Assembly: GCA_031292525.1 (NCBI GenBank)
Contig: JARLGY010000064.1
Location: 124,001 to 188,000, forward strand
Source of the DNA: Flavipsychrobacter sp.
GTDB taxonomy: Bacteria; Bacteroidota; Bacteroidia; Chitinophagales; Chitinophagaceae
Direction of reading: 5' to 3'
Length of the DNA: 64,000 nucleotides
Both the position numbers and the translations under genes were made by a program. Position 1 is the stretch's first letter. Every line of letters begins with the position of its first letter. Positions 1 through 64,000 of this stretch are shown one piece after another. The notes under the pieces were generated by a model. The model ran no database searches. It saw only the letters and a list, made by a program, of their open reading frames with translations, and was not told the origin of the DNA.

Positions 1-432
1 GTTAAAAGTTACGGTCACTTCATTCGCATCGGCAACCACGTGGTTATTGGTAACTATATACCCGTCGTTTGATATGACAACACCCGATCCCGACCCGGAT
101 TGTGAAGGAATATAATATTGCTGTTTACCAAAAATATCTCCAAAAATACCCCCAAACGGATCTTGCGCCTGTGCTATCACCGTACGAGCTTTTGTGGTGG
201 TTTTAATGTGTACAACAGCTTTTACAGATGCTTCAGCGGCATTCTCAAAATTCACAGGGCCACCACTAGCAACGGCACCATTGCCAGTAAAGCTTGCAAA
301 ACGCACTGGTAGCGCATTTTGATTATTGCCCGCAAAAATGGGAAATTGATGTGAATAATGCGACGCTACAAAGAGTGTTAATAAAGAAGTAAGTACCGCT
401 GTTAAAATGACAGGAATTAGTTTCATTTTCAT
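1..432 (-). CDS. HtrA/DegP-type periplasmic serine protease, N-terminal part (cut by window edge)
   Basis: The visible 144 codons give the N-terminus of a trypsin-like periplasmic protease of the HtrA/Deg family, which degrades or refolds misfolded envelope proteins. A membrane segment or signal sequence lies at about residues 4-23. A Gly/Phe-rich segment (residues 92-102) matches the flexible LA loop region of HtrA enzymes. It is followed by GSGSGVVIS and the catalytic His131 in TNNHVV; the Asp and Ser of the triad and the PDZ domains lie beyond position 1. The start is the ATG at 432, because the next upstream ATG (437) meets a stop after two codons. A good Bacteroidota-type promoter lies at 469-497. 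The family call is secure; the exact subtype cannot be judged. Confidence 0.92.
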   Translation of the reverse strand, partial: MKMKLIPVILTAVLTSLLTLFVASHYSHQFPIFAGNNQNALPVRFASFTGNGAVASGGPVNFENAAEASVKAVVHIKTTTKARTVIAQAQDPFGGIFGDIFGKQQYYIPSQSGSGSGVVISNDGYIVTNNHVVADANEVTVTFN

Positions 433-468
433 AACATGTTCAGTTTTAATAGTCTGGTTTATATATAG

Positions 469-497
469 CAAAAATATTGCCTTACTATATTACAAAA
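469..497 (-). promoter_or_regulatory. Predicted promoter of the HtrA-type protease gene
   Basis: Read on the minus strand, TTTTG (497-493) is followed after 16 nt by TATTTTTG (476-469). The latter is a perfect match to the Bacteroidota -7 element TAnnTTTG. It lies about 37 nt upstream of the start codon at 432. Confidence 0.5.
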
Positions 498-660
498 GTG
501 TTAAAACATAACGAACATTGCAACTATAACATACCGTATAAACCGGTCAGATCATTGTCAGTATCCCTTATTTTTTTCAGTTTCCTCCATAGCTCATTTT
601 ACCCATCAATAGCTTTAAAATAGACAGAAAAGAGTACCTTAACAACAAACATATCCATAC

Positions 661-1893
661 ATGAATCGCTTCACCGGGCTTATTGGTATAGTATTTATAT
701 TGGGTGTAGCCTTTCTTTGCTCAAACAATAGAAAACGTATTAATCTGCGCCTTGTGCTAAGCGGGCTTGCATTGCAAGTAGCAATAGCTGTTTTATTACT
801 AAAGGTACCGCCAGTCACACATTTTTTCCAGTATATGGGTCGGGGCATGCAGCGGCTCGAAGAGTTTGCAAAAGCAGGCGCAGCCTTTGTATATGGAGGT
901 GTCGGCGCCGTAAATAAAGACGGCAATATAGTTAATTACAATACGCAAGGCACTTTTGTATTTGCATTCAATATAACAGCAACCATCATACTGGTTTGCA
1001 TATTGGTAGCTATCTTTTATTATTTCGGTATCATGCAGCGCATAGTAGCCGTTGCAGCAAAGGCTATGAACGTTATAATGAAGGTAAGCGGCGCTGAAGC
1101 ACTAAGCAATGTAGCCAGTACCTTTGTAGGGCAGATAGAGGCGCAGATCATGATACGCCCCTACCTTGCAACTATGACTATGAGCGAGCTGCTTGCATCC
1201 ATGAGTGGCAGCCTGGCTTGCATAGCCGGCGGCATACTTATAATTTATACCAACATGGGCGCCCGTCCCGAATATCTTATCGCAGCAAGCATCATGGCTG
1301 CTCCTGGTGCGCTCGTTATCTCCAAGATCGTATTCCCTGAGACTGAGACCTCGCCAACCATGAACAATGTGAAGCTAGAGGTAAAGAATCAATATACCAA
1401 CCTTGTAGATGCCATAACCCACGGCGCAACAGATGGCTTTAAAATAGCCATGAATGTGATAGCAATGCTCATTGGCTTCATTGCCCTGATAACCATGCTT
1501 AACTGGATATTGAGCCATATATATACTGGTCTTACTTTGGATGTGATCTTTGCAAAATTGTTTTTTCCATTTGCATGGGCAATGGGAGTGCCAGCGGCAG
1601 ACATCAACAACGCAGCTACATTGCTGGGCCAAAAGCTAACAGTAAATGAGTTTGTTGCTTTTAGCAATCTCACTTCTAAAACAGTACCTATACTCACCGA
1701 GAAGGGCTTAATGATAGTAACCATTGCCATTTGCGGTTTTGCTAACTTCAGTAGTGTTGGCATGCAAATAGGCGGCATTGGAGTACTGGCACCCGAACGG
1801 CGTACAGACCTTGCCAGGCTTGGTATGCGCGCATTATTATGTGGCACCTTAGCATCTTATCTTTCTGCCACTATAGCAGGCATGCTGATGTAA
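661..1893 (+). CDS. Concentrative nucleoside transporter (CNT/NupC family)
   Basis: A 410-residue polytopic inner-membrane protein that should import nucleosides by Na+ or H+ symport. The length and layout fit bacterial NupC-type CNT proteins. Visible family signatures are the pore-region sequence VGQIEAQIMIRPYL (equivalent to the GQxE substrate-binding motif), a following MSGSLACIAGG segment, the LGQKLTVNEF stretch, and the C-terminal NFSSVGMQIGGIG-x-LAPER signature. The ATG at 661 begins directly before the first membrane helix. The gene stands alone on the plus strand and converges with the minus-strand gene ending at 1912. The nucleoside range and coupling ion cannot be told from sequence. 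Confidence 0.93.
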   Translation: MNRFTGLIGIVFILGVAFLCSNNRKRINLRLVLSGLALQVAIAVLLLKVPPVTHFFQYMGRGMQRLEEFAKAGAAFVYGGVGAVNKDGNIVNYNTQGTFVFAFNITATIILVCILVAIFYYFGIMQRIVAVAAKAMNVIMKVSGAEALSNVASTFVGQIEAQIMIRPYLATMTMSELLASMSGSLACIAGGILIIYTNMGARPEYLIAASIMAAPGALVISKIVFPETETSPTMNNVKLEVKNQYTNLVDAITHGATDGFKIAMNVIAMLIGFIALITMLNWILSHIYTGLTLDVIFAKLFFPFAWAMGVPAADINNAATLLGQKLTVNEFVAFSNLTSKTVPILTEKGLMIVTIAICGFANFSSVGMQIGGIGVLAPERRTDLARLGMRALLCGTLASYLSATIAGMLM

Positions 1894-1911
1894 TACATCC
1901 CAGCAAGCAAC

Positions 1912-2406
1912 CTAAAAATACCCCAGGTACAATCGTGAATGAGTGGTAAATTCCAGACTTATCTCATCTCCAATATTCATATCGTAAAAATGCGCTTGCG
2001 AGACTTCTATGCTTAGCTTATCGCGGGCATCTATATAGATGTGATAAGTATTGTTTTGCGGCATGAACTGTTTCCTTATTATGCGACAAATCTCTATGGT
2101 CTTGGTTTTATGTTTTATATCTGCTTGCACATTCCTAAGAAAATAACGATACGAGATGTATATGGCAGCAGTTGACAGGGCAAGCAAAATAACTGTCGAA
2201 AAAAAGAAGTGAGTTATAGAGAAAGCATTGGGTGCACCATCAAACGCCCTGTACCACGATCCCACAAAAGGTATCACAAAGGACATGATCATGAAAATAT
2301 TATATACCTTATAATACATTTTCCGGTCCTTTGATTCCATGTTTTGCAGGAACTCAAGTTCATCAGTTTCGAGCGGCTCAATATATGATGTTAAAGCCTT
2401 CGTCAA
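1912..2406 (-). CDS. Small two-helix membrane protein of unknown function
   Basis: A 164-residue protein that I do not recognise. It has a hydrophilic N-terminus of about 35 residues, two membrane helices (about 36-53 and 66-88), and a C-terminal soluble part of about 75 residues predicted to be mostly beta strand. There is no signal peptide. It starts 4 nt after the stop of the M32 carboxypeptidase gene and is therefore probably the last gene of a spoT-carboxypeptidase-unknown operon. No catalytic motif is visible. Confidence 0.7.
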   Translation of the reverse strand: MTKALTSYIEPLETDELEFLQNMESKDRKMYYKVYNIFMIMSFVIPFVGSWYRAFDGAPNAFSITHFFFSTVILLALSTAAIYISYRYFLRNVQADIKHKTKTIEICRIIRKQFMPQNNTYHIYIDARDKLSIEVSQAHFYDMNIGDEISLEFTTHSRLYLGYF

Positions 2407-2410
2407 TGGG

Positions 2411-3916
2411 TTATACTATGTTATAGATAACATTATACTTGTTTCTTATGTAGCGCATGAAACAAGTGAAATCAAGTCCCTTTCCTGTCACCTTCGTGCA
2501 TAGTTCTTCAGATGTGTACATACGCCCGTACTGGTGTATATTTTCGCGGAGCCAGTGCAATAGTTTACCAAATTCACCCTGCTCCACATCTGAATACAAC
2601 TCCGGCAATTGCCGCTCTGCCTCTTCCATAAATTGCGCAGCATAAAAACTGCCCAGTGAATAGGTAGGGAAATACCCAAAGCTGCCATGGCACCAGTGTA
2701 CATCTTGTAAAACGCCGGTCTTGTCGTCTGCCGGGCGTACACCAAGGTATTGCTCGTACATGTCATTCCACGCACCACTTATGTCGTTAGGGTCAAGTTC
2801 ACCAGTTATCAGTGCCTTTTCAATCTCGTAGCGTATCATTACATGAAAATGGTAGGTCACTTCATCAGCTTCTGTACGTATAAGCGATGATGATACTCGG
2901 TTCATGCCTTTATAGAAAGCGCTTTCTGTCACATCGGCAAGCTGTTCGGCAAAAGAACGTTGTAGTACCGGATAAAAATATTTCCAGAAGTGTGTTCCGC
3001 GTCCAACGCAATTTTCCCATAACCTCGACTGTGATTCATGTATAGCCAGCGATGCTGCGCTGCCTAATGGCAATCCATATTCATGTTCCGGCAAACCTTG
3101 TTCATAAAGCGCATGTCCTCCTTCATGGATACTGCTCCAAAGCAACGATGCAAAATTATGTTCGTCCACACGAGTAGTGATACGCACATCTTTTGATGAG
3201 AATGAAGTGGTAAAAGGATGCTCGGCATAATCCTGCCGCCCGGCATCAAAGTCGTAACCCATTTTCTTCAACACATCTATCGAGAAATCCCACTGTTTGT
3301 CTTTTGCAAACTCACGATGAAAGAAACCATTATCCACCTGTTTAGCCTCGCTTATTTTCTGTAATATGGGCGGCAAGTTCTCTCTCACCATAGCGAATAC
3401 AGGATCGAGCAGTCTCACTGTAGCCCCTTTCTCATAATCATTCAGCAAAGCATTATAAGGATGCTGTTCATACCCATAGTATTCTGCCTGCTGCTTCTTA
3501 AGCGCTATCATTTTCTTTAATTCAGACGCGTAGGTACGATAATCATTTTCGGTACGGGCTGTTATCCAGGTATTAAAACTCTGGCTGCTTTGTCGTGTTA
3601 TATCTTCTATAAAAGAGGATGGGAGCCTCCTGTTCTTTTCATAATCTTCATGGCTCAGTTTCACATTCGCACGCTGCTGCAATCTCAGATCATCCCGCTG
3701 CACTAATTCCTGTAGCAATGCACCATACTTATCGCTGGTTAGCAGGTCATGTGCCTGTGCGGCAAGCGTTGCCAGCTGCCTCCCGCGTTGCTTAAAGCCT
3801 TTGGCAGGCATATACACCTCCTGGTCCCACTCCAGCACTGCTGATGCGTACTGTATATCTGCTGCTTTTTGTACTAAATCAAGGTAACTGGTATAAAGAT
3901 CTGCGCTATGCTGCAT
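2411..3916 (-). CDS. M32 family (Taq-type) metallocarboxypeptidase
   Basis: A 501-residue cytoplasmic zinc carboxypeptidase that removes C-terminal residues from peptides. The length is standard for M32. The zinc motif is HEGGH (SSIHEGGHALYEQG), followed by the conserved glutamate-bearing segment HESQSRLWEN used in M32 for metal binding; GIRPADDKTG-like sequence (GVRPADDKTGVLQDVHW) near the C-terminus is also typical. There is no signal peptide. The start at 3916 lies 29 nt downstream of the spoT stop, so the two are probably co-transcribed, and the small membrane protein gene follows after 4 nt. The link with (p)ppGpp metabolism may be positional only; peptide recycling during starvation would fit but is inference. 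Confidence 0.95.
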   Translation of the reverse strand: MQHSADLYTSYLDLVQKAADIQYASAVLEWDQEVYMPAKGFKQRGRQLATLAAQAHDLLTSDKYGALLQELVQRDDLRLQQRANVKLSHEDYEKNRRLPSSFIEDITRQSSQSFNTWITARTENDYRTYASELKKMIALKKQQAEYYGYEQHPYNALLNDYEKGATVRLLDPVFAMVRENLPPILQKISEAKQVDNGFFHREFAKDKQWDFSIDVLKKMGYDFDAGRQDYAEHPFTTSFSSKDVRITTRVDEHNFASLLWSSIHEGGHALYEQGLPEHEYGLPLGSAASLAIHESQSRLWENCVGRGTHFWKYFYPVLQRSFAEQLADVTESAFYKGMNRVSSSLIRTEADEVTYHFHVMIRYEIEKALITGELDPNDISGAWNDMYEQYLGVRPADDKTGVLQDVHWCHGSFGYFPTYSLGSFYAAQFMEEAERQLPELYSDVEQGEFGKLLHWLRENIHQYGRMYTSEELCTKVTGKGLDFTCFMRYIRNKYNVIYNIV

Positions 3917-3945
3917 TATTTTTGTAACTTTTATTGGGTCAATAT

Positions 3946-6204
3946 TTATTCAGACATTTCCAGTCTTTCCACCTTATTGATACCTGGCAGAGAACCTATA
4001 CGAGACGAGAAATTTTCCAGTTCTTCCCTGTCATGTACATACACCATTATGGTACCTTCAAAAATCCCATCCTTTGTATCTATACTTATAGAGCGCATGT
4101 TCATTTTCAACTCTCCAGATATTACATTGGTGATCTTCTGTATAACGCCCACATCATCAAGGCCTGTAATACGCACTCCACTAAGGAACGATACTTCCTT
4201 GTTCTTAGCCCACTTCGTCTTCACCACCCTATGGCCATAGTTTGCCAGTAGTTGCGGCGCATTCGGGCAGTCCGTACGGTGTATTTTCAATCCCTCTCCC
4301 GATGTTATAAAGCCAAATACATCATCACCAGGTATAGGCTGGCAGCATTGTGCAAGCTTATATAATATTTTGTCGGAGCTTTCACCAAATATGATAAGTT
4401 CTCCTCCCTTAACAGGTTTGTTCTTTGCAGCTTCTTCCTGCGATACAAGGTTCTTCGTATCCAGTTTTAGTTCTTTCGATGGCGATTCCAGTTTATCACC
4501 ATGAATAGTAAAGTCTTTTAGATCTTTAATATCAATATTACCTACAGCAATACCATAAAACAGATCAAGGGGCGATTGTTTTTTGAAGTGTACACAAAGC
4601 TCATTTAAATTTCCTGCACTAAGTGGCACACCAAGGTGTTCCAATTTACGTGTAAGCGTACCCTTGCCATCTTCAGCTATCCTGCGTTTTTCTTCTTTCA
4701 GGTAATATTTTATCCTGCCTTTCGCCTTAGCTGTCGTTACAAAAGCCAGCCAGTCTTCTGATGGTTTTTGTTTCGATGAGGTAATTACTTCAACCTGGTC
4801 CCCGCTTTTAAGCTGGTAGCTAAGTGGTACCAACTTATGGTTCACCTTAGCGCCAATACAGCGTGCACCTAGTTCAGAGTGTATATCAAAGGCAAAGTCC
4901 AGCGTGGTAGCGCCTTTAGGTAGCACTCGCATATCCCCCTTAGGTGTGTATATGTATATCTCCTCTGTAAACAGATCCAGCTTAAAGTCCTGCAGGAAGT
5001 CCAGCGTATCTGTTTCCGGGTTATTTAATATTTCTCTAAGGTGTATAAGCCAGCTATCCAACTTGCTTTCGTGTGCCGAGCTTGCACCTTCCTTATATTT
5101 CCAGTGCGCAGCAAGGCCTTTTTCAGCTATTTCATTCATTCGCAATGTGCGTATTTGCACTTCCACCCAGCGGCCTTCAGGCCCCATTACCGTAGTGTGC
5201 AGCGCTTCATATCCATTACCTTTTGGTACGCTTATCCAGTCGCGCAGGCGCTCTGTACTGGGGCGATAAATATTTGTAATAATGGAGTACACCTTCCAGC
5301 AGAGTTCCTTCTCCTGGTCCGGCGGGCAATCAATAATGATACGTATGGCAAACAGGTCATACACTTCTTCAAATGCCACACCCTTTGTGCGCATTTTATG
5401 ATAAATAGAGTGTATCGCCTTGGGTCGGCCAAATATGTCAAAATCAAAGTCAAAATTGTTCTTCGCCAGCTCTTCCTTTACCGGCTTTATAAACTCATTA
5501 ATATAACGTGTTCTTTCACGCTTTGTTTCCTTCAGTCCATTGGCAATTTCATTAAACACCTCTGGCTGCGTGTATTTCAAAGCAAGATCTTCCAACTCAG
5601 ATTTTATTTCATACAACCCCAGTCGGTGGGCAAGTGGAGCGTAGATATAGGTGGTTTCAGATGCTATTTTCAGTTGCTTTTCATGCGTCATGCTGGCCAG
5701 TGTGCGCATATTATGCAATCGGTCTGCCAGTTTTATAAGTATCACCCGTGGGTCATCAGCCAGCGTAAGCAGTATTTTCCTGAAGTTTTCAGCTTGTTCA
5801 GTAGTATTTGCTTTAAGATCTACAACGGTAGATATCTTGGTCAGGCCATCAATTATTTTGGCAAAATTGGCGCCAAATTCCCGTTCCATGTCCTCCAGCG
5901 TCAGTTCTGTATCTTCTACCACATCATGCAGCAGGGCACAGATCACAGATGTTACGCCAAGGCCTATCTCTTCTACAACTATGCGGGCCACGGCCAGTGG
6001 GTGCAATATGTATGGCTCACCAGACTTGCGGCGCATATCCTTATGCGCATCCGCCGCCAGTTCAAACGCACGCCTCAGCAATGCCTTGTCCCCTTTTTTT
6101 ATCCGGATCTTTAATGCCCTTAATATCGCACGGTACTCCCTAAGGATGATCTTCTTTTCCTCTTCTTCGTTTTTATTATATATCGATGTTGCTATAGTTT
6201 GCAT
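3946..6204 (-). CDS. spoT: Bifunctional (p)ppGpp synthetase/hydrolase, RelA/SpoT family
   Basis: A 752-residue long RSH enzyme that makes and degrades the stringent-response alarmone (p)ppGpp. The N-terminal hydrolase has the HD-type metal site: His54 region, HPL (67-70), and the LLHDVVED motif with His93-Asp94 and Glu97-Asp98, so hydrolysis should be active. The synthetase domain follows (about 235-350, with GRPKAIHSIYHKM and YDLFAIRIIID). Then come the TGS domain (about 400-460, IYIYTPKGD...LPKGATTLDFAFDIHS), the helical and zinc-finger/CC region (CCQPIPGDDVFGF), and a C-terminal ACT domain ending in KVERLE. It has its own strong predicted promoter (6323-6351) between it and the SprE-like gene, and leads the operon with the M32 carboxypeptidase. 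Confidence 0.97.
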   Translation of the reverse strand: MQTIATSIYNKNEEEEKKIILREYRAILRALKIRIKKGDKALLRRAFELAADAHKDMRRKSGEPYILHPLAVARIVVEEIGLGVTSVICALLHDVVEDTELTLEDMEREFGANFAKIIDGLTKISTVVDLKANTTEQAENFRKILLTLADDPRVILIKLADRLHNMRTLASMTHEKQLKIASETTYIYAPLAHRLGLYEIKSELEDLALKYTQPEVFNEIANGLKETKRERTRYINEFIKPVKEELAKNNFDFDFDIFGRPKAIHSIYHKMRTKGVAFEEVYDLFAIRIIIDCPPDQEKELCWKVYSIITNIYRPSTERLRDWISVPKGNGYEALHTTVMGPEGRWVEVQIRTLRMNEIAEKGLAAHWKYKEGASSAHESKLDSWLIHLREILNNPETDTLDFLQDFKLDLFTEEIYIYTPKGDMRVLPKGATTLDFAFDIHSELGARCIGAKVNHKLVPLSYQLKSGDQVEVITSSKQKPSEDWLAFVTTAKAKGRIKYYLKEEKRRIAEDGKGTLTRKLEHLGVPLSAGNLNELCVHFKKQSPLDLFYGIAVGNIDIKDLKDFTIHGDKLESPSKELKLDTKNLVSQEEAAKNKPVKGGELIIFGESSDKILYKLAQCCQPIPGDDVFGFITSGEGLKIHRTDCPNAPQLLANYGHRVVKTKWAKNKEVSFLSGVRITGLDDVGVIQKITNVISGELKMNMRSISIDTKDGIFEGTIMVYVHDREELENFSSRIGSLPGINKVERLEMSE

Positions 6205-6322
6205 TATTGTTCTATCTCCTGCCTGATTTACAGAGACTCTTATCTAATTTACGAAAATTACCGCATAAAAGGTGCCAATATCAACCTATGTTGCAATTAG
6301 CTTTAGTTATAATGTAACTCCA

Positions 6323-6351
6323 CAAAGTTAAGTGCTTATATACAGATACAA
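6323..6351 (-). promoter_or_regulatory. Predicted promoter of the relA/spoT-family gene
   Basis: On the minus strand TTG (6351-6349) is followed after 18 nt by TAACTTTG (6330-6323), a perfect TAnnTTTG element with ideal spacing. It lies about 120 nt upstream of the start codon at 6204, leaving a leader of roughly 110 nt. This allows spoT expression independent of the upstream SprE-like gene. Confidence 0.7.
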
Positions 6352-6384
6352 GAAACCATATCCAATTATGCAATAAACAAAAAC

Positions 6385-9300
6385 CTACTTGCTTCCGGGA
6401 TAATTCAAGGTATAGAATGCCAGGTAAGGATTAATATCTGCATCATTCAGCAATATCCTGTAGTTATCTGCCGAAATAATAAACATGCTGATCTCACCTG
6501 CTTTATATTTATTGAAGATGTCACTGTCCCTTAATACCTCCATGTAGGTTTGCGCTGCACTTGCATTGGCAAATTTCTTCACTACCAGCGTGCTCTGGTC
6601 CAGGCTCAATATATCAATAAGTACAGATAAGCTGGAGTCCGTGAAATGTGTGGTATTCATTTCCATTATGGAGTTCCTCAGCGCTGTAGATCGCAGATCT
6701 ATTTGCGGGAATTTGATGACCACGTAATGCTGTGCCTGTGGCGCATAGGTAAAGGTGATAAGGCCCGGTAAAGTATTAAAGGTCTTGCCGGCAGCGCTGG
6801 ATGCTGGTTTGCCATATGGGTTTGCAGAACTGTAAACAGTATCTCCATGACCACCTTTCACTAAACTCCCATCTTCAGCTATACTATAGTTATGAGTATA
6901 GTCGTAGTATGGCCATTGGCGGTAATGCTCCTGGCTGCTTGTTTCGGCTCCCCCAGGACCTTTAGGATTTTTGCTCATGTACTTTACAACACTTTCAGCC
7001 CAGTCCCTCAACGAGTCAGAAGGGTGCGCATGCATGTATTCAGTAAGCAATGTGTCAGCCTGTTTATACTCACCTTGTCCTACCAGCGCTATAGCCTGCA
7101 TAATGCGGAAGCGGTTGGTATAGGTGGAGTCTTTAAACTGTTTCAGCGCGGTATGCGTACGCGACAACACATCACCATACTGGTGCTGTATCAGCAGGCT
7201 GTAGGTCTCATCATAATAGTTTGCCATACCAGCTGATGCAGCAGCATCTTGTTTTGCTGCATCGTCCTTTGCAGGACGCACGAGCACCGCAAATGGCGAT
7301 TCAGGATATTGTTTGAGTAATTGTGCACTATATATCTGTGCATCTTCCAGCTTTCCCTGCCGCAGCGCCACCAGGTACCGCAGGTACAGTACATCTGCCT
7401 TGTATTTATGCTCCGGGAAACGACTATCTAGTGTATCCAGTGTTTTTAATGCCTGACCATAATCTTCCAATTCCTTTACATAAGCCTTACCCAGGTCTAG
7501 GTAAGCAAGTTGTATCCTGTTCCGGGACTTCGCTCTCGCATCATCTGTATTAGGTATAAAAGCCAGCAGGCTTTCTACAGTTGGCAACCCATTTTCATCC
7601 AGCTGCCCATTGTTGGTTGCGCTATCTGTTGCAGCCGCGTTATTATTCCCTGCTGTTGCTAACATAGCCGATTGGCGGCCCCAGTTATCTGCAAGCGTCC
7701 TGTTTCCCCACTTCCGTTTAAACTCACTATATCCTTGCTGCATCAATGTAGGATTAGCAAAATACCAGCTGGCTACATCTGTACCACCACCGGGTTGTCC
7801 TTGTTGCGCAGAGGCTGCTAGTAGTACCCCTCCGTTCTCTGCATTATAAGCGCTATCATCGCGGCGTTGCTGCAACATCTTTATATATCTGCGTATAGCA
7901 ACACGTTGCTCTTTATCGCCCATACCAGCAAGCTCCAGTAAGCTGTCTTCTGCATGTATCACAGCCATAGGCCTGGTAACTTCGCCCAGCACCCTGCTCC
8001 TGCGCAATGCCGTTATCATCAGGGTATCTGCAGGCGCGTTAGAGGCTAGTGAAGCCGCACTGTCATACGCCCTTTTGGCTTCAACATACCGGCTTGATGA
8101 GTAGTAAACATTGCCCAGCGTTGCAAATGATATAGCCTTTTGCTTCTTGGTCGACTTAGGTGTTTTGATACTCTTGTTCAGGTAAACTATAGCATCGTCA
8201 GGTTTGTTGCCCGAAACTGCAAGCTGTCCCAGTAAATAATAAACCTGGTCATAATAGGGTATGTATTTCCCGTCGTTCAATACTTTTTTCAAGGAAGAGA
8301 TCATACCGTCCACATCGCCACCAGCATACATGGTATTGTATGCCATATACTTACGAGCATAAAAGTCAAGTTCTATTTTGGGGCTTAGGTCTATTACTTG
8401 TTTAAAGCTGCCTATAGCCGCAGTATATTCTCCATTGCGTTGTAGTAATTGACCGTTCAGATATGCTGCACGCTGCCGTTGATTATCTGTAAGGTTGTTA
8501 TCTTTCGCAGCTATAGTCAGCTGTTCTGCTGCTACTTTATAATTGTTATCATTTAGAGCCACGAACGCCTTTTCCATAGCTATACGGCCTTTAAGGCTTT
8601 CAGGCAATTTAGGATCAGCATCTAACAGGGACAATACCGATTCTGCATTTTCAATATTATGCGATTCTGTAAATGTGCGTGCCAACCATAATATAGCCTC
8701 ATTATGTACCGTTCTATGCTTCAGGAAGTCCAGCATTGTTTTTTTATCATCCTCAACAATAGACGGCTCGGTATTTTTCTTCTGACCAGCCCCGTTGGCT
8801 TGTGCTTTTTTCTTCTTCTTTTCCTCATCCATACTTATGATGTAACGGAAAGAAGTACCGGCAACGGCATACCTGCCTTTGTAATAGTTGGCCTCACCCA
8901 ACAAAAGGTACAGATCATCACCCCACTTTGTACGGGGGTCATGTATTTGTATCCCAACCGATGCTTTGCGGATAATACTGTCCATATCAGCAGACAACAA
9001 GGACGAATCTCGATTTGGGTCAAAAGCATACAACCCAATTAGGGTATCATAGTTCTCTCGCCGCGCTCGCTGCATGTTCAGCAGCGCCTCGTCCATCTTT
9101 TTATCGGCATTGTAAAAATAATTATACCTTGTAAACGTATTCTGTATACCTTTTCGCACGGGGGTCCATTTCTTTTTCAGCATTTGCTGGTTACTCCACT
9201 TTTCGTGCTTCTGCTTCATTTTCAGGTCCAGTGCAAGCTGCATCTTTTTCTCCTGCAGGTTTGCTCTTGACTTTGCCAGTTTCTCCCGGTCTGCTTTTTG

Positions 9301-10038
9301 TTTGGCAAGTGCATCTGTCCGCTTCTTTCGCACTACATTCATGCTATCTGTTCTCTTCGATCGCACTTGTGCCGTACTGTCCATTATATGCTGCCTCACA
9401 GCTTTCTCTGCATCCCGCATACGCTTGCGTACTTTTGTCATGCTATCATTAAAGTTAGCCCTGGCATCGCGCAAACTATCCAGCCTGTCATGTTGAATTA
9501 CAGACACACTATCTCTAAACCTTTTGCTTGATTTGTATTTCCGTATTACCGCAAGGCTATCAGAACGCCTTTTTTGTATGGCCTTCGCCTTGTCAATTAT
9601 AAGCTTACGTGCAGCAATTGTACTATCGGTAGTTTTCTTCCGGGCAGTTTTAAGTACTTCAAGGTTATCCTTTCGCTGCTTTTTTACCACATCCATCTTG
9701 GTGGTGCGTGCGTGCGTCACACTATCTTTATAGTGCTTACTGTCCCGATACTTATGCACTGTATTTAAACTGTCGGTATGAATTTTCCTCGCAACCTTTA
9801 CACTATCTACTATTCGTTTGCGGGCTACCTTCACACTATCTAGCTGGTGAGTCCGCGCTTCTTTTATACTGTCCAGCGTTGCTTTGCGCGCTTCTTTTGC
9901 TGAGTCAGCAGCATGGCTATCCCCGCCCCTCCCGTTCGCTTTCTGAGCAAATAATGTAGGCAGGGTCACTAATATTAAAAAAGAAAAAAACACAACTATT
10001 CCTAATCTAAAACGCAAATTTTCAAATCTCTTTTGCAC
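6385..10038 (-). CDS. sprE: SprE/PorW-like T9SS/gliding TPR protein with long hendecad coiled coil
   Basis: A 1217-residue exported protein starting with GTG. Residues 11-31 form a hydrophobic signal or anchor ending LFAQ; no lipobox cysteine is visible, unlike the lipoproteins SprE and PorW. Residues about 40-260 are an unusual, highly charged 11-residue repeat of the form DSxKxARKxxx, predicted as a long coiled coil. The remainder holds many TPR-type helical repeats (clear units around 370-700 and 850-1010). The C-terminal 130 residues have the pattern known from SprE: YVVIKFP..., KKFANASAAQTYMEVL, IISADNYRILLNDADINPYLAFYTLNYP. SprE and PorW are needed for T9SS function and, in gliders, for motility. 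The divergent neighbours (an M23-like anchor and AtpZ/AtpI) match the usual Bacteroidota context of this gene. Four T9SS cargo genes occur in the window. Confidence 0.85.
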   Translation of the reverse strand: MQKRFENLRFRLGIVVFFSFLILVTLPTLFAQKANGRGGDSHAADSAKEARKATLDSIKEARTHQLDSVKVARKRIVDSVKVARKIHTDSLNTVHKYRDSKHYKDSVTHARTTKMDVVKKQRKDNLEVLKTARKKTTDSTIAARKLIIDKAKAIQKRRSDSLAVIRKYKSSKRFRDSVSVIQHDRLDSLRDARANFNDSMTKVRKRMRDAEKAVRQHIMDSTAQVRSKRTDSMNVVRKKRTDALAKQKADREKLAKSRANLQEKKMQLALDLKMKQKHEKWSNQQMLKKKWTPVRKGIQNTFTRYNYFYNADKKMDEALLNMQRARRENYDTLIGLYAFDPNRDSSLLSADMDSIIRKASVGIQIHDPRTKWGDDLYLLLGEANYYKGRYAVAGTSFRYIISMDEEKKKKKAQANGAGQKKNTEPSIVEDDKKTMLDFLKHRTVHNEAILWLARTFTESHNIENAESVLSLLDADPKLPESLKGRIAMEKAFVALNDNNYKVAAEQLTIAAKDNNLTDNQRQRAAYLNGQLLQRNGEYTAAIGSFKQVIDLSPKIELDFYARKYMAYNTMYAGGDVDGMISSLKKVLNDGKYIPYYDQVYYLLGQLAVSGNKPDDAIVYLNKSIKTPKSTKKQKAISFATLGNVYYSSSRYVEAKRAYDSAASLASNAPADTLMITALRRSRVLGEVTRPMAVIHAEDSLLELAGMGDKEQRVAIRRYIKMLQQRRDDSAYNAENGGVLLAASAQQGQPGGGTDVASWYFANPTLMQQGYSEFKRKWGNRTLADNWGRQSAMLATAGNNNAAATDSATNNGQLDENGLPTVESLLAFIPNTDDARAKSRNRIQLAYLDLGKAYVKELEDYGQALKTLDTLDSRFPEHKYKADVLYLRYLVALRQGKLEDAQIYSAQLLKQYPESPFAVLVRPAKDDAAKQDAAASAGMANYYDETYSLLIQHQYGDVLSRTHTALKQFKDSTYTNRFRIMQAIALVGQGEYKQADTLLTEYMHAHPSDSLRDWAESVVKYMSKNPKGPGGAETSSQEHYRQWPYYDYTHNYSIAEDGSLVKGGHGDTVYSSANPYGKPASSAAGKTFNTLPGLITFTYAPQAQHYVVIKFPQIDLRSTALRNSIMEMNTTHFTDSSLSVLIDILSLDQSTLVVKKFANASAAQTYMEVLRDSDIFNKYKAGEISMFIISADNYRILLNDADINPYLAFYTLNYPGSK

Positions 10039-10113
10039 CAGCTACTATAACTGAATAACTTAAAAAATATTATACTAATTGACCAATTTCCTTAATTTTT
10101 CGGCGCAAGCGGC

Positions 10114-10147
10114 CAAAAATAGTCAAATAATGATAATTGAATGGCAA
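10114..10147 (-). promoter_or_regulatory. Predicted promoter of the SprE-like gene
   Basis: On the minus strand TTG (10147-10145) is followed after 23 nt by TATTTTTG (10121-10114), a perfect -7 element with spacing at the upper limit. It lies about 75 nt upstream of the GTG at 10038, within the divergent intergenic region. Confidence 0.45.
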
Positions 10148-10244
10148 TTATGTATCCACACCGAGTAGAAAAACTTCAATAAGATATACACATGTATTTA
10201 TAGCACATCATATGCTTCTCTTGTGTAAATTGCACTGTCAGAAA

Positions 10245-10724
10245 ATGAGCAAGAGCAAACAACAGCGCACAGACGTCTTGAACAACCATTACCGTATTGT
10301 GTTCATCAACGATGACACTTTGCAAGAGGTCATATCTTTTCGTCTTACCATGAAGAAACTATATGTGCTCTTTAGTACACTGTTTGTTATAGTTGTTACA
10401 CTTACCACGTGTGTCTTGCTGCTCACTCCACTTAAATATTATATACCAGGCTATGGCAACAGGGATACTCATTTACAGGTTGTAAAGCTGAAAAGAAATG
10501 TTGATTCGTTAGGAGACCTGGTTGCAGCACAACAAGGTTACGAGCTAAATTTGCGCAAGCTGATTAATGGAGATTACAATGGCAAACCCGATACTACCAA
10601 ATTGGATCTGAATCGCGTGAAAACAGAAGCTATGAATTTCATTCCCGCGCAAAAAGATTTATATAATAAACCACACCCGGCCGAAACTAAAAAGGCCAGG
10701 AAACACCAAACCAGTAATGACTGA
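10245..10724 (+). CDS. Membrane anchor related to M23 peptidases but lacking the peptidase domain
   Basis: A 159-residue single-pass membrane protein. The N-terminal 100 residues (NHYRIVFINDDTLQEVISFRL, a helix at about 38-62, then TPLKYYIPGYGN) match the N-terminus of a conserved Bacteroidota M23/LytM-like protein that normally sits beside sprE and the atp genes. Here the gene stops about 50 residues after the GY.N segment, before any HxxxD or HxH zinc motif, so it cannot be a peptidase. The ATG at 10245 is preferred; the frame stays open back to 10137, but those codons have no recognisable content. Its stop overlaps the AtpZ-like start by 8 nt. It may be a decayed gene kept for coupling or a real scaffold. 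Confidence 0.8.
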   Translation: MSKSKQQRTDVLNNHYRIVFINDDTLQEVISFRLTMKKLYVLFSTLFVIVVTLTTCVLLLTPLKYYIPGYGNRDTHLQVVKLKRNVDSLGDLVAAQQGYELNLRKLINGDYNGKPDTTKLDLNRVKTEAMNFIPAQKDLYNKPHPAETKKARKHQTSND

Positions 10725-10932
10725 CAATAACAAAAACGCCAATATGATGCGCTACGCCGGCCTGGCCACGCAATGGCTGGTAATGTTACTGGCAGCCGTT
10801 GGCATAGGCTGGAAATTGGATAAATGGATTGGCCCTAACTTCCATGTATTTATCATTGCATTGCCATTAATAGCATTGTGCGTATCGTTATGGCAGATCA
10901 TTAATGAATTTAATAAACCCAGATCTAAATAA
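10717..10932 (+). CDS. AtpZ/AtpI-type ATP synthase accessory protein
   Basis: A 71-residue protein with two membrane helices (about 13-31 and 42-62), separated by GWKLDKWIGPNFH. This matches the short AtpZ/AtpI family encoded in front of F-type ATP synthase operons, where these proteins help assemble the c-ring or import Mg2+/Ca2+. The start overlaps the upstream gene by 8 nt and the next gene begins 4 nt after the stop. The ATP synthase genes themselves (atpB, E, F, H, A, G) are not in the window, so this accessory gene is separated from its usual partners. Confidence 0.88.
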   Translation: MTDNNKNANMMRYAGLATQWLVMLLAAVGIGWKLDKWIGPNFHVFIIALPLIALCVSLWQIINEFNKPRSK

Positions 10933-10936
10933 AAAC

Positions 10937-11314
10937 ATGAACAAGTATTTTATCTTTATTGATACACTTATATTTATCATTCTGGGTGCAATATTCTATG
11001 CCATACACAATGCAGCGCCAGACTACCAGCTTGGTGTTCTTATGATTGGCAACGCAATAATGGCGATCCTCACGGCAACCAGCTACCTGATAGTAAAAAA
11101 AACAGTGCATGAACGGCCGCAGGCTTTTGTACGCGGGGTCTATGGGGCATCTTTGCTTAAACTTATGGTTTGCATGTTTTCAATACTCGCGTATGTACTC
11201 ATAAATCGCCCTAATATCCATAAACCATCTGTCTTTATATTGCTAGGTATATATATTGTTTATACGGCGGCAGAGACCATTTCATTATCAAAACTGGCTA
11301 GGGAAAGTAAATAG
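10937..11314 (+). CDS. Four-helix membrane protein, probable ATP synthase I-like subunit
   Basis: A 125-residue protein with four predicted membrane helices (about 4-25, 31-52, 73-92, 98-118). Proteins of this size and topology usually lie between atpZ/atpI and atpB in Bacteroidota and are annotated as hypothetical or as ATP synthase I-like. The call depends on topology and on its position directly after the AtpZ-like gene. The ATG at 10937 is chosen over an in-frame ATG at 10904 that would overlap the upstream gene. The SprT-like gene starts 1 nt after the stop, indicating translational coupling. Confidence 0.65.
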   Translation: MNKYFIFIDTLIFIILGAIFYAIHNAAPDYQLGVLMIGNAIMAILTATSYLIVKKTVHERPQAFVRGVYGASLLKLMVCMFSILAYVLINRPNIHKPSVFILLGIYIVYTAAETISLSKLARESK

Positions 11315-11315
11315 T

Positions 11316-11942
11316 ATGGGCAAGCAGGAAACCAGTTTTAGTTTTCTCCAACAGTTTTTACCCCCAGGCACTTTTGAACAGGTTGAGCCTTATTTTTCGT
11401 CGCATGTAATACACCTTACCATCACGCATGAACGCAAAAGTGTACTGGGCGACTATCGCTCCCCTGCTCCAGACAAACCCTACCATCGCATCAGCATAAA
11501 CGCTAACCTCAATCCATATAGTTTCCTCATTACACTATTGCACGAGCTGGCCCACATGACCACCTACCTGCACTTTAAGCACAGTGTTAGTCCCCACGGT
11601 AAAGAATGGAAAACCCAGTTCAGGCACATACTCATTCCTTTCCTGGGCAAGTCTATTTTTCCTGCTAGTGTAGAGAAGGCCTTACTTGCCTATGTGCACA
11701 ATCCCGCAGCAAGCACTTGCTCCGATCCACGCCTATTTAAGGCCCTTTACCGTTATGATGAACATAAAGAAGGTTATTTGTTAGTAGATGATCTGGAACT
11801 GAACGAGAAATTTGAAACCGAAAGCGGCCAGGTTTTCCAGAAAATAGAACATATGCGCACCCGCAGCAAATGCAAAGAGCTAAAAACAGGCAGAATGTTC
11901 TACTTTATGGATATTGTTGAGGTCAAAAGACATTCCCGTTGA
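11316..11942 (+). CDS. SprT-like zinc metalloprotease domain protein
   Basis: A 208-residue cytoplasmic protein. Residues 30-100 form the SprT-like core: beta strands, then LLHELAH (zinc motif HELAH at 76-80) and the third ligand His94 in SPHGKEWK. The C-terminal half has only two isolated cysteines, so the zinc ribbon of classical SprT/Spartan proteins is missing. Spartan relatives cleave DNA-protein crosslinks; the role of this short bacterial branch is not established. It is the last gene of the operon with the M23-like anchor and the two ATP synthase accessory genes, sitting where atpB would be expected. Confidence 0.85.
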   Translation: MGKQETSFSFLQQFLPPGTFEQVEPYFSSHVIHLTITHERKSVLGDYRSPAPDKPYHRISINANLNPYSFLITLLHELAHMTTYLHFKHSVSPHGKEWKTQFRHILIPFLGKSIFPASVEKALLAYVHNPAASTCSDPRLFKALYRYDEHKEGYLLVDDLELNEKFETESGQVFQKIEHMRTRSKCKELKTGRMFYFMDIVEVKRHSR

Positions 11943-12027
11943 TTATATAATAATACATTACCTACATCCTATATATACCTCAAAATATCCCCCTCTTTTT
12001 TCACGCCATATACCATCGCTAATATAC

Positions 12028-12057
12028 TTGTCCCCAAAAACAATAATTGTACCTTTG
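12028..12057 (+). promoter_or_regulatory. Predicted promoter of the first M13 peptidase gene
   Basis: TTG (12028-12030), 19 nt spacer, then TACCTTTG (12050-12057). Both elements and the spacing fit the Bacteroidota consensus exactly. The start codon follows 24 nt later, so the leader is short. This is the clearest promoter in the window. Confidence 0.8.
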
Positions 12058-12081
12058 CGCTCTTAATTGAAAGGTTCATAT

Positions 12082-14109
12082 ATGAATTTAAGAAAAATAA
12101 CACTAGCAAGCGCAGCGCTGCTAGCAATGGTTTCCTTTAAAACTTCAGCTCAGGATTATCCCGTATTGGATCCTTCAAACATCGATCATTCAGTGCGTCC
12201 TGGCGATAATTTCTTCAAGTATGCCAATGGCAACTGGTTAAAGAACAACCCCATCCCGGCAACTGAAACCCGTTGGGGAAGCTTCAACGAGCTACAGGAA
12301 AACAATTACAAAGCCTTGCACCAGTTACTGGATGATGCGGCTAAAAACAGAACTGCACCTAAAGGTAGCCGCGACCAGAAAGTCGGCGATTTCTACCGTA
12401 GTGGTATGGATAGTGTTGCTATAGAAAAAGCAGGCATCACTCCACTAAACGGTGTATTCTCTCGCATAGATAATATTAAGAATATCAACGAACTCATTGC
12501 TGAAATAGGCAAAGAACATACAGAAGGCATAGGCACACTATATGGTTTTGGTGTATCGCCCGATGATAAAAACGTATCAAGAGAGATTGTTCAGTTTGGC
12601 CAGGCTGGTATCGGCTTGCCAGATCGTGATTACTACTTCAATACAGATGCACGCACCACAAAGATCCGCGATGCATATAAAGAGTACATCCCGCAAATGT
12701 TTATGCTGATGGGTGAACCCGAAGCTGAAGCAAAAAAAGATGGCAAAGATGTGTACGATTTTGAAGTGAAGTTGGCAACAGCCTCTATGACGCGTGTTGA
12801 ACGCCGTGATCCTTACAAAACATACAACAAGTACAGCCTGCAAAATGTAAACGAGGTAACTCCTGGTTTGGATTGGAAAAAAGTATTCGCATCTCTCGAA
12901 ATTAAGAATGAGGATACAATGCTGATTGGTATGCCTGTGTTCTTTAAAGCAGTTGCTGTTGAGCTTACTGCTACCCCAATGAATACCTGGAAAAAATACC
13001 TGAAGTTCCACCTGGTAAATGGCATGGCCCCATTCCTTTCCAGCAAGTTCGATCAGGCACGTTTCGATTTCTACAGCACAAAAATGCGTGGACAGAAAGA
13101 ACAAAAACCACGCTGGAAAAGAGTATTGTCTGTTGTTGATGGTTCTGTTGGCGAACTGTTGGGACAGATGTATGTAGAGAAGTATTTTACACCTGAAGCT
13201 AAAAAACGCATGCAGGAACTGGTGAACAACCTGCAGGAAACTTATGCAGATCGCATCAAGAACCTGGAATGGATGAGCGATGAAACCAAGAAGATAGCAC
13301 TGGTAAAGCTGGGCACCTTCGTAAAAAAAATAGGCTATACCGACAAATGGAAAGACTATAGCAAGCTGACCATTGGTAATGTTTATGTTACAAACATCAT
13401 GGCTTCTGCCAAGTTTGAATATGATTATGATATGAGCAAACTGGGTCACCCCGTCGATCGTACAGTTTGGGGCATGACACCTCCAACAGTTAATGCTTAT
13501 TACAATCCGGGCTTTAATGAGATCGTTTTCCCTGCCGGTATCCTTCAATTTCCGTTCTTCAATTTCAAGGCCGACGACGCTGTTAACTATGGAGGCATTG
13601 GTGCTGTTATAGGTCATGAAATGACACACGGTTTTGACGATGAAGGTCGCCTGTACGACGCGAGTGGTAATCTTACCAACTGGTGGACACCTGCTGATTC
13701 TGCAAAGTTTGAAGAAAGAGCTGGTGTTGTTGTTAAACAATTCAACAACTCAGTAGTGCTGGATACGGTACATGTGAATGGCAAGCTTACAGAAGGTGAA
13801 AACCTCGCCGATCTTGGGGGGTTATCTATTGCCTACCAGGCATTCAAGAAAACTAAAGAAGGGCATAGCGATGAAAAGATCGATGGCTTCACTCCAGATC
13901 AACGCTTCTTCCTCAGCTGGGCTCAGGTTTGGCGCGCCAACACTCGCGATCAGGAAATGGCTTCCCGTATCATGACAGACCCACACTCTCCAAGTGAACT
14001 GCGTTGCAATGTGCCTATCAGCAACATGGAAGCGTGGTACAAAGCATTCAACATACAGCCAACCGATAAAATGTACCGCCCTGCTGACGAACGTGCTAAA
14101 GTTTGGTAA
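12082..14109 (+). CDS. M13 family (neprilysin/PepO-like) zinc endopeptidase, copy 1
   Basis: A 675-residue exported zinc endopeptidase with a signal peptide (residues 1-24, ending TSAQ), presumably acting on peptides in the periplasm or outside. The zinc site is HEMTH (512-516) in VIGHEMTHGFDDEGR. The third ligand is Glu573 in GENLADLGG, and the substrate-binding NAYYNP segment is also present, so it should be active. The ATG at 12082 is chosen because it gives a clean signal peptide; an in-frame TTG 15 nt earlier adds nothing. A strong promoter precedes it and a hairpin terminator (14142-14171) follows. A close paralog lies directly downstream. Confidence 0.97.
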   Translation: MNLRKITLASAALLAMVSFKTSAQDYPVLDPSNIDHSVRPGDNFFKYANGNWLKNNPIPATETRWGSFNELQENNYKALHQLLDDAAKNRTAPKGSRDQKVGDFYRSGMDSVAIEKAGITPLNGVFSRIDNIKNINELIAEIGKEHTEGIGTLYGFGVSPDDKNVSREIVQFGQAGIGLPDRDYYFNTDARTTKIRDAYKEYIPQMFMLMGEPEAEAKKDGKDVYDFEVKLATASMTRVERRDPYKTYNKYSLQNVNEVTPGLDWKKVFASLEIKNEDTMLIGMPVFFKAVAVELTATPMNTWKKYLKFHLVNGMAPFLSSKFDQARFDFYSTKMRGQKEQKPRWKRVLSVVDGSVGELLGQMYVEKYFTPEAKKRMQELVNNLQETYADRIKNLEWMSDETKKIALVKLGTFVKKIGYTDKWKDYSKLTIGNVYVTNIMASAKFEYDYDMSKLGHPVDRTVWGMTPPTVNAYYNPGFNEIVFPAGILQFPFFNFKADDAVNYGGIGAVIGHEMTHGFDDEGRLYDASGNLTNWWTPADSAKFEERAGVVVKQFNNSVVLDTVHVNGKLTEGENLADLGGLSIAYQAFKKTKEGHSDEKIDGFTPDQRFFLSWAQVWRANTRDQEMASRIMTDPHSPSELRCNVPISNMEAWYKAFNIQPTDKMYRPADERAKVW

Positions 14110-14141
14110 TCAAAAGCGAATAAAACATTAGATAGATATAG

Positions 14142-14171
14142 AGCCCCCGGAATATGATCGGGGGCTTTTTT
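14142..14171 (+). terminator. Rho-independent terminator after M13 copy 1
   Basis: Arms AGCCCCCG (14142-14149) and CGGGGGCT (14159-14166), a 9-nt loop, and a run of six T ending at 14171. It separates the two M13 genes, so copy 2 depends on read-through or on a promoter in the 36 nt that follow. Confidence 0.93.
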
Positions 14172-14207
14172 CAAAATACCCAAGTATATACTTTTTAACT
14201 GACAGCT

Positions 14208-16238
14208 ATGAACTTCAAAAAAATCGCACTGGCGTCCGCAGCATTTCTCACTCTTGCCTCGTTTGATAAAGCAGACAACGGACATAAATTACTCGACCCT
14301 GCCAATATAGATAATAGCGTGCGCCCCGGCGACAACTTTTATATGTACGCAAACGGTACATGGCTAAAGAACAATCCTATTCCGTCCACTGAAACCGAAT
14401 GGGGAAGCTTTAACGAGGTACAGGAATTTAATTACAAGGCACTTCATACCCTGCTCGACTCTGCAATGCGCCTACACAATGCAGCAAAGGGTTCCACCAT
14501 ACAAAAGGTAGGCGATTTCTACCGCAGTGGTATGGATACGGTAGCTATCGAAAAAGCTGGTATTAAACCGTTGGCTGGTTCACTAGCTCGCATAGAAAAA
14601 ATAAAAACTACCGATGAGTTGTTGAAAGAGATCGCCCTTGAACAAACCGAAGGCATCAATCCATTATATGGCTTCAGCGTAGGTCCCGATGATAAAGACG
14701 TTACTAAAGAGATCTGCCAGTTTTCACAAGCTGGTCTGGGCCTCCCCGATCGAGACTACTATTTTAACACTGATCCTAACACTACCAGGATTAGGAACGC
14801 ATATCAAAAGTATGTGCCTAGCATGTTGGTATTGGCAGGCGAAACAGAAGCCGAGGCAACTAAAAATGGTGCAGATATCTACAAGCTGGAAACGTCCCTT
14901 GCCAACGCATCCATGACTCGCCTGGACATGCGCGACCCCTACAAAACTTACAACAAATTCAGCATTGCAGGTATTAATAAAAAAACACCTGGTATGGATT
15001 GGCGCGCACTTCTTACCGACCTTCGGGTAACGGGTCAGGATTCAGTGCTGGTAGGCATGCCAGACTTTTTCACCCGCATGGCTGCGCAAATAAAAGAAAC
15101 ACCAGTTAGCGTGTGGAAGGAATATTTAAAATTCCACCTGGTAAACAATACATCAGCCTTCCTCAGCAGCAAGTTCAATGCTCTGCACTTTGATTTTTAT
15201 GGCCGCACACTTAGTGGCCAGCAAGAACAAAAACCCCGCTGGAAAAGAGTGTTAGCAATGGTCGATGGTTCTATTGGCGAATTACTGGGCCAGATGTATG
15301 TAGATAAATACTTTAAGCCGGAAGCCAAAACAAGAATGCTGAACCTTGTAAATAACCTGCAGAAAACTTACGCAGACCGCATACAGCGCAGCGACTGGAT
15401 GAGCGCTGATACGAAGGCAAAAGCCCTTATAAAGCTAAACGCATTTGTAAAGAAAATAGGCTATCCCGACAAGTGGAAAGATTATAGCAAGCTAGACATC
15501 GTAGGCGATAACTATGTAAAGAACATCATGGCTACTTCGGTATTCGAATATAATTACAACCTGCACAAACTGGGTCGCCCAGTAGATAGGGCCGAATGGG
15601 GCATGACACCACCAACGGTAAATGCATACTACAATCCCGGTTTTAACGAGATCGTATTCCCTGCTGGCATTCTCCAATATCCGTTCTTCGATTTCAGTGC
15701 CGATGATGCTGTAAACTATGGCGGCATTGGTGCCGTTATAGGTCACGAAATGACACACGGTTTTGACGACCAAGGTCGCTTATACAACGATGTAGGTAAC
15801 CTAACCAACTGGTGGAACTCTACCGATTCTGCACATTTTGTAGCAAGGGCCGGCAGGGTTGTAGATCAGTTCAACAAATCTGTAGTGCTTGATACTATGC
15901 ACGTAAATGGCGAATTGACAGAAGGTGAAAACCTGGCCGACCTGGGAGGCTTGAACATTGCTTACGAAGCCTTTAAGAAAACAAAAGAAGGACAGAGCAA
16001 CGACAAGATAGATGGATTTACCCCAGACCAGCGCTTCTTCCTTAGCTGGGCACAAGTGTGGCGCGCCAACAACAGGCCTGAGTCTATAGCTCAGCGCCTC
16101 ATGCTCGATCCTCATTCCCCTGAAGAACTGCGCTGCAATGTACCTATCAGCAACATGGATGCCTGGTACAAAGCATTCAACATACAACCAGGCGACAAAC
16201 TCTACCGCCCCGCCGATGCAAGGGCAAGTGTCTGGTAG
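14208..16238 (+). CDS. M13 family (neprilysin/PepO-like) zinc endopeptidase, copy 2
   Basis: A 676-residue paralog of the preceding gene, collinear along its whole length. The zinc site is HEMTH (513-517) and the third ligand Glu574 in GENLADLGG; NAYYNP is conserved. The N-terminus is hydrophobic (residues 5-18, IALASAAFLTLAS) but ends in FDKADNG rather than the AQ cleavage site of copy 1, so export or processing may differ. No perfect promoter was found between the terminator of copy 1 and this start; ATACTTTTT at about 14188 is a weak -7 candidate. A terminator follows at 16267. Tandem duplication is the simplest explanation. Confidence 0.96.
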   Translation: MNFKKIALASAAFLTLASFDKADNGHKLLDPANIDNSVRPGDNFYMYANGTWLKNNPIPSTETEWGSFNEVQEFNYKALHTLLDSAMRLHNAAKGSTIQKVGDFYRSGMDTVAIEKAGIKPLAGSLARIEKIKTTDELLKEIALEQTEGINPLYGFSVGPDDKDVTKEICQFSQAGLGLPDRDYYFNTDPNTTRIRNAYQKYVPSMLVLAGETEAEATKNGADIYKLETSLANASMTRLDMRDPYKTYNKFSIAGINKKTPGMDWRALLTDLRVTGQDSVLVGMPDFFTRMAAQIKETPVSVWKEYLKFHLVNNTSAFLSSKFNALHFDFYGRTLSGQQEQKPRWKRVLAMVDGSIGELLGQMYVDKYFKPEAKTRMLNLVNNLQKTYADRIQRSDWMSADTKAKALIKLNAFVKKIGYPDKWKDYSKLDIVGDNYVKNIMATSVFEYNYNLHKLGRPVDRAEWGMTPPTVNAYYNPGFNEIVFPAGILQYPFFDFSADDAVNYGGIGAVIGHEMTHGFDDQGRLYNDVGNLTNWWNSTDSAHFVARAGRVVDQFNKSVVLDTMHVNGELTEGENLADLGGLNIAYEAFKKTKEGQSNDKIDGFTPDQRFFLSWAQVWRANNRPESIAQRLMLDPHSPEELRCNVPISNMDAWYKAFNIQPGDKLYRPADARASVW

Positions 16239-16266
16239 TCACTACTTTAAAAAATTGATTATTATG

Positions 16267-16290
16267 TCCCGGCAATGGCCGGGATTTTTT
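16267..16290 (+). terminator. Rho-independent terminator after M13 copy 2
   Basis: Arms TCCCGGC (16267-16273) and GCCGGGA (16278-16284) with a 4-nt loop, followed by six T. The convergent T9SS cargo gene ends 17 nt further on at 16307. Confidence 0.92.
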
Positions 16291-16306
16291 CTGCACAGTA
16301 GTTATC

Positions 16307-17221
16307 CTACTCATACAATAGCTTCCCGCTATAAGGCACATTGCTTCCTGTAACCTTATAAAAATAAAAACCTGCAGGCAGGTTGCCCAGGTCTAGCTCA
16401 TGCTTATATGGAGCCTTGAGCACGCTCACTCCCCTGCTATCGTATATGTTTATGGTGCACTGTTCAGAATTCATCAACTCAGGAAAATAGAATACCCCAT
16501 TATATGCCGGGTTAGGTACTACCTTCAAAACATTTGGTTCAACTGTAGCTACCGCCCCGTAACACCCAGTCCCTATCACTCTTATTGAATCTATTTTCCA
16601 CCCTGATAATGAGTCAACTAAGGAGTCACTAACAAACCTGAACCTCAACATGAAATTAACATAGCTGGACGGTTGATTTAAAAGCAAATTACAAATTGAG
16701 GTCGTCTTTTCAGCCATGCAAGTAATGAATTGAATTCGAATGTTTTGTTGGCCGTAACTATTACCTGTAAATGCATGTTCACCCGTCAGCAGGGTATCAT
16801 CATAGGTACCTCCTCCATAAATAGCGCCGCAATAGCTTATATTATACCAGGTATGCCCCGTATCTACAGAAAACTCAATAATCCCACCTGCATGTCCGTT
16901 ATGTGTTTGGTATTCATGCCAGATGTCTACAATTGGGTTTACATCAAATCCGGTTATCATAAAACTAGAATTGGCACTAGGAGGATAGACCTTTGTTGTA
17001 TCCGTCATCAGACCAAAAGAAGATAATACCCCGTTCGAGAATCCCACTTTTAATGTACTGCCCAGTTGCCATAGTTTTTGTGTAGATGTATCTAAAACTA
17101 TGTTTTTGGGTAATGTATCGACAGTAAAATTGTAGAATACCGTATCATAATACTGTATTTGTCCTTTAACGGTTAGTGGTAGTATTAACGTGATGAGCGT
17201 CGCTAAAATAAAATGTTTCAT
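16307..17221 (-). CDS. Secreted protein with T9SS type A sorting domain
   Basis: A 304-residue secreted protein. Signal peptide at residues 1-20 (ending VKGQ). The middle part (about 60-225) is beta-rich and jelly-roll-like, with segments such as GGIIEFSVDTGHTWYNIS and GWKIDSIRVIG that recall carbohydrate-binding or choice-of-anchor domains; no catalytic motif is seen. The C-terminal 75 residues are a T9SS sorting domain: VVPNPAYNGVFYFP, INIYDSRG, LPAGFYFYKV and GKLLYE. It is presumably exported by the T9SS and anchored or released at the cell surface. The gene stands alone and converges with M13 copy 2. Confidence 0.9.
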   Translation of the reverse strand: MKHFILATLITLILPLTVKGQIQYYDTVFYNFTVDTLPKNIVLDTSTQKLWQLGSTLKVGFSNGVLSSFGLMTDTTKVYPPSANSSFMITGFDVNPIVDIWHEYQTHNGHAGGIIEFSVDTGHTWYNISYCGAIYGGGTYDDTLLTGEHAFTGNSYGQQNIRIQFITCMAEKTTSICNLLLNQPSSYVNFMLRFRFVSDSLVDSLSGWKIDSIRVIGTGCYGAVATVEPNVLKVVPNPAYNGVFYFPELMNSEQCTINIYDSRGVSVLKAPYKHELDLGNLPAGFYFYKVTGSNVPYSGKLLYE

Positions 17222-17300
17222 AACGATAGGTTGTAGTAAGCAAAAACTTACATAAAAGTATAAAATTTTTACGCTCCATATGCATTTTAACTCAAATCTG

Positions 17301-18281
17301 TTATATCCCTACTCCAATCTTGCTATACTTGTTTCTATAGTCAATAGGTAGCAATCCTGTTATTTTCTTAAATGTGCTACGGAAAGCTTTGGTATCTGTA
17401 TATCCTACTTCATACATCACTTCATTAATGTTCTTCTTTCCACCTTCCAGGTCTTTCTTGGCTACTTCCATTTTCACACGTTGTATGTATTCTACAACGG
17501 TATTGGCAGTGGCCTTTTTAAACCTGCGCTCAAAATTGCGACGGCTTAGCGCCAGCATATCTGATAGTTGTTCTATGGTTATTTTATCCTGGTAGTTTTT
17601 CTCAATATAGTCCTGGGCTTTTTTTACCGGCTCATCCTCATGGTCTTTCTGTCCCTGGAAAATGATGAAGGGCGATTGGCTCTCCCGTTCAAATTCTATC
17701 GCAAACACCTTGGCCAGTAATATAGCAATATCCAGTCCTGCATATTTCTCCACCAGGTACAAGATGAGATTCATGTAAGAAAATGCGCCACCGCTGGTAT
17801 ATATACCTTGCTCATCAGTAATTATCTTTGAGGTGACTAAGTTCACTGCCGGGAACATCTTTCTGAACTCATTAGCCGCCAGCCAGTGTGTAGCACAATG
17901 CCTTCCATCCAGCAATCCTGTTTTTGCCAGCAGGAACGCCCCGAGGCAAAGGCTGGCCACCTCTGCGCCTTGTGCATATTGCTGCACTATCCATGGCATA
18001 AACGCTTTATTATCCTCTAAAGATTTTGTCAGGTCTCCATCAAGTGCAGGTATAATAATGAGGTCGGTTTTCTTTACATCTGCCAGTAAGCGATCTGTAT
18101 GTATAGTATAGAGGCCACCACTTACAGGCGTTTCGGCAGTTAAGCCAACCAGCTGCACGGTAAACAAGGGTGCGGCCCCCCTCATTTTAAAGAAATCATT
18201 TACCTGCGTCAGCAATTGGCGCGATCCTTCAAGACTACCCAAAATAGCGCCCTTGGGTACAAGTATAGAGATATGCTTCAT
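17301..18281 (-). CDS. GlxA-type transcriptional regulator (DJ-1/PfpI domain plus AraC HTH)
   Basis: A 326-residue regulator. Residues about 4-190 form a DJ-1/PfpI class I amidotransferase-like fold with the nucleophile-elbow sequence VASLCLGAFLLAKTGLLDGR. In this family it usually acts as a sensor, not an enzyme. Residues about 225-318 form the two AraC-type helix-turn-helix units (ITIEQLSDMLALSRRNFERRFKK and NINEVMYEVGYTDTKAFRSTFKKITG). It is divergent from the VOC gene at 18392 across 110 bp and is a reasonable candidate to control that cluster; this is inferred from position. The ligand is unknown. Confidence 0.93.
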   Translation of the reverse strand: MKHISILVPKGAILGSLEGSRQLLTQVNDFFKMRGAAPLFTVQLVGLTAETPVSGGLYTIHTDRLLADVKKTDLIIIPALDGDLTKSLEDNKAFMPWIVQQYAQGAEVASLCLGAFLLAKTGLLDGRHCATHWLAANEFRKMFPAVNLVTSKIITDEQGIYTSGGAFSYMNLILYLVEKYAGLDIAILLAKVFAIEFERESQSPFIIFQGQKDHEDEPVKKAQDYIEKNYQDKITIEQLSDMLALSRRNFERRFKKATANTVVEYIQRVKMEVAKKDLEGGKKNINEVMYEVGYTDTKAFRSTFKKITGLLPIDYRNKYSKIGVGI

Positions 18282-18343
18282 AGCCTAAAAATAAAGAATA
18301 CAATTGTCATAATATACCCCGTTAATTGCCGTTCCCACCACCC

Positions 18344-18372
18344 TTCATATCTAAATAATGGGAGTAAGTTTG
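18344..18372 (+). promoter_or_regulatory. Possible promoter of the first VOC gene
   Basis: TAAGTTTG (18365-18372) is a perfect -7 element 19 nt before the start codon. The -33 position holds TTC (18344-18346, 18-nt spacer) instead of TTG, which would suit an activator-dependent promoter next to the divergent AraC-type gene. Confidence 0.4.
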
Positions 18373-18391
18373 TGTAACAAAAAACAAAACT

Positions 18392-18805
18392 ATGTCAAAG
18401 ATCATCACTTACCTGGGTTTCGGTGGCAAATGCCGTGAGGCAATGAATTTCTACAAAGATTGTATTGGTGGCGAACTGGAACTGCAAACCGTGGGCGAAA
18501 GCGGCGCAAAAGGCATGATGCCCGAAGAGTTCAATGACCAGATCATACACAGCAGTCTCACAAAAGGCGATATAATTATTTATGCAACTGATATGACCCG
18601 CGGTAAGATAATAAATGGCAATGATATGAGCCTTTGCGTGGTTTGCGACACAGAAGAAGAAACAAGGGGGTATTATGAAAAACTATCAGTTAGTGGCCAG
18701 GTAACAGACCCCCTTAATATTAGCTTCTGGGGTGCATTGTTTGGTGGCCTCACAGACAAGTACGGCAAACAATGGATATTTAATTGCGAAAACGTGAAAA
18801 AATAA
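18392..18805 (+). CDS. PhnB-like VOC family protein
   Basis: A 137-residue protein of the vicinal oxygen chelate (glyoxalase/bleomycin-resistance/dioxygenase) superfamily, PhnB branch. Typical features are ITYLGFGGKCREAMNFYKDCIGGEL at the start, a central ISSSLTKGD-type strand (IIHSSLTKGDIIIYATD), and the WGALFGGLTDKYGKQWIFN ending. Length is normal for a one-domain PhnB protein. The reaction and substrate are unknown. It is followed after 2 nt by a perfect 11-bp inverted repeat and then by a small unknown gene; a two-domain relative lies at 19158. Confidence 0.9.
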   Translation: MSKIITYLGFGGKCREAMNFYKDCIGGELELQTVGESGAKGMMPEEFNDQIIHSSLTKGDIIIYATDMTRGKIINGNDMSLCVVCDTEEETRGYYEKLSVSGQVTDPLNISFWGALFGGLTDKYGKQWIFNCENVKK

Positions 18806-18806
18806 A

Positions 18807-18841
18807 ATTGTAGTGCCAGGCATCTTGTCCGGCACTACAAT
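18807..18841. repeat. 11-bp perfect inverted repeat between two accessory genes
   Basis: Arms ATTGTAGTGCC (18807-18817) and GGCACTACAAT (18831-18841) with a 13-nt loop. There is no T-run on the plus side; the T-rich flank is on the minus side, where there is no gene to end. It may be a weak terminator, an RNA structure or a recombination-type site. Confidence 0.7.
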
Positions 18842-18851
18842 AAATATAGCT

Positions 18852-19061
18852 ATGGTGGAAGTATTCAAAACCAATGTAATGGCTGTTGATCAATCTAAAA
18901 AATTGATCGGGATACTTCTTGGTCATTATCCTAAAGGACGGATCAACTTTGATATGGAAGATTGTGATAAAGTACTTCGGGTAGAATGTGAGGTGGTATG
19001 CCCTGTGAAGGTGGTAGCGGTCTTGAACGCTGAAGGATATGAATGTTGTGTACTGGATTAA
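18852..19061 (+). CDS. Small conserved-looking protein of unknown function
   Basis: A 69-residue cytoplasmic protein that I do not recognise. Alternating strand and helix patterns (VEVFKTNV, helix, INFDMEDCDKVLRVEC, helix, YECCVLD) suggest a small ferredoxin-like alpha/beta fold as in HMA-type domains, but the CxxC metal motif is absent; cysteines occur as DC, EC, VC and CC. The ATG at 18852 is chosen because the in-frame extension to 18813 runs through the inverted repeat. It sits between two VOC genes. Confidence 0.6.
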   Translation: MVEVFKTNVMAVDQSKKLIGILLGHYPKGRINFDMEDCDKVLRVECEVVCPVKVVAVLNAEGYECCVLD

Positions 19062-19157
19062 GCCTGAAATTTTGTGCCTGTAATAACAGGAGACGAAGGA
19101 ATCGTTCCATTTTTTTGAACTTTATATTCTATTCATTACTAGTTAACAAACATAAAC

Positions 19158-20027
19158 ATGCAAAAGATCATCCCATTTTTGTGGTTTAACAACAATGCAG
19201 AAGATGCTGTAAATTTATATACGTCCATTTTCAAAGATGCAAGGATCACCGGTATGAACCGCTCTGGCGATGTATTGCCCGGTGAAAAAGGCAAACTTTT
19301 TACCGCCACTTTCCAACTGGCAGGCCAGGAATTTTATGCGCTAAATGGTGGCCCTATGTTTAGTTTTACACCTGCCAACTCGCTTTTTGTTAATTGCGAA
19401 ACTGAACAGGAAATTGATGCCTTGTGGCAACATTTGAGTCAGGAAGGAAAGGTTTTAATGGCACTTTCTAAATATCCGTTCAGCGACAAGTATGGATGGA
19501 TACAGGATAAATATGGGTTATCCTGGCAACTGCACCTTACACATACCGCGCAAAAAGTAACCCCTTTCCTGATGTTTGTAAAAGAACAAAATGGAAAAGC
19601 TGAAGAAGCGATCCATTTTTACAATTCGGTTTTCCAGCACTCTGATACTGGCAGCATATCCAGGTATGGTCCTGGCCAGGGCGGTGATGAAGGAACAATA
19701 GTACACGCAGAATTTACACTTGCCACGCAAGGATTCATGGCAATGGACAGCAGCGGAGCCCACGCATTTTCATTCACCCCAGCCTTTTCCTTCTTTGTAA
19801 ATTGCACTACACAAGAAGAGGTAGATTACTTCTGGGAAAAGTTATCAGAAGGTGGGGGGAAGGATAGGTGTGGATGGTTATGGGATAAATATGGAGTCTC
19901 CTGGCAAATCGTCCCCACTATTCTCGGAGAACTCCTATATCACTCCGATCCTCCCAGAGCTAAAAGAGTAATGCAGGCCATGCTTAAAATGGCTAAGCTG
20001 AATATAAAAGAGCTTCAGGAAGCATAG
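19158..20027 (+). CDS. Two-domain PhnB-like VOC family protein
   Basis: A 289-residue protein made of two PhnB-type VOC modules (about 1-130 and 133-268). Each starts with a QKIIPFLWFNNNAEDAVNLYTSIF-like or QKVTPFLMFV...EAIHFYNSVF segment and each ends with DKYG(L/V)SWQ. Two-domain proteins of this size are common in soil Bacteroidota and are annotated only as VOC family or, wrongly, as demethylubiquinone methyltransferases. A short C-terminal helix (YHSDPPRAKRVMQAMLKMAKLN) is typical. No substrate can be assigned. It is part of the accessory cluster controlled perhaps by the GlxA-type regulator. Confidence 0.9.
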   Translation: MQKIIPFLWFNNNAEDAVNLYTSIFKDARITGMNRSGDVLPGEKGKLFTATFQLAGQEFYALNGGPMFSFTPANSLFVNCETEQEIDALWQHLSQEGKVLMALSKYPFSDKYGWIQDKYGLSWQLHLTHTAQKVTPFLMFVKEQNGKAEEAIHFYNSVFQHSDTGSISRYGPGQGGDEGTIVHAEFTLATQGFMAMDSSGAHAFSFTPAFSFFVNCTTQEEVDYFWEKLSEGGGKDRCGWLWDKYGVSWQIVPTILGELLYHSDPPRAKRVMQAMLKMAKLNIKELQEA

Positions 20028-20114
20028 CGCACAAGAAGAATGGAATCGAAAGCTCAAATTGAAAGAAAAAAAGCGGTAACAAAAACATAGCTATCATTAA
20101 AACAGAACAAGAAT

Positions 20115-20684
20115 ATGAGGAAAATAATTTCATTTATGCACATGTCGCTTGACGGTTTTGTAGCAGGACCGAATGGAGAAATGGACTGGATTAAAGTTGA
20201 CCAGGAAATTTTTGATCATGTGGAAAAGCGAATAGGCGAAGGCGACACTGCATTATACGGACGAGTAACTTATCAGATGATGGAAAATTATTGGCCTACT
20301 GCTGGAGACGCACCGGGCGCCAGTAAGCATGATATTGAACATTCAAAGTGGTATAAAAAAGTTCACAAAGTTGTTTTATCAAAAACAATAAAAGATGCGG
20401 ATTTGATTAACACAACAATTATTAGCAATAACCTTTCTGAAAAAATAAATGAATTAAAACAGCAGGAAGGTAAAGAGATATTGCTTTTTGGCAGCCCGAC
20501 AGCAACACATTCACTTATTCAACAGAATTTGATTGACGGCTACTGGCTATTTGTTAATCCTATTATTCTTGGACAAGGCATTCCATTGTTTGTAGATATC
20601 AAAGACAAAATAAAATTGAAACTATTAACTACCCAACAATTTACTTCCGGGGTAACTGAACTAAACTATTCCGTGGAAAGATAA
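20115..20684 (+). CDS. Dihydrofolate reductase-like (RibD C-terminal) family protein
   Basis: A 189-residue protein of the DHFR-like fold, RibD C-terminal family, which binds NADPH and reduces unknown substrates. Visible markers are MRKIISFMHMSLDGFVAGPNGEMDWI, GDTALYGRVTYQMMENYWP, and the nucleotide-binding KEILLFGSPTATHSLIQQNLIDGYWLFVNPIILGQGIPLF. Length is normal. The coding sequence looks more AT-rich than its neighbours and is followed within 15 nt by a long-armed inverted repeat (20697-20770), so it may be a mobile gene cassette. It is not a housekeeping folA. Confidence 0.92.
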   Translation: MRKIISFMHMSLDGFVAGPNGEMDWIKVDQEIFDHVEKRIGEGDTALYGRVTYQMMENYWPTAGDAPGASKHDIEHSKWYKKVHKVVLSKTIKDADLINTTIISNNLSEKINELKQQEGKEILLFGSPTATHSLIQQNLIDGYWLFVNPIILGQGIPLFVDIKDKIKLKLLTTQQFTSGVTELNYSVER

Positions 20685-20696
20685 CAACTGCTTACA

Positions 20697-20770
20697 GCGG
20701 CCTTGCCGCCATTTTTGCGTTAACGGGCAAATGCATGACCGAACTTAACAACAAAAACGAGCAAGGCCGC
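20697..20770. repeat. Inverted repeat resembling an integron attC-type site
   Basis: Arms GCGGCCTTGC (20697-20706) and GCAAGGCCGC (20761-20770) are perfect complements 54 nt apart. The interval contains GCGTTAAC and AACTTAAC motifs. The repeat begins 12 nt after the DHFR-like stop, the position attC sites take after cassette genes. The consensus R boxes are not clearly present, so this is only a candidate. Confidence 0.4.
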
Positions 20771-20858
20771 AAATATTTAACGATAGGAAACCAGCAATTG
20801 GCAACAATCTCTTACATTCATAAAACCTTTCTATATTGCATGCATCAAAAGCATCCAG

Positions 20859-21695
20859 ATGAGTTTTTATGACCCCGGCAAACTTGGTAACAAGCTCAAT
20901 GACTTAAATGCTTCTTACATTTTTGCCAGCCCCTATCCTCATATAGTTATAGATAATTTCCTCATTGATAATCATTTAAAAGCGTTGGTGCAAGAAATGC
21001 AGACCTTCAACAGCGATGAGTGGATCAACTACGTGCATATAAACGAAAAGAAACGGGGCTTTAATAAATACGATCAGCTACCACCCAGATTAAAACTGCT
21101 GATAGATGAATTAAACGCAGAATCCTTCCTAAAGGTAGTAGAAAAAATAACCGGTATAAATGACCTTAGGGCCGACTTTAGCCTGGAGGGTGGTGGCCTT
21201 CACGAATCGCGACAAGGCGGCTTTCTCAATGTACATGCTGATTATATATCTCATCCACATAAACCTACATGGCGTCGCAGGGTCAATATCATCATTTATT
21301 TAAATGAAGGCTGGCAAGATGAATGGGGTGGCCACCTGGAGCTTTGGGATAAGGATATGAAGAATCCTGAACAAAAAATAACGCCAGTCTTCAACCGCTG
21401 CGTAATCTTTAATACCGATGCAACATCTTACCACGGTCACCCTGAACCAATGACTTGCCCACCAGAAACCACCCGCAGGTCGGTAGCGCTATATTACTTC
21501 ACAGAAGAAAATGCACCTGTCAAGCTAAGGAGCACCACCTACCAGCCACGTCCACAAGACAAAAGCAATAAACGTTGGCTCATGGCCATAGACAACATGC
21601 TCATCAACATCTACACCAAACTGAAAAGAAAAAATGGCATGAATGATAAACTTGTAAGTAGAATTCTGAAGATCATCTCTAAAAACAAAAAATAG
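20859..21695 (+). CDS. 2-oxoglutarate/Fe(II)-dependent oxygenase (prolyl 4-hydroxylase-like)
   Basis: A 278-residue soluble protein. The double-stranded beta-helix core carries the iron site His126-x-Asp128 (NVHADY) and a distal His at 192 or 194 (YHGHPEP). Arg206/Arg207 in TTRRSVALYYF would bind 2-oxoglutarate. The HNIIIYLNEGWQDEWGGHLELW-like strand (148-163) is typical of the PF13640 branch. In other bacteria, relatives occur with glycosyltransferases and modify surface polymers or proteins. The start ATG at 20859 gives the expected N-terminus. It converges with the GT-C gene ending at 21704; a 7-bp AT-rich inverted repeat (21691-21708) spans both stops. Confidence 0.9.
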   Translation: MSFYDPGKLGNKLNDLNASYIFASPYPHIVIDNFLIDNHLKALVQEMQTFNSDEWINYVHINEKKRGFNKYDQLPPRLKLLIDELNAESFLKVVEKITGINDLRADFSLEGGGLHESRQGGFLNVHADYISHPHKPTWRRRVNIIIYLNEGWQDEWGGHLELWDKDMKNPEQKITPVFNRCVIFNTDATSYHGHPEPMTCPPETTRRSVALYYFTEENAPVKLRSTTYQPRPQDKSNKRWLMAIDNMLINIYTKLKRKNGMNDKLVSRILKIISKNKK

Positions 21696-21703
21696 AACAG
21701 ATT

Positions 21704-23377
21704 CTATTTACTTTTCCTCTTAAAGATCAGCACATAACTATCCTGGTTGTGCTGGTAATTACCATCTGGCCTGTCAAACTCTACAACCGAAGGGTCAGGG
21801 TAGCGTACATCTACCATTCCTGTTACTATATAATTGGCAGCAATGTATTTATTAGCCCACTCAAAAATGTAGTTATCTAAATGCTCAACAGGTGTTGCAA
21901 ACCACGACATAGATATATTCACCATCACAACATATACGGGGTTACATGCGGCCACCTCATCCGCCATCTGTTTTTGAAAAGTGCTCACGTAGGGATGATC
22001 CTTCGTCATCTCATAAGTATAGATGTAACCCGTAGCTGCAGATCTGTTAGCATAAAAATAGATCTGTGGCTCAGAACCAAATATGGCGATCTTATCTGTA
22101 GGCCTTGTATGCTGCTGCAGGTACTCCCCTATTTTTATTGATTCCGGGAAAATATTTCCGCCATATACCGTCCTCGATGTAGTTTCTCCATCATCATTAA
22201 AATAGTAATCTCTATTTATAAATACCATCAGCACCATTACCACAGGCAAAATGAACCATACCCCATTCCTGAGCAGCGCAGCATCTTTTTGTTGTAGCAG
22301 GTCATTCAATGCATAGATTCCTGCGCCCGCCAGTAGAGCCAACACAGGCGCTGCATTGAGAAAGTAATGCGGATAGAAATATAATCCTGCCGCAACCATC
22401 AGTGTAGACAAAACCGTCAGCACAAGTAAGAAAAACTTATGCTTCGGTTTTCTTAGCAATACAGTAGCCAATCCCCCTGTAAAAGACAATATCAACACCG
22501 GCCAGTTATCATGCCATATGGGCTTGAAAGATGTTTTAAAAGTAAGCCATGCATAGCTTAATGGTATTTGGGTAACATAGGTACGCGGGTAATAAAATGT
22601 CCACCACCAAAATGTATCAAACAAATGAAGCCCGCGAAAAATAAGGCAAAGTACAAGTATGGGTATCCCAACGCCTCCTGCAAACACCAACCCATATGTC
22701 AAAAATAAAAGTCGCTTTCCTATCAGTCTTGTGGTAACAGCTTTGTAAATGCAATAAGCAACAGCAAACAGTACAAAATAAAGGGCATGTTGCTTCATCA
22801 TATAAGCTAGCCCAAAAAGCAAACCTGCACAAAAAAGTTCTGTCTTAATCTTAGGTACAGGTACAATTACAAACTTATCAGTTGCACGCAGCAGCAACCA
22901 TATTGCTGGCAGCGAAAACAAAAGCACAAAATGTTCTGCATTACCAGTAAAACCAAAAGTTGCCCTGCTCAGCGTGAACAATGCAAAAACCAACGCCGCA
23001 AAAACCCCACTTATAGAGTCAAAGAGCTTTCGCGCTATCGCATAGCAAAACACTATACAAAACAGGTTGCACAGCAACAGGCCCAAATGTATCGCGTGTA
23101 TAGAATGCCCGAATATAAAAATAAAGACCGCATTCATGCCATACATACCGGGGAGCTTCACATGGTGTGTACTTACAAAAGGCGGGATGCCCTTCAGTAA
23201 TTCCTGTCCTGCATATGCATATTCACCCTCATCACGCTCAAAGGGCACATCCAATAGTCGCAGCCTGCAAACCGCAGTAAACAGAAGGATGCATGCCAGC
23301 ATAGATAAATACACCCATTTACTACCAGCTGGCAGCAAAGGTCTCTTTGCTTTGGGTACATCTACCTGTTCAGTCAT
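21704..23377 (-). CDS. GT-C type glycosyltransferase (GT39/ArnT-like membrane protein)
   Basis: A 557-residue polytopic membrane protein of the PMT/ArnT superfamily, which transfers sugars from polyprenyl-phosphate donors to lipids or proteins outside the membrane. After the first helix comes the acidic catalytic loop FERDEGEYAYAGQELLKG; the KLPGMYGMNA segment follows, then about ten further helices and a C-terminal soluble domain (about 410-557) with AIFGSEPQIYFYANR, typical of this group. No operon partner is obvious; a possible promoter lies at 23444. The acceptor is unknown. Confidence 0.85.
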   Translation of the reverse strand: MTEQVDVPKAKRPLLPAGSKWVYLSMLACILLFTAVCRLRLLDVPFERDEGEYAYAGQELLKGIPPFVSTHHVKLPGMYGMNAVFIFIFGHSIHAIHLGLLLCNLFCIVFCYAIARKLFDSISGVFAALVFALFTLSRATFGFTGNAEHFVLLFSLPAIWLLLRATDKFVIVPVPKIKTELFCAGLLFGLAYMMKQHALYFVLFAVAYCIYKAVTTRLIGKRLLFLTYGLVFAGGVGIPILVLCLIFRGLHLFDTFWWWTFYYPRTYVTQIPLSYAWLTFKTSFKPIWHDNWPVLILSFTGGLATVLLRKPKHKFFLLVLTVLSTLMVAAGLYFYPHYFLNAAPVLALLAGAGIYALNDLLQQKDAALLRNGVWFILPVVMVLMVFINRDYYFNDDGETTSRTVYGGNIFPESIKIGEYLQQHTRPTDKIAIFGSEPQIYFYANRSAATGYIYTYEMTKDHPYVSTFQKQMADEVAACNPVYVVMVNISMSWFATPVEHLDNYIFEWANKYIAANYIVTGMVDVRYPDPSVVEFDRPDGNYQHNQDSYVLIFKRKSK

Positions 23378-23443
23378 CCTATCAGTTATGTAATAGCTAT
23401 ACTTGTATTTAGTCCATTGGGGGCAACCAAAGGCTTTTCAAAT

Positions 23444-23451
23444 CAAATATA
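23444..23451 (-). promoter_or_regulatory. Possible -7 element upstream of the GT-C gene
   Basis: TATATTTG on the minus strand is a perfect TAnnTTTG match about 67 nt before the start codon at 23377. No TTG lies at the right distance upstream, so support is partial. Confidence 0.3.
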
Positions 23452-23494
23452 ATACAGCTATTCGTAACAGTCAGGCATATTGACGTTTTACAGA

Positions 23495-24571
23495 TCAAAC
23501 GGGGATAGGATCAGGATTCAAATATTTATCCACTGCTATGCGGGTGGTCCTTCCTTTTAGGAATACAATTATTTCTTCATCACTAGCATATGCATTGCCA
23601 ATATTTACAAAATGCTTAGCTAGCAAGTCATATCTCTTGCGCATCAAGTACACGAAAACATGCAGGAAGTGAATACCATCAAAAACGATAGCATTGTTAT
23701 CCGTGTATTCATCTAGTGTCTTCCGGAAATAGCCTGGGTGTTCTGTCCAGTGCATAGATGGTCTCAGGTGATGGCTGATATGGTAACCATCATTCCAGCA
23801 TTTGTGATTATACTTGGTATTAATGCAGGTTATACTGTTTTGGTAGGCATTATCCGGATCATTACTGCTAACAAATGCGTGTTGCGCCCAGTTGCCCATC
23901 ATCATAATGATGCGTGATATTACAAAAGGAAGGATAAACACTACCACTGTTGCCTGCCAGTTAAAATAGCACAGCACTACGCAACAAGCGATAAAAATAA
24001 ACTCACCTCTCAAAGATCTATACAACAACCTCCTCCTGTTCTTCCTTACAAAATAGGTGGCTAAATGATAAATACCCACAAAAAAGAAAGAGCCAAGGTA
24101 ATGCATGAACCCCTTCAACGAATCCCGCTGGTAGGCCATAGTAGAGCTTTCATCTTCCGGCATATTATTCTCCGGATGGTGCATACCTATGTGGTGGCTG
24201 TAATAGGTCTCTGGCGTTTGTCCAAATAATGGGCCAAGTACCCAGGGCAGGTAATGATTTAAAAAATTGTATTCCTTTTTGAAAAATGCACGGTGACTGG
24301 TGCAATGCAGCATTAGCCCATACGGCCCTTTAAAATAGAAATTGTTGTAGTAGAGGTATAACAATGCAGCTATCCACCACAGCCCGTTATTAACATGTGG
24401 CCAATACAACAAAACCGCCAACGGTATAAGCGTAAATGTGATACTTAGGGACAATTTTATAAAAGGCAGGTCCCTTTTATCTCTGATCAATGAAATAAAA
24501 AAAGCGTCAACAGGGCCACCCGTTCCGGTATCGGCCGATACCGGGTCCGTATTATCAGCCAGATATTTCAT
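23495..24571 (-). CDS. Membrane fatty acid desaturase family protein
   Basis: A 358-residue integral membrane di-iron enzyme. The three histidine clusters are present: HCTSH (89-93), HHIGMHH (126-132), and HISHHLRPSMHWTEH near residue 270. Four to six membrane helices surround them. Such enzymes introduce double bonds or hydroxyl groups into acyl chains or related lipids. The substrate cannot be told; the extra H-rich third box suggests a branch different from the classic delta-9 acyl-CoA desaturases. The gene lies between trxA and the GT-C gene with separate spacing (160 and 117 bp), so it may be transcribed alone. Confidence 0.9.
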   Translation of the reverse strand: MKYLADNTDPVSADTGTGGPVDAFFISLIRDKRDLPFIKLSLSITFTLIPLAVLLYWPHVNNGLWWIAALLYLYYNNFYFKGPYGLMLHCTSHRAFFKKEYNFLNHYLPWVLGPLFGQTPETYYSHHIGMHHPENNMPEDESSTMAYQRDSLKGFMHYLGSFFFVGIYHLATYFVRKNRRRLLYRSLRGEFIFIACCVVLCYFNWQATVVVFILPFVISRIIMMMGNWAQHAFVSSNDPDNAYQNSITCINTKYNHKCWNDGYHISHHLRPSMHWTEHPGYFRKTLDEYTDNNAIVFDGIHFLHVFVYLMRKRYDLLAKHFVNIGNAYASDEEIIVFLKGRTTRIAVDKYLNPDPIPV

Positions 24572-24669
24572 AATAAAAAGATTAGTGATCAGATAACCAG
24601 TCCTACGACTAGCCTATGTAAGATAAGCCAAATCAATTATTACCCGAAAATACTAGCTGGAAAATCATG

Positions 24670-24708
24670 TTAAAATAATTCAGGGCTACCGTTTTGGATA
24701 GCCCTGAA
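24670..24708 (-). terminator. Terminator after trxA
   Basis: Arms TTCAGGGCTA (24679-24688) and TAGCCCTGAA (24699-24708) with a 10-nt loop. On the minus strand it is followed by TTATTTTAA. It lies 23 nt past the trxA stop. Confidence 0.75.
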
Positions 24709-24731
24709 CACATTGAGTAATATATAAAATA

Positions 24732-25049
24732 CTACAGGTGAGCCTGTATCTTTTTATCAAAAACATTCTTAGGTGCTGCACCTACCTGTTTATCTACAAT
24801 CTGTCCGTTCTTTATGAACAATACACATGGTATACTGGTAATGCCATACTGTACAGAGACGTTTGGATTTTCATCCACGTTCAATTTGCCTACATTTATC
24901 TTGCCATCATACTCTTTTGATAAAGCATCAATAGTTGGGCCTAAAGCCAAACAAGGACCGCACCATGGTGCCCAGAAATCAACTACTGTAAGCTTATCTG
25001 CCTTCAATACGTCAACATCAAAATTAGAATCTGTGAATACTGCTGCCAT
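24732..25049 (-). CDS. trxA: Thioredoxin
   Basis: A 105-residue cytoplasmic thioredoxin that reduces protein disulfides. The active site is WCGPC (29-33). The buried Asp24 and the cis-proline Pro74 are present. Unusually, the residue after the cis-proline is Cys75 (SIPC), where most thioredoxins have Thr. This puts a third thiol close to the active site. The gene has its own candidate promoter (25093) and terminator (24670), so it is likely monocistronic. Confidence 0.97.
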   Translation of the reverse strand: MAAVFTDSNFDVDVLKADKLTVVDFWAPWCGPCLALGPTIDALSKEYDGKINVGKLNVDENPNVSVQYGITSIPCVLFIKNGQIVDKQVGAAPKNVFDKKIQAHL

Positions 25050-25092
25050 TTTTATTTATTTAGATTTTTATTGAAATTATTATTTGAGACTT

Positions 25093-25100
25093 CAAATTTA
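25093..25100 (-). promoter_or_regulatory. Possible promoter -7 element of trxA
   Basis: TAAATTTG on the minus strand is a perfect TAnnTTTG element 43 nt upstream of the start codon. The expected -33 position holds TTTT and no TTG. Confidence 0.4.
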
Positions 25101-25168
25101 CAACCAATTACGCGATTAAAATAATAGAGTACCCACATAGCATTATAAGATATCCACATATCCATCTG

Positions 25169-28100
25169 CTATGACGCCAGCTCTATGTTATGCTCTATAT
25201 CATCTCTTTCCCTCAAAAAGTTAACCATATCGTCATTCATTTGCAACTTCAATCCACTGCTTTTAAGCCTGGTTGTAGTCTTTGCAGTTTCATCTACCAC
25301 CTGCACTACCAGATCGGTCTTCCCCGGGTTTTTCCGTACATTGTCAATTAAAAAAGCAGCCAGCTGTGCGTCCAGCTTGTGCAACTGTACTTTCAGGTTC
25401 AGTTTTTTGGTCAGCACCTTACGCATTTCGTCCAGCAGCATCATGTTCTGTATCTGGAACTCCATAACACCCGGGCGGTATTTATGCTCATTGTAACTGC
25501 CCTGTATCATTATCTTTTGTCCATTGGTCAGGAAGTTCCCGTAGAGCGCATAGTTATTCTCCCACAGCACTATTTCCATATTCCCGCTGTAGTCGTTCAG
25601 TATCATCTTACCAAACTTAGCCCCTTTCTTGGTGGTCATGTGCAGGGCATCGGTTACAAACCCTGCTATGCGTATGCTTTTCCCTTTCAGGCTTTCCACA
25701 CTGGCAACAGGTGCAAGGCCGTAATTTTCCATTTCAAATTTATAGCCATCCAGCGGGTGTGCACTTATATATATACCCACCACTTCTTTCTCCTTATCCA
25801 GCAGTTCAGATAAGGTCCAGGGTTCGCAGGTAGGTATCAGAGGTTCCTTTACATCGGGCATCGTACTGGCTCCAAACAAGCTGTTGGTTGCCATAGATGC
25901 ACTCGCCTGGAATTGGTTGCCAAAACGCACCAGCCGCTCCAGGCCCGTTACCGGATCTACAGCCGGCGCAAAAAAGTATTGCGCCCGGTGCAAATGTTTA
26001 AAGCTATCCATTGCCCCGGCAAGCACCAGGTTCTCTACAGATTTTTTATTTACAGTCCGCTGGTTAATGCGCTTCACAAAATCGAATATAGACGTGTATG
26101 GCCCATTGGCTTCACGTTCTGCTATCAGGTCTTCAACAGCCGCCTCGCCTACCCCCTTTATGGCATTCATTCCAAAGCGTACTACACCTTCATTTGTTAC
26201 CGAAAAACCTTTAAGACTTTCATTTACGTCCGGCCCAAGTACTGCCAGCTCCATGCGCTGGCATTCTTCCATGTAAAACTTTATCTTTTCAATGTTGCCT
26301 TGGTTATTCAGTACCGCCGCCATAAACTCAGCCGGGTAATGTGCCTTTAAAAACGCAGTCTGGTACGCCACAAACGCATAGCAGGTGGAGTGCGATTTAT
26401 TAAAGGCATACTGTGCAAATGCTTCCCAGTCGGTCCATATCTTTTCCAGTTTATCCTTCGGGTGCCCCTTTGCAGTAGCTCCTTCAATAAACTGGCCTTT
26501 CATTTTATTAAGTATAGCTATCTGCTTTTTACCCATTGCCTTACGCAGCACATCGGCATCGCCCTTACTAAACCCTGCTATCTTTTGCGATAGCAGCATC
26601 ACCTGTTCCTGATATACGGTAATACCATAGGTATCACTCAGGTACTCTTCCATTTCAGGAAGATCATACGTAATAGGCTCCAGGCCGTGCTTACGCTTCA
26701 CGAAGTTCGGTATATATTCCATTGGCCCCGGACGATACAGGGCATTCATGGCTATCAGGTCATCCAGCTTATCTGGCTGCAGCTCGCGCAGGTACTTTTG
26801 CATACCCGCACTTTCAAACTGGAAGGTAGCATTGGTATCTCCCTTGCGATACAGCTCATACGTCTTGCTGTCATCAAGCGGTATAGTATCAATGTCTATA
26901 TCTACTCCATGGTTGCGCTTAATTAGGGAAAGCGCATCCCTTATAATGGTAAGGGTTTTCAGCCCCAAAAAGTCCATTTTAATAACGCCGGCGTTCTCAA
27001 TTACGTTACCCTCATACTGCGTAATAAGCAACGATATATCCTTGGCGCTGCACACAGGTATCAGCTCTGTAAGGTCGCGCGGGGCTATTATGATACCTGC
27101 AGCGTGTATACCCGTATTGCGCACGGAGCCTTCCAGCTTTTCGGCACTCCTCAGCACATCGCCGTGCAGGGTATTTTGCTTATATATTTCACGCAGGCGG
27201 TTCACATTTTCCATGTCCTCACCACCGAGTCCTTCTTTTGTTTCCAGCCCGCCATCACCTTTTATATCGGCATGTAGCAAGCGTTTCAGTACTATACCAG
27301 GTTTGTCAGGTACTAGCTTTGCAAGTGCATTGGCATCACTTAGGGGCAAGTCAAGCGCCCTCGATACATCTTTGATACTCATTTTGGCAGCCATGGTACC
27401 ATAGGTCACAATATGTGCCACCTGGTTCTTACCATACTTTTCCACCACATAGTCTATCACCTTCTGGCGCCCTACGTCGTCAAAGTCCGTATCTATATCG
27501 GGCATGCTCTTACGGTCCGGGTTCAGGAACCTTTCGAACAGGAGATTATACTTAATGGGATCTATATTAGTGATACCCGTACAATACGCAACCACCGATC
27601 CGGCGGCCGAGCCACGCCCGGGACCTATAAATACACCCATATCACGCCCGGCCTTAATAAAGTCCGATACAATAAGGAAGTAACCCGCAAACCCCATCTT
27701 GTTGATCACCGAAAGCTCAAAGTTGATGCGCTCTTCTACTTCAGGTGTTATGTCAACATATCGTTTCTTTGCCCCCAGCCACGTTATGTGCGCCAGGAAG
27801 GCATTCTGATCATTATTAAACTCTGGGGGCACCACAAAGTGCGGCAGTAAGATGTCGCGCTCCAGTTTCAGGGGCTTTATCTTATCCACTATCATCTGGG
27901 TATTCTCTATTGCCTGGGGTATATCGGCAAAGAGGGTGCTCATTTGTTGGGTGTTCTTAAAAAAGAACTGGTCATTATAAAACGCAAAGCGACGGTCCTT
28001 CATCACCGTATCGTCTTCACTAAAATCTTTAAAAGAAGGGGTACTTTGCTTTTCACCGGTATTTATACACAGCAATATGTCATGGGCATTATAATCCTCC

Positions 28101-28783
28101 TGCTCTACATAGTGGCTATCATTGCTGGCTATTATAGGCACATTGTATTTTTGCGCAAAGCGCATCAGTACCTCGTTTACCTTTATCTGGTCAGGAATAT
28201 CGTGGCGCTGCATCTCTACATAATAGTCTTCGCCAAACAGGTCCAGCCACCATTTAAATGCTTTTTCGCCTTCTTCCTCTCCTTTCTTCAATATAGTTCT
28301 TGGCACTTCGGCACCAAGGCAGCAGGTAGTAGCTATAAGTCCTTCGTGGTGTTTCAGTACAAGCTCCTTATCTATGCGCGGATATTTGCCATACATCCCC
28401 TCCAGGTAGCCCATACTGCAAAGCTTCACCAGGTTCTTATACCCTATCTCATCCTTAGCTAATAACAACTGGTGAAAACGAACATCCTTATCGTCTTTTG
28501 AGAATTGACGTTTAAAACGGTTCTCTACCAGGTAAAACTCACAACCAACTACCGGCTTCACAGCAGGTACCAGTATATCCTTACCATCTTCGTTCTTACC
28601 AACACTTATGGTGTTCTTCCATGCTTCAGCTACAAACTGAAACACGCCAAACATGTTACCATGGTCTGTTATAGCCATAGCAGGCATACTATCTTTCCTG
28701 GCTTTATCATAAAGCTTGGTGATGTTGGATGCCCCATCGAGCAGGGAAAACTGGGTATGATTATGTAAGTGCGAAAACTTCAC
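25169..28783 (-). CDS. dnaE: DNA polymerase III alpha subunit
   Basis: A 1204-residue replicative polymerase subunit, starting with GTG. The N-terminal PHP domain has LHNHTQFSLLDG and ITDHGNMFG, the metal-binding pattern of this domain. The polymerase core has GPGRGSAAGS and PDIDTDFDD, which holds two of the catalytic aspartates, and the YQEQVMLLSQKIAGF / ADVLRKAMGKK fingers region. C-terminally there is a helix-hairpin-helix stretch and an OB fold (IRIAGFVTDALHMTTKKGAKFGKMILND). No 3'-5' exonuclease domain is fused, as expected for DnaE1. Upstream is a set of phased AAGTATTT repeats. This is the essential housekeeping copy. Confidence 0.98.
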   Translation of the reverse strand: MKFSHLHNHTQFSLLDGASNITKLYDKARKDSMPAMAITDHGNMFGVFQFVAEAWKNTISVGKNEDGKDILVPAVKPVVGCEFYLVENRFKRQFSKDDKDVRFHQLLLAKDEIGYKNLVKLCSMGYLEGMYGKYPRIDKELVLKHHEGLIATTCCLGAEVPRTILKKGEEEGEKAFKWWLDLFGEDYYVEMQRHDIPDQIKVNEVLMRFAQKYNVPIIASNDSHYVEQEDYNAHDILLCINTGEKQSTPSFKDFSEDDTVMKDRRFAFYNDQFFFKNTQQMSTLFADIPQAIENTQMIVDKIKPLKLERDILLPHFVVPPEFNNDQNAFLAHITWLGAKKRYVDITPEVEERINFELSVINKMGFAGYFLIVSDFIKAGRDMGVFIGPGRGSAAGSVVAYCTGITNIDPIKYNLLFERFLNPDRKSMPDIDTDFDDVGRQKVIDYVVEKYGKNQVAHIVTYGTMAAKMSIKDVSRALDLPLSDANALAKLVPDKPGIVLKRLLHADIKGDGGLETKEGLGGEDMENVNRLREIYKQNTLHGDVLRSAEKLEGSVRNTGIHAAGIIIAPRDLTELIPVCSAKDISLLITQYEGNVIENAGVIKMDFLGLKTLTIIRDALSLIKRNHGVDIDIDTIPLDDSKTYELYRKGDTNATFQFESAGMQKYLRELQPDKLDDLIAMNALYRPGPMEYIPNFVKRKHGLEPITYDLPEMEEYLSDTYGITVYQEQVMLLSQKIAGFSKGDADVLRKAMGKKQIAILNKMKGQFIEGATAKGHPKDKLEKIWTDWEAFAQYAFNKSHSTCYAFVAYQTAFLKAHYPAEFMAAVLNNQGNIEKIKFYMEECQRMELAVLGPDVNESLKGFSVTNEGVVRFGMNAIKGVGEAAVEDLIAEREANGPYTSIFDFVKRINQRTVNKKSVENLVLAGAMDSFKHLHRAQYFFAPAVDPVTGLERLVRFGNQFQASASMATNSLFGASTMPDVKEPLIPTCEPWTLSELLDKEKEVVGIYISAHPLDGYKFEMENYGLAPVASVESLKGKSIRIAGFVTDALHMTTKKGAKFGKMILNDYSGNMEIVLWENNYALYGNFLTNGQKIMIQGSYNEHKYRPGVMEFQIQNMMLLDEMRKVLTKKLNLKVQLHKLDAQLAAFLIDNVRKNPGKTDLVVQVVDETAKTTTRLKSSGLKLQMNDDMVNFLRERDDIEHNIELAS

Positions 28784-28818
28784 GATGCCGGTCTGAGATT
28801 AAAGAATTATGTCTTAGA

Positions 28819-28856
28819 AAATACTTAGAAAGTATTTGAAAAGTATTTACAAAGTA
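28819..28856. repeat. Helically phased AAGTATTT repeats upstream of dnaE
   Basis: AAATACTT (28819-28826) faces AAGTATTT (28830-28837) as an 8-bp inverted repeat with a 3-nt spacer. AAGTATTT recurs at 28841-28848 and AAGTA at 28852-28856, each 11 bp apart. The array lies 36-73 bp upstream of the dnaE GTG and about 95 bp upstream of the divergent gene, a position suitable for an operator. Confidence 0.55.
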
Positions 28857-28950
28857 ACAGAAAAAGAGCCGGTTTAAGGATGCAAGTTATCCACCTGTGT
28901 TTATAATCGTGAACCTAGTTTGCTATATTTACATTACAACAAAAGCAACT

Positions 28951-30150
28951 TTGAAAGCTGTAATTATCGTCATATTATTACTAATAAGTACTCCCTTGTA
29001 TGGACAACCTGATAAGACATTGTTCCAGCCAAATAACAGGGGGCTTTTAGACTGGACCTACAACGATTTTGTAAAAAATAATATAACCGGATTTGAGGCT
29101 TATTCTATGGATACGGCAAATAGTATAATTACATCCAGAAAATCACTTCGTCAGAAATTAGAAGTGGATACAATACAGCACACACTTACGGGATATCGCG
29201 GAAATTATTCCACTTGGGTTTGGTCACCTCTGCTTAGTATATCTACTGTAAAGGGTTACTATTTTAGAAATTGGTATAACAGCAATGGCGATATAGTCCT
29301 TGAAGTAAAATGTAGCCTTCCTTTGCAATATCTAAACGAAAATAAACAGCCGAATAAAGAAGCCAATTTTTTAAGAATAGATTCTATAAGGTATTTTTAT
29401 ACTGACACCCTATTATTAAAAAAGCTTGAAAAGTTCTATTTTAGAACATTGATAGCTTATAAAAAAATAATTGATACCGCCTATTTGGACGATATTTTCA
29501 CTACAGAAGATTTATATACTTATAACGAAAAGAAACTGCAGTCAGTTCATTACAAGAATAATGATAGTGTACTATCCCATAAATGGAATCTTACAATCGA
29601 TACTTTTTACAGCCCAAATAACAAGTGGAATTTTTACCGTCGATCTTACATTTACGAGAAAAAAAAGTACGATCATAACTTTAAAATAGCTGAATCAGCT
29701 AAGTACACAGATAGTGGCAAAATAGATAAAATAGAAAAATTCAGCTATGACAGCAGTAATAGACTTTCCGGGAAAATAGCTGAAAGTTCTTTTTTAGGAA
29801 AGAGGGCTTGGGACTCGATATTATATAAATATGACGACACAACTCTGGCAGAACTTTATACATTTAGTTCTTATTCCCCAGGCAAATATCGAGAGAATTG
29901 GCAGAAATATAATGGGACTGGCTTGCTGCTAAATTCATTTACAAGATCGATAGAAGGATGGGAGGCTAATATCGCATATTCGTACGAATATGATACGTAT
30001 GGACGAATATCATCCAAAACATATAATGGAGCCAACAATGATATAAATAAATGCTTCTACCAATATAACGATAAGGGGTATCTAAAATCTTATACACATA
30101 CCCTTAATGACAGGACAATACAATACTTTGAATACAATTATTATTACTAA
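28951..30150 (+). CDS. Secreted YD-repeat-like protein of unknown function
   Basis: A 399-residue exported protein if translation starts at the TTG at 28951, which gives a clean signal peptide (KAVIIVILLLISTPLYGQ). The frame is open back to a GTG at 28897, which would give an 18-residue longer N-terminus. The C-terminal third has loosely repeated tyrosine-rich units such as YSYEYDTYGRISSKTYNG, YQYNDKGYLKSY and YDSSNRLSGK, which resemble RHS/YD repeats. No toxin or catalytic domain is present. The gene is visibly AT-rich compared with dnaE, which suggests recent acquisition or relaxed constraint. Its TAA overlaps the TAG of the convergent gene. Confidence 0.75.
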   Translation: MKAVIIVILLLISTPLYGQPDKTLFQPNNRGLLDWTYNDFVKNNITGFEAYSMDTANSIITSRKSLRQKLEVDTIQHTLTGYRGNYSTWVWSPLLSISTVKGYYFRNWYNSNGDIVLEVKCSLPLQYLNENKQPNKEANFLRIDSIRYFYTDTLLLKKLEKFYFRTLIAYKKIIDTAYLDDIFTTEDLYTYNEKKLQSVHYKNNDSVLSHKWNLTIDTFYSPNNKWNFYRRSYIYEKKKYDHNFKIAESAKYTDSGKIDKIEKFSYDSSNRLSGKIAESSFLGKRAWDSILYKYDDTTLAELYTFSSYSPGKYRENWQKYNGTGLLLNSFTRSIEGWEANIAYSYEYDTYGRISSKTYNGANNDINKCFYQYNDKGYLKSYTHTLNDRTIQYFEYNYYY

Positions 30151-31739
30151 CGGCCAGCCTTTTCGTTGTTACCGTCAAAGTAAAGTATATCAATACTATG
30201 ATTATGCGTTTGGGTACTTACATGCTGCATACTCTTCACCTCCGGAAATAGCTTCCGTAAAGAATCCTGAGTGTCTGGATATTCGCTCACATTGATCACT
30301 GGCATATGATATTCTTTCGAAAACATGGTCAATCTTCCACTTTCATCCTTTATATTACGGTCCGCATGTATTAGAAATGTAACGATCTCCTGTTTTCGCG
30401 GGTCAAGCTCCCTTATAAAGTATCCATTCCAACTGCTGTAATTAATAATATAACCGCCTCTGCTATTCAGGCTGTCCAGATCATGGTATATTTCCCCACT
30501 AAGGTCAGACGAGTTATTAATGATCGGTTTTGAAAATACAACCAATAGCAGGCTAACCATACTGTAAACCAAAAACAGGTTATTAATACGCTTGTACACT
30601 ATCGGTTTTGTCTGCTCCACACTAAACACCATAGCCAATATCGGCACCCATATAAAAACATAGTGATGTCCCAATCGGGTACTGCCAAACAATACAAAAG
30701 TCACAACTAGCGACAACAAGCTCAGTAACAGTAATATCTGCCGGCCACGCGGGGCATTTTCCAGACGCGTCCCGATCTTTCTATACTCAAGCAAAACAAT
30801 CACTACTATTCCTCCCGCTGCCACACAAAGCCAAAACCGCAGGCTGTTATAGACCATAAACACGTTCCGGTTCGCATAGTAGGGAAAATCCAGGTACCTA
30901 AAAAACGCCAAAAACACATACCACCGTTCCTTTACAGCCGTTGTCAGGTTGGGCAACAGAGCCCTATTAGCACCTATAACACTTGTTATATAAAACAAAG
31001 TATTGTCTGCCCCACCCTTAACAGTTGAAAACAACAACACAGCGCCTAGCACTGCAAACAAAGCCAGCGAAACCATTAAATACTTCAGGTTTTGCTTTAG
31101 TATAGTTACAGACAAATATTCCTCCGGCAGCAATGCCACCGCAAACAACAACACACCAGGAAATAAGTACACGAAAAATACTTTATCCTCCAATGCTATA
31201 AACCATAACAGGCTCAGTAATACTGCGAACAATACCTTTCTGTTTGAACTTATGGAAGTCACCAGTTTTCTAAGAAAAATTGCAGTCAGCGGGTAAGCCA
31301 GCAACGCCATTTTAACAGGCCCACCATCGTGCAATACCTGCATTACCAGCGGAAAAAAGCACAGCAATATCAATATGCTGTTCCACGAGTATTGCCCAGC
31401 CTTTTTAAACAACCAGCAAAACAACAACCAGAACAATATAGAATAAACAGTATTAGATATGCCATAAGGCAACAACCTGTAAAACGGATAGTATAACAAT
31501 GATGAAGTATTACCTATGTATGCATAGCTCATCCTGTACTTAAAGTGATTGAGTATGTAGATCACATACTGTTCATACCCGTCATTGTAAGTATTGTATT
31601 TAAATATCGGCTTCAGGTAAGACAGCGAATTGAACTGCACATATTCATCCATATGCGGGTTTACAAAAAAGCCAATAACTATTATCAGCCCTAGTGCAAA
31701 CAACACCTGTATACCACGGTATGCATTCTGCTGCGTCAC
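30147..31739 (-). CDS. Polytopic membrane protein, GT-C glycosyltransferase-like
   Basis: A 530-residue membrane protein with about 11-12 helices and a C-terminal soluble part of about 110 residues. It starts with GTG. The first periplasmic loop carries an acidic pair, NPHMDEYVQFNS, in the place where GT-C enzymes have their catalytic Asp/Glu, and the overall layout resembles the PMT superfamily. Sequence similarity to known members is weak by eye, so the enzymatic role is inferred. It follows the small membrane protein gene after 3 nt, so the two form an operon. Its stop overlaps that of the convergent secreted protein by a shared CTAA. Confidence 0.65.
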   Translation of the reverse strand: MTQQNAYRGIQVLFALGLIIVIGFFVNPHMDEYVQFNSLSYLKPIFKYNTYNDGYEQYVIYILNHFKYRMSYAYIGNTSSLLYYPFYRLLPYGISNTVYSILFWLLFCWLFKKAGQYSWNSILILLCFFPLVMQVLHDGGPVKMALLAYPLTAIFLRKLVTSISSNRKVLFAVLLSLLWFIALEDKVFFVYLFPGVLLFAVALLPEEYLSVTILKQNLKYLMVSLALFAVLGAVLLFSTVKGGADNTLFYITSVIGANRALLPNLTTAVKERWYVFLAFFRYLDFPYYANRNVFMVYNSLRFWLCVAAGGIVVIVLLEYRKIGTRLENAPRGRQILLLLSLLSLVVTFVLFGSTRLGHHYVFIWVPILAMVFSVEQTKPIVYKRINNLFLVYSMVSLLLVVFSKPIINNSSDLSGEIYHDLDSLNSRGGYIINYSSWNGYFIRELDPRKQEIVTFLIHADRNIKDESGRLTMFSKEYHMPVINVSEYPDTQDSLRKLFPEVKSMQHVSTQTHNHSIDILYFDGNNEKAGR

Positions 31740-31742
31740 AAG

Positions 31743-32153
31743 CTATACAGCAGTTTTCCTTTTCGCAACCACAAAGCCAAGTAAAGCAAATGGTATATAT
31801 ACCAGAGAACTGGCTACTCCAAACCACAACGGGTGCGGCAACATAACAAGGTTTACTATGCCGGCCAACATCAATAACAAACCTGTTACTACCGGTGGGT
31901 TATTAGTGCTACGCCCCGAAACCAAAGTGGCCACTATCCCACCTACAAGGCTGGCAAAAGCATAATTAGCTATCAAAGCCAGAAAGAAATTCATGGGCAT
32001 TTGGCTCATCATCGCAGCAACAGCAACCTTATCCTTTACATCTATAGGCGGGTGCGGAAATTGCTTGTCTATCACCACCTCCCCTACAGCTATCATTATC
32101 ATAGCAGCAACGGCTCCTATAGCAATGCCTATCCTGTTTTTAGTAACACTCAT
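31743..32153 (-). CDS. Four-helix membrane protein of unknown function
   Basis: A 136-residue protein with four membrane helices (about 8-25, 50-78, 88-108, 112-130) and no recognised motif. The second helix pair contains an ALIANYAFASLVGGIVATLVSGR segment rich in small residues. It is encoded 3 nt upstream of the GT-C-like gene, so it may be a partner of it. Small membrane proteins of this size are widespread in Bacteroidota and are uncharacterised. Confidence 0.7.
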   Translation of the reverse strand: MSVTKNRIGIAIGAVAAMIMIAVGEVVIDKQFPHPPIDVKDKVAVAAMMSQMPMNFFLALIANYAFASLVGGIVATLVSGRSTNNPPVVTGLLLMLAGIVNLVMLPHPLWFGVASSLVYIPFALLGFVVAKRKTAV

Positions 32154-32454
32154 TTTGTTTGATTTATTTGCACAAGATAATGATACGTTGGCAATTCTAT
32201 TTTGTCTTGATTATCTATGACCATTATCGGAATATCTCTACTTTTCTTGGCCAATAAGGTGATCTATCTCATCGGGCATGTCTTTGCGTCTTGTCTTAAT
32301 ATTGTGTTGAAATATATCTACCTGCAATAAATTCAGGTCGACAGTAAAAATTAAGACTATTCGTCATATATTTTATAACTTTCATGACAATGTTTCCATT
32401 TATCCTGAATTGGAACATTTTTTATGCATAGTATAAAAGGAGAAAACAAGCTAT
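32154..32454. other. Intergenic region between a membrane protein gene and clpB
   Basis: About 300 bp without a gene between divergent genes. No tRNA, inverted repeat or credible open frame was seen. A purine-rich AAGGAG (32437-32442) lies 12 nt before the clpB start as a Shine-Dalgarno candidate, unusual for this genome. TACTTTTC at about 32238 is a one-mismatch -7 element without a -33 partner. No CIRCE-like repeat is present. Confidence 0.5.
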
Positions 32455-35085
32455 ATGAACTTAAACAACTTTACCATAAAAGCCCAGGAAATTGTGCAGC
32501 AGGCACAACAACTGGCTTTCAACAACCAGAATCCAAACATAGAAACTGCGCATCTTTTAAAAGCCTTAATAGACGATAAGGATGGGCCTATTTCTTACCT
32601 GCTTAAAAAGAACAATGTAAATATTGGCTTCGTCAGCAACAAGCTCGATGAACAGCTTAAACGCTTACCCAAAATGCAGGGTGGCGAACCGGGTCAAAGC
32701 ATCAGCCGTGACCTTAACAATGCCATACTGCGCACTGCCAATATCCTCAAATCATTTAATGATGAGTTTGTTACACCCGAACATTTACTGGTAGCCTTGC
32801 TGCAGGTAAATGATGAAAGTGGAAAAATATTGAAGGATGCAGGTCTTACTGAAAAAGGATTAACTGCTGCAATTAAAGAACTACGCAAAGGCAGTACTGT
32901 AAACTCTCAAACGTCCGATCAGCAGTACCAAAGCTTACAACGCTATGCCAAGAACCTTAACGAGCTAGCCCGCAATGGCAAGCTTGATCCCGTTATTGGT
33001 CGCGACGAAGAGATACGCCGCACACTGCATATCTTATCGCGTAGGTCTAAAAACAACCCAATACTTGTGGGTGAACCGGGTGTGGGTAAAACAGCGATAG
33101 TTGAAGGCCTAGCCCATCGTATTATAAACGGCGATGTACCCGATAACCTCAAATCAAAGATCATATATGCGCTCGACATGGGCAGCCTCATGGCTGGCGC
33201 TAAGTACCGTGGCGAATTTGAAGAACGGCTTAAAGGCGTTATTAAAGAAGTATCAGAAAGCGAAGGCGAAGTAATACTCTTTATAGATGAGATACATACC
33301 CTTATAGGTGCAGGAGCTATGGAAGGCGCAATGGACGCAGCCAACATACTGAAACCCGCTCTTGCTCGTGGCGAGCTCAGGGCGATAGGTGCTACTACGC
33401 TCAATGAATACCAGAAATACTTCGAAAAGGACAAAGCCCTCGAAAGGCGTTTCCAGAAGGTATTTGTTGATGAACCAAGCGCAGAAGATGCTATATCTAT
33501 ATTAAGAGGATTGAAAGACAGGTACGAGAGTCACCACAAAGTGCGTATTAAAGATGAGGCTATAATTGCTGCTGTTGAGCTATCTCAGCGCTACATTACA
33601 GATCGCTTCCTGCCCGATAAAGCTATTGACCTTATAGACGAAAGTGCAGCTAAACTGAAGCTGGAAATGAACTCAATGCCTGAAGAACTGGACGAACTGG
33701 AACGCCGCATTCGCCAGCTTGAAATAGAAAGAGAAGCGATAAAACGTGAGAATGATGAACCCAAGATCAAAGAACTGGGTCAGGAAATTTCAAGCCTTAG
33801 TATAGAACGTGATACCCTCAAAGCCCGTTGGTTGGAGGAAAAGGATTTTGCTGATCAGATCAACAATATAAAGACCAATATAGAGCACCTTAAGCTGGAA
33901 GCTGAACAAGCCGAACGCGATGGCGAATATGGTAAGGTTGCCGAGATTCGCTATGGTAAGATCAAGGCTGAAGAGGCTAAAATACAAGAGCTTTCTGCGC
34001 AGCAAGACACTATAGAAGGCTTGCACAAACGCCTGCTAAAAGAAGAAGTAGACGCCGAAGATATTGCCCAAAACGTCGCCAAAGCAACCGGAATACCGGT
34101 TCAGCGCATGCTGCAGGGCGAACGCGAAAAACTGTTGCACCTCGAAGACGAACTGCACAAACGTGTGGTTGGTCAGAACGAGGCCATAGAAGCAGTTTCA
34201 GATGCTATACGCCGTGGCCGTGCCGGGTTGCAGGATCCACGCAAACCTATAGGTTCCTTCATATTCCTGGGTACAACCGGGGTAGGTAAAACCGAGCTGG
34301 CAAAGGCGCTCGCAGAGATATTGTTCGATGACGAAAGTATGATGACCCGCATAGACATGAGTGAGTACCAGGAAAAGCACAGCGTAAGCAGGCTGGTAGG
34401 TGCCCCTCCGGGATATGTAGGTTACGATGAAGGTGGTCAGCTTACAGAGGCTGTACGCCGGAAACCATACTCCGTTGTGCTGCTCGATGAAATAGAAAAA
34501 GCACATCCTGATGTGTTTAATATCATGCTGCAGGTATTGGATGATGGACGTCTTACCGATAACAAGGGCCGTGTGGTGAACTTTAAGAATACCATCATCA
34601 TCATGACCAGCAACATGGGCAGCCAGGTGATACAGGACAACTTTGCAGACCTGCAAGGCAAGGATATAGAAACCGTAGTTGAAAATACAAAAGCCCAGGT
34701 ACTCGATTTGCTGAGACAAATACTGCGTCCTGAGTTCCTGAACAGGATCGATGATATCATCATGTTCCATCCGCTCATGCGTAAGGAAATAAAGGGCATC
34801 ATCCGCATACAACTGGAAAACCTGCAAAAGCAGTTGGCCCAGCAGAACATCAACCTCCAGTTCACAGACTATGCACTCGATTACCTCGTCGATCGTGGCT
34901 TTGATCCACAGTACGGTGCTCGTCCACTGAAAAGGGTGATACAGAAAGATATCATCAATATGCTCAGCAAAAAGATCATAGGCGGTGAACTGGATAAAAC
35001 CAAGCCAGTACTGATAGATGTTTTTGACGGTGTGGTGGTAATGCGTAATGAAACACCGATCACAGAAGGATCAGCTCAAAAATAA
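32455..35085 (+). CDS. clpB: Disaggregase chaperone ClpB
   Basis: An 876-residue AAA+ chaperone that, with DnaK, pulls proteins out of aggregates. Domains in order: Clp N repeat domain (1-145), first AAA module with Walker A GEPGVGKT (206-213) and Walker [11 protein letters not shown], the middle coiled-coil domain (about 405-535), which marks ClpB against ClpA/C, and the second AAA module with GTTGVGKT (606-613), [13 protein letters not shown] and the NRIDDIIMF sensor region. Length is standard. A purine-rich RBS precedes the ATG. A strong hairpin terminator follows. Expression is presumably heat-inducible, but no known heat-shock element was recognised. Confidence 0.98.
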
Positions 35086-35105
35086 CTACGAATAACATAA
35101 ATGTA

Positions 35106-35135
35106 AAACGCCAGCTTGTAAACAAGCTGGCGTTT
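35106..35135. terminator. Bidirectional terminator between clpB and a T9SS cargo gene
   Basis: A nearly perfect hairpin with 14-bp arms AAACGCCAGCTTGT (35106-35119) and ACAAGCTGGCGTTT (35122-35135) and a 2-nt loop. It lies between two convergent genes and can serve both. Confidence 0.88.
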
Positions 35136-35160
35136 CTATTTGTATGAGAATTTGTTTTGT

Positions 35161-37200
35161 TTATTCTTTAACCAGTTTCTCAACCTTCAGCAATACATTG
35201 TCCGCATTGTAAATACGCACCAGGTACATACCTGTTGCCAGGCTGCTGATGTCTATAGTCTTAACATGTGCAGATTGCAATACAGTACGTCCATCGATGG
35301 TTGTGATCATTGTGCTCACATCTACCGCCGATTTAATGTTGATAACAGCAGTGGCAGGATTAGGATACAAACTTACTTGCGCAGCCTGTGCAGCTATATT
35401 TGCAACCCCTGTAGAAGGTAGTGTTACAGCATATGAGATAGAATAACGCGTGCAGCCTGTAGTGTCAGATGCGCCTAAATAGTAGGTACCGCTAACAGTA
35501 GGTGTAAAGCAACGCGCAGTATCGCCAGTTATTACGCTTCCGTTCATATACCATTGGTAGTGAGCATAACTGGTCACAGAGCAGAAAGTACCACTATTAA
35601 CATCTAGTGTGGGCACAGGGATAATAATAGCAGTCAAATGAACTGGTGACGAGGTGCTAATGCAGCCATCGGTACCGGTAGCGCTTAAAGTATAGTTACC
35701 AGAATCAGGTGCTACGTAAAAACTGTTGGTTGCTCCAATGATGTTTGCATTATTCAGGTACCATTGGTAATTATATCCTGTCAACACGCCATAGTTTGAT
35801 GTTAGGGAAACTGTATTGCCCCAGCAGAATGGATTAGCGCCATTTACTGTTACTACCGGTGTTGCTGGTGATGGGTTAACTGTTACATTCACAGAAGCTG
35901 ATGCGGTACAACCACCAGTACCCACTACCAGCAATGAATATGTACCACCTGTTCTTGCTATGTAGGTTTGATTACCTGCGATAAGGCCCCCATTCAGATA
36001 CCATTGAAAAGCATTGTTAGTACCTGTCACAGCTGTCAGTATTACACTGTCACCTGAGCAAAAAGTAGTAGGTCTCGTAACTGTAATGTCAGCTATAGCA
36101 CCAACCGTCAACGTAGCCGCAGATGAAGGGAGTGGCGACTGGCAACCACCGGTAACTACTACACGGTAGTTATATCCATCCATTGCCGCGCTAACAGTAT
36201 TGATGGTAAGTGTTGTTGTATTTACACCAATATAAGCAGTGCTGTTGGCCAGGTTAGTAAACCCGGACCCTGAATCTACCTGCCATTGGTAAGTTAATCC
36301 GTTACTGTTGGGTGTAAATGAGATGGTAGCAGTATTACCAATGCACGCTGTAACACTTGCAGGCTGTACACCAATCACCGATGGTGAAACAGGGATAGAG
36401 AACGCTGTGCTTACATTAGTAAGTTGTGTATTAGAGCACGAGTCTTGCAGGCGATAGTAAACAGATGTAGCTAAAGGTGGTGTAGTATACGTAAGCGATG
36501 TAGCGCCGGCAACATTGGTAAAAGTGCCGGGAGTACCAGATGTTGAAACTTGCCATTGGTAGTAAATGCCATTTGCAAAATTCACATTATCTACTGCAGT
36601 TAAGGTTTGTGTTGCATTATTGCATAAGTGGCCAGAAATAGCTGGTGTAGTAATAGTGGGCACTCCGGGAGTACCATTGCATGGCGGCAGTATAATGTTG
36701 AGTGTATAATCTTCAGCTTCACCATAATTAGCGGTACCGCAGGCACCTATATTTTGAAAGTAACCCACACGCGCCCTCAGCCTCGTATTACCGGCTGTAG
36801 CAGTTGCAGGTATTGTAATGCTAGAGCTATAAGTAGTATCGTGTGCCGAATTTGCTCTAAAAGCTATTTTACTCAGCATTTCGCTGGCATCAAAAACATT
36901 GTTATGATTCAGATCCACCCATACATAAACAGTATCACCTGCGTAAGACGGGCCTATTGTAATAGAAAACGGGTAAGAGTTACCAGCCATCAGCGTTGTA
37001 GAAATACTGGTAAAATTGGTATAGCCGGTATTAGTAGCGCCAGTGCAGAATACAGAGGAATTGTTGATGGTATTGAGGGTAAAATTATTTATCGTTTCAT
37101 CGCAGTTAAGGGCTGCTGGCGTACAATATTGGGCAATAGCCTTATTACTCCCTATGCAGAATGACGCAATGGCAATGGCAACGGTAAAAAGTTTTTTCAT
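35161..37200 (-). CDS. Secreted GEVED and Ig-like domain protein with T9SS sorting domain
   Basis: A 679-residue surface protein. The ATG at 37200 gives a normal signal peptide (KKLFTVAIAIASFCIGSNKAIAQ); an in-frame extension to 37239 is not needed. Residues about 40-175 form a GEVED domain: VYVWVDLNHNNVFDASEM, TRLRARVGYFQ and YGEAEDYTLNI. Next come several Ig-like/PKD-like modules with repeated YQWQVDSGSG, FQWYLNGG and YQWYLNNA motifs (about 205-600). The last 70 residues are a T9SS type A domain: VSLYPNPATAVINI, ITTIDGRTV, LATGMYLVRIY and VEKLVKE. It is probably an adhesin or matrix protein without enzymatic activity. It ends against the terminator shared with clpB. Confidence 0.93.
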   Translation of the reverse strand: MKKLFTVAIAIASFCIGSNKAIAQYCTPAALNCDETINNFTLNTINNSSVFCTGATNTGYTNFTSISTTLMAGNSYPFSITIGPSYAGDTVYVWVDLNHNNVFDASEMLSKIAFRANSAHDTTYSSSITIPATATAGNTRLRARVGYFQNIGACGTANYGEAEDYTLNIILPPCNGTPGVPTITTPAISGHLCNNATQTLTAVDNVNFANGIYYQWQVSTSGTPGTFTNVAGATSLTYTTPPLATSVYYRLQDSCSNTQLTNVSTAFSIPVSPSVIGVQPASVTACIGNTATISFTPNSNGLTYQWQVDSGSGFTNLANSTAYIGVNTTTLTINTVSAAMDGYNYRVVVTGGCQSPLPSSAATLTVGAIADITVTRPTTFCSGDSVILTAVTGTNNAFQWYLNGGLIAGNQTYIARTGGTYSLLVVGTGGCTASASVNVTVNPSPATPVVTVNGANPFCWGNTVSLTSNYGVLTGYNYQWYLNNANIIGATNSFYVAPDSGNYTLSATGTDGCISTSSPVHLTAIIIPVPTLDVNSGTFCSVTSYAHYQWYMNGSVITGDTARCFTPTVSGTYYLGASDTTGCTRYSISYAVTLPSTGVANIAAQAAQVSLYPNPATAVINIKSAVDVSTMITTIDGRTVLQSAHVKTIDISSLATGMYLVRIYNADNVLLKVEKLVKE

Positions 37201-37389
37201 TTGTAGCATGATTAAGTCGTAAGCATTTATACATACCATTTTGCCTGCCGTGAAACGCGGAAATGCACAAAATATGTATCAATATAACAATCCTAATAGC
37301 AATGATACAAATTAAAAACCTTATTCACAATAGCATTGTGTGCAATTATTCTTGCTTTTTATATCTTTTGTCATCCATATTGATTATTA

Positions 37390-38310
37390 TCAATAAGAGA
37401 GGGTACACGTAAACTTAACGCGTTCCCTTTTCTGCGCCAGTACATGCCAATTACCATCATAATCTATAGATGTCGGCAATAGCCTGTTGCCTATACGGGC
37501 CGTGCGTACTTTCATATGTACATCAAAATCATAAAGCAGGGTATGGTACGATAGCGAGTAGTTCCTTGCCACTATCGAATAATCACTTTTCCTGAACCAG
37601 GTAGTCAGTTCATTAAAGACCACATCATCTGCCGCTTCTGGCTTTGGCATAACATTAAACACATAACACTCTTCCCCATCAAATTCCTCCGATGAAAGAT
37701 GAAAATCATATTTCCCAGCCTCATCCGCATCAAAAATAGATGCTTTATTTCCTATAAGTGGTACACCCGTTATCTTCGATCCCGGGTTAAATATCAGCTG
37801 CTTCAACCTGTATTTATTCTTTTCAATACTACCACTCCCCTGCTCTTCCATCGATCCGGCAACTACATCACTATTGTTACATACAGTGTCTCTTGTAAAG
37901 AACAAGTAGTCATATAAGGCGGCAGTATAGTAAGTATAATCTCCATTCTTCTTATAAAAATCCCCGGTTGTATGGCGGTCAAAGGTTTGCATACTGCGAC
38001 ATGTCTTAAAAACATGTTGCACCGTTTTACTGCGCATAGAAGCCACTATATCATTATCACTTCCATAAATGCGTATGTCATTTTGGGCGGTATACGGCAA
38101 TATGCGTATGCTTTTAAACGCCTTATAAAAGGTGGTATCGGTCTGTATCTTTTTTATAAATTCCCGCACATCCCACCCTCCACGTGCGGCTCTTACCACA
38201 ACTGTGTCCATGCTCACAGGAGTATTAAATATACTTGCTGTGTCATACCGTTGAGCTCGCACATAAGTTGCTGTCAGGCACAACAAAAACGACATGCACA
38301 GCTTATTCAT
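37390..38310 (-). CDS. Secreted protein of unknown function overlapping ispD
   Basis: A 306-residue exported protein with a signal peptide (1-19, ending VRAQ). The segment VVVRAARGGWDVREFIKKIQTDTTFYKAFKSIR resembles the region after the carboxypeptidase-like domain in some Bacteroidota outer membrane proteins, and the C-terminal half (FDGEECYVFNVMPKP..., TWFRKSDYSIVARNYSL) resembles the lipocalin/LolA-like sheets of proteins that follow membrane lipids or lipoproteins. These are loose resemblances; I do not assign a function. Its start overlaps the 3' end of ispD by 8 nt, so the two are translated from one mRNA. Confidence 0.7.
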   Translation of the reverse strand: MNKLCMSFLLCLTATYVRAQRYDTASIFNTPVSMDTVVVRAARGGWDVREFIKKIQTDTTFYKAFKSIRILPYTAQNDIRIYGSDNDIVASMRSKTVQHVFKTCRSMQTFDRHTTGDFYKKNGDYTYYTAALYDYLFFTRDTVCNNSDVVAGSMEEQGSGSIEKNKYRLKQLIFNPGSKITGVPLIGNKASIFDADEAGKYDFHLSSEEFDGEECYVFNVMPKPEAADDVVFNELTTWFRKSDYSIVARNYSLSYHTLLYDFDVHMKVRTARIGNRLLPTSIDYDGNWHVLAQKRERVKFTCTLSY

Positions 38311-38992
38311 TTTTCAAGCGTGCATTTAACAAGGCTTCTGCAAGTATCATATCTTCCGGGGTAGTCACTTTCAGGTTGCTGCGCTCCCCTGCTACCAAGT
38401 ACACTTCATTGCCATATGCCTCTGCAACAGTAGCCTCATCTGTAAATAGTGTTGAATATTCCTGGGCAAAAGCAGGCAAGATAATGCGGGACAAAAAGGT
38501 TTGGGGTGTCTGTATGATCCGCAGTTCTTCCCGCGATACGGGATCGCTGCCGCCCGACCGCACCATACGAATACTGTCCGTAACCGGAATTGCCGGGATA
38601 GCGCTGCCCTTTTCTAAAGCCTGTGTATAACACGCATGTATAAGTTGCTTCGAAACCATGGGGCGCACTCCGTCATGTATAAAAACAACGGCCTCCCCGT
38701 GCACTTTTTTCAATCCATTTTGCACGCTGTGATAGCGTGTTTCACCTCCATTTACAACCGTAATATTTGCTGAAGAAGGAAACAATTCAAGCAACGAAGT
38801 CGTGTAGTATTCGTGGCCATTCGGCAAAACAAGTATGATCTTTATATCTGTAAAAGCCTCCAGGAAGGCCGCTATACTGTAGTATAGCACGGGCTTGCCA
38901 CTCAGTAACAAGAACTGTTTAGGCACAGCACTCCCCATGCGAGTACCACTTCCCCCTGCTACTATTACTGCATATTTATCGACTTCCGGCAT
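38303..38992 (-). CDS. ispD: 2-C-methyl-D-erythritol 4-phosphate cytidylyltransferase
   Basis: A 229-residue enzyme of the MEP isoprenoid pathway that couples CTP and methylerythritol 4-phosphate to CDP-ME. The nucleotide-binding loop is AGGSGTRMGSAVPKQFL (about 11-27). Also present are VNGGETRYHSVQNGL, the VFIHDGVRPMVS segment with the conserved Asp, and the C-terminal TDEATVAEAYG / NLKVTTPEDM block. Length is standard for the monofunctional enzyme, with no IspF fusion. It overlaps the downstream unknown gene by 8 nt and follows the POT transporter after 27 nt. Confidence 0.97.
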   Translation of the reverse strand: MPEVDKYAVIVAGGSGTRMGSAVPKQFLLLSGKPVLYYSIAAFLEAFTDIKIILVLPNGHEYYTTSLLELFPSSANITVVNGGETRYHSVQNGLKKVHGEAVVFIHDGVRPMVSKQLIHACYTQALEKGSAIPAIPVTDSIRMVRSGGSDPVSREELRIIQTPQTFLSRIILPAFAQEYSTLFTDEATVAEAYGNEVYLVAGERSNLKVTTPEDMILAEALLNARLKNE

Positions 38993-39019
38993 TCAATATT
39001 GCATTTTAAACTATAACCA

Positions 39020-40510
39020 TTAATGCACCTCATGCATCAATTTTCTTACCAATGGGGATATGGCTATCAGCACAACACCTGCAATAAGTGCGTAAATAGA
39101 TAACTGTTTATACCCCTCTGTATATGACATTAATTTTTCCGTCAGGCTGGCTTTTTCATTTACTGTTGCCATACCTGCACCCAATATACCTGCCGCATAC
39201 TGCCCATACGCACTCGCAAGGAACCACATCCCCATCATGACTCCATGCATTGGTTTTGGTGCAAGCTTAGTCATTATGGATAGCCCTATGGGAGACAAAC
39301 ACAGTTCACCAAGCGTAATAACAAGGTAGGCCAAAGTAAATACGTCAAGCGACGTTTTACCACTAGCATCTGCAAAGAACCTGGTATAATAAAAGACATA
39401 GAAGGCAAGGCTCAAAAACAAGAAACCCAATCCAAATTTCACAACCGTATTGGGTTCAACCTTCCTCCTGTTAAGCCACAGCCATAGCAAACCAATAACG
39501 GGGCTAAGCAATATCACAAATAATGAGTTAGAAGAATTATTGATCACATTTGGGTCAATATGCAACCCTATTACCTTGTCGTTCAGGTTATGATCTGCAA
39601 ACAAACTAAGTGAGCCACCCGCTTGTTCAAAAAAGGCCCAAAAGAAAATAGAAAATATTACAAATATCATCGCCGCCAGCAGCTTCTGGCGCTCAATCTT
39701 GTTATACTTCAAGGTTTCATATACTATATAGGCCAGTGTAAGCGGGCCCACAGTGTACATAAACATGTCTGTATAATTAGAATTAGAAACCAGTAACAAT
39801 ATCAAAGGCAACACAAGTAGCGAACCTGCATAAACCATCATATCATATACTTTTATTTTGGCGTCAGAAACTTTACCTAAAAGTGGCGACAACCCTATTG
39901 GCCCTAACGTGCGTTTAGTAAAAATAAAGATCAACAGGCTGATGGTCATTACAATTCCAGCTAGCGAAAATGCAATATTCCATGAATAATGCTTACCCAA
40001 CCACACGCACAACGCACCACCAAACAAAGCCCCGATGTTTATTCCGGAATAGAAAAGACCAAACCCCGCATCGCGCCTGGGATCGCCTGGCTTATAAAGA
40101 CTTCCCACCATCGTCGAAATATTAGGCTTAAAAAAACCCGTACCAACAATAGTAAAACTGATACCTATATAAAAGAATTTCACTGGGGAAGTAGCCAGTA
40201 TAAAACTGCCAAGTATCATCAGGAACCCACCCCAGAATATAGACTTTCTGAAACCTAATATCTTATCTGCAAATAAGCCGCCCACAAATGCAAGCGTATA
40301 AACAAATGCCTGCGTAGCGCCATATTGCAGGTTAGCAGCCTTTTCAGACAACAACAGCTTATCTACCATAAATATGGTAAGCATACCGCGCATACCATAA
40401 AAGGAAAACCGTTCCCACATCTCCGATAAAAAGAGATACCAAAGCTGTTTGGGATATTTACCTTTAAAATCCTGTATCTGGTCTAGTGTTATTGATTGGT
40501 CGGTAGCCAT
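39020..40510 (-). CDS. Proton-dependent oligopeptide transporter (POT/PTR2 family)
   Basis: A 496-residue inner-membrane carrier of the MFS superfamily that takes up di- and tripeptides with protons. The ExxERF proton-coupling signature is SEMWERFSFYGMRG (about residues 29-42). The second POT signature, GFGLFYSGINIGALFGG, lies near 150-166. Twelve to fourteen helices are predicted. A C-terminal block LGELCLSPIGLSIMTKLAP is typical of bacterial DtpT-type proteins. The gene is upstream of ispD with a 27-bp gap and could be co-transcribed, though no functional link is evident. Confidence 0.96.
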   Translation of the reverse strand: MATDQSITLDQIQDFKGKYPKQLWYLFLSEMWERFSFYGMRGMLTIFMVDKLLLSEKAANLQYGATQAFVYTLAFVGGLFADKILGFRKSIFWGGFLMILGSFILATSPVKFFYIGISFTIVGTGFFKPNISTMVGSLYKPGDPRRDAGFGLFYSGINIGALFGGALCVWLGKHYSWNIAFSLAGIVMTISLLIFIFTKRTLGPIGLSPLLGKVSDAKIKVYDMMVYAGSLLVLPLILLLVSNSNYTDMFMYTVGPLTLAYIVYETLKYNKIERQKLLAAMIFVIFSIFFWAFFEQAGGSLSLFADHNLNDKVIGLHIDPNVINNSSNSLFVILLSPVIGLLWLWLNRRKVEPNTVVKFGLGFLFLSLAFYVFYYTRFFADASGKTSLDVFTLAYLVITLGELCLSPIGLSIMTKLAPKPMHGVMMGMWFLASAYGQYAAGILGAGMATVNEKASLTEKLMSYTEGYKQLSIYALIAGVVLIAISPLVRKLMHEVH

Positions 40511-40574
40511 TAATAAGCAATTAAGACCCTAAAATAAGGGTATTTTTACTTAGTGGTGTAGATTTAGATGGCTA

Positions 40575-41609
40575 CTATATATTCTTGCGCAGAAATTCTG
40601 CAAGTTCCATGGGCTCTATATTTTTCCTTACTATCACTCCATTTTGGTCTAGCAGGAAGTTGGCAGGAGTAAAATTTATAGATAGGCGATCAGCATTCTT
40701 ACTATCTGCATCCAAATACTGAGGCCAGTTGATTTCCTTTTGTTTTACTATCTCTTTCCATAGCTCTATATCCGTTGTTGCGTCTGTAGATATTCCTATT
40801 ATCTCAAAACCCTTGTCCCGATAGGTATCATATATATTCTTGAACGTAGAAAATTGTGCTATACAGGGGTTGCAGTGACTAAACCAAAAATCAATAAGTG
40901 TGTATTTATTCTGTTTATTTACTTGTGGTGCCACAACAGGTATATTATGAATGTCAGACAATTGAAGCTGGGGGAATATACCACCAACTGAAGTGCATTT
41001 TGCTGCCTGTATCTGTTGTGCAATTATTTTTCCGGTGTGCGTATTTCTTAGTTCAGGCGCAAGAGCAGTGTACACCGTATCATAAACAGGTCGGTATCCA
41101 AAATTCACATAAGAGACTAGCGCCCATAAAGCAATATAAGAGTCGGGATAACTCCTTGCATACTGTAGCAGTGTACCTTTATTTCTTATTGCCGTAAAAT
41201 ACCGTCCCCTATATTCATCCATGCTTTTGTTTACAATCTCAGGTGTTACTCTTAGAGAATCCCTGTTGCAGGTCACTTTATTCAGCCCGGCATTAACAAA
41301 AAAGATCCCTGATAAGTATCTCACCTGACCATATACCTTCAGACCCAACAAGTATGCAGTAGGATAAGAAATAGAATCACTAAAGGTGAATTTCCCATTT
41401 ACAACCTGGGTCTCCAGGTTGGTCTTAAAGGGATAATATGATTCATAAGGCACTACTGGCATCAACACCATATTACCCTTATCCACATTAATTGTACCCT
41501 GTAGTGTAAATGTTGTAGTTTCTTGCGCGTAACTACTTTGCAGCAACAATATGCATACAATCAGTATACTTAACTGTTTATGCAACCCAGACAAATGAAA
41601 TGACGACAT
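40575..41609 (-). CDS. Thioredoxin-like (TlpA/AhpC-TSA) protein with DUF4369 domain
   Basis: A 344-residue exported protein. Signal peptide SILIVCILLLQSSYAQ; the ATG at 41609 is preferred over a GTG at 41642. Residues about 32-130 match DUF4369 (FTLQGTINVDKGNMVL..., GKFTFSDSI), a Bacteroidota-specific domain in front of thioredoxin folds. The thioredoxin-like domain (about 205-344) has the redox site FWFSHCNPCIAQF, with CNPC, and a cis-proline in FTPANFLLDQNG. It likely reduces disulfides in the periplasm, as TlpA and ResA do. It stands between the CDF and POT genes and looks monocistronic. Confidence 0.92.
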   Translation of the reverse strand: MSSFHLSGLHKQLSILIVCILLLQSSYAQETTTFTLQGTINVDKGNMVLMPVVPYESYYPFKTNLETQVVNGKFTFSDSISYPTAYLLGLKVYGQVRYLSGIFFVNAGLNKVTCNRDSLRVTPEIVNKSMDEYRGRYFTAIRNKGTLLQYARSYPDSYIALWALVSYVNFGYRPVYDTVYTALAPELRNTHTGKIIAQQIQAAKCTSVGGIFPQLQLSDIHNIPVVAPQVNKQNKYTLIDFWFSHCNPCIAQFSTFKNIYDTYRDKGFEIIGISTDATTDIELWKEIVKQKEINWPQYLDADSKNADRLSINFTPANFLLDQNGVIVRKNIEPMELAEFLRKNI

Positions 41610-41688
41610 ATTATTACACAGCTTAGCTATGCTTTGTAACACAATTTATGATTTTTATGCTAAACCCTTCGGTTGTGCAGTTACACCA

Positions 41689-42693
41689 TCAACTCGGCAC
41701 GCTATAATCTATTTTCCCATGCTTTTCATTCAGCCATACATTCTCAAAATTCCATGCAACTTGCTCCTTAAATTCAAACTTACGCTCTGGGCATTCGATT
41801 AGCGAACAAAGGTGGCACTGGTAAGGCATGCACCCATCTATATGTATAAAAAACTCTACCTTATCGCCAAAGTGCGATCGTATTAATGTTTCCAGTTCAT
41901 GGATCTCCTTTTCTGCATCTGCTACAAGATAATACCAGGGTATGGTCATATGCGTATCCACATGCATCACATCTCCATATTGTATCACACGCAGGTTATG
42001 CAGATCCACCCACTGCGGCTTGCGGTGAAGCTGCAAAAAATCTATAACTTCTTTAAGTAGTTTTTCATCTGCTTCATCCATTATACCTGCCAAAGATTTC
42101 CGCAAAACTTTGTATCCCGTTACTATAATGATCCCTGCAAATATCAAAGCTATTACACTATCCAGCCATAGCCACTTTGTCCATATGATCAATAGTAAGC
42201 CAATAACAATACCAATGGTAGCATAAGCATCCGACATAAGATGATTGCCTGCTGCTTCAACTACTGCCGACTTATGCTTCACCCCTGCTTTAAGGGCATA
42301 ACGCCCCATCAGGTAATTAACAAAACCAGTCATGCATACCAGCATCACCCCTATATCTAGTTTATGCAATTGGTGCACCTCCAATAGCTGATGCACTGCC
42401 TGGTATATAATTAATAACCCAGCTATACTAATTAAGGCCCCTTCTACCGCAGCCGAAACGTATTCAGCCTTACCATGCCCGTAAGGGTGATCACGATCCC
42501 TCGGTTTAGCGGCGAGGATAATGCTATACAAACCTATAAAACCTGATACTACGTTAGCTATGCTTTCCAGCGCATCGGTAAGTATGGTAACAGAATGGGT
42601 GAGATAGTAAGCCAGTAACTTACCAAGGAACAAAACAACCGAGAGAAAGGCTATTTTATACTGTATGCGTATAGTGATGTTCTCTTGTTTCAA
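41689..42693 (-). CDS. Cation diffusion facilitator (CDF) transporter with Cys-rich C-terminus
   Basis: A 334-residue inner-membrane metal/proton antiporter, starting with TTG. Six helices (about 12-205) carry the transport site: TDALESIAN in helix 2 and HLMSD in helix 5 (His and Asp four residues apart). The DRDHPYGHGKAEY loop is typical. The cytoplasmic domain (about 215-300) ends in a cysteine-rich segment, HIDGCMPYQCHLCSLIECPE, with four Cys that could bind metal. It is followed by a further 25 residues not seen in FieF. The exported ion (Zn, Fe, Mn or Co) cannot be decided. Confidence 0.95.
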   Translation of the reverse strand: MKQENITIRIQYKIAFLSVVLFLGKLLAYYLTHSVTILTDALESIANVVSGFIGLYSIILAAKPRDRDHPYGHGKAEYVSAAVEGALISIAGLLIIYQAVHQLLEVHQLHKLDIGVMLVCMTGFVNYLMGRYALKAGVKHKSAVVEAAGNHLMSDAYATIGIVIGLLLIIWTKWLWLDSVIALIFAGIIIVTGYKVLRKSLAGIMDEADEKLLKEVIDFLQLHRKPQWVDLHNLRVIQYGDVMHVDTHMTIPWYYLVADAEKEIHELETLIRSHFGDKVEFFIHIDGCMPYQCHLCSLIECPERKFEFKEQVAWNFENVWLNEKHGKIDYSVPS

Positions 42694-42761
42694 TATGAAG
42701 CGTAAATACGGTGCAATATATGTTTAGATGCCGTAAAAAGGCACATTAAATTATCAACATC

Positions 42762-43103
42762 TTACACTATCCGCCGCACATAGCTCGCAGTGAGAGCCGA
42801 TAGCCCACCAACTAATGCCCCAATTAGTGCAGTAACCGCAATAAACCACGGATACCCTGGTAAGTTAAACACGCCTGCCATACGCCCAGACAAAACATGC
42901 GCGTTCGCGCTATCTCTCCACAGCGCTATACATAACCAGCTAAGGCCGACCCCAAGAAAACCAGACAAGAAAGACTCGGCCGGTTTTGCACGGGTAAACC
43001 CCATTACCATGAAGGCAACTACCGCGATCATCCACCATGCCCATATCCATTCTGCGTAGGCAGAAATAACCGCGATCAATAAAACATGTAACAGGAACCG
43101 CAT
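42762..43103 (-). CDS. Small four-helix membrane protein of unknown function
   Basis: A 113-residue protein with four hydrophobic segments (about 3-20, 20-33, 40-55 and 80-108). The ATG at 43103 sits 1 nt after the stop of the penicillin-acylase-like gene (TAAGATG), which indicates translational coupling. The frame is open upstream to 43196, but those codons overlap the acylase gene in another frame. Tryptophan-rich helix EWIWAWWMIAVVAF and the C-terminal ALIGALVGGLSALTASYVRR are notable. Function unknown. Confidence 0.75.
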   Translation of the reverse strand: MRFLLHVLLIAVISAYAEWIWAWWMIAVVAFMVMGFTRAKPAESFLSGFLGVGLSWLCIALWRDSANAHVLSGRMAGVFNLPGYPWFIAVTALIGALVGGLSALTASYVRRIV

Positions 43104-43104
43104 C

Positions 43105-45504
43105 TTATTGTGGATTAAAGTTAATCGTAAATTTTGCCTTATCTGCTGCTTGCTGTGCTGTATTGGCAAAGAACTGCAAACGATAGTACTTGCCACTTAC
43201 CCAATTATTTACAAAATCAGCATAATACTGGCTTCCAGGATTACCCGACTGCCCACCCGGATATACTGCATAAGCCTCTATTTCCTTACCCATCTGCACT
43301 ACCATACGCCACGATGGTGCATGATCACTCTTTGCTGCGTTCACCACATTACCCCAGCCTCCTATCTTTAAGCCGGGCACACTAAATGCAGGTAATTTCG
43401 TAAGATGTTTAATACTCGTATTCTTAACCTTGTACCATTCAAGTCCGGTAGTGGCTTCCAGTTTCTTTAGGCTGTCTGTAGTTTTTTGATAACTAAGCTG
43501 CACTACCTCTTCAAATGTGCCTATACCATTCCCCTTTCCGCAATAACTGTTTATTTCCCTTGATTGTATTAGTTGCATGGTCCGTTCCGGCAAGGGCCAC
43601 AGGTTATCAGGTACATTTTTAAAATGTTCTTCCCACAATCCCGCATACAGGTAGTTCCACCACACCTGGAAAATGGTGGCAGCTTTACTTTCCGCTTCCA
43701 GTCTGCAGTTCCAGTTCTTTAGCTTTTGTGTGTATTTATCATTTACAAACGAAATATTTGCAAGCATCACAGGCAGCATATTTGCCGCTAATATAGAATA
43801 GGTGTCGTTCTGCAATGCAAACATATCCTGTACAGTAGCTTTATGCATAGTATCAAGCACCTGGTTAATGCGCCATGCCCTAAACTCATAGAATGTACCA
43901 TTATAGTAATAAGGATAAGTACTGTCCGTTACCGACTGATTGGCTGATGCAAGGTATCCCTGCCCGGGGTTAAGCGCATGCGGGTTCTCTCGCATGGGTA
44001 TCAGCTCCTTCCAAAGGCCTGCGCTGTCAGCACCATTCATAATATATCGGCCCTGTTCCTTCCATTTATTTACAAACTGACCTTGCCCCCACAGCGCAAT
44101 GTTGCCTGCCCTATCAGCATAGGCCATGTTCTGCGCAGGACATTCAAAATGCATTATTGCATCTACAAATTCGGTATAGTTTGTTGCACGGTTAAGCAGA
44201 TAAATACTGAGCAACTCACTTGTAGCCCGGTGTGCCATCCAGCACATGGCTAGTGGTTTTTGTAATCCTCCCGGACCGTGGTAGTTTTCATCATACAGCA
44301 CAGGCCCTTGTATAGTGTACCGTACCGTATCAACGTAGTCAGGCTTGTCTTTTATTTTGATTCGCTCTACCCGATTATCAAAACCAAGTTGCTTTCCTGC
44401 AAACCAATATTTGTCCTTGCCACCTGTTACTCTGTGCACTTCATAAAAATCCTTTACATCCCTGTAGTTGTTGGTAAAGCCCCAGGTAATGCTATCGTTA
44501 AAACCAATAACTACCCCAGGCGCTCCTGGCAACGATACCCCATACACATTCATTCCCGGGGCTTGCAGTTGTACCTCAAACCATAGCGATGGCAGGTTAA
44601 TACCCAAATGTGGATCGTTACACAATATGGCTGCACCGCTTTGTGTACGGCTACCGCTTAGTACCCAGTTGTTACTTCCCTTTCCTTCATCACGCGGCTG
44701 CGCAAAATCCGACGCCTTAAAATGACTCCACACACTATCATTAGGTTGTGGTAAAGCAGTTAAAGACGGCGGGGCAAATACTGTACCCATCGGTATCACA
44801 GGTTTACTATCCTGTATCTTTTCAGGGTAAAGGGCCTTAAAGGTTGCTGCAGGCAGCATATCGCGCAGGTAAGTGAGCGGTATATCTTCAGTATAGCCTG
44901 TAAGATCATCTGCCATATATTTCAGCAGCAATGCGCTTTTCAGGTTGGTCCAAGGCTCTGGGGTAAAACCCATCAATTTGTATTCTAATGGTAGTGTTCT
45001 GTATCTTAACGTGGCTATATAACTATTAATACCTGCACTATAAGCATCCAGCATCAGCTTTGCACGCGGGTCAGCTTCTATAGCTTTTAGCGAATTTTCG
45101 GCTGCATATACCATTCCTTTCCGGCGTTGCAACCTGTCGTAGTTAAATCCTTTACTGCCTATAACTTCACTTACCCTGCCTGCTGCTGCCCTTGTTTCCA
45201 TATCCATTTGCCATAGCCTGAAGATGGCATGGATATATCCTTCTATATAATAAACATCATAATCATTAGTTGCATGGATATGGGGCACCATCCGGCTATC
45301 CAGCCACACTGTTACCGGGTGTTGCAGCGATGCGCACTTTATGTTTTGGCTAAAGTCATAATTTACCGGTTCGGCATTTGCCAGGCAGCCTTGTACAGGA
45401 TCCAACAGTCTGCCTATGGCAGGCAGTGAGCCCAATGTCTTATCTAATACCCACACCAAGATAATGGTAAGAATAACAAATACTATGGCCCGCAATACGC
45501 GCAT
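43105..45504 (-). CDS. Penicillin acylase family (Ntn-hydrolase) amidase
   Basis: A 799-residue exported Ntn-hydrolase. The ATG at 45504 gives an N-terminal membrane segment (about 4-21). The alpha chain (about 50-240) is followed by a linker and the autocatalytic cleavage site GKG-Ser277-NNW. Ser277 would be the N-terminal nucleophile of the beta chain. Beta-chain markers are NDPHLGINLPSLWFEV, GAPGVVIGFNDSITWGFTN, and the C-terminal PGGQSGNPGSQYY. Members cleave amide bonds of beta-lactams, N-acyl-homoserine lactones or other N-acyl compounds. The true substrate here is unknown. It starts 25 nt after the stop of the lytic transglycosylase gene and is coupled to the small membrane protein gene. 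Confidence 0.95.
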   Translation of the reverse strand: MRVLRAIVFVILTIILVWVLDKTLGSLPAIGRLLDPVQGCLANAEPVNYDFSQNIKCASLQHPVTVWLDSRMVPHIHATNDYDVYYIEGYIHAIFRLWQMDMETRAAAGRVSEVIGSKGFNYDRLQRRKGMVYAAENSLKAIEADPRAKLMLDAYSAGINSYIATLRYRTLPLEYKLMGFTPEPWTNLKSALLLKYMADDLTGYTEDIPLTYLRDMLPAATFKALYPEKIQDSKPVIPMGTVFAPPSLTALPQPNDSVWSHFKASDFAQPRDEGKGSNNWVLSGSRTQSGAAILCNDPHLGINLPSLWFEVQLQAPGMNVYGVSLPGAPGVVIGFNDSITWGFTNNYRDVKDFYEVHRVTGGKDKYWFAGKQLGFDNRVERIKIKDKPDYVDTVRYTIQGPVLYDENYHGPGGLQKPLAMCWMAHRATSELLSIYLLNRATNYTEFVDAIMHFECPAQNMAYADRAGNIALWGQGQFVNKWKEQGRYIMNGADSAGLWKELIPMRENPHALNPGQGYLASANQSVTDSTYPYYYNGTFYEFRAWRINQVLDTMHKATVQDMFALQNDTYSILAANMLPVMLANISFVNDKYTQKLKNWNCRLEAESKAATIFQVWWNYLYAGLWEEHFKNVPDNLWPLPERTMQLIQSREINSYCGKGNGIGTFEEVVQLSYQKTTDSLKKLEATTGLEWYKVKNTSIKHLTKLPAFSVPGLKIGGWGNVVNAAKSDHAPSWRMVVQMGKEIEAYAVYPGGQSGNPGSQYYADFVNNWVSGKYYRLQFFANTAQQAADKAKFTINFNPQ

Positions 45505-45529
45505 GTTATACTTTTTAAACTGTAATTTT

Positions 45530-46465
45530 TCACCAATTACCCGTTGGCAGATCAATTGTGTAACCCTTGCCATTCTTTATGGTAAGGGAGTGACCGCGCA
45601 TCCATGGGTTAAACCATTTTAACGTGCGGTAGGTTATGTTATGATCTATGCAAAACTGCTCCAGATCGGGTATAGTCTCTGTGACCTGTAGTTGATGCAC
45701 ACGGTATGGCTTGTATGCATCCGGTGGCATTACCACAAAGCCCACACTGGCAGCCTGCGTTATATAATATTTTAATGCTAGTATCCTGAACACATAGCGC
45801 ATTGTTTCTTCTGCAAGTAGCAATTTGTAATAATCATTGCTGCGCTGGTAAGTAGCCTGGGTATTATACCCTGCCATACCGCAATTGTACGATGCTGCTG
45901 CCGCTGTCCAGCTACCAAACTTTGCATATGCTTCTTTAAAGTACATACAAGCAGCGTCTGTCGATTTTATTACATTATATCGCTCATCCACTTCATCATT
46001 AACTTCAAGCCCATAGCGGGGCGCAGTGTCTTTCATAAACTGCCAGAAACCTACCGCCCCTACTCTCGATGTTTGGTTGATCAAAGCACTTTCGGCTACA
46101 CATAAGTATTTGAAATCATCTGGAATACCATTTGCCTTTAAGCGGTCTTCTATTTCAGGGAAGTACCTGGTAGATAGCCGGATGTCAGATAAAGTACTGA
46201 TGATGCTATAATAATTATTCAATATCTCTCGGTCCAGTTGTTCACGTACATCCTGCCTGTCTAGTGGCACCTTCTCACCCGCAAACGACATAGATGTTGG
46301 ACTTGGTGGTATAGACCATTTGTATTGCAACCTGCCATCCTGTTTTACATCTACAGAACTTTCACCAGTTTCACCTTTCCTGAAGGCAAAAATGCTGGCA
46401 ATAAGCAAAACAGTGACAGCGCCACAAGACAACAATAAAAATGGCTTTTTAGATAATTTCTTCAT
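45530..46465 (-). CDS. Membrane-anchored lytic transglycosylase (SLT domain)
   Basis: A 311-residue murein-cleaving enzyme. An N-terminal hydrophobic anchor (8-28) is followed by a linker and the SLT domain (about 95-235). The catalytic glutamate is Glu125 in YLCVAESALINQ, with VGAVGFWQFM (135-144) and AAAASYNCGMAGYN. These are the ES, GxxGxWQ and YNxG motifs of the MltD-like branch. The last 60 residues (VTETIPDLEQFCIDHNITYRTLKWFNPWMRG) resemble a degenerate LysM module. It cleaves peptidoglycan in the periplasm. The acylase-family gene lies 25 nt downstream, suggesting a short operon for envelope remodelling. Confidence 0.94.
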   Translation of the reverse strand: MKKLSKKPFLLLSCGAVTVLLIASIFAFRKGETGESSVDVKQDGRLQYKWSIPPSPTSMSFAGEKVPLDRQDVREQLDREILNNYYSIISTLSDIRLSTRYFPEIEDRLKANGIPDDFKYLCVAESALINQTSRVGAVGFWQFMKDTAPRYGLEVNDEVDERYNVIKSTDAACMYFKEAYAKFGSWTAAAASYNCGMAGYNTQATYQRSNDYYKLLLAEETMRYVFRILALKYYITQAASVGFVVMPPDAYKPYRVHQLQVTETIPDLEQFCIDHNITYRTLKWFNPWMRGHSLTIKNGKGYTIDLPTGNW

Positions 46466-46531
46466 TTGCTTCTTAATGACAATAAATTTAATGCTTATAG
46501 TTCGTAAAATAGCTGCTAGCTAACAATTATC

Positions 46532-46564
46532 ATAAAAAATCCGGCAGAGAAAACTCTGCCGGAT
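46532..46564 (-). terminator. Terminator after the OmpA-family gene
   Basis: Arms TCCGGCAGAG (46540-46549) and CTCTGCCGGA (46554-46563) with a 4-nt loop. On the minus strand a run of T (46539-46534) follows. It lies 23 nt past the stop at 46587. Confidence 0.92.
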
Positions 46565-46586
46565 CTATTAGTAACAATAATCTTTT

Positions 46587-47405
46587 TTACTTGCTGCCAC
46601 CGTTTATCACGTTCATCAGTTCATCCAGCTTAGGTTCAAGTATTATTTCAGTACGGCGGTTCCTTGCACGGCCTTGTTCTGTACCATTATCAGCAACCGG
46701 ATCGTATTGGCTGCGTCCGCTGGCGATAAGGCGGTTTGGAGATACATAATAATCATCTATCAATACATGCGCAATAGATACGGCGCGTGCTGTGCTCAAA
46801 GCCCAGTTATCACCATACATTTTGTTGTGTATTTTCACACTATCTGTATGGCCTTCCACATCCACATTAATATTCTGGTTGGTATTTAGTACTGCTGCAA
46901 GTTTAGATAATGCGTCCTTACCCTTAGGGTTTACTACCGCACTTCCTGATGGGAAAAGCAGGCTTTCCTGCATACTTACATACACTTTACCATTTTTCAT
47001 GGAAACGGTAAGTTCATTAGTATTAAAACCTACCAGGGCATCTGCTATTTTGCTGCGCAGCATTTCAGTATTTTTCTGTTGCTGGTCTATCAGGTTTTGC
47101 AGTTGTGCAAGCCTTTGGCGCTGGGCAGCTATCTGCTCTTTGCTCATATTAAGCTGGTTGGTTGCATTCTGGTTCATGTCGCCCAATGCGCCTACCTGGC
47201 CATTCAATTCGTCAATTTTATGGTTCATGCGGTCTATCTGTCCGCTTAGCATGCTTACGCTATCTTGTAGCTGCATAACATGTGTGTGCTGATTTTTAGC
47301 ATCCATGCGTGCTGCTATGAACCTTCTTTTGGCTACGCAAGACGATAACATGGTTGCCGCCAGGAAGAGGCATGTGGCTGAATAAAAAGCTTTTTTCATA
47401 ATCAT
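46587..47405 (-). CDS. OmpA-family outer membrane lipoprotein with coiled coil
   Basis: A 272-residue protein. The signal sequence has a lipobox, LSSC, with the lipid-carrying Cys at 23 (or at 21 from the second ATG at 47399). Residues about 38-130 are a coiled coil (MQLQDSVSMLSGQIDRMNHKIDELNGQV...). The OmpA C-terminal domain (about 145-260) has the peptidoglycan-binding signature VEGHTDSVKI, ALSTARAVSIAHVLI and RARNRRTEIILEP. It should tether the outer membrane to the cell wall. It is monocistronic and has a strong terminator. Confidence 0.95.
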   Translation of the reverse strand: MIMKKAFYSATCLFLAATMLSSCVAKRRFIAARMDAKNQHTHVMQLQDSVSMLSGQIDRMNHKIDELNGQVGALGDMNQNATNQLNMSKEQIAAQRQRLAQLQNLIDQQQKNTEMLRSKIADALVGFNTNELTVSMKNGKVYVSMQESLLFPSGSAVVNPKGKDALSKLAAVLNTNQNINVDVEGHTDSVKIHNKMYGDNWALSTARAVSIAHVLIDDYYVSPNRLIASGRSQYDPVADNGTEQGRARNRRTEIILEPKLDELMNVINGGSK

Positions 47406-47516
47406 GTGTGGTTTTCAAATGTTACTCGTAAAAATTGTGCCATCCTTTTATAAAACACAAAAGAGGTAATAGAAGCAATATTAAAATGAAAACCGAAAGA
47501 GACTTCTTATCACAGA

Positions 47517-48842
47517 TTAACTTACCGTCATCTTTATCATCAACACCTGCTTGGTTCCATTATTTACCTTAAATCTTTCGTCCAATCGCATTCCCGCGAT
47601 CCATACAATACGCTTTTGTGCTTCCAATACCCAAACTTGCTCTTTTTCATGCAGCGGTATTTTTTGATCAATAAAATACTTGCTCAGCTTCTTTTTTTTC
47701 ATCTTCATACCCAGCGGGTAAAAATAGTCGCCAATGTGCCAGCGCCTCAGGATAATAGGAAATTCTATTTTACTCAGGTCTATACAAGCCAGGTCATTTT
47801 GCAGGGGCACTTCATCCGGTCTGTCCGTAATATCAAATGTAAAATCATGTTTATTAGTGCTAACAGTGCATGGGGCCGCTTCTATCACTATCATATCTGC
47901 CAGCTCCGTAGCTAATTGAGTAATGATTAGGAAGTCACGGTTCCGGATGATACGATGTGATTGCGACGCTACGTAGTGCCCACTTTCCGCATCCAGTAAT
48001 TGCAATACGTGTGGCAGCTGTGTGGGCAAAAAACCAAATGGCGTCACCAGTTCATACAGCAATGTCTCTACTGGGGCAGACTTTTGCAACTTAAGGATAG
48101 GTATATAATAGTCATTTCCCCGTTGCTCTAGCAGGCGTTTACGCTCTTGTGTTACAGCACGATTGTAAAGTTGTTGTGCCTGCGCAAGCCTTCCTATGGT
48201 ATCACTCACACTTTGTATCGCATTAGGAAACGACTGCTGCACAACAGGTAGTATATTCAATCGCACTGCATTACGCAAGTAGGCATCTGTAGCGTTCGAT
48301 GCATCTTCTCTGTAAACTACACCCACTGCTGCAGCATAAGCTACAATACTATCCCTGGTAGCAAAAAGTAATGGCCGGATAATATTGCCATTGCGTTCAG
48401 GAATACCGTGCATACCATTCATACCAGTACCTTTAAACAGGTTCATCAGCAATGTCTCTACGTTATCATTAGCATGGTGTGCAGTAGCCAGCCTGCTGTA
48501 ACCATGAATACTGCATATCTGTTCAAACCATTCATAGCGAAGTATGCGGGCGGTTTCCTGTGTACCTTTCTTCCACTCTTCGCACCATTTTTTGGTATCA
48601 AAACGTGTAGTATGAAACGGTATATTGTTTGTGTTACACCAGTCGCGCACAAGTTGTTCATCAAGATCGGCCTCTGCTCCACGTAATTGAAAATTACAAT
48701 GCGCTACACCAAAATCAATACCCACTGCTGCAAATAACGTGGCCGTTACCATACTGTCTATACCTCCGCTCACACCCAGCAAAACGGGTCCATCAATAGC
48801 AAACTTCTTCCAGTTCTTTTTAAATTGTTCCTGTAGTTCCAT
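47517..48842 (-). CDS. tilS: tRNA(Ile)-lysidine synthetase
   Basis: A 441-residue enzyme that modifies C34 of the tRNA-Ile CAU anticodon to lysidine, so it reads AUA. The ATP pyrophosphatase loop is SGGIDS (25-30); the family markers TAHHANDNVETLLMNL and GTGMNGMHGIPERNG follow. A C-terminal TilS substrate-binding domain (about 360-441) contains LRRWHIGDYFYPLGMKMKKKKLSKYFIDQKI. Its start codon overlaps the stop of the upstream TPR gene by 1 nt (TAATG), so translation is coupled. Confidence 0.97.
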   Translation of the reverse strand: MELQEQFKKNWKKFAIDGPVLLGVSGGIDSMVTATLFAAVGIDFGVAHCNFQLRGAEADLDEQLVRDWCNTNNIPFHTTRFDTKKWCEEWKKGTQETARILRYEWFEQICSIHGYSRLATAHHANDNVETLLMNLFKGTGMNGMHGIPERNGNIIRPLLFATRDSIVAYAAAVGVVYREDASNATDAYLRNAVRLNILPVVQQSFPNAIQSVSDTIGRLAQAQQLYNRAVTQERKRLLEQRGNDYYIPILKLQKSAPVETLLYELVTPFGFLPTQLPHVLQLLDAESGHYVASQSHRIIRNRDFLIITQLATELADMIVIEAAPCTVSTNKHDFTFDITDRPDEVPLQNDLACIDLSKIEFPIILRRWHIGDYFYPLGMKMKKKKLSKYFIDQKIPLHEKEQVWVLEAQKRIVWIAGMRLDERFKVNNGTKQVLMIKMTVS

Positions 48843-49156
48843 TAGTAAACAAGGTCTTCATAAGCGCCCTGCAGTTCATTATATGTATGCATATCTTTGC
48901 CCGCCTTGGCCGCTTCCATTCCTTTTTCGTAAACTGGTATGGCGTCCTGTGGCAATCCTAAACGTTCCAGCAGCTTACCCAGATGGTAATAGGTAGCAAT
49001 ATATCCTGCATCAGTTGCAAGGTTATGTTCAAAAAGATTCCGGGCTGCTGTCTCATCACCCAGCTTCACATATTCAAGGGCAAGAGCATGGTTTAAAAAG
49101 CAATCATTAGGTGTTTCCTTCAAAAATGTTTTCAGTCGTTCTATCCTGTCACTCAT
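48842..49156 (-). CDS. Small TPR protein
   Basis: A 104-residue cytoplasmic protein made of about two and a half TPR-like helical hairpins: CFLNHALALEYVKLGDETAARNLF, GYIATYYHLGKLLERLGLPQDAIPVYEKGMEAA and MHTYNELQGAYEDL. There is no signal peptide. Such short TPR proteins are common in Bacteroidota and probably act as interaction adaptors. It is the first gene of a two-gene operon with tilS. No specific partner can be named. Confidence 0.85.
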   Translation of the reverse strand: MSDRIERLKTFLKETPNDCFLNHALALEYVKLGDETAARNLFEHNLATDAGYIATYYHLGKLLERLGLPQDAIPVYEKGMEAAKAGKDMHTYNELQGAYEDLVY

Positions 49157-49217
49157 TGTTTAGTTTCTGTACTGTAAAGTTAATAAACGCTACAGGAATA
49201 GCCTGTCTTTAAATGAA

Positions 49218-49241
49218 GAAAGACGGCATACACCGTCTTTC
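49218..49241 (-). terminator. Terminator after the PNGase F-like gene
   Basis: Arms GAAAGACGG (49218-49226) and CCGTCTTTC (49233-49241) with a 6-nt loop, 24 nt past the stop at 49265. On the minus strand the flank is only moderately T-rich (TTCATTTAAAG). Confidence 0.6.
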
Positions 49242-49264
49242 TCTAATATCAATACCTGGTATTA

Positions 49265-51232
49265 TTATTTAGCTATCAGCAACCTGGTCTGTATTTTACC
49301 ATTTGCATTATTGTCAATATACACCAAGGTATAAACACCATTTGCAAAACGGGATACATTAATAGTTTGTACCTCATCATTGCAAGGCTGTGTAAGTGCA
49401 ACACGGCCTATTGCATCTATAAGCTGCAAAGTTCCTTTAACCTGCTGGAAACCAACAAGCGAAACAGTTACATTACCTGTTGTTGGATTTGGATAGGCAT
49501 CAATGGTAATATTTTTACCTGTTTCTATATTAGTTATACCAGCCTTAAACGGACTGCCACCGAAGTTTTGGGTAAACCCTGAACCAAAATCACCGGCTTT
49601 ATAATTGGGGACACTAAGAGAAAGCGCCGTACCCAACTTGTTTATTGTTAAAGAACCTGCATCAGATGTTAAACCTTCATACCAATATTCAGTTAATCCA
49701 TAACCATCTGGCGCAGTCATCTGGAACTGGTAGCAGTTCAGCCCAAGTGTAACAGTGTCAATATACATCGTCTGGTGTGTAGTGTTAGTACGTTGAGCAA
49801 GAACGTTGCCATCTGCGTCAACGATCTGCCACGTTTGCGCTACGGCATTGGGATCTATCGTTTGGCTGGTCTTCATTTTTACAACTATTTGGTTACCCCA
49901 AAGTGGTGCAGGTACAAACGTAGTTGTAATACTATTGTTCGATGCATCTGCATCAGCTTGCCCATTTACCTGTGTGATAGTAGCGATGAACTGCTGCGGT
50001 GTTGATGTAAGACCAGATAATGCCTGCATTTGCCATGGAGTGGCCAGGTAAATGATGGTATCCTGCAACGGCGCAAGAGTGCCACTCCAGGTATAATTAC
50101 CTATGTAACTCCCTACAACACCGTAATCAAAGCGAATAGATGTAATAGGTGTACTGCCGCTGTTGTGTACGTGCACAATGGGTTGACTGCAAATATTGTT
50201 ATACCTGGTATATTCATTCTGGTTGTTGGGTGCAAGCACTTCTTCAAGCGATGCATCGAGAGTCTTATTAATACCACTATAATAAACCGCCATAGCTTCT
50301 ACATCATAAGAAGGGTTACTGTTACCACTGCTGGACATAGCAGTGGTATACGATGGGAAGGTAACATTCACTGAATACGCGCCAGAAGTTACACCCAAAG
50401 GATTGTCAATTGTATTAACTAATGCACCTGGGCACCAGCCAGATCTATTGTAAGGCCATGACCCTGTTTGTGCTGCTACGGGATTCTGCCCGCAATTGTC
50501 TCTCCAAAAGTTTTGTGTAAATATATCACTGCCATTTACTATAACATCATAAGTATTAGGGCAAAACTCATTACAGTCATTAGCATCCTCTCCATGACCT
50601 GTTATACGCATTTTCATTTCAGTTGCCGCTGTATTAGCTGGTGCAGTCTCGCTTAGCGTAGCCACGTGATTTTCTATCGGGTCAGTAGGTTGACCATAGT
50701 TAAAGATGCCATGCCATAAGCGCTGCAAACCAATTACTGTCCTGTCTGGTGTACCTTCAATCAACGCAAAACGTACGTTTGCAGTGAACCCATAGCTATA
50801 TCCGCCATAACCAATACGTATAGTCGCACTGTCTTTCAGCAAACCCGCGTAGTCAGTTACATCATATACATAATCATGCGTCCATGTAAGTGGAAAATTG
50901 CTGCTGGTTGTGGCATAAGGCGTTATCAGCCTCGATATTTCCATTGTATCGCCGGTCTTCGTCATTACATAGTTGTTAACAATATAATCCCAACTACCAC
51001 AGTATTGAGAACCAGCAGGGCATGCATACTTACCAAGTGTAAATATCATGTATATCTTCCTGTAGGTTTTAGTAGAATTTGGAAAAAAAACTGTCGTATC
51101 GTAATTCGTCGTGTTTGCCATTTGTGCAATATTTGCCTGCACCCAGGTAGTATCGCCCGGGTTGGCTTTGGCAACAATACTGCACAAACTGCATACTATC
51201 ACTGCAAGAAATAAGTGAAAACGTTTTTTCAT
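49265..51232 (-). CDS. PNGase F-like secreted protein with T9SS sorting domain
   Basis: A 655-residue surface protein. Signal peptide at 1-23 (ending VAKA). Residues about 25-190 match the N-terminal domain of peptide-N-glycosidase F-type proteins (YRKIYMIFTLG..., QYCGSWDY) and about 195-330 the C-terminal domain: ITGHGEDANDCNEFC, ITQNFWRDNCGQNPV-type sequence and YNRSGWCPGALV. These two jelly rolls also occur in copper monooxygenases, but the cysteine pattern here fits the PNGase F side. PNGase F removes N-glycans from asparagine; catalytic acid residues cannot be confirmed by eye. A beta-rich domain (about 345-570) precedes the T9SS CTD (DAYPNPTTGNVTVSL, QLIDAIGRV, ANGVYTLVYI). Confidence 0.88.
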   Translation of the reverse strand: MKKRFHLFLAVIVCSLCSIVAKANPGDTTWVQANIAQMANTTNYDTTVFFPNSTKTYRKIYMIFTLGKYACPAGSQYCGSWDYIVNNYVMTKTGDTMEISRLITPYATTSSNFPLTWTHDYVYDVTDYAGLLKDSATIRIGYGGYSYGFTANVRFALIEGTPDRTVIGLQRLWHGIFNYGQPTDPIENHVATLSETAPANTAATEMKMRITGHGEDANDCNEFCPNTYDVIVNGSDIFTQNFWRDNCGQNPVAAQTGSWPYNRSGWCPGALVNTIDNPLGVTSGAYSVNVTFPSYTTAMSSSGNSNPSYDVEAMAVYYSGINKTLDASLEEVLAPNNQNEYTRYNNICSQPIVHVHNSGSTPITSIRFDYGVVGSYIGNYTWSGTLAPLQDTIIYLATPWQMQALSGLTSTPQQFIATITQVNGQADADASNNSITTTFVPAPLWGNQIVVKMKTSQTIDPNAVAQTWQIVDADGNVLAQRTNTTHQTMYIDTVTLGLNCYQFQMTAPDGYGLTEYWYEGLTSDAGSLTINKLGTALSLSVPNYKAGDFGSGFTQNFGGSPFKAGITNIETGKNITIDAYPNPTTGNVTVSLVGFQQVKGTLQLIDAIGRVALTQPCNDEVQTINVSRFANGVYTLVYIDNNANGKIQTRLLIAK

Positions 51233-51333
51233 TTAAAAGCTTTTTTTGATGGATAAAACAGCATTAAAGTTAAAGATTATAGTTAATTAAACCATTCCGC
51301 GATAAAGAATATAATTAACTGCATATTAAGAAG

Positions 51334-51341
51334 TACCTTTG
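51334..51341 (+). promoter_or_regulatory. Predicted -7 element of der
   Basis: TACCTTTG, identical to the -7 element of the first M13 gene and a perfect TAnnTTTG. It lies 18 nt before the start codon, so the leader is very short. No TTG is found at the -33 position. Confidence 0.55.
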
Positions 51342-51359
51342 CGTCCTCAAATTTTTAAT

Positions 51360-52685
51360 ATGCCCGGTTTCACGGTGGCCATTGTTGGCCGACCAAATGT
51401 AGGAAAATCCACACTCTTTAATAGGCTGCTGGAGCAAAGAAAAGCAATAGTAGACGACATAAGCGGTGTAACCCGCGACAGGCAATATGGCATTTCTGAA
51501 TGGAATGGCAAAAACTTCAATGTAATTGATACAGGTGGTTTTGTAGCTCAGTCTGATGATGTTTTTGAACGCGAAATACGCAAACAGGTTCATATAGCCC
51601 TCGATGAGGCTGACCTGTTAATGTTTGTTGTAGATACCACCACCGGTATTACCGGTGAAGATCAAGACATGGCCGATGTGCTGCGCCGTACTGTTAAACC
51701 AGTATTACTCGTGGTCAATAAGGTAGATAATTCAGAACGTGCTTTATACGCAACCGAATTTTACTCGCTGGGGTTTGATAAAACGTTCTTCGTTTCTTCC
51801 ATATCTGGTAGCGGTACAGGTGAACTTCTCGATGAGGTTACCACCCATATTAAAGATGATGGCGCCGATGAAGTAGCCCTGGACGATGAAGGTAATCCAC
51901 TACCCAAGTTTGCAATCATAGGTCAGCCTAACGCTGGTAAATCCACCTTGCTCAACGCATTGGTTGGGCACGAACGTACTATCGTATCCAGTGTTGCTGG
52001 TACTACCCGCGATACGATACATACTCACTACAAGCAGTTTGGCAAGGAGTATATACTTATAGATACTGCCGGTATAAGAAAAAAGAAAAACGTACACGAA
52101 GACCTGGAGTTTTATTCAGTGATACGCGCCATACGTGCCATGGATGAAGCTGATGTGTGTATGTTGCTCATAGATGCTACCAACGGCATGACCGCACAGG
52201 ATGTAAGTATATTCAGCCTTGCCAGCCGTAAAGGTAAAGGGGTTGTGATATTGGTAAATAAGTGGGATCTGATGGAAAAGGAAACCAATACTGCCCGCGA
52301 TTTTGAAAAGGCAATAAAGGAAAAAATAGCCCCATTCACAGATGTGCCAGTACTATTCATATCAGCAGAAGAGAAAACGCGCATATTCCAGGGTATGGAA
52401 GCTGCCCTGCAGGTTTACGAAAACCGTAATCGCCGGGTACAAACATCTGTACTGAACGAAATAATGCTGAAGGAAATAGAACACTTTGCCCCGCCAATGG
52501 TACGCGGCAATACGGTAAAGATAAAGTATGTAACACAGGTGCCAACTGCAGTTCCGTCGTTCGCATTCTTTGCAAACTTCCCCGATTCTGTTAAGGAGCC
52601 TTACAAGAATTTCCTGGAGAATAAACTACGCAGCCACTTCAAGTTTAGCGGCGTGCCAATACGTATCTTTATAAGAAAGAAATAA
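51360..52685 (+). CDS. der: Ribosome biogenesis GTPase Der (EngA)
   Basis: A 441-residue tandem GTPase required for assembly of the 50S ribosomal subunit. First G domain: GRPNVGKST (10-18), DTGGF and NKVD. Second: GQPNAGKST (188-196), DTAGI and NKWD. A C-terminal KH-like domain (about 350-441) ends with VPIRIFIRKK. The ATG at 51360 is used; an upstream in-frame TTG falls within the promoter. It leads rimO (gap 76 bp), both being ribosome-related. Confidence 0.98.
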   Translation: MPGFTVAIVGRPNVGKSTLFNRLLEQRKAIVDDISGVTRDRQYGISEWNGKNFNVIDTGGFVAQSDDVFEREIRKQVHIALDEADLLMFVVDTTTGITGEDQDMADVLRRTVKPVLLVVNKVDNSERALYATEFYSLGFDKTFFVSSISGSGTGELLDEVTTHIKDDGADEVALDDEGNPLPKFAIIGQPNAGKSTLLNALVGHERTIVSSVAGTTRDTIHTHYKQFGKEYILIDTAGIRKKKNVHEDLEFYSVIRAIRAMDEADVCMLLIDATNGMTAQDVSIFSLASRKGKGVVILVNKWDLMEKETNTARDFEKAIKEKIAPFTDVPVLFISAEEKTRIFQGMEAALQVYENRNRRVQTSVLNEIMLKEIEHFAPPMVRGNTVKIKYVTQVPTAVPSFAFFANFPDSVKEPYKNFLENKLRSHFKFSGVPIRIFIRKK

Positions 52686-52761
52686 CAACCAGACAACCCA
52701 TACCCTTTTATACAAGGTACGGGGGTGCAGAACGATTTGTGAACGTAAAAAATACTTTTTT

Positions 52762-54072
52762 TTGAAAACGAAGACATTAAAAAAAGATAAAGTAAACATC
52801 ATCACCCTGGGCTGTTCTAAGAACATGGTGGATAGTGAAGTGTTGGGTGGTCAGCTTAATGCCAACGGCATAAAAGTGATGCACGAAAACACCCGGCTCG
52901 ATCATAATATCGTTGTAGTCAACACTTGCGGGTTCATAGACAAGGCCAAGGAAGAAAGTGTGAACACTATTTTGGAACAAGTGGATCTGAAACGTGCAGG
53001 CAAGCTGGATAAAGTATATGTTACAGGTTGCCTCAGCGAACGTTATCGTAACGACTTACTGAAAGAAATACCTGAAGTGGATGCGTGGTTTGGCACAATG
53101 GAATTGCCTTTGATACTGAAACAATTCAATGCCGATTATAAAACTGAATTAGTAGGAGAAAGGCTATTGGCTACTCCCAGCCACTATGCATATCTTAAAA
53201 TATCAGAAGGATGTAACCGCACCTGCTCTTTTTGTGCCATACCATTGATGCGTGGAAAACACGTCTCAAAAACCATAGAAGAAGTTGTAAACGAAGCTAA
53301 GCGCTTGGTACAAAAGGGTGTAAAGGAAATAATGCTCATTGCGCAGGAGCTTACCTACTACGGCCTGGATATATACAAGAAACGGGCATTAGGCGACCTG
53401 TTAAAGCACCTGTCAGATATAGAGGGATTAACATGGATAAGATTGCATTATGCTTATCCTTCTAAGTTCCCGTTAGATATTCTTGACGTGATCAAGGAAC
53501 GCGATAATATTTGTAACTACCTGGATATGCCACTGCAGCACATCAGCAACAATATGCTGCAGGCTATGAAACGTCAGATGGACAAACAGGAAATATACGA
53601 TCTGGTGGGCGAGATAAGAACACGTGTACCTGGTATTTGCATACGTACCACTCTGATAACAGGCTTTCCTGGCGAAACAAGGGATGATGTGGACGAGCTT
53701 AAAGGATTCCTCGAAGATGTACGCCTGGACCGCGTGGGTATATTTACATACTCGCACGAAGAAAACACCAGCGCCCATGTGCTTGAAGACCTGATACCGG
53801 CTGAAGAAAAAGAAGCCCGCGCACAGGAAATAATGGAGGTGCAACAGGAAATAAGCTATGAAAAAAACCAGGAAAAAATTGGCAATGAATACAAAGTGAT
53901 CATTGACAAGAAAGAAGCTGGCCGCTATCTGGGTCGTACAGAATTTGACAGTGTTGAAGTGGACAACGAAGTAATTATTGAAAGTGCTGAAAGACTGAAT
54001 CCTGGAGATTTTGTACAAGTACGCATTACCAAAGCTTACGATTATGATCTGGAAGGTGAAGTGATCATATAA
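52762..54072 (+). CDS. rimO: Ribosomal protein S12 methylthiotransferase RimO
   Basis: A 436-residue radical-SAM enzyme that adds a methylthio group to an aspartate of ribosomal protein S12. The N-terminal MTTase domain has LGCSKNMVDSE with Cys18 and the other cluster cysteines in NTCGF and TGCLSERY. The radical-SAM cluster is CNRTCSFC (Cys151, Cys155, Cys158). A C-terminal TRAM domain ends the protein. It is assigned RimO rather than MiaB by the CSKNxVDSE motif and the SEGCNRTCSFCAIP context. The start must be the TTG at 52762, because the first ATG in frame lies inside the conserved motif. Confidence 0.96.
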   Translation: MKTKTLKKDKVNIITLGCSKNMVDSEVLGGQLNANGIKVMHENTRLDHNIVVVNTCGFIDKAKEESVNTILEQVDLKRAGKLDKVYVTGCLSERYRNDLLKEIPEVDAWFGTMELPLILKQFNADYKTELVGERLLATPSHYAYLKISEGCNRTCSFCAIPLMRGKHVSKTIEEVVNEAKRLVQKGVKEIMLIAQELTYYGLDIYKKRALGDLLKHLSDIEGLTWIRLHYAYPSKFPLDILDVIKERDNICNYLDMPLQHISNNMLQAMKRQMDKQEIYDLVGEIRTRVPGICIRTTLITGFPGETRDDVDELKGFLEDVRLDRVGIFTYSHEENTSAHVLEDLIPAEEKEARAQEIMEVQQEISYEKNQEKIGNEYKVIIDKKEAGRYLGRTEFDSVEVDNEVIIESAERLNPGDFVQVRITKAYDYDLEGEVII

Positions 54073-54154
54073 TTCAACGCTCGGTATACAAAAACAGGCT
54101 TATTAAAACGCTAAGAATTAGTAAATATCTAGAAGTGAAAACTCAAAATGACTT

Positions 54155-54192
54155 AAAGCCGTTTCATATATGAAGCGGCTTTTTAATTTTTT
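54155..54192 (+). terminator. Terminator after rimO
   Basis: Arms AAAGCCGTTTCA (54155-54166) and TGAAGCGGCTTT (54171-54182), one G-T wobble, a 4-nt loop, followed by TTAATTTTTT. It lies about 85 nt past the rimO stop. Confidence 0.9.
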
Positions 54193-54337
54193 GCCATTTC
54201 CTTAAAAAGGCAAAAAAAAAGAATAAAAAAGTATTTACCACGCAATACAGCTAGGTGATTAACATTACCTTAATCATTAAGTAACACTCTCAAAGACATA
54301 ACCTTTTCATCACTTTTTGGTAACATGCCATTGGGGC

Positions 54338-54364
54338 TTTGATAACATGCTCATCCTACTTTCG
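54338..54364 (+). promoter_or_regulatory. Possible promoter of the giant adhesin gene
   Basis: TTTG (54338-54341) and TACTTTCG (54357-54364), which has one mismatch to TAnnTTTG, are separated by 15 nt, slightly short of the usual range. The predicted leader is about 58 nt. Confidence 0.35.
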
Positions 54365-54428
54365 CTGCAAATTGTAAATAAGCAATCTCTCTCTTTCTTA
54401 TTTCACTAATTAACAACGAAAAAGGCAT

Positions 54429-57400
54429 ATGAAATTATCATGTACAAGACACGATTGGGCCACCAAACGAAATCTATCAACATTTAAAAACAAGGAAAAA
54501 GTAGTTAAGTTTTTCACAGTAGCGCTAATCTTATTGATTGGTCAGGTGGGACGGGCTCAAACGTCAACTATCTACAGTCAAAATTTCGGTACTGCAGTAG
54601 TTGCCTCGTCAAGTGTAGCCAGTACACTTTCAGGCTCTGGAATTACCTGGGCATTAAGCGGTGCACAATCAGGAAATCTATCCATAGGCACATCCGTTTC
54701 TTCTACCACCTATAGCGGCGCCAGTGGTGGTGGCGCATTTGAGGATGGCGCCGGAACTCCCGTAATAGGTACAGGTATTGCCACTATAACAGGCTTAAGT
54801 ACCGCAGGCTATACAGGTATAGCAATATCTTTCGGTGCCTATAAATCTTCAAGTTCAGAAACAACAACATTAACCATATCCTATAGTACCGACGGTGGTA
54901 CAACATGGAACTCTACTCCATTGCTCACGCTTGTTGCCGCCAGTGGACTTTCAAATACAACATTCACAAACCTTGAAACAATAAGCAATATATCAGGAAG
55001 CCCCCTCGACAACCAAAGCAATTTGGCCCTGCAGCTAAAATTTACGCGTACTGCTACAGGTGGTAGTTTTAGGATGGACGACCTCACTATAACAGGTAGT
55101 GTTTCTGGTTTAGCTCCTTCACCTGCATCTCTTACAGGCTTTAATTATGTGGCAGGCAATGGTCCTTCAACAGCACAATCTTTCACTTTAACCGGTTCTA
55201 ATCTTACAAGCGGCGGTGGCAATATCACGGTAAATGGTTCTACCGATTATGAAATATCAACCGATGCAGGTGGCACAGGTACATACCACAGTTCATTAAC
55301 TATCCCCTATACAGGTACCGCGTTAAGTGCAACAACGGTATGGGCACGTTTAAAATCAGGTTTATCTTCAGGCACTTACAATGAAAACCTCACTTATTCA
55401 GGTGGTGGCGTTTCTTCTGCTAACTATGCTGTAACTGGCAATGTAAATGCAGGCGATTATTACTCTGCAAGCACAGGCGATTTAAATACACTTGCAACCT
55501 GGTCTTCAAATACAAATGGTAGCGGTGGCAGCAATCCTGCTAATTTTACAACTACCGGCATTAATTTTCATCTGGCAAATAGCAATCCGGGTACATTAAC
55601 CGGTACTGCAGGTGGTTCAATAACTTTCTCAAGTAATATTACTGGTGCTGCAGCGGGTCCGCTTACATTTTTGGGCACCTCTACAACAAGTGCAGCTACA
55701 CTAGCATTAAACGGCACAAATACATTCACTGGCGGGCTTACTGTTGGTGGCGCAGCTACAACTAATATCGGCATACTTTCATTGCCGGTTAGCGCAACTT
55801 CAAGCACCTTACCTTCAACAGGTACAGTAACAATCAATGCAGGCAGCTGTTTACTAGTTGCAGCAACCGGCGTCAGCTATTCTAATCCGTTAATATTGAA
55901 TGGCGTAGGTAACAGTACCGATGCAGGTGCTATACGCGCGGGTGTTCCATCTTTAACTTTTACAGGCAATGTTACATTAGGCGCTACAACTTATATCTAT
56001 TCAACCGGCACTAACGTAAACAACATCAACCTGCAAGGGAATGTATCTGATGGTGGCAATGGTTATGTAATACAAAAACAAGGCGGCGGTAATCTGAATT
56101 TTACCAGCAGCACACCAAATACTTGGTCTGGTGGATTGATCATGGCTAACGGAAATGTTTCCGTTAGTTCTACATCATCTATAGGTAACGGACCATTATC
56201 CTTCCCGGGTAGCAATGCAACCACCCTTACGCTCAACAATACATCGCAAACAATAAGCAGTCTTTCCAGTGTTGCAGGTGCAGGTCTACAAAATATAGCT
56301 TTGCCTGCAGGTGGTACTTTAACCATTAATCAATCTGGTAATACAACGTTTGGCGATGCAGCGGCTGGCTTGGTTACTATTACAGATGGCACATCTACAA
56401 GTACGGTAGAAAAACAAGGTGTTGGCACGCTCACACTTACAACCGGCGGTACTTCGGGTACAAGCAACAACACGTTCGGTACATTAAAAATAACTGGGGG
56501 TACCGTTATTTTGAACCCATATACTACGGTAACAAGCGGTTCCACTTCACTTATTCTAAATGGAGGGTCTTTAAGCACTAGTGGTATCGCGTCAAGCGCA
56601 GCTACATTCACTACACTTCAGCTTACCGACAATTCTACTATATCTTTATCCGCAAGTTCACACACATTGTCGTTTGCCGCAAGCAGCGCAGTAAGCTGGA
56701 CATCGGGAAAAACACTGATAATCAATGGCTGGCAGGGTAATTATACCAACGGCAGTTCACCTACTGGTGGTAGAATATATGTAGGTTCAGCCTCTGGCAA
56801 TTTATCTACTGCACAATTGGCTCAGGTTTTATTCTACAACGGTACCGACTATTACTTTTCTACACAAACATCAAGCGGAGAAATTGTTCCTAACGGAATA
56901 GATAACAACGTCACAGACTATTATTCAAACAGTAACGGTTCTATCGATGTTTTATCTACTTGGAATACGAATACAGCTGGCAGCGGTGGGTCAGCACCAA
57001 CTTCTTTTACCGCCAACTACCAGGTATTTCACCTTGCCAATAGTAATGCGGCTGCTATTTCAGGCAGTAGCTGGACAGTAAGCGGGACAGGATCTGCAAT
57101 AACGCTCGACCAGGGTGTAGATCTTACAATTAGCTCAACTAAAGCTATAACAGGTACCATCAACCTGGGCGCGGGTAGAACGCTTACTATATCAAACGCT
57201 ACATTACCAACACTTGGCACAATGGCCGCAAATAGTACTGTTGACTATCTTAATATCAGTGGTGGCATCTCTACTATTTCAGCTACCACCTATGGTAATG
57301 TAATATTTGATAACACTTCATATACCCCGGGGACGGGACAAACCCTTAACCTTGCAGGCAATCTTACATTACAGAATAGCGCTTCAATAAACAGCGTATC

Positions 57401-59900
57401 ATCTTCAGCCGGCGTCACACTCAACATTGCAGGTACTGGCAACCAAACCATTACCGGCAACAGCAATACCATTACGCTGTACAGGTTAACCAACAATACA
57501 AATACTACCGGTACGCTTACACTTGCTGCAAGTACACCTTTAGCTGTGAAGGATAATATAACCCTTGTACAGAACGGAAGTAGCAACCAGTTCAGCGATG
57601 GAGGAAATACAATAACTGCTGGCAACAATTTGTACATGGATGGCAATGCCGCAGGATATAATTTTACAGGTACAATAATTCTGAACGCAGCTTCAGGATC
57701 TGCAAACGTAGGGGCTAACAGCGGCGGAGCTTCAGCAATTGCTGCATCTTTAAACAATTTCCAGGTCAACACTACCGGCACTGCAATTACAAATTTCTAT
57801 CCAACTTCGGGCGGAGGTACAGTTAATGTAAAAGGCACATTTACAGTGGCAGCGACCACGGCTAAGGCGATCGCCTTCAATGCAAATACCATAAATCTGG
57901 GTGGCAACTTCACCTACAACCCAACAACCGATCTCACAGCAACTACAGGTGGCTCTATTGGTTCTATCACGTTTAGTGGTACAGCAGCTCAAACATTTAC
58001 TTCAGCATTCGTTACCACACCTGGTATAAATTTCAATAACTGGACTGTTTCAAACACATCCTCCACCGTCACACTTTCTGCACCTGTTAAAGTTGTAATG
58101 ATTACAACTATTAACTCGGGCGCAAACCTTGTGTTGAACAATCGTCTTCAAAGCTCCGGCAGTGCCAGTGGCTTAGTAAACAACGGTACTATATCTGGTA
58201 CAACTGGTGAGTTCTACTTATCAGGAACTAGTCTGGTGCCAACAATCTCAGGTACTGGTTCTATAAGCGTCCTTGAAAATGCAAGAACAGCCAATATCAA
58301 CCTTACAAGCGGCACACAAACCATTACAGATAGTTTACTGTTAACAGGCGCTGGTGGCACACTTACTATATCATCTGGTGCCAATATCAATATTGCACCT
58401 GGTGCTGTTGTCTCTTGGCCAACCGCTGCAACTACAGTACTTGCATCTGGCACAAACGGACTAGTATTAAAATCTGACAACACGGGTACAGGTCGCATAG
58501 ACCAAATGCCTGCTTCAAGCTCAATTACAGGTACTGTAAGCATTGAGCGTTATATACCCGGCCAGCGTGGCTATCGTCTCTTGGGTCAGCCATATACTGC
58601 CAACCAGGACCTATCTGCATTAACTCCATACTTCGACATTACGGGTATTACAAGCGGTTCTACTTGCTCAGGCACCAGTGCATCTGCATTCAGTTATACG
58701 CCAGGTACTTCTCCTGCTTTTACAGGCATTACCTCTGGTACTGGCGCTTTCCCTGCTGCAACTAATACATCCGCATCACAGTCAAACGGTATATTAGCTT
58801 TCGTAAGGGGTGCTAAAGGTGAAGGTTGCAACAGTAACCTTAACTATACTCCATCAAATGTAACTGTCGTTACTTCAGGCACCATCAACCAGGGTACCAT
58901 CACACAAGTAGTACCTGCAAATGGCTGGAATCTGATAGCCAATCCATATCCTTCACAGATCGATTTGAGTAGCGTTACCAACATCAGCAGTCTCGATCAC
59001 ATCAAAATAGTGAATCCTGCAGGTCAGTTTGTAAATGTTCATACCAATGGCACACAGTATGCAGATGGTTCTTCAAGTACTATCATTCCGGTAAATGGTG
59101 CTTTCCTTGCACATAATGGTACAGGCTCTGATCTTACACTTACATTCAGTGAAACAAACAAAACAGCTAGTACACCGGTAAGCACAGTATTTAAAACAAC
59201 TAATACTTACCCTACCCTGCAACTGTCTGTTTACAACGGCAATTCCTTCTGGGATAACTGGACGTTGAACATGAAACCTGGCACCCGCGAAGTTGCAGGT
59301 GATGCAGGTGATTTGGATAAAATAAGCAACGCTCAGTTTGACATCTACTCATTATCTAAAGACAATAAATCCCTGAACTTTGATGCTCGCGATGCAGATA
59401 CCATAGCAGATGGAGACATCATACATATGGGTATCCGTTCTGTACCGCAAAGCAACTATACGCTTGAAGTAAGTGAATATACCCTGCCGGTAAATAAAAC
59501 GGTTTATCTGCACGATAAATACACCAGCACTTACACTTTATTAAGTAATGGCCTTACTTATTCATTTGCAGTAAACGCTGACACAGCAAGCCAGGGACAA
59601 AACAGGATGGAACTGGTATTTAATAGCGACAAGACCGGTGTAAACAACATTAGCAATAGTGCCCAAGGTATCACTCTAGTACCTAATCCTGCAATCCGCA
59701 ACATCACAGTAACCTATGCAACCATATTTGCAGGCAGTAAAGACATCAGCATTGTAAACTTAATGGGGCAGGTAGTGACTCACATAAGTACTGCTGAGAG
59801 TAGTTTAACAATATCTGTTGACAACCTGCCTGCTGGCATGTACATGCTGAAGACAATTGTAAATGGCAACAGTATTACTGAGCGTTTCATTAAAAACTAA
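54429..59900 (+). CDS. Giant T9SS-secreted beta-strand-repeat adhesin
   Basis: An 1823-residue surface protein. The signal sequence is unusually long: a basic N-region of about 27 residues, then FFTVALILLIGQVGRAQ. Residues about 45-220 form a jelly-roll-like domain (YSQNFGTA..., MDDLTITG), and 225-340 an Ig-like module. From about 345 to 1370 come low-complexity Ser/Thr/Gly/Asn beta-strand repeats of the autotransporter-associated type. Within them a module starting DYYS is present twice (near 343 and 830, each ending FHLANSN). Residues about 1375-1700 include a domain with YIPGQRGYRLLGQPY, common before T9SS tails. The C-terminal 75 residues are a T9SS type A domain (LVPNPAIRNITVTY, LPAGMYMLKTIV). 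It is likely a large adhesin or matrix fibre. The exosortase-substrate-like gene starts 33 nt after its stop. Confidence 0.93.
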   Translation: MKLSCTRHDWATKRNLSTFKNKEKVVKFFTVALILLIGQVGRAQTSTIYSQNFGTAVVASSSVASTLSGSGITWALSGAQSGNLSIGTSVSSTTYSGASGGGAFEDGAGTPVIGTGIATITGLSTAGYTGIAISFGAYKSSSSETTTLTISYSTDGGTTWNSTPLLTLVAASGLSNTTFTNLETISNISGSPLDNQSNLALQLKFTRTATGGSFRMDDLTITGSVSGLAPSPASLTGFNYVAGNGPSTAQSFTLTGSNLTSGGGNITVNGSTDYEISTDAGGTGTYHSSLTIPYTGTALSATTVWARLKSGLSSGTYNENLTYSGGGVSSANYAVTGNVNAGDYYSASTGDLNTLATWSSNTNGSGGSNPANFTTTGINFHLANSNPGTLTGTAGGSITFSSNITGAAAGPLTFLGTSTTSAATLALNGTNTFTGGLTVGGAATTNIGILSLPVSATSSTLPSTGTVTINAGSCLLVAATGVSYSNPLILNGVGNSTDAGAIRAGVPSLTFTGNVTLGATTYIYSTGTNVNNINLQGNVSDGGNGYVIQKQGGGNLNFTSSTPNTWSGGLIMANGNVSVSSTSSIGNGPLSFPGSNATTLTLNNTSQTISSLSSVAGAGLQNIALPAGGTLTINQSGNTTFGDAAAGLVTITDGTSTSTVEKQGVGTLTLTTGGTSGTSNNTFGTLKITGGTVILNPYTTVTSGSTSLILNGGSLSTSGIASSAATFTTLQLTDNSTISLSASSHTLSFAASSAVSWTSGKTLIINGWQGNYTNGSSPTGGRIYVGSASGNLSTAQLAQVLFYNGTDYYFSTQTSSGEIVPNGIDNNVTDYYSNSNGSIDVLSTWNTNTAGSGGSAPTSFTANYQVFHLANSNAAAISGSSWTVSGTGSAITLDQGVDLTISSTKAITGTINLGAGRTLTISNATLPTLGTMAANSTVDYLNISGGISTISATTYGNVIFDNTSYTPGTGQTLNLAGNLTLQNSASINSVSSSAGVTLNIAGTGNQTITGNSNTITLYRLTNNTNTTGTLTLAASTPLAVKDNITLVQNGSSNQFSDGGNTITAGNNLYMDGNAAGYNFTGTIILNAASGSANVGANSGGASAIAASLNNFQVNTTGTAITNFYPTSGGGTVNVKGTFTVAATTAKAIAFNANTINLGGNFTYNPTTDLTATTGGSIGSITFSGTAAQTFTSAFVTTPGINFNNWTVSNTSSTVTLSAPVKVVMITTINSGANLVLNNRLQSSGSASGLVNNGTISGTTGEFYLSGTSLVPTISGTGSISVLENARTANINLTSGTQTITDSLLLTGAGGTLTISSGANINIAPGAVVSWPTAATTVLASGTNGLVLKSDNTGTGRIDQMPASSSITGTVSIERYIPGQRGYRLLGQPYTANQDLSALTPYFDITGITSGSTCSGTSASAFSYTPGTSPAFTGITSGTGAFPAATNTSASQSNGILAFVRGAKGEGCNSNLNYTPSNVTVVTSGTINQGTITQVVPANGWNLIANPYPSQIDLSSVTNISSLDHIKIVNPAGQFVNVHTNGTQYADGSSSTIIPVNGAFLAHNGTGSDLTLTFSETNKTASTPVSTVFKTTNTYPTLQLSVYNGNSFWDNWTLNMKPGTREVAGDAGDLDKISNAQFDIYSLSKDNKSLNFDARDADTIADGDIIHMGIRSVPQSNYTLEVSEYTLPVNKTVYLHDKYTSTYTLLSNGLTYSFAVNADTASQGQNRMELVFNSDKTGVNNISNSAQGITLVPNPAIRNITVTYATIFAGSKDISIVNLMGQVVTHISTAESSLTISVDNLPAGMYMLKTIVNGNSITERFIKN
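55455..55586 (+). repeat. First copy of the DYYS...FHLANSN module in the adhesin
   Basis: Encodes a 44-residue unit with TWSSNTNGSGGSNP at its centre. It matches the unit at 56916-57048 in length and in most positions, consistent with internal duplication. Confidence 0.8.
56916..57048 (+). repeat. Second copy of the DYYS...FHLANSN module in the adhesin
   Basis: Encodes the matching unit with TWNTNTAGSGGSAP at its centre. The two copies are about 1.46 kb apart and have diverged at DNA level. Confidence 0.8.
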
Positions 59901-59933
59901 TCTCAAGCAATAAAAAACAGCTAAACCAACGAT

Positions 59934-60146
59934 ATGAAATTCAGTAAAATATTATTGCTCCTTGCAGTTGCCGGTACTATCTCTTTTAAAATGATGGCAC
60001 AAGGTTCATTACCTGACGATCCGGATACAGCAGTACCATTGGATGGTGGCCTTAGTATAGCAATTGTAGCGGGTGTAAGCTACGGCGCCAAAAGATTAAT
60101 GAAAAACAGAAAAGTAAAAGAAGAAAGTAAAGCAAATAATAAATAG
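59934..60146 (+). CDS. Small PID-CTERM-like protein, candidate exosortase substrate
   Basis: A 70-residue protein. Signal peptide 1-22/23 (KILLLLAVAGTISFKMMAQ). The mature part is only about 12 residues (GSLPDDPDTAV), followed by the sorting-type motif PLDGG (35-39), a membrane helix (40-52, LSIAIVAGVSYGA) and a basic tail (KRLMKNRKVK). This three-part layout of motif, helix and basic cluster at the C-terminus is that of exosortase substrates, and PLDGG matches the PID-CTERM group of Bacteroidota. It begins 33 nt after the adhesin stop and ends at a strong terminator, so the two genes form a transcription unit. An exosortase gene lies 2.1 kb downstream. Alternatively it is a simple small membrane protein. 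Confidence 0.82.
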   Translation: MKFSKILLLLAVAGTISFKMMAQGSLPDDPDTAVPLDGGLSIAIVAGVSYGAKRLMKNRKVKEESKANNK

Positions 60147-60163
60147 TTAAGTAACTATATACA

Positions 60164-60202
60164 AACGCCCCATACATCAACGTATGGGGCGTTTTTTTTT
60201 AA
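60164..60202 (+). terminator. Strong terminator after the adhesin/PID-CTERM unit
   Basis: 13-bp perfect arms AAACGCCCCATAC (60164-60176) and GTATGGGGCGTTT (60183-60195), a 6-nt loop and a run of ten T ending at 60202. It may also serve the convergent gene ending at 60206. Confidence 0.97.
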
Positions 60203-60205
60203 GAT

Positions 60206-62098
60206 CTAGTTCAATAACATAGCGGGAACATCACCACCCAGTTGCTTTGCTTTTTGCGCATCTATATGCATCGAATCTGGCATGTTACGAAGTTTATAAA
60301 AATCAGATCTGGTAATATAATACAACGCAGCATTGCCATTCAGTGCTATAGCTTTATTCACATCGCGCATCCCGTCATCAAGCCTGTTCATATTACCTTC
60401 ACAAAGAGATCTATGATAATACATAAGGTCGTCATTAGAATCCAGTTGTTGGTAGCGGTCGTAATCCTGCATGGCAAGATCATATTTCTTGATGTAAAAA
60501 TAAGTCCATGCCCGTTTCTCCAAAGCGTCCTTCATATCTGGCTGCAAGGCTAGTGCTTGTGTATAGTTGCTGATGCTTGTAGCATACATCTTTGTAAACT
60601 CACAAGCCACACCATGATTGACTAATAAATTTGCCGTTGTTCTAACTATTGGCCTTCCATCCATAGAATCCTTAGCAATTGCTGTATCCAGGTATTTGAG
60701 TGGCAGTGTATTAAACTGGGGATCATTTACATCCAGGTACGGATCAGGCAAATTATATTGTAGTATATCTGTATAATATTCTGCCATCTGGTAATACCCA
60801 TAGTAGTCGTTCGGCTTATCGTCTATGTAATGTTGCCACAGGGCCACGCTGTTTCGCCATACCTTACTTTGATTATAGGCCATAAAAGCAAAAAGCACAC
60901 AGTAGAGCCCCAACACAATATTGATATGAAACCTGTATCTGGGCAATTGCAGCATAGTCCATTCATAAGCCTTGGCAACCCAAAAAAACAACCCTATATA
61001 AGCTATGTAAGTATATCTGTCAGCAAGAAAGGTACTGCCCGATGCTACTATCTGTAATACAAAAATTACATTGAATGTAAAAAAAGCAAGCGCAAACAAT
61101 ACAATGGTATTCCGCTTCGCTTTCCAGGTAATCAAAACTACTATTGCAGGCACAAGTACCAGGCACAGATAGGCCATAATAGGCACATGAAGAGGAAAGG
61201 CATAATAGGCAAGCATCTGGTATGGATAAACAAACTTTACCACATAAACGGCATATGCATACGCCCCCAACGCCAGCTTTTGTAAAACGTTATAATGTAC
61301 GAGTACCTCATCAGAACCTATCACCTTCTGGCTGGTAAGTATATACACATTAACAACCCCAAACGCGATAGACAAAAGCCACCAGGGCAGTTTTTCAAGT
61401 ATTAATGTTTTGGGGGTGTTCCATTTCCTTTTAAAGTAAACATCCAAAACCACCAAACACAACGGCAGAGTAACAGCCTGCACCTTCGCAAAACACGACA
61501 ATATAAAACACAATAGGGCACAGAGGTACCAGGTTATTTTATGCCTATCCCATTTTATGTAATTAATGTAAGCCAGCAAGGAAAGCAAGAAGAAAAATCC
61601 ATATAAAACATCCTTACGTTCTGTCACCCACGCTACAGATTCCACTCGCATAGGATGAAGGCCAAATAATAGCGCACCTAAGAAAGCCGCCCATTTCCCA
61701 ACGCCCATTTTTCTGAAAAGAAAAAACGCACATACTGTCGTACACAAATGAAGCAGCAAATTATCCAGATGGAATATAAAGGGCGAGGATAAAGTGTCCT
61801 GTGCAAAAAAGAAGTGTTCAATGGCATATGTAAAGGAAGTAAGTGGTATATAATTACCTATCGCATCAGCTGTGAATAAATGCAATACCCCACTCCAGCT
61901 CCAATCCTGCCCAAATTTGCTGAGTGCTACATTTCTCAGCAAATATTGAGGATCATCATAATCAACAAAATAAGCAGACAACGTAGGATAAAATACAAGA
62001 AAAGTAAGCCCCACCAGAAGCAATAGAAGCATCCAGGTTGCGGGCTGCTTACTAATAATACTGTTACTTTTTATATCATGTGGCGTACCTGTTATCAT
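60206..62098 (-). CDS. TMTC-like GT-C glycosyltransferase with C-terminal TPR repeats
   Basis: A 630-residue membrane protein. About eleven helices (about 22-410) carry the signatures of the TMTC/PMT-related group: the acidic loop YFVDYDDPQYLLRN, the segment LHPMRVESVAWVTERKDVLYG (about 150-172), and TFLADRYTYIAYIGLFF. The C-terminal 210 residues hold TPR repeats (YTQALALQPDMKDALEKRAWTYFYIKKYDLAMQDY and similar). Eukaryotic TMTC proteins O-mannosylate cadherins; bacterial relatives probably glycosylate exported proteins, but this is unproven. It is divergent from the exosortase gene and converges on the adhesin unit. A second member is at 63223. Confidence 0.88.
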   Translation of the reverse strand: MITGTPHDIKSNSIISKQPATWMLLLLLVGLTFLVFYPTLSAYFVDYDDPQYLLRNVALSKFGQDWSWSGVLHLFTADAIGNYIPLTSFTYAIEHFFFAQDTLSSPFIFHLDNLLLHLCTTVCAFFLFRKMGVGKWAAFLGALLFGLHPMRVESVAWVTERKDVLYGFFFLLSLLAYINYIKWDRHKITWYLCALLCFILSCFAKVQAVTLPLCLVVLDVYFKRKWNTPKTLILEKLPWWLLSIAFGVVNVYILTSQKVIGSDEVLVHYNVLQKLALGAYAYAVYVVKFVYPYQMLAYYAFPLHVPIMAYLCLVLVPAIVVLITWKAKRNTIVLFALAFFTFNVIFVLQIVASGSTFLADRYTYIAYIGLFFWVAKAYEWTMLQLPRYRFHINIVLGLYCVLFAFMAYNQSKVWRNSVALWQHYIDDKPNDYYGYYQMAEYYTDILQYNLPDPYLDVNDPQFNTLPLKYLDTAIAKDSMDGRPIVRTTANLLVNHGVACEFTKMYATSISNYTQALALQPDMKDALEKRAWTYFYIKKYDLAMQDYDRYQQLDSNDDLMYYHRSLCEGNMNRLDDGMRDVNKAIALNGNAALYYITRSDFYKLRNMPDSMHIDAQKAKQLGGDVPAMLLN

Positions 62099-62211
62099 TG
62101 CCTTGTCTCTATATTATAAACTGATTTAAGTAGTGGTTTAAAATTACAAAGTTCCGTTCATCATTAATATTTATTCACTTTACAATGACTAAACCATTGA
62201 CAATTAATAAC

Positions 62212-62219
62212 TATTTTTG
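62212..62219 (+). promoter_or_regulatory. Predicted -7 element of the exosortase gene, very close to the start codon
   Basis: TATTTTTG is a perfect TAnnTTTG element only 5 nt upstream of the ATG at 62225. If used, the transcript would start at or inside the start codon and be leaderless. A TTG at 62198-62200 leaves only a 12-nt spacer. Confidence 0.35.
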
Positions 62220-62224
62220 TCAAA

Positions 62225-62749
62225 ATGAGTCTAGCCTTAAATCAAATACCCAAGTCAGTAAAAACCTTTCTGTTTAGAGCCATATTGCTTTTTGCAGGGT
62301 GGAAACTGCTTTATGTATTATGGCTTCAGCCCATCAACATTCCCGATAGTCAACTTACAGCGCTCATTGTTTCAGGCAGTACAAAGTTGCTATCCCTGTT
62401 TTACCCGGCTGCATATTATATATATCATACCATATTTACAAGTGCGGGCAAAGGTGTACGTGTTGAAGACCATTGCAATGGCCTTGAGGTAATGGTTTTA
62501 TATGCAGGTTTCATTATAGCAATGCCAACTGTTAAGAAAAATATATGGCGTAAACTCGCTTACCTGGTGGGTGGTGTCGTAGTTATCTTTTTACTCAATA
62601 TTATACGTTGCGCAAGCCTCACATGGATCATATACAACCATAAAGATCTTTTTGTCATCTCCCATAAGTATGTTTTTAGCCTGTTAGTATACGGGGCAAT
62701 GGCAGGCATGTGGGTCATCTATTGCAAAGACAGGCGTTATGTCGCGTAA
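62225..62749 (+). CDS. xrtX: Exosortase/archaeosortase family protein (probable XrtX type)
   Basis: A 174-residue integral membrane transpeptidase-like protein with about five or six helices. The three catalytic residues of exosortases are present in order: Cys84 in EDHCNGLEVM, Arg128 in NIIRCASLTW, and His147 in ISHKYVF. These enzymes cut a C-terminal signal of the motif-helix-basic type and are thought to attach the protein to a surface glycan or lipid. The short length and the small downstream partner fit the XrtX group of Bacteroidota; that subgroup name is an inference. The next gene overlaps by 11 nt. The nearest candidate substrate is the PLDGG protein at 59934. Confidence 0.9.
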   Translation: MSLALNQIPKSVKTFLFRAILLFAGWKLLYVLWLQPINIPDSQLTALIVSGSTKLLSLFYPAAYYIYHTIFTSAGKGVRVEDHCNGLEVMVLYAGFIIAMPTVKKNIWRKLAYLVGGVVVIFLLNIIRCASLTWIIYNHKDLFVISHKYVFSLLVYGAMAGMWVIYCKDRRYVA

Positions 62750-63119
62750 AGTTCGGTTCGTTTGCGCGGTCATTATTATTATCCTTATCTCCTGGTTCGA
62801 TTTTCAGTACCTGTCTCAGTTTCCACACAGCTTCCCTATATCAGAAAACATACGCCGCATCAGTCACCTGCTGTTACTTATAGCTGTTATGCTAGTTGGT
62901 GGCTTCGCATGGGCAAAAAGCCCTGTTGAGTGGGTCCGCGCGCTTTGGTGGTATGCTTACCTGTTTGCTTTAGCAGTGCTTTTCTTTACAGGCTTATTGG
63001 CACACTTCATGTACATTCCATACAATGTCCTCTACGCTTTCTACAAATTCAGGATATTTTTCTGTAGTCCTTTACCGTTTTTCATTTTATACATCTTTTC
63101 AAAGCTAAAGAAGAACTAA
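62739..63119 (+). CDS. Exosortase-associated small membrane protein
   Basis: A 126-residue protein with four membrane helices (about 5-22, 40-58, 68-88, 108-122). It has no enzymatic motif. It overlaps the exosortase gene by 11 nt, so the two are translated together. It fits the size and topology of the membrane protein that accompanies XrtX in other Bacteroidota, whose role is unknown. Alone it would be called hypothetical; the assignment depends on its neighbour. Confidence 0.8.
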   Translation: MSRKVRFVCAVIIIILISWFDFQYLSQFPHSFPISENIRRISHLLLLIAVMLVGGFAWAKSPVEWVRALWWYAYLFALAVLFFTGLLAHFMYIPYNVLYAFYKFRIFFCSPLPFFILYIFSKLKKN

Positions 63120-63222
63120 CTCTACGCCCATTTCCTTTGTCGCATCTAAAAATCCCAAAGCCATCTCCTAAGGCTTGAAATTCTGGCACAAATAGAGCCC
63201 GGCAAACCAATACACCATCCCG

Positions 63223-64000
63223 TTATTGCAACCAGCTACTATCTATATTCAACCCCAGCTCTTTAGCCTTCATTGCATCCATCCGCGCAGAGTCAGTAAC
63301 GCTCAACAGCTTGTACAGCTTAGCCCTTGTAAAATAATAATTACCCTCTGCCGTATCTAATTGTATAGCAACGGTCATGTCGCTAATTGCAGCTCTGTAT
63401 AAGCCTGTATGCCCTTCGCAAAGCGCACAACGATAATAGGCGCCATCATTTTTAGGGTTGAATTTTATACACTGCCTGTAATCCGCCAATGCAAGATCAT
63501 AGTTCTTGGTGTTATAGTAAGTGAGTGCTCTGTTCAAATACCCTTCTTTTTCATTAGGCTCTACTGCTATAGCTCGGGATAGGTTCTCTATAGCTTTGTC
63601 GTAAATTTTCAAATACCCATAAGCAGTTCCCAACCCTTCAAATATGCCAAACGAGATACTCTTTACCGGCCTCTGATTAAATGAATCAATATCACTCGCA
63701 ATGATCAAGTTCTTCACAGTTGTTTTAGCCAACTCATCTGGTTTCATTTTAATACCTGTAGTATCATATTCACCCAGCGCGGCCTTCATCGTAAAGTCTC
63801 CAAGAGATACATAATTGAAATAATTATCGGGCTGTACCTTAATTGCATGAGACCATAACGTTACTGTATTCTGCCAAACCTTTATCTGATTGGTTGTTAG
63901 AATAATAAAGAAGATCACATAAATAGTTAGCCCCGCATATATTGCAGGTTTGGCGTCAGCAAAGCGCTTCACTGTATATTCATAGGTTTTAGCCACTATA
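63223..64000 (-). CDS. TMTC-like GT-C/TPR protein, C-terminal part (cut by window edge)
   Basis: The frame is open to the window end; 258 codons are visible, without a true start. The sequence is paralogous to the C-terminal 40 percent of the gene at 60206. The last membrane helix (AGLTIYVIFFIILTT) is followed by NQIKVWQNTVTLWSHAIKVQPDNYFNYVSLGDF and then TPR units (YGYLKIYDKAIENLSRAIAVEPNEKEGYLNRALTYYNTKNYDLALADY and following), ending DSSWLQ. The N-terminal transferase part must lie past 64000. Both paralogs flank the exosortase pair. Confidence 0.88.
   Translation of the reverse strand, partial: IVAKTYEYTVKRFADAKPAIYAGLTIYVIFFIILTTNQIKVWQNTVTLWSHAIKVQPDNYFNYVSLGDFTMKAALGEYDTTGIKMKPDELAKTTVKNLIIASDIDSFNQRPVKSISFGIFEGLGTAYGYLKIYDKAIENLSRAIAVEPNEKEGYLNRALTYYNTKNYDLALADYRQCIKFNPKNDGAYYRCALCEGHTGLYRAAISDMTVAIQLDTAEGNYYFTRAKLYKLLSVTDSARMDAMKAKELGLNIDSSWLQ

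Follow-up and report, generated by a model that had tools for sequence, protein, structure and literature searches.

The stretch of DNA analysed here, which we call the window (64,000 nucleotides in full), contains at 59934..60146 (+) an intact ATG open reading frame for a micro-protein of 70 amino acids, whose residues 34-58 match the NCBIfam model NF046080 (PID_CTERM) at 33.3 bits, with a cut-off of 26. The product appears to begin with a signal peptide (residues 1-22, 59934..59999, +) that ends in KMMA|Q and would be cut before Q23; here and throughout, signal-peptide sites are pattern calls, made without a trained predictor. A mature spacer of 12 residues, QGSLPDDPDTAV (residues 23-34, 60000..60035, +), leads into the sorting signal at 60036..60113 (+), in which PLDGG occupies residues 35-39, the hydrophobic stretch of a short helix residues 40-52, and the basic cluster KRLMKNRK residues 53-60. 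Residues 35-60 have the PID-CTERM design, that is, P-x-D-G-G, a hydrophobic helix and a basic cluster at the C-terminus. An earlier, sequence-only reading had taken the protein for an exosortase substrate, and had named a profile search against the PID-CTERM model as the check on this, a missing match counting against the assignment; the match lies above the cut-off, and the family assignment holds. The same reading described PLDGG, the helix and KRLMKNRK correctly, and its account of the C-terminus has to be extended by a charged 10-residue tail, VKEESKANNK, which follows the basic cluster and which it did not mention. No Pfam model matched the 70-aa protein at gathering score, and a search of PDB sequences gave no credible match (best E-values 0.99 and 1.2). 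A chance open reading frame is ruled out, because the source genome contains nine PID_CTERM matches in short frames and the sequence is conserved among relatives. Directly 3' of the gene lies an intrinsic-terminator-like hairpin of 13 pairs followed by a T run (60163..60194, +).

Immediately upstream, 54429..59900 (+) encodes an 1823-aa type A cargo of the type IX secretion system (T9SS; TIGR04183 46.6 bits, cut-off 23), with its stop 33 nt before the micro-protein start, and no terminator-like site was reported on the + strand between the two genes. The type A C-terminal sorting domain of this cargo (CTD, Por_Secre_tail; residues 1752-1823, 59682..59897, +) is its only Pfam match at gathering score. 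In front of the CTD, at 58218..59657 (+, approximate limits), lies a module that profile comparison places with RemA and RemZ, and the window copy of this module matches no Pfam or NCBIfam model. The gene at 49265-51232 (-) encodes a further protein with a T9SS tail, which also carries a peptide-N-glycosidase F C-terminal domain (PF09113, E 7e-19).

An exosortase gene (62225..62749, +) begins 2.1 kb downstream of the micro-protein gene and encodes 174 aa with a Cys-Arg-His triad, C84/R128/H147 (TIGR04178 58.1 bits, cut-off 23). In an alignment of 25 rows, one of which is an 8-residue mis-cut fragment, C84 and R128 are identical in 24 and H147 in 23. The best specific model is exosortase X (NF046081), at 115.1 bits; since this is below the cut-off of 170, we call the enzyme XrtX-like only. 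The source genome has three exosortases above the TIGR04178 cut-off, and the other two score 104.8 and 118.4 bits against the exosortase X model. Overlapping the exosortase stop, 62739..63119 (+) encodes a 126-aa protein, membrane-like by eye, with relatives beside other exosortases. Between two cassettes, the exosortase has on its flanks three related membrane proteins that end in TPR repeats, encoded at 60206-62098 (-), 63223-63999 (-, truncated where the window stops) and L019:5132-7033 (-), the latter two being 41% and 48% identical to the 60206-62098 copy. They look like GT-C glycosyltransferases of the TMTC kind, with no model match, and relatives were found in none of the loci of other genomes that were compared.

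The source genome (G000, in which the window is C34:124001-188000) has nine PID_CTERM matches above the cut-off, in open frames of 73-99 aa, together with one truncated copy below it. Two forms can be distinguished. Form 1 (AQG..P.DPD..VPLDGGLSIAIVAGVSYGAKRLMK) comprises four copies, including that of the window, and form 2, a glycine-rich type with P[IL]DGG, comprises five. The truncated copy is of form 1, lies close upstream of an intact cassette (C60:206671-206724; L010, L021), and is probably a remnant. The 117 full-length members, drawn from many genomes, have a median length of 69 aa, and 114 of them contain P-x-D-G-G; in the 116 members with a called signal-peptidase site, the motif lies a median of 13 residues beyond that site (quartiles 11-17), with a spacer rich in Gly, Pro and Asp, and Gln follows the site directly in 93. 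The expectation of a mature part of about a dozen residues was thus supported, the motif coming in addition, and because a mature part of this size is usual across the family, the micro-protein is no conventional cargo. Two possible marks of the spacer were rejected as general features: DTA of the window copy, which we took for an O-glycosylation motif, is replaced by DTS in two and DEA in one of the other three intact form 1 copies, and a cysteine precedes PIDGG in some of the glycine-rich copies only.

To describe conservation by segment, we used 18 non-overlapping cross-genome pairs, chosen at ≥60% identity. Amino-acid identity was highest in motif plus helix (92%), followed by the spacer (84%), the signal peptide (60%) and the tail (53%), and pN/pS was 0.10, 0.19, 0.39 and 0.45, respectively, values of which the ranking alone is usable because synonymous change is near saturation. 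From the segment identities and this ranking, the dozen mature residues look as though they have been kept by selection.

The neighbours of genes with PID_CTERM matches (PID genes) were then counted. One search covered 60 genomes of the same family, 22 of which had a match at E ≤ 0.001 (21 above the cut-off), and a second covered 296 Bacteroidota genomes of at least 90% completeness, 48 of which had a match at E ≤ 1e-4. Together these gave 199 matches (66 plus 146, minus 13 in both, counted by hand), and surroundings were taken for 196; the three left out are two fragments at contig starts in G163 and a match below the cut-off in G047. From these, 178 distinct PID places were recovered, the remainder lying below the local model, in open frames longer than 200 aa, or being duplicates; four places are at contig edges, which leaves 174.

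Eight of the nine PID genes of the source genome immediately follow a T9SS cargo gene of the same strand, and the ninth stands in tandem behind another PID gene. T9SS tails are common in this genome (227 candidates, 150 of them scored), and we therefore examined chance pairing, for which the probability of eight out of eight is ∼2e-10, with 227 tails among an estimated ∼3800 genes. Over all non-edge places, a same-strand T9SS cargo ends just 5' of the PID gene in 141 of 174; 132 of these cargos have both CTD and module, seven the CTD only, and two the module only. On the 3' side, a CTD gene was found in 2/178 places, and 12/178 places precede an exosortase gene. The places fetched after the local models had been built, which are independent of model building, had a cargo 5' in 47 of 54 cases, with CTD plus module in 44. 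The curated model TIGR04183 matched 90 of the 111 5' neighbours scanned, compared with at most 3/76 on the 3' side, where 11/76 were exosortases; these 76 are the neighbours with a stop inside the fetched stretch, from 118 non-PID 3' neighbours. A first pass over 126 places, with cruder gene calls and looser merging of duplicates, had given 89 same-strand CTD neighbours, 16 same-strand neighbours lacking a CTD, 10 on the opposite strand, eight places with no gene, and three tandem copies, and on the 3' side one same-strand and one opposite-strand CTD among 118 places with a non-PID gene. The order and direction of the pair were kept in 40 of the 52 first-pass genomes, which belong to several families. 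In a set of 23 loci from named genomes, which may overlap the census genomes, a module cargo lay upstream in 12 and a CTD only in one more; several of the remaining loci have little or no upstream sequence, and no cargo was found upstream of the Tamlana, Algibacter and Yeosuana copies in this set. In the census, 33 of 174 PID genes had no adjoining cargo that we could find, and some of these precede an exosortase gene while others stand beside other genes.

The pairing bears directly on the role that the sequence-only reading had proposed, in which an exosortase would turn the micro-protein into an acceptor, primer or lipid/glycan anchor of general use, untied to any one cargo. Such a role would suit the tiny mature part, the presence of an exosortase in 48/48 PID-positive genomes of the phylum sample, the PID copies that several genomes carry immediately in front of an exosortase gene, and the presumed glycosyltransferase likeness of the TPR proteins that flank the window exosortase. 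It fits poorly with the position of 141/174 copies behind T9SS cargos, most of which belong to one class, and with genomes that hold up to 11 PID_CTERM matches in which PID and cargo similarity are correlated (see below). Because 141/174 PID genes follow a type A cargo gene, 132 with CTD plus module, we favour a cargo-dedicated partner, and regard a free-standing acceptor or primer as less likely, indeed improbable. The suggested anchor function is not supported as that of a free-standing lipid/glycan anchor, and may apply in the narrower sense of an anchor dedicated to the neighbouring cargo.

The partner cargos are of a particular kind. Beyond the CTD itself, the eight partners of the source genome have in common a stretch of ∼450 aa before it, and a model built from these eight matched 44/81 partners elsewhere and 1/25 non-partner T9SS loci of the source genome. 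After iteration on partner cargos, the model matched 87/89 partners, a figure that is not independent for that reason, and still 1/25 non-partners. The 25 controls are the 30 best-scoring T9SS loci of the source genome minus one at a contig edge and four partners, rather than a random draw. Compared with PDB sequences, a module profile of 39 rows that include the window copy (profile A3) found RemA (E 1.5e-32) and RemZ (E 4.8e-32) of Flavobacterium johnsoniae. RemA is described as a gliding adhesin and RemZ as its homologue, both being type A T9SS substrates (PMC10994853, PMC12618676), and the RemZ structure as well resolved for the CTD only (PMC10994853). The Asn-Pro of GNPYxSxID is invariant in the 39 rows. 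No Pfam or NCBIfam model was common to the modules, with sporadic matches in single members and fn3 in two. AlphaFold2 predicted an all-beta structure for the module together with the CTD (mean pLDDT 82.7, pTM 0.69), for which Foldseek returned five matches at E ≤ 0.001. Three of these are sorting domains of T9SS proteins (8qb1 chains A and C, 8glk), and the remaining two, to an S-layer protein and a beta-glucuronidase, were rejected as a common fold at TM-scores of 0.09-0.13 and rmsd of 19-31.

Partners in the source genome are also long: their open frames have a median of 1382 aa, and those of the 142 remaining scored T9SS genes a median of 593 aa (p 0.00014). This size, together with the same pairing data and with the motif and helix being the best conserved segment (92% identity), would suit an export or assembly factor, a micro-protein that holds the large adhesin at the inner membrane or in the periplasm for T9SS loading, and that the exosortase merely releases or removes, so that it would have no part at the surface. 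Against this idea, the spacer is conserved as well (84%), a constraint not expected of a pure membrane tether, and several partners elsewhere are short, with open frames of ∼680-750 aa, so that cargo size alone does not require an export factor. We consider this unlikely, while giving it more weight than the free-standing acceptor.

Looking from the cargo side, we found a PID gene behind 23 of 44 module cargos in five genomes, in which 23 of 25 PID genes (counted by hand) lie behind a module cargo. In the source genome, by counts read by eye from match lists, PID genes follow 8/13 module cargos compared with 0/137 other scored T9SS tails. The PID partner thus shows a strong preference for module cargos and, given 23/44, is not obligatory. 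Within the 13 genomes that have three or more cassettes, similarity between PID proteins correlated with similarity between the CTDs of their cargos (pooled r 0.78) and between the modules (0.75), with a permutation p of 0.0005 for both; G194 showed no correlation and G102 a weak one. Duplication of whole cassettes would also give this correlation, as expected if cargo and micro-protein merely duplicate and move as a block with no function in common, an idea that gains from the roughly one half of module cargos in the five genomes that have no PID gene. Such hitch-hiking sits badly with an order and direction kept across several families (40/52 genomes), with a conserved spacer and helix, and with the finding, given below, of no PID gene in any of 35 exosortase-less genomes that have the module; we judge it to have little chance of being the whole account.

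Exosortases were detected in 112 of the 296 genomes, and all 48 PID-positive genomes are among them (hypergeometric 2e-24, from counts read by eye and uncorrected for phylogeny). The module was found at E ≤ 1e-5 in 109 genomes, the number of modules per genome being a lower bound, and PID genes occur in 46 of the 74 such genomes with an exosortase and in 0 of the 35 lacking one. Among these 35, 18 have strong module matches (E below 1e-30) and are likewise free of PID genes, and the other 17 have weak matches (E above 1e-30) that may not be true modules. Two PID-positive genomes had no module match (G162, G326). In the 60-genome set, 19 genomes had both PID and exosortase, three PID only, and four exosortase only, and since one of the PID-only genomes, G024, is rated 100% complete, a strict dependence on exosortase is weakened. 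These three same-family genomes, and the charged tail of the window copy beyond the basic cluster, would be in line with an uncut small membrane protein in which both the signal-peptide-like N-terminus and the C-terminal helix stay in place with no exosortase step. The 48/48 co-occurrence in the phylum sample speaks against an uncut protein, as do the motif in 114/117 full-length members and the copies directly before exosortase genes, and we hold it to be quite improbable.

Thirty further module-cargo loci were read, 23 from genomes with an exosortase and no PID_CTERM match, five from exosortase-less genomes, and two from the PID-positive genome G086. In 3 of the 23, a small protein of the same design, missed by NF046080, lies 3' of the cargo (L201, L204, L215), the variant motif being PISG(I/V)EW in two genomes (G241, G201) and of a PIHF form in the third (G109); we regard these neighbours as a candidate extension of the PID_CTERM family. 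The other 20 loci, nine of them from genus g70, which we take to be Flavobacterium as a guess, had no small neighbour of this design, and some have other short frames. The five loci from exosortase-less genomes also had no such neighbour.

We propose that the micro-protein is the second half of a cassette consisting of a RemA-like T9SS type A adhesin and a micro-protein, and that it acts as an exosortase-processed partner dedicated to the adjoining adhesin, probably as a retention or anchor factor. We give this proposal a probability of roughly 0.45. The gene pairing and its direction, the preference for module cargos, the co-occurrence with exosortases, the matched similarities within genomes and the conserved mature stretch are observations; the steps that follow are inferred. 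With only 33 nt separating the two genes and a terminator-like hairpin after the second, cargo and micro-protein would be made from one transcript. To judge by its N-terminus, the micro-protein would pass through Sec and lose its signal peptide, after which the C-terminal helix would hold it in the inner membrane for cleavage by an XrtX-like exosortase, at P-[ILV]-D-G-G or close to it. The new C-terminus might then be joined to a carrier, lipid or glycan, as in the proposed exosortase pathway and in keeping with the 48/48 co-occurrence. The resulting conjugate of ∼12-17 residues, rich in Gly, Pro and Asp, could finally retain, anchor or dock its own adhesin at the cell envelope after T9SS export, in a manner roughly comparable to that of SprF, which is encoded downstream, for type B adhesins. 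Several observations count against a dedicated partner. Only 23/44 module cargos of five genomes have a PID gene behind them, 33/174 PID genes have no adjoining cargo found, and 20/23 loci of exosortase-positive genomes that lack PID_CTERM have no such neighbour, nine of these loci being in g70, presumably the very genus in which RemA of F. johnsoniae works. Three genomes have PID and no exosortase match, the window exosortase scores below the XrtX cut-off, and cassette duplication could yield the similarity correlation, which is absent in G194.

The window pair can be compared with several known systems. As in PID-CTERM with exosortase X (NF046080/NF046081), it has a sorting signal above the cut-off and a related exosortase 2.1 kb away, and differs in that this exosortase is below the XrtX cut-off. 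PEP-CTERM substrates usually have larger extracellular parts. With the PEP-CTERM/EpsH systems the window shares a signal peptide, a short motif, a helix, a basic end, and a Cys-Arg-His exosortase, whereas its substrate has no room for a domain and lies behind a T9SS cargo. The GlyGly-CTERM/rhombosortase system uses another protease class (rhomboid), and we know of no micro-protein substrates for it. PEP-CTERM/EpsH systems are reported to occur with exopolysaccharide gene clusters (PMC10936215, PMC7468200), and in the GlyGly-CTERM system a C-terminal helix signal with GG is described as being cut and joined to a moiety needed for surface anchorage (PMC7468200).

The closest likeness in gene order is to SprB/SprF. 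For type B T9SS adhesins, a cognate SprF-like shuttle is described as often encoded directly downstream and as securing localization (PMC12618676), SprF itself being presented as carrier and surface anchor of SprB (PMC12635249). As described there, a T9SS adhesin gene is likewise followed by a dedicated partner gene, with several pairs per genome; unlike the window partner, SprF is an outer-membrane carrier of the PorP/SprF type for type B domains, whereas the window combines a type A cargo with a micro-protein that bears an exosortase signal. RemA and RemZ of F. johnsoniae resemble the window cargo as type A substrates with the same preceding module of ∼430 aa, by profile match. Type A substrates are all said to use PorV, and the RemA CTD to provide both anchoring and release (PMC12618676). 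A broader and more tentative version of our proposal, which we think somewhat doubtful, is that PID-CTERM micro-proteins do for type A cargos what SprF does for type B, as exosortase-made, cargo-specific surface anchors, and that exosortase sorting and T9SS, so far treated as separate envelope systems, form one display pathway for RemA-like adhesins in Bacteroidota. If so, what the exosortase makes would be the anchor itself, in the form of a short peptide conjugate, rather than a sorted protein.

An independent link between exosortase and T9SS phenotypes comes from F. johnsoniae, in which deletions of xrtF and of its neighbour Fjoh_1449 are listed with the same colonization, biofilm and zorb entries as deletion of porU (PMC10936215). 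In the same source, the xrtF results are presented as the first of an empirical kind, and the question of substrates is deferred to later studies. In the literature searched, the term PID-CTERM was not found, and the portions covering exosortases, type IX secretion and Flavobacterium contained no PID/T9SS pairing or RemA-like partners; the curator notes of NF046080, which lie outside that search, may mention such a context. The component families are known, and the link between a PID-CTERM micro-protein and T9SS cargo was not found in that literature. Little is known of exosortase roles in Bacteroidota, and the literature consulted (PMC12618676) does not settle how type A adhesins such as RemA stay on the surface before release. 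The pairing suggests that the tiny peptide serves the adjoining adhesin, and a recurrent gene pair of this kind supplies a candidate client for each exosortase micro-substrate, which joins the two questions.

Some further PID-like sequences were seen along the way. Flavobacteriaceae PID proteins with long Lys/Ser/Asp-rich spacers had no cargo found adjoining (L244, L246, L247, L252), and three PID genes (L239, L247, L252) precede an open frame whose start looks exosortase-like by eye. A match of 995 aa, discarded as a PID protein, was identified as a long MSEP-CTERM protein (G221:C1:2167132, L200; TIGR04286, 743 bits), the tail of which is PID-like and scores 28.8 bits, above the PID_CTERM cut-off. 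Directly before the C4 exosortase, L022:8624-8989 encodes a 121-aa protein that has no NCBIfam match and ends in a hydrophobic stretch and a basic end, making it a candidate for a new sorting signal.
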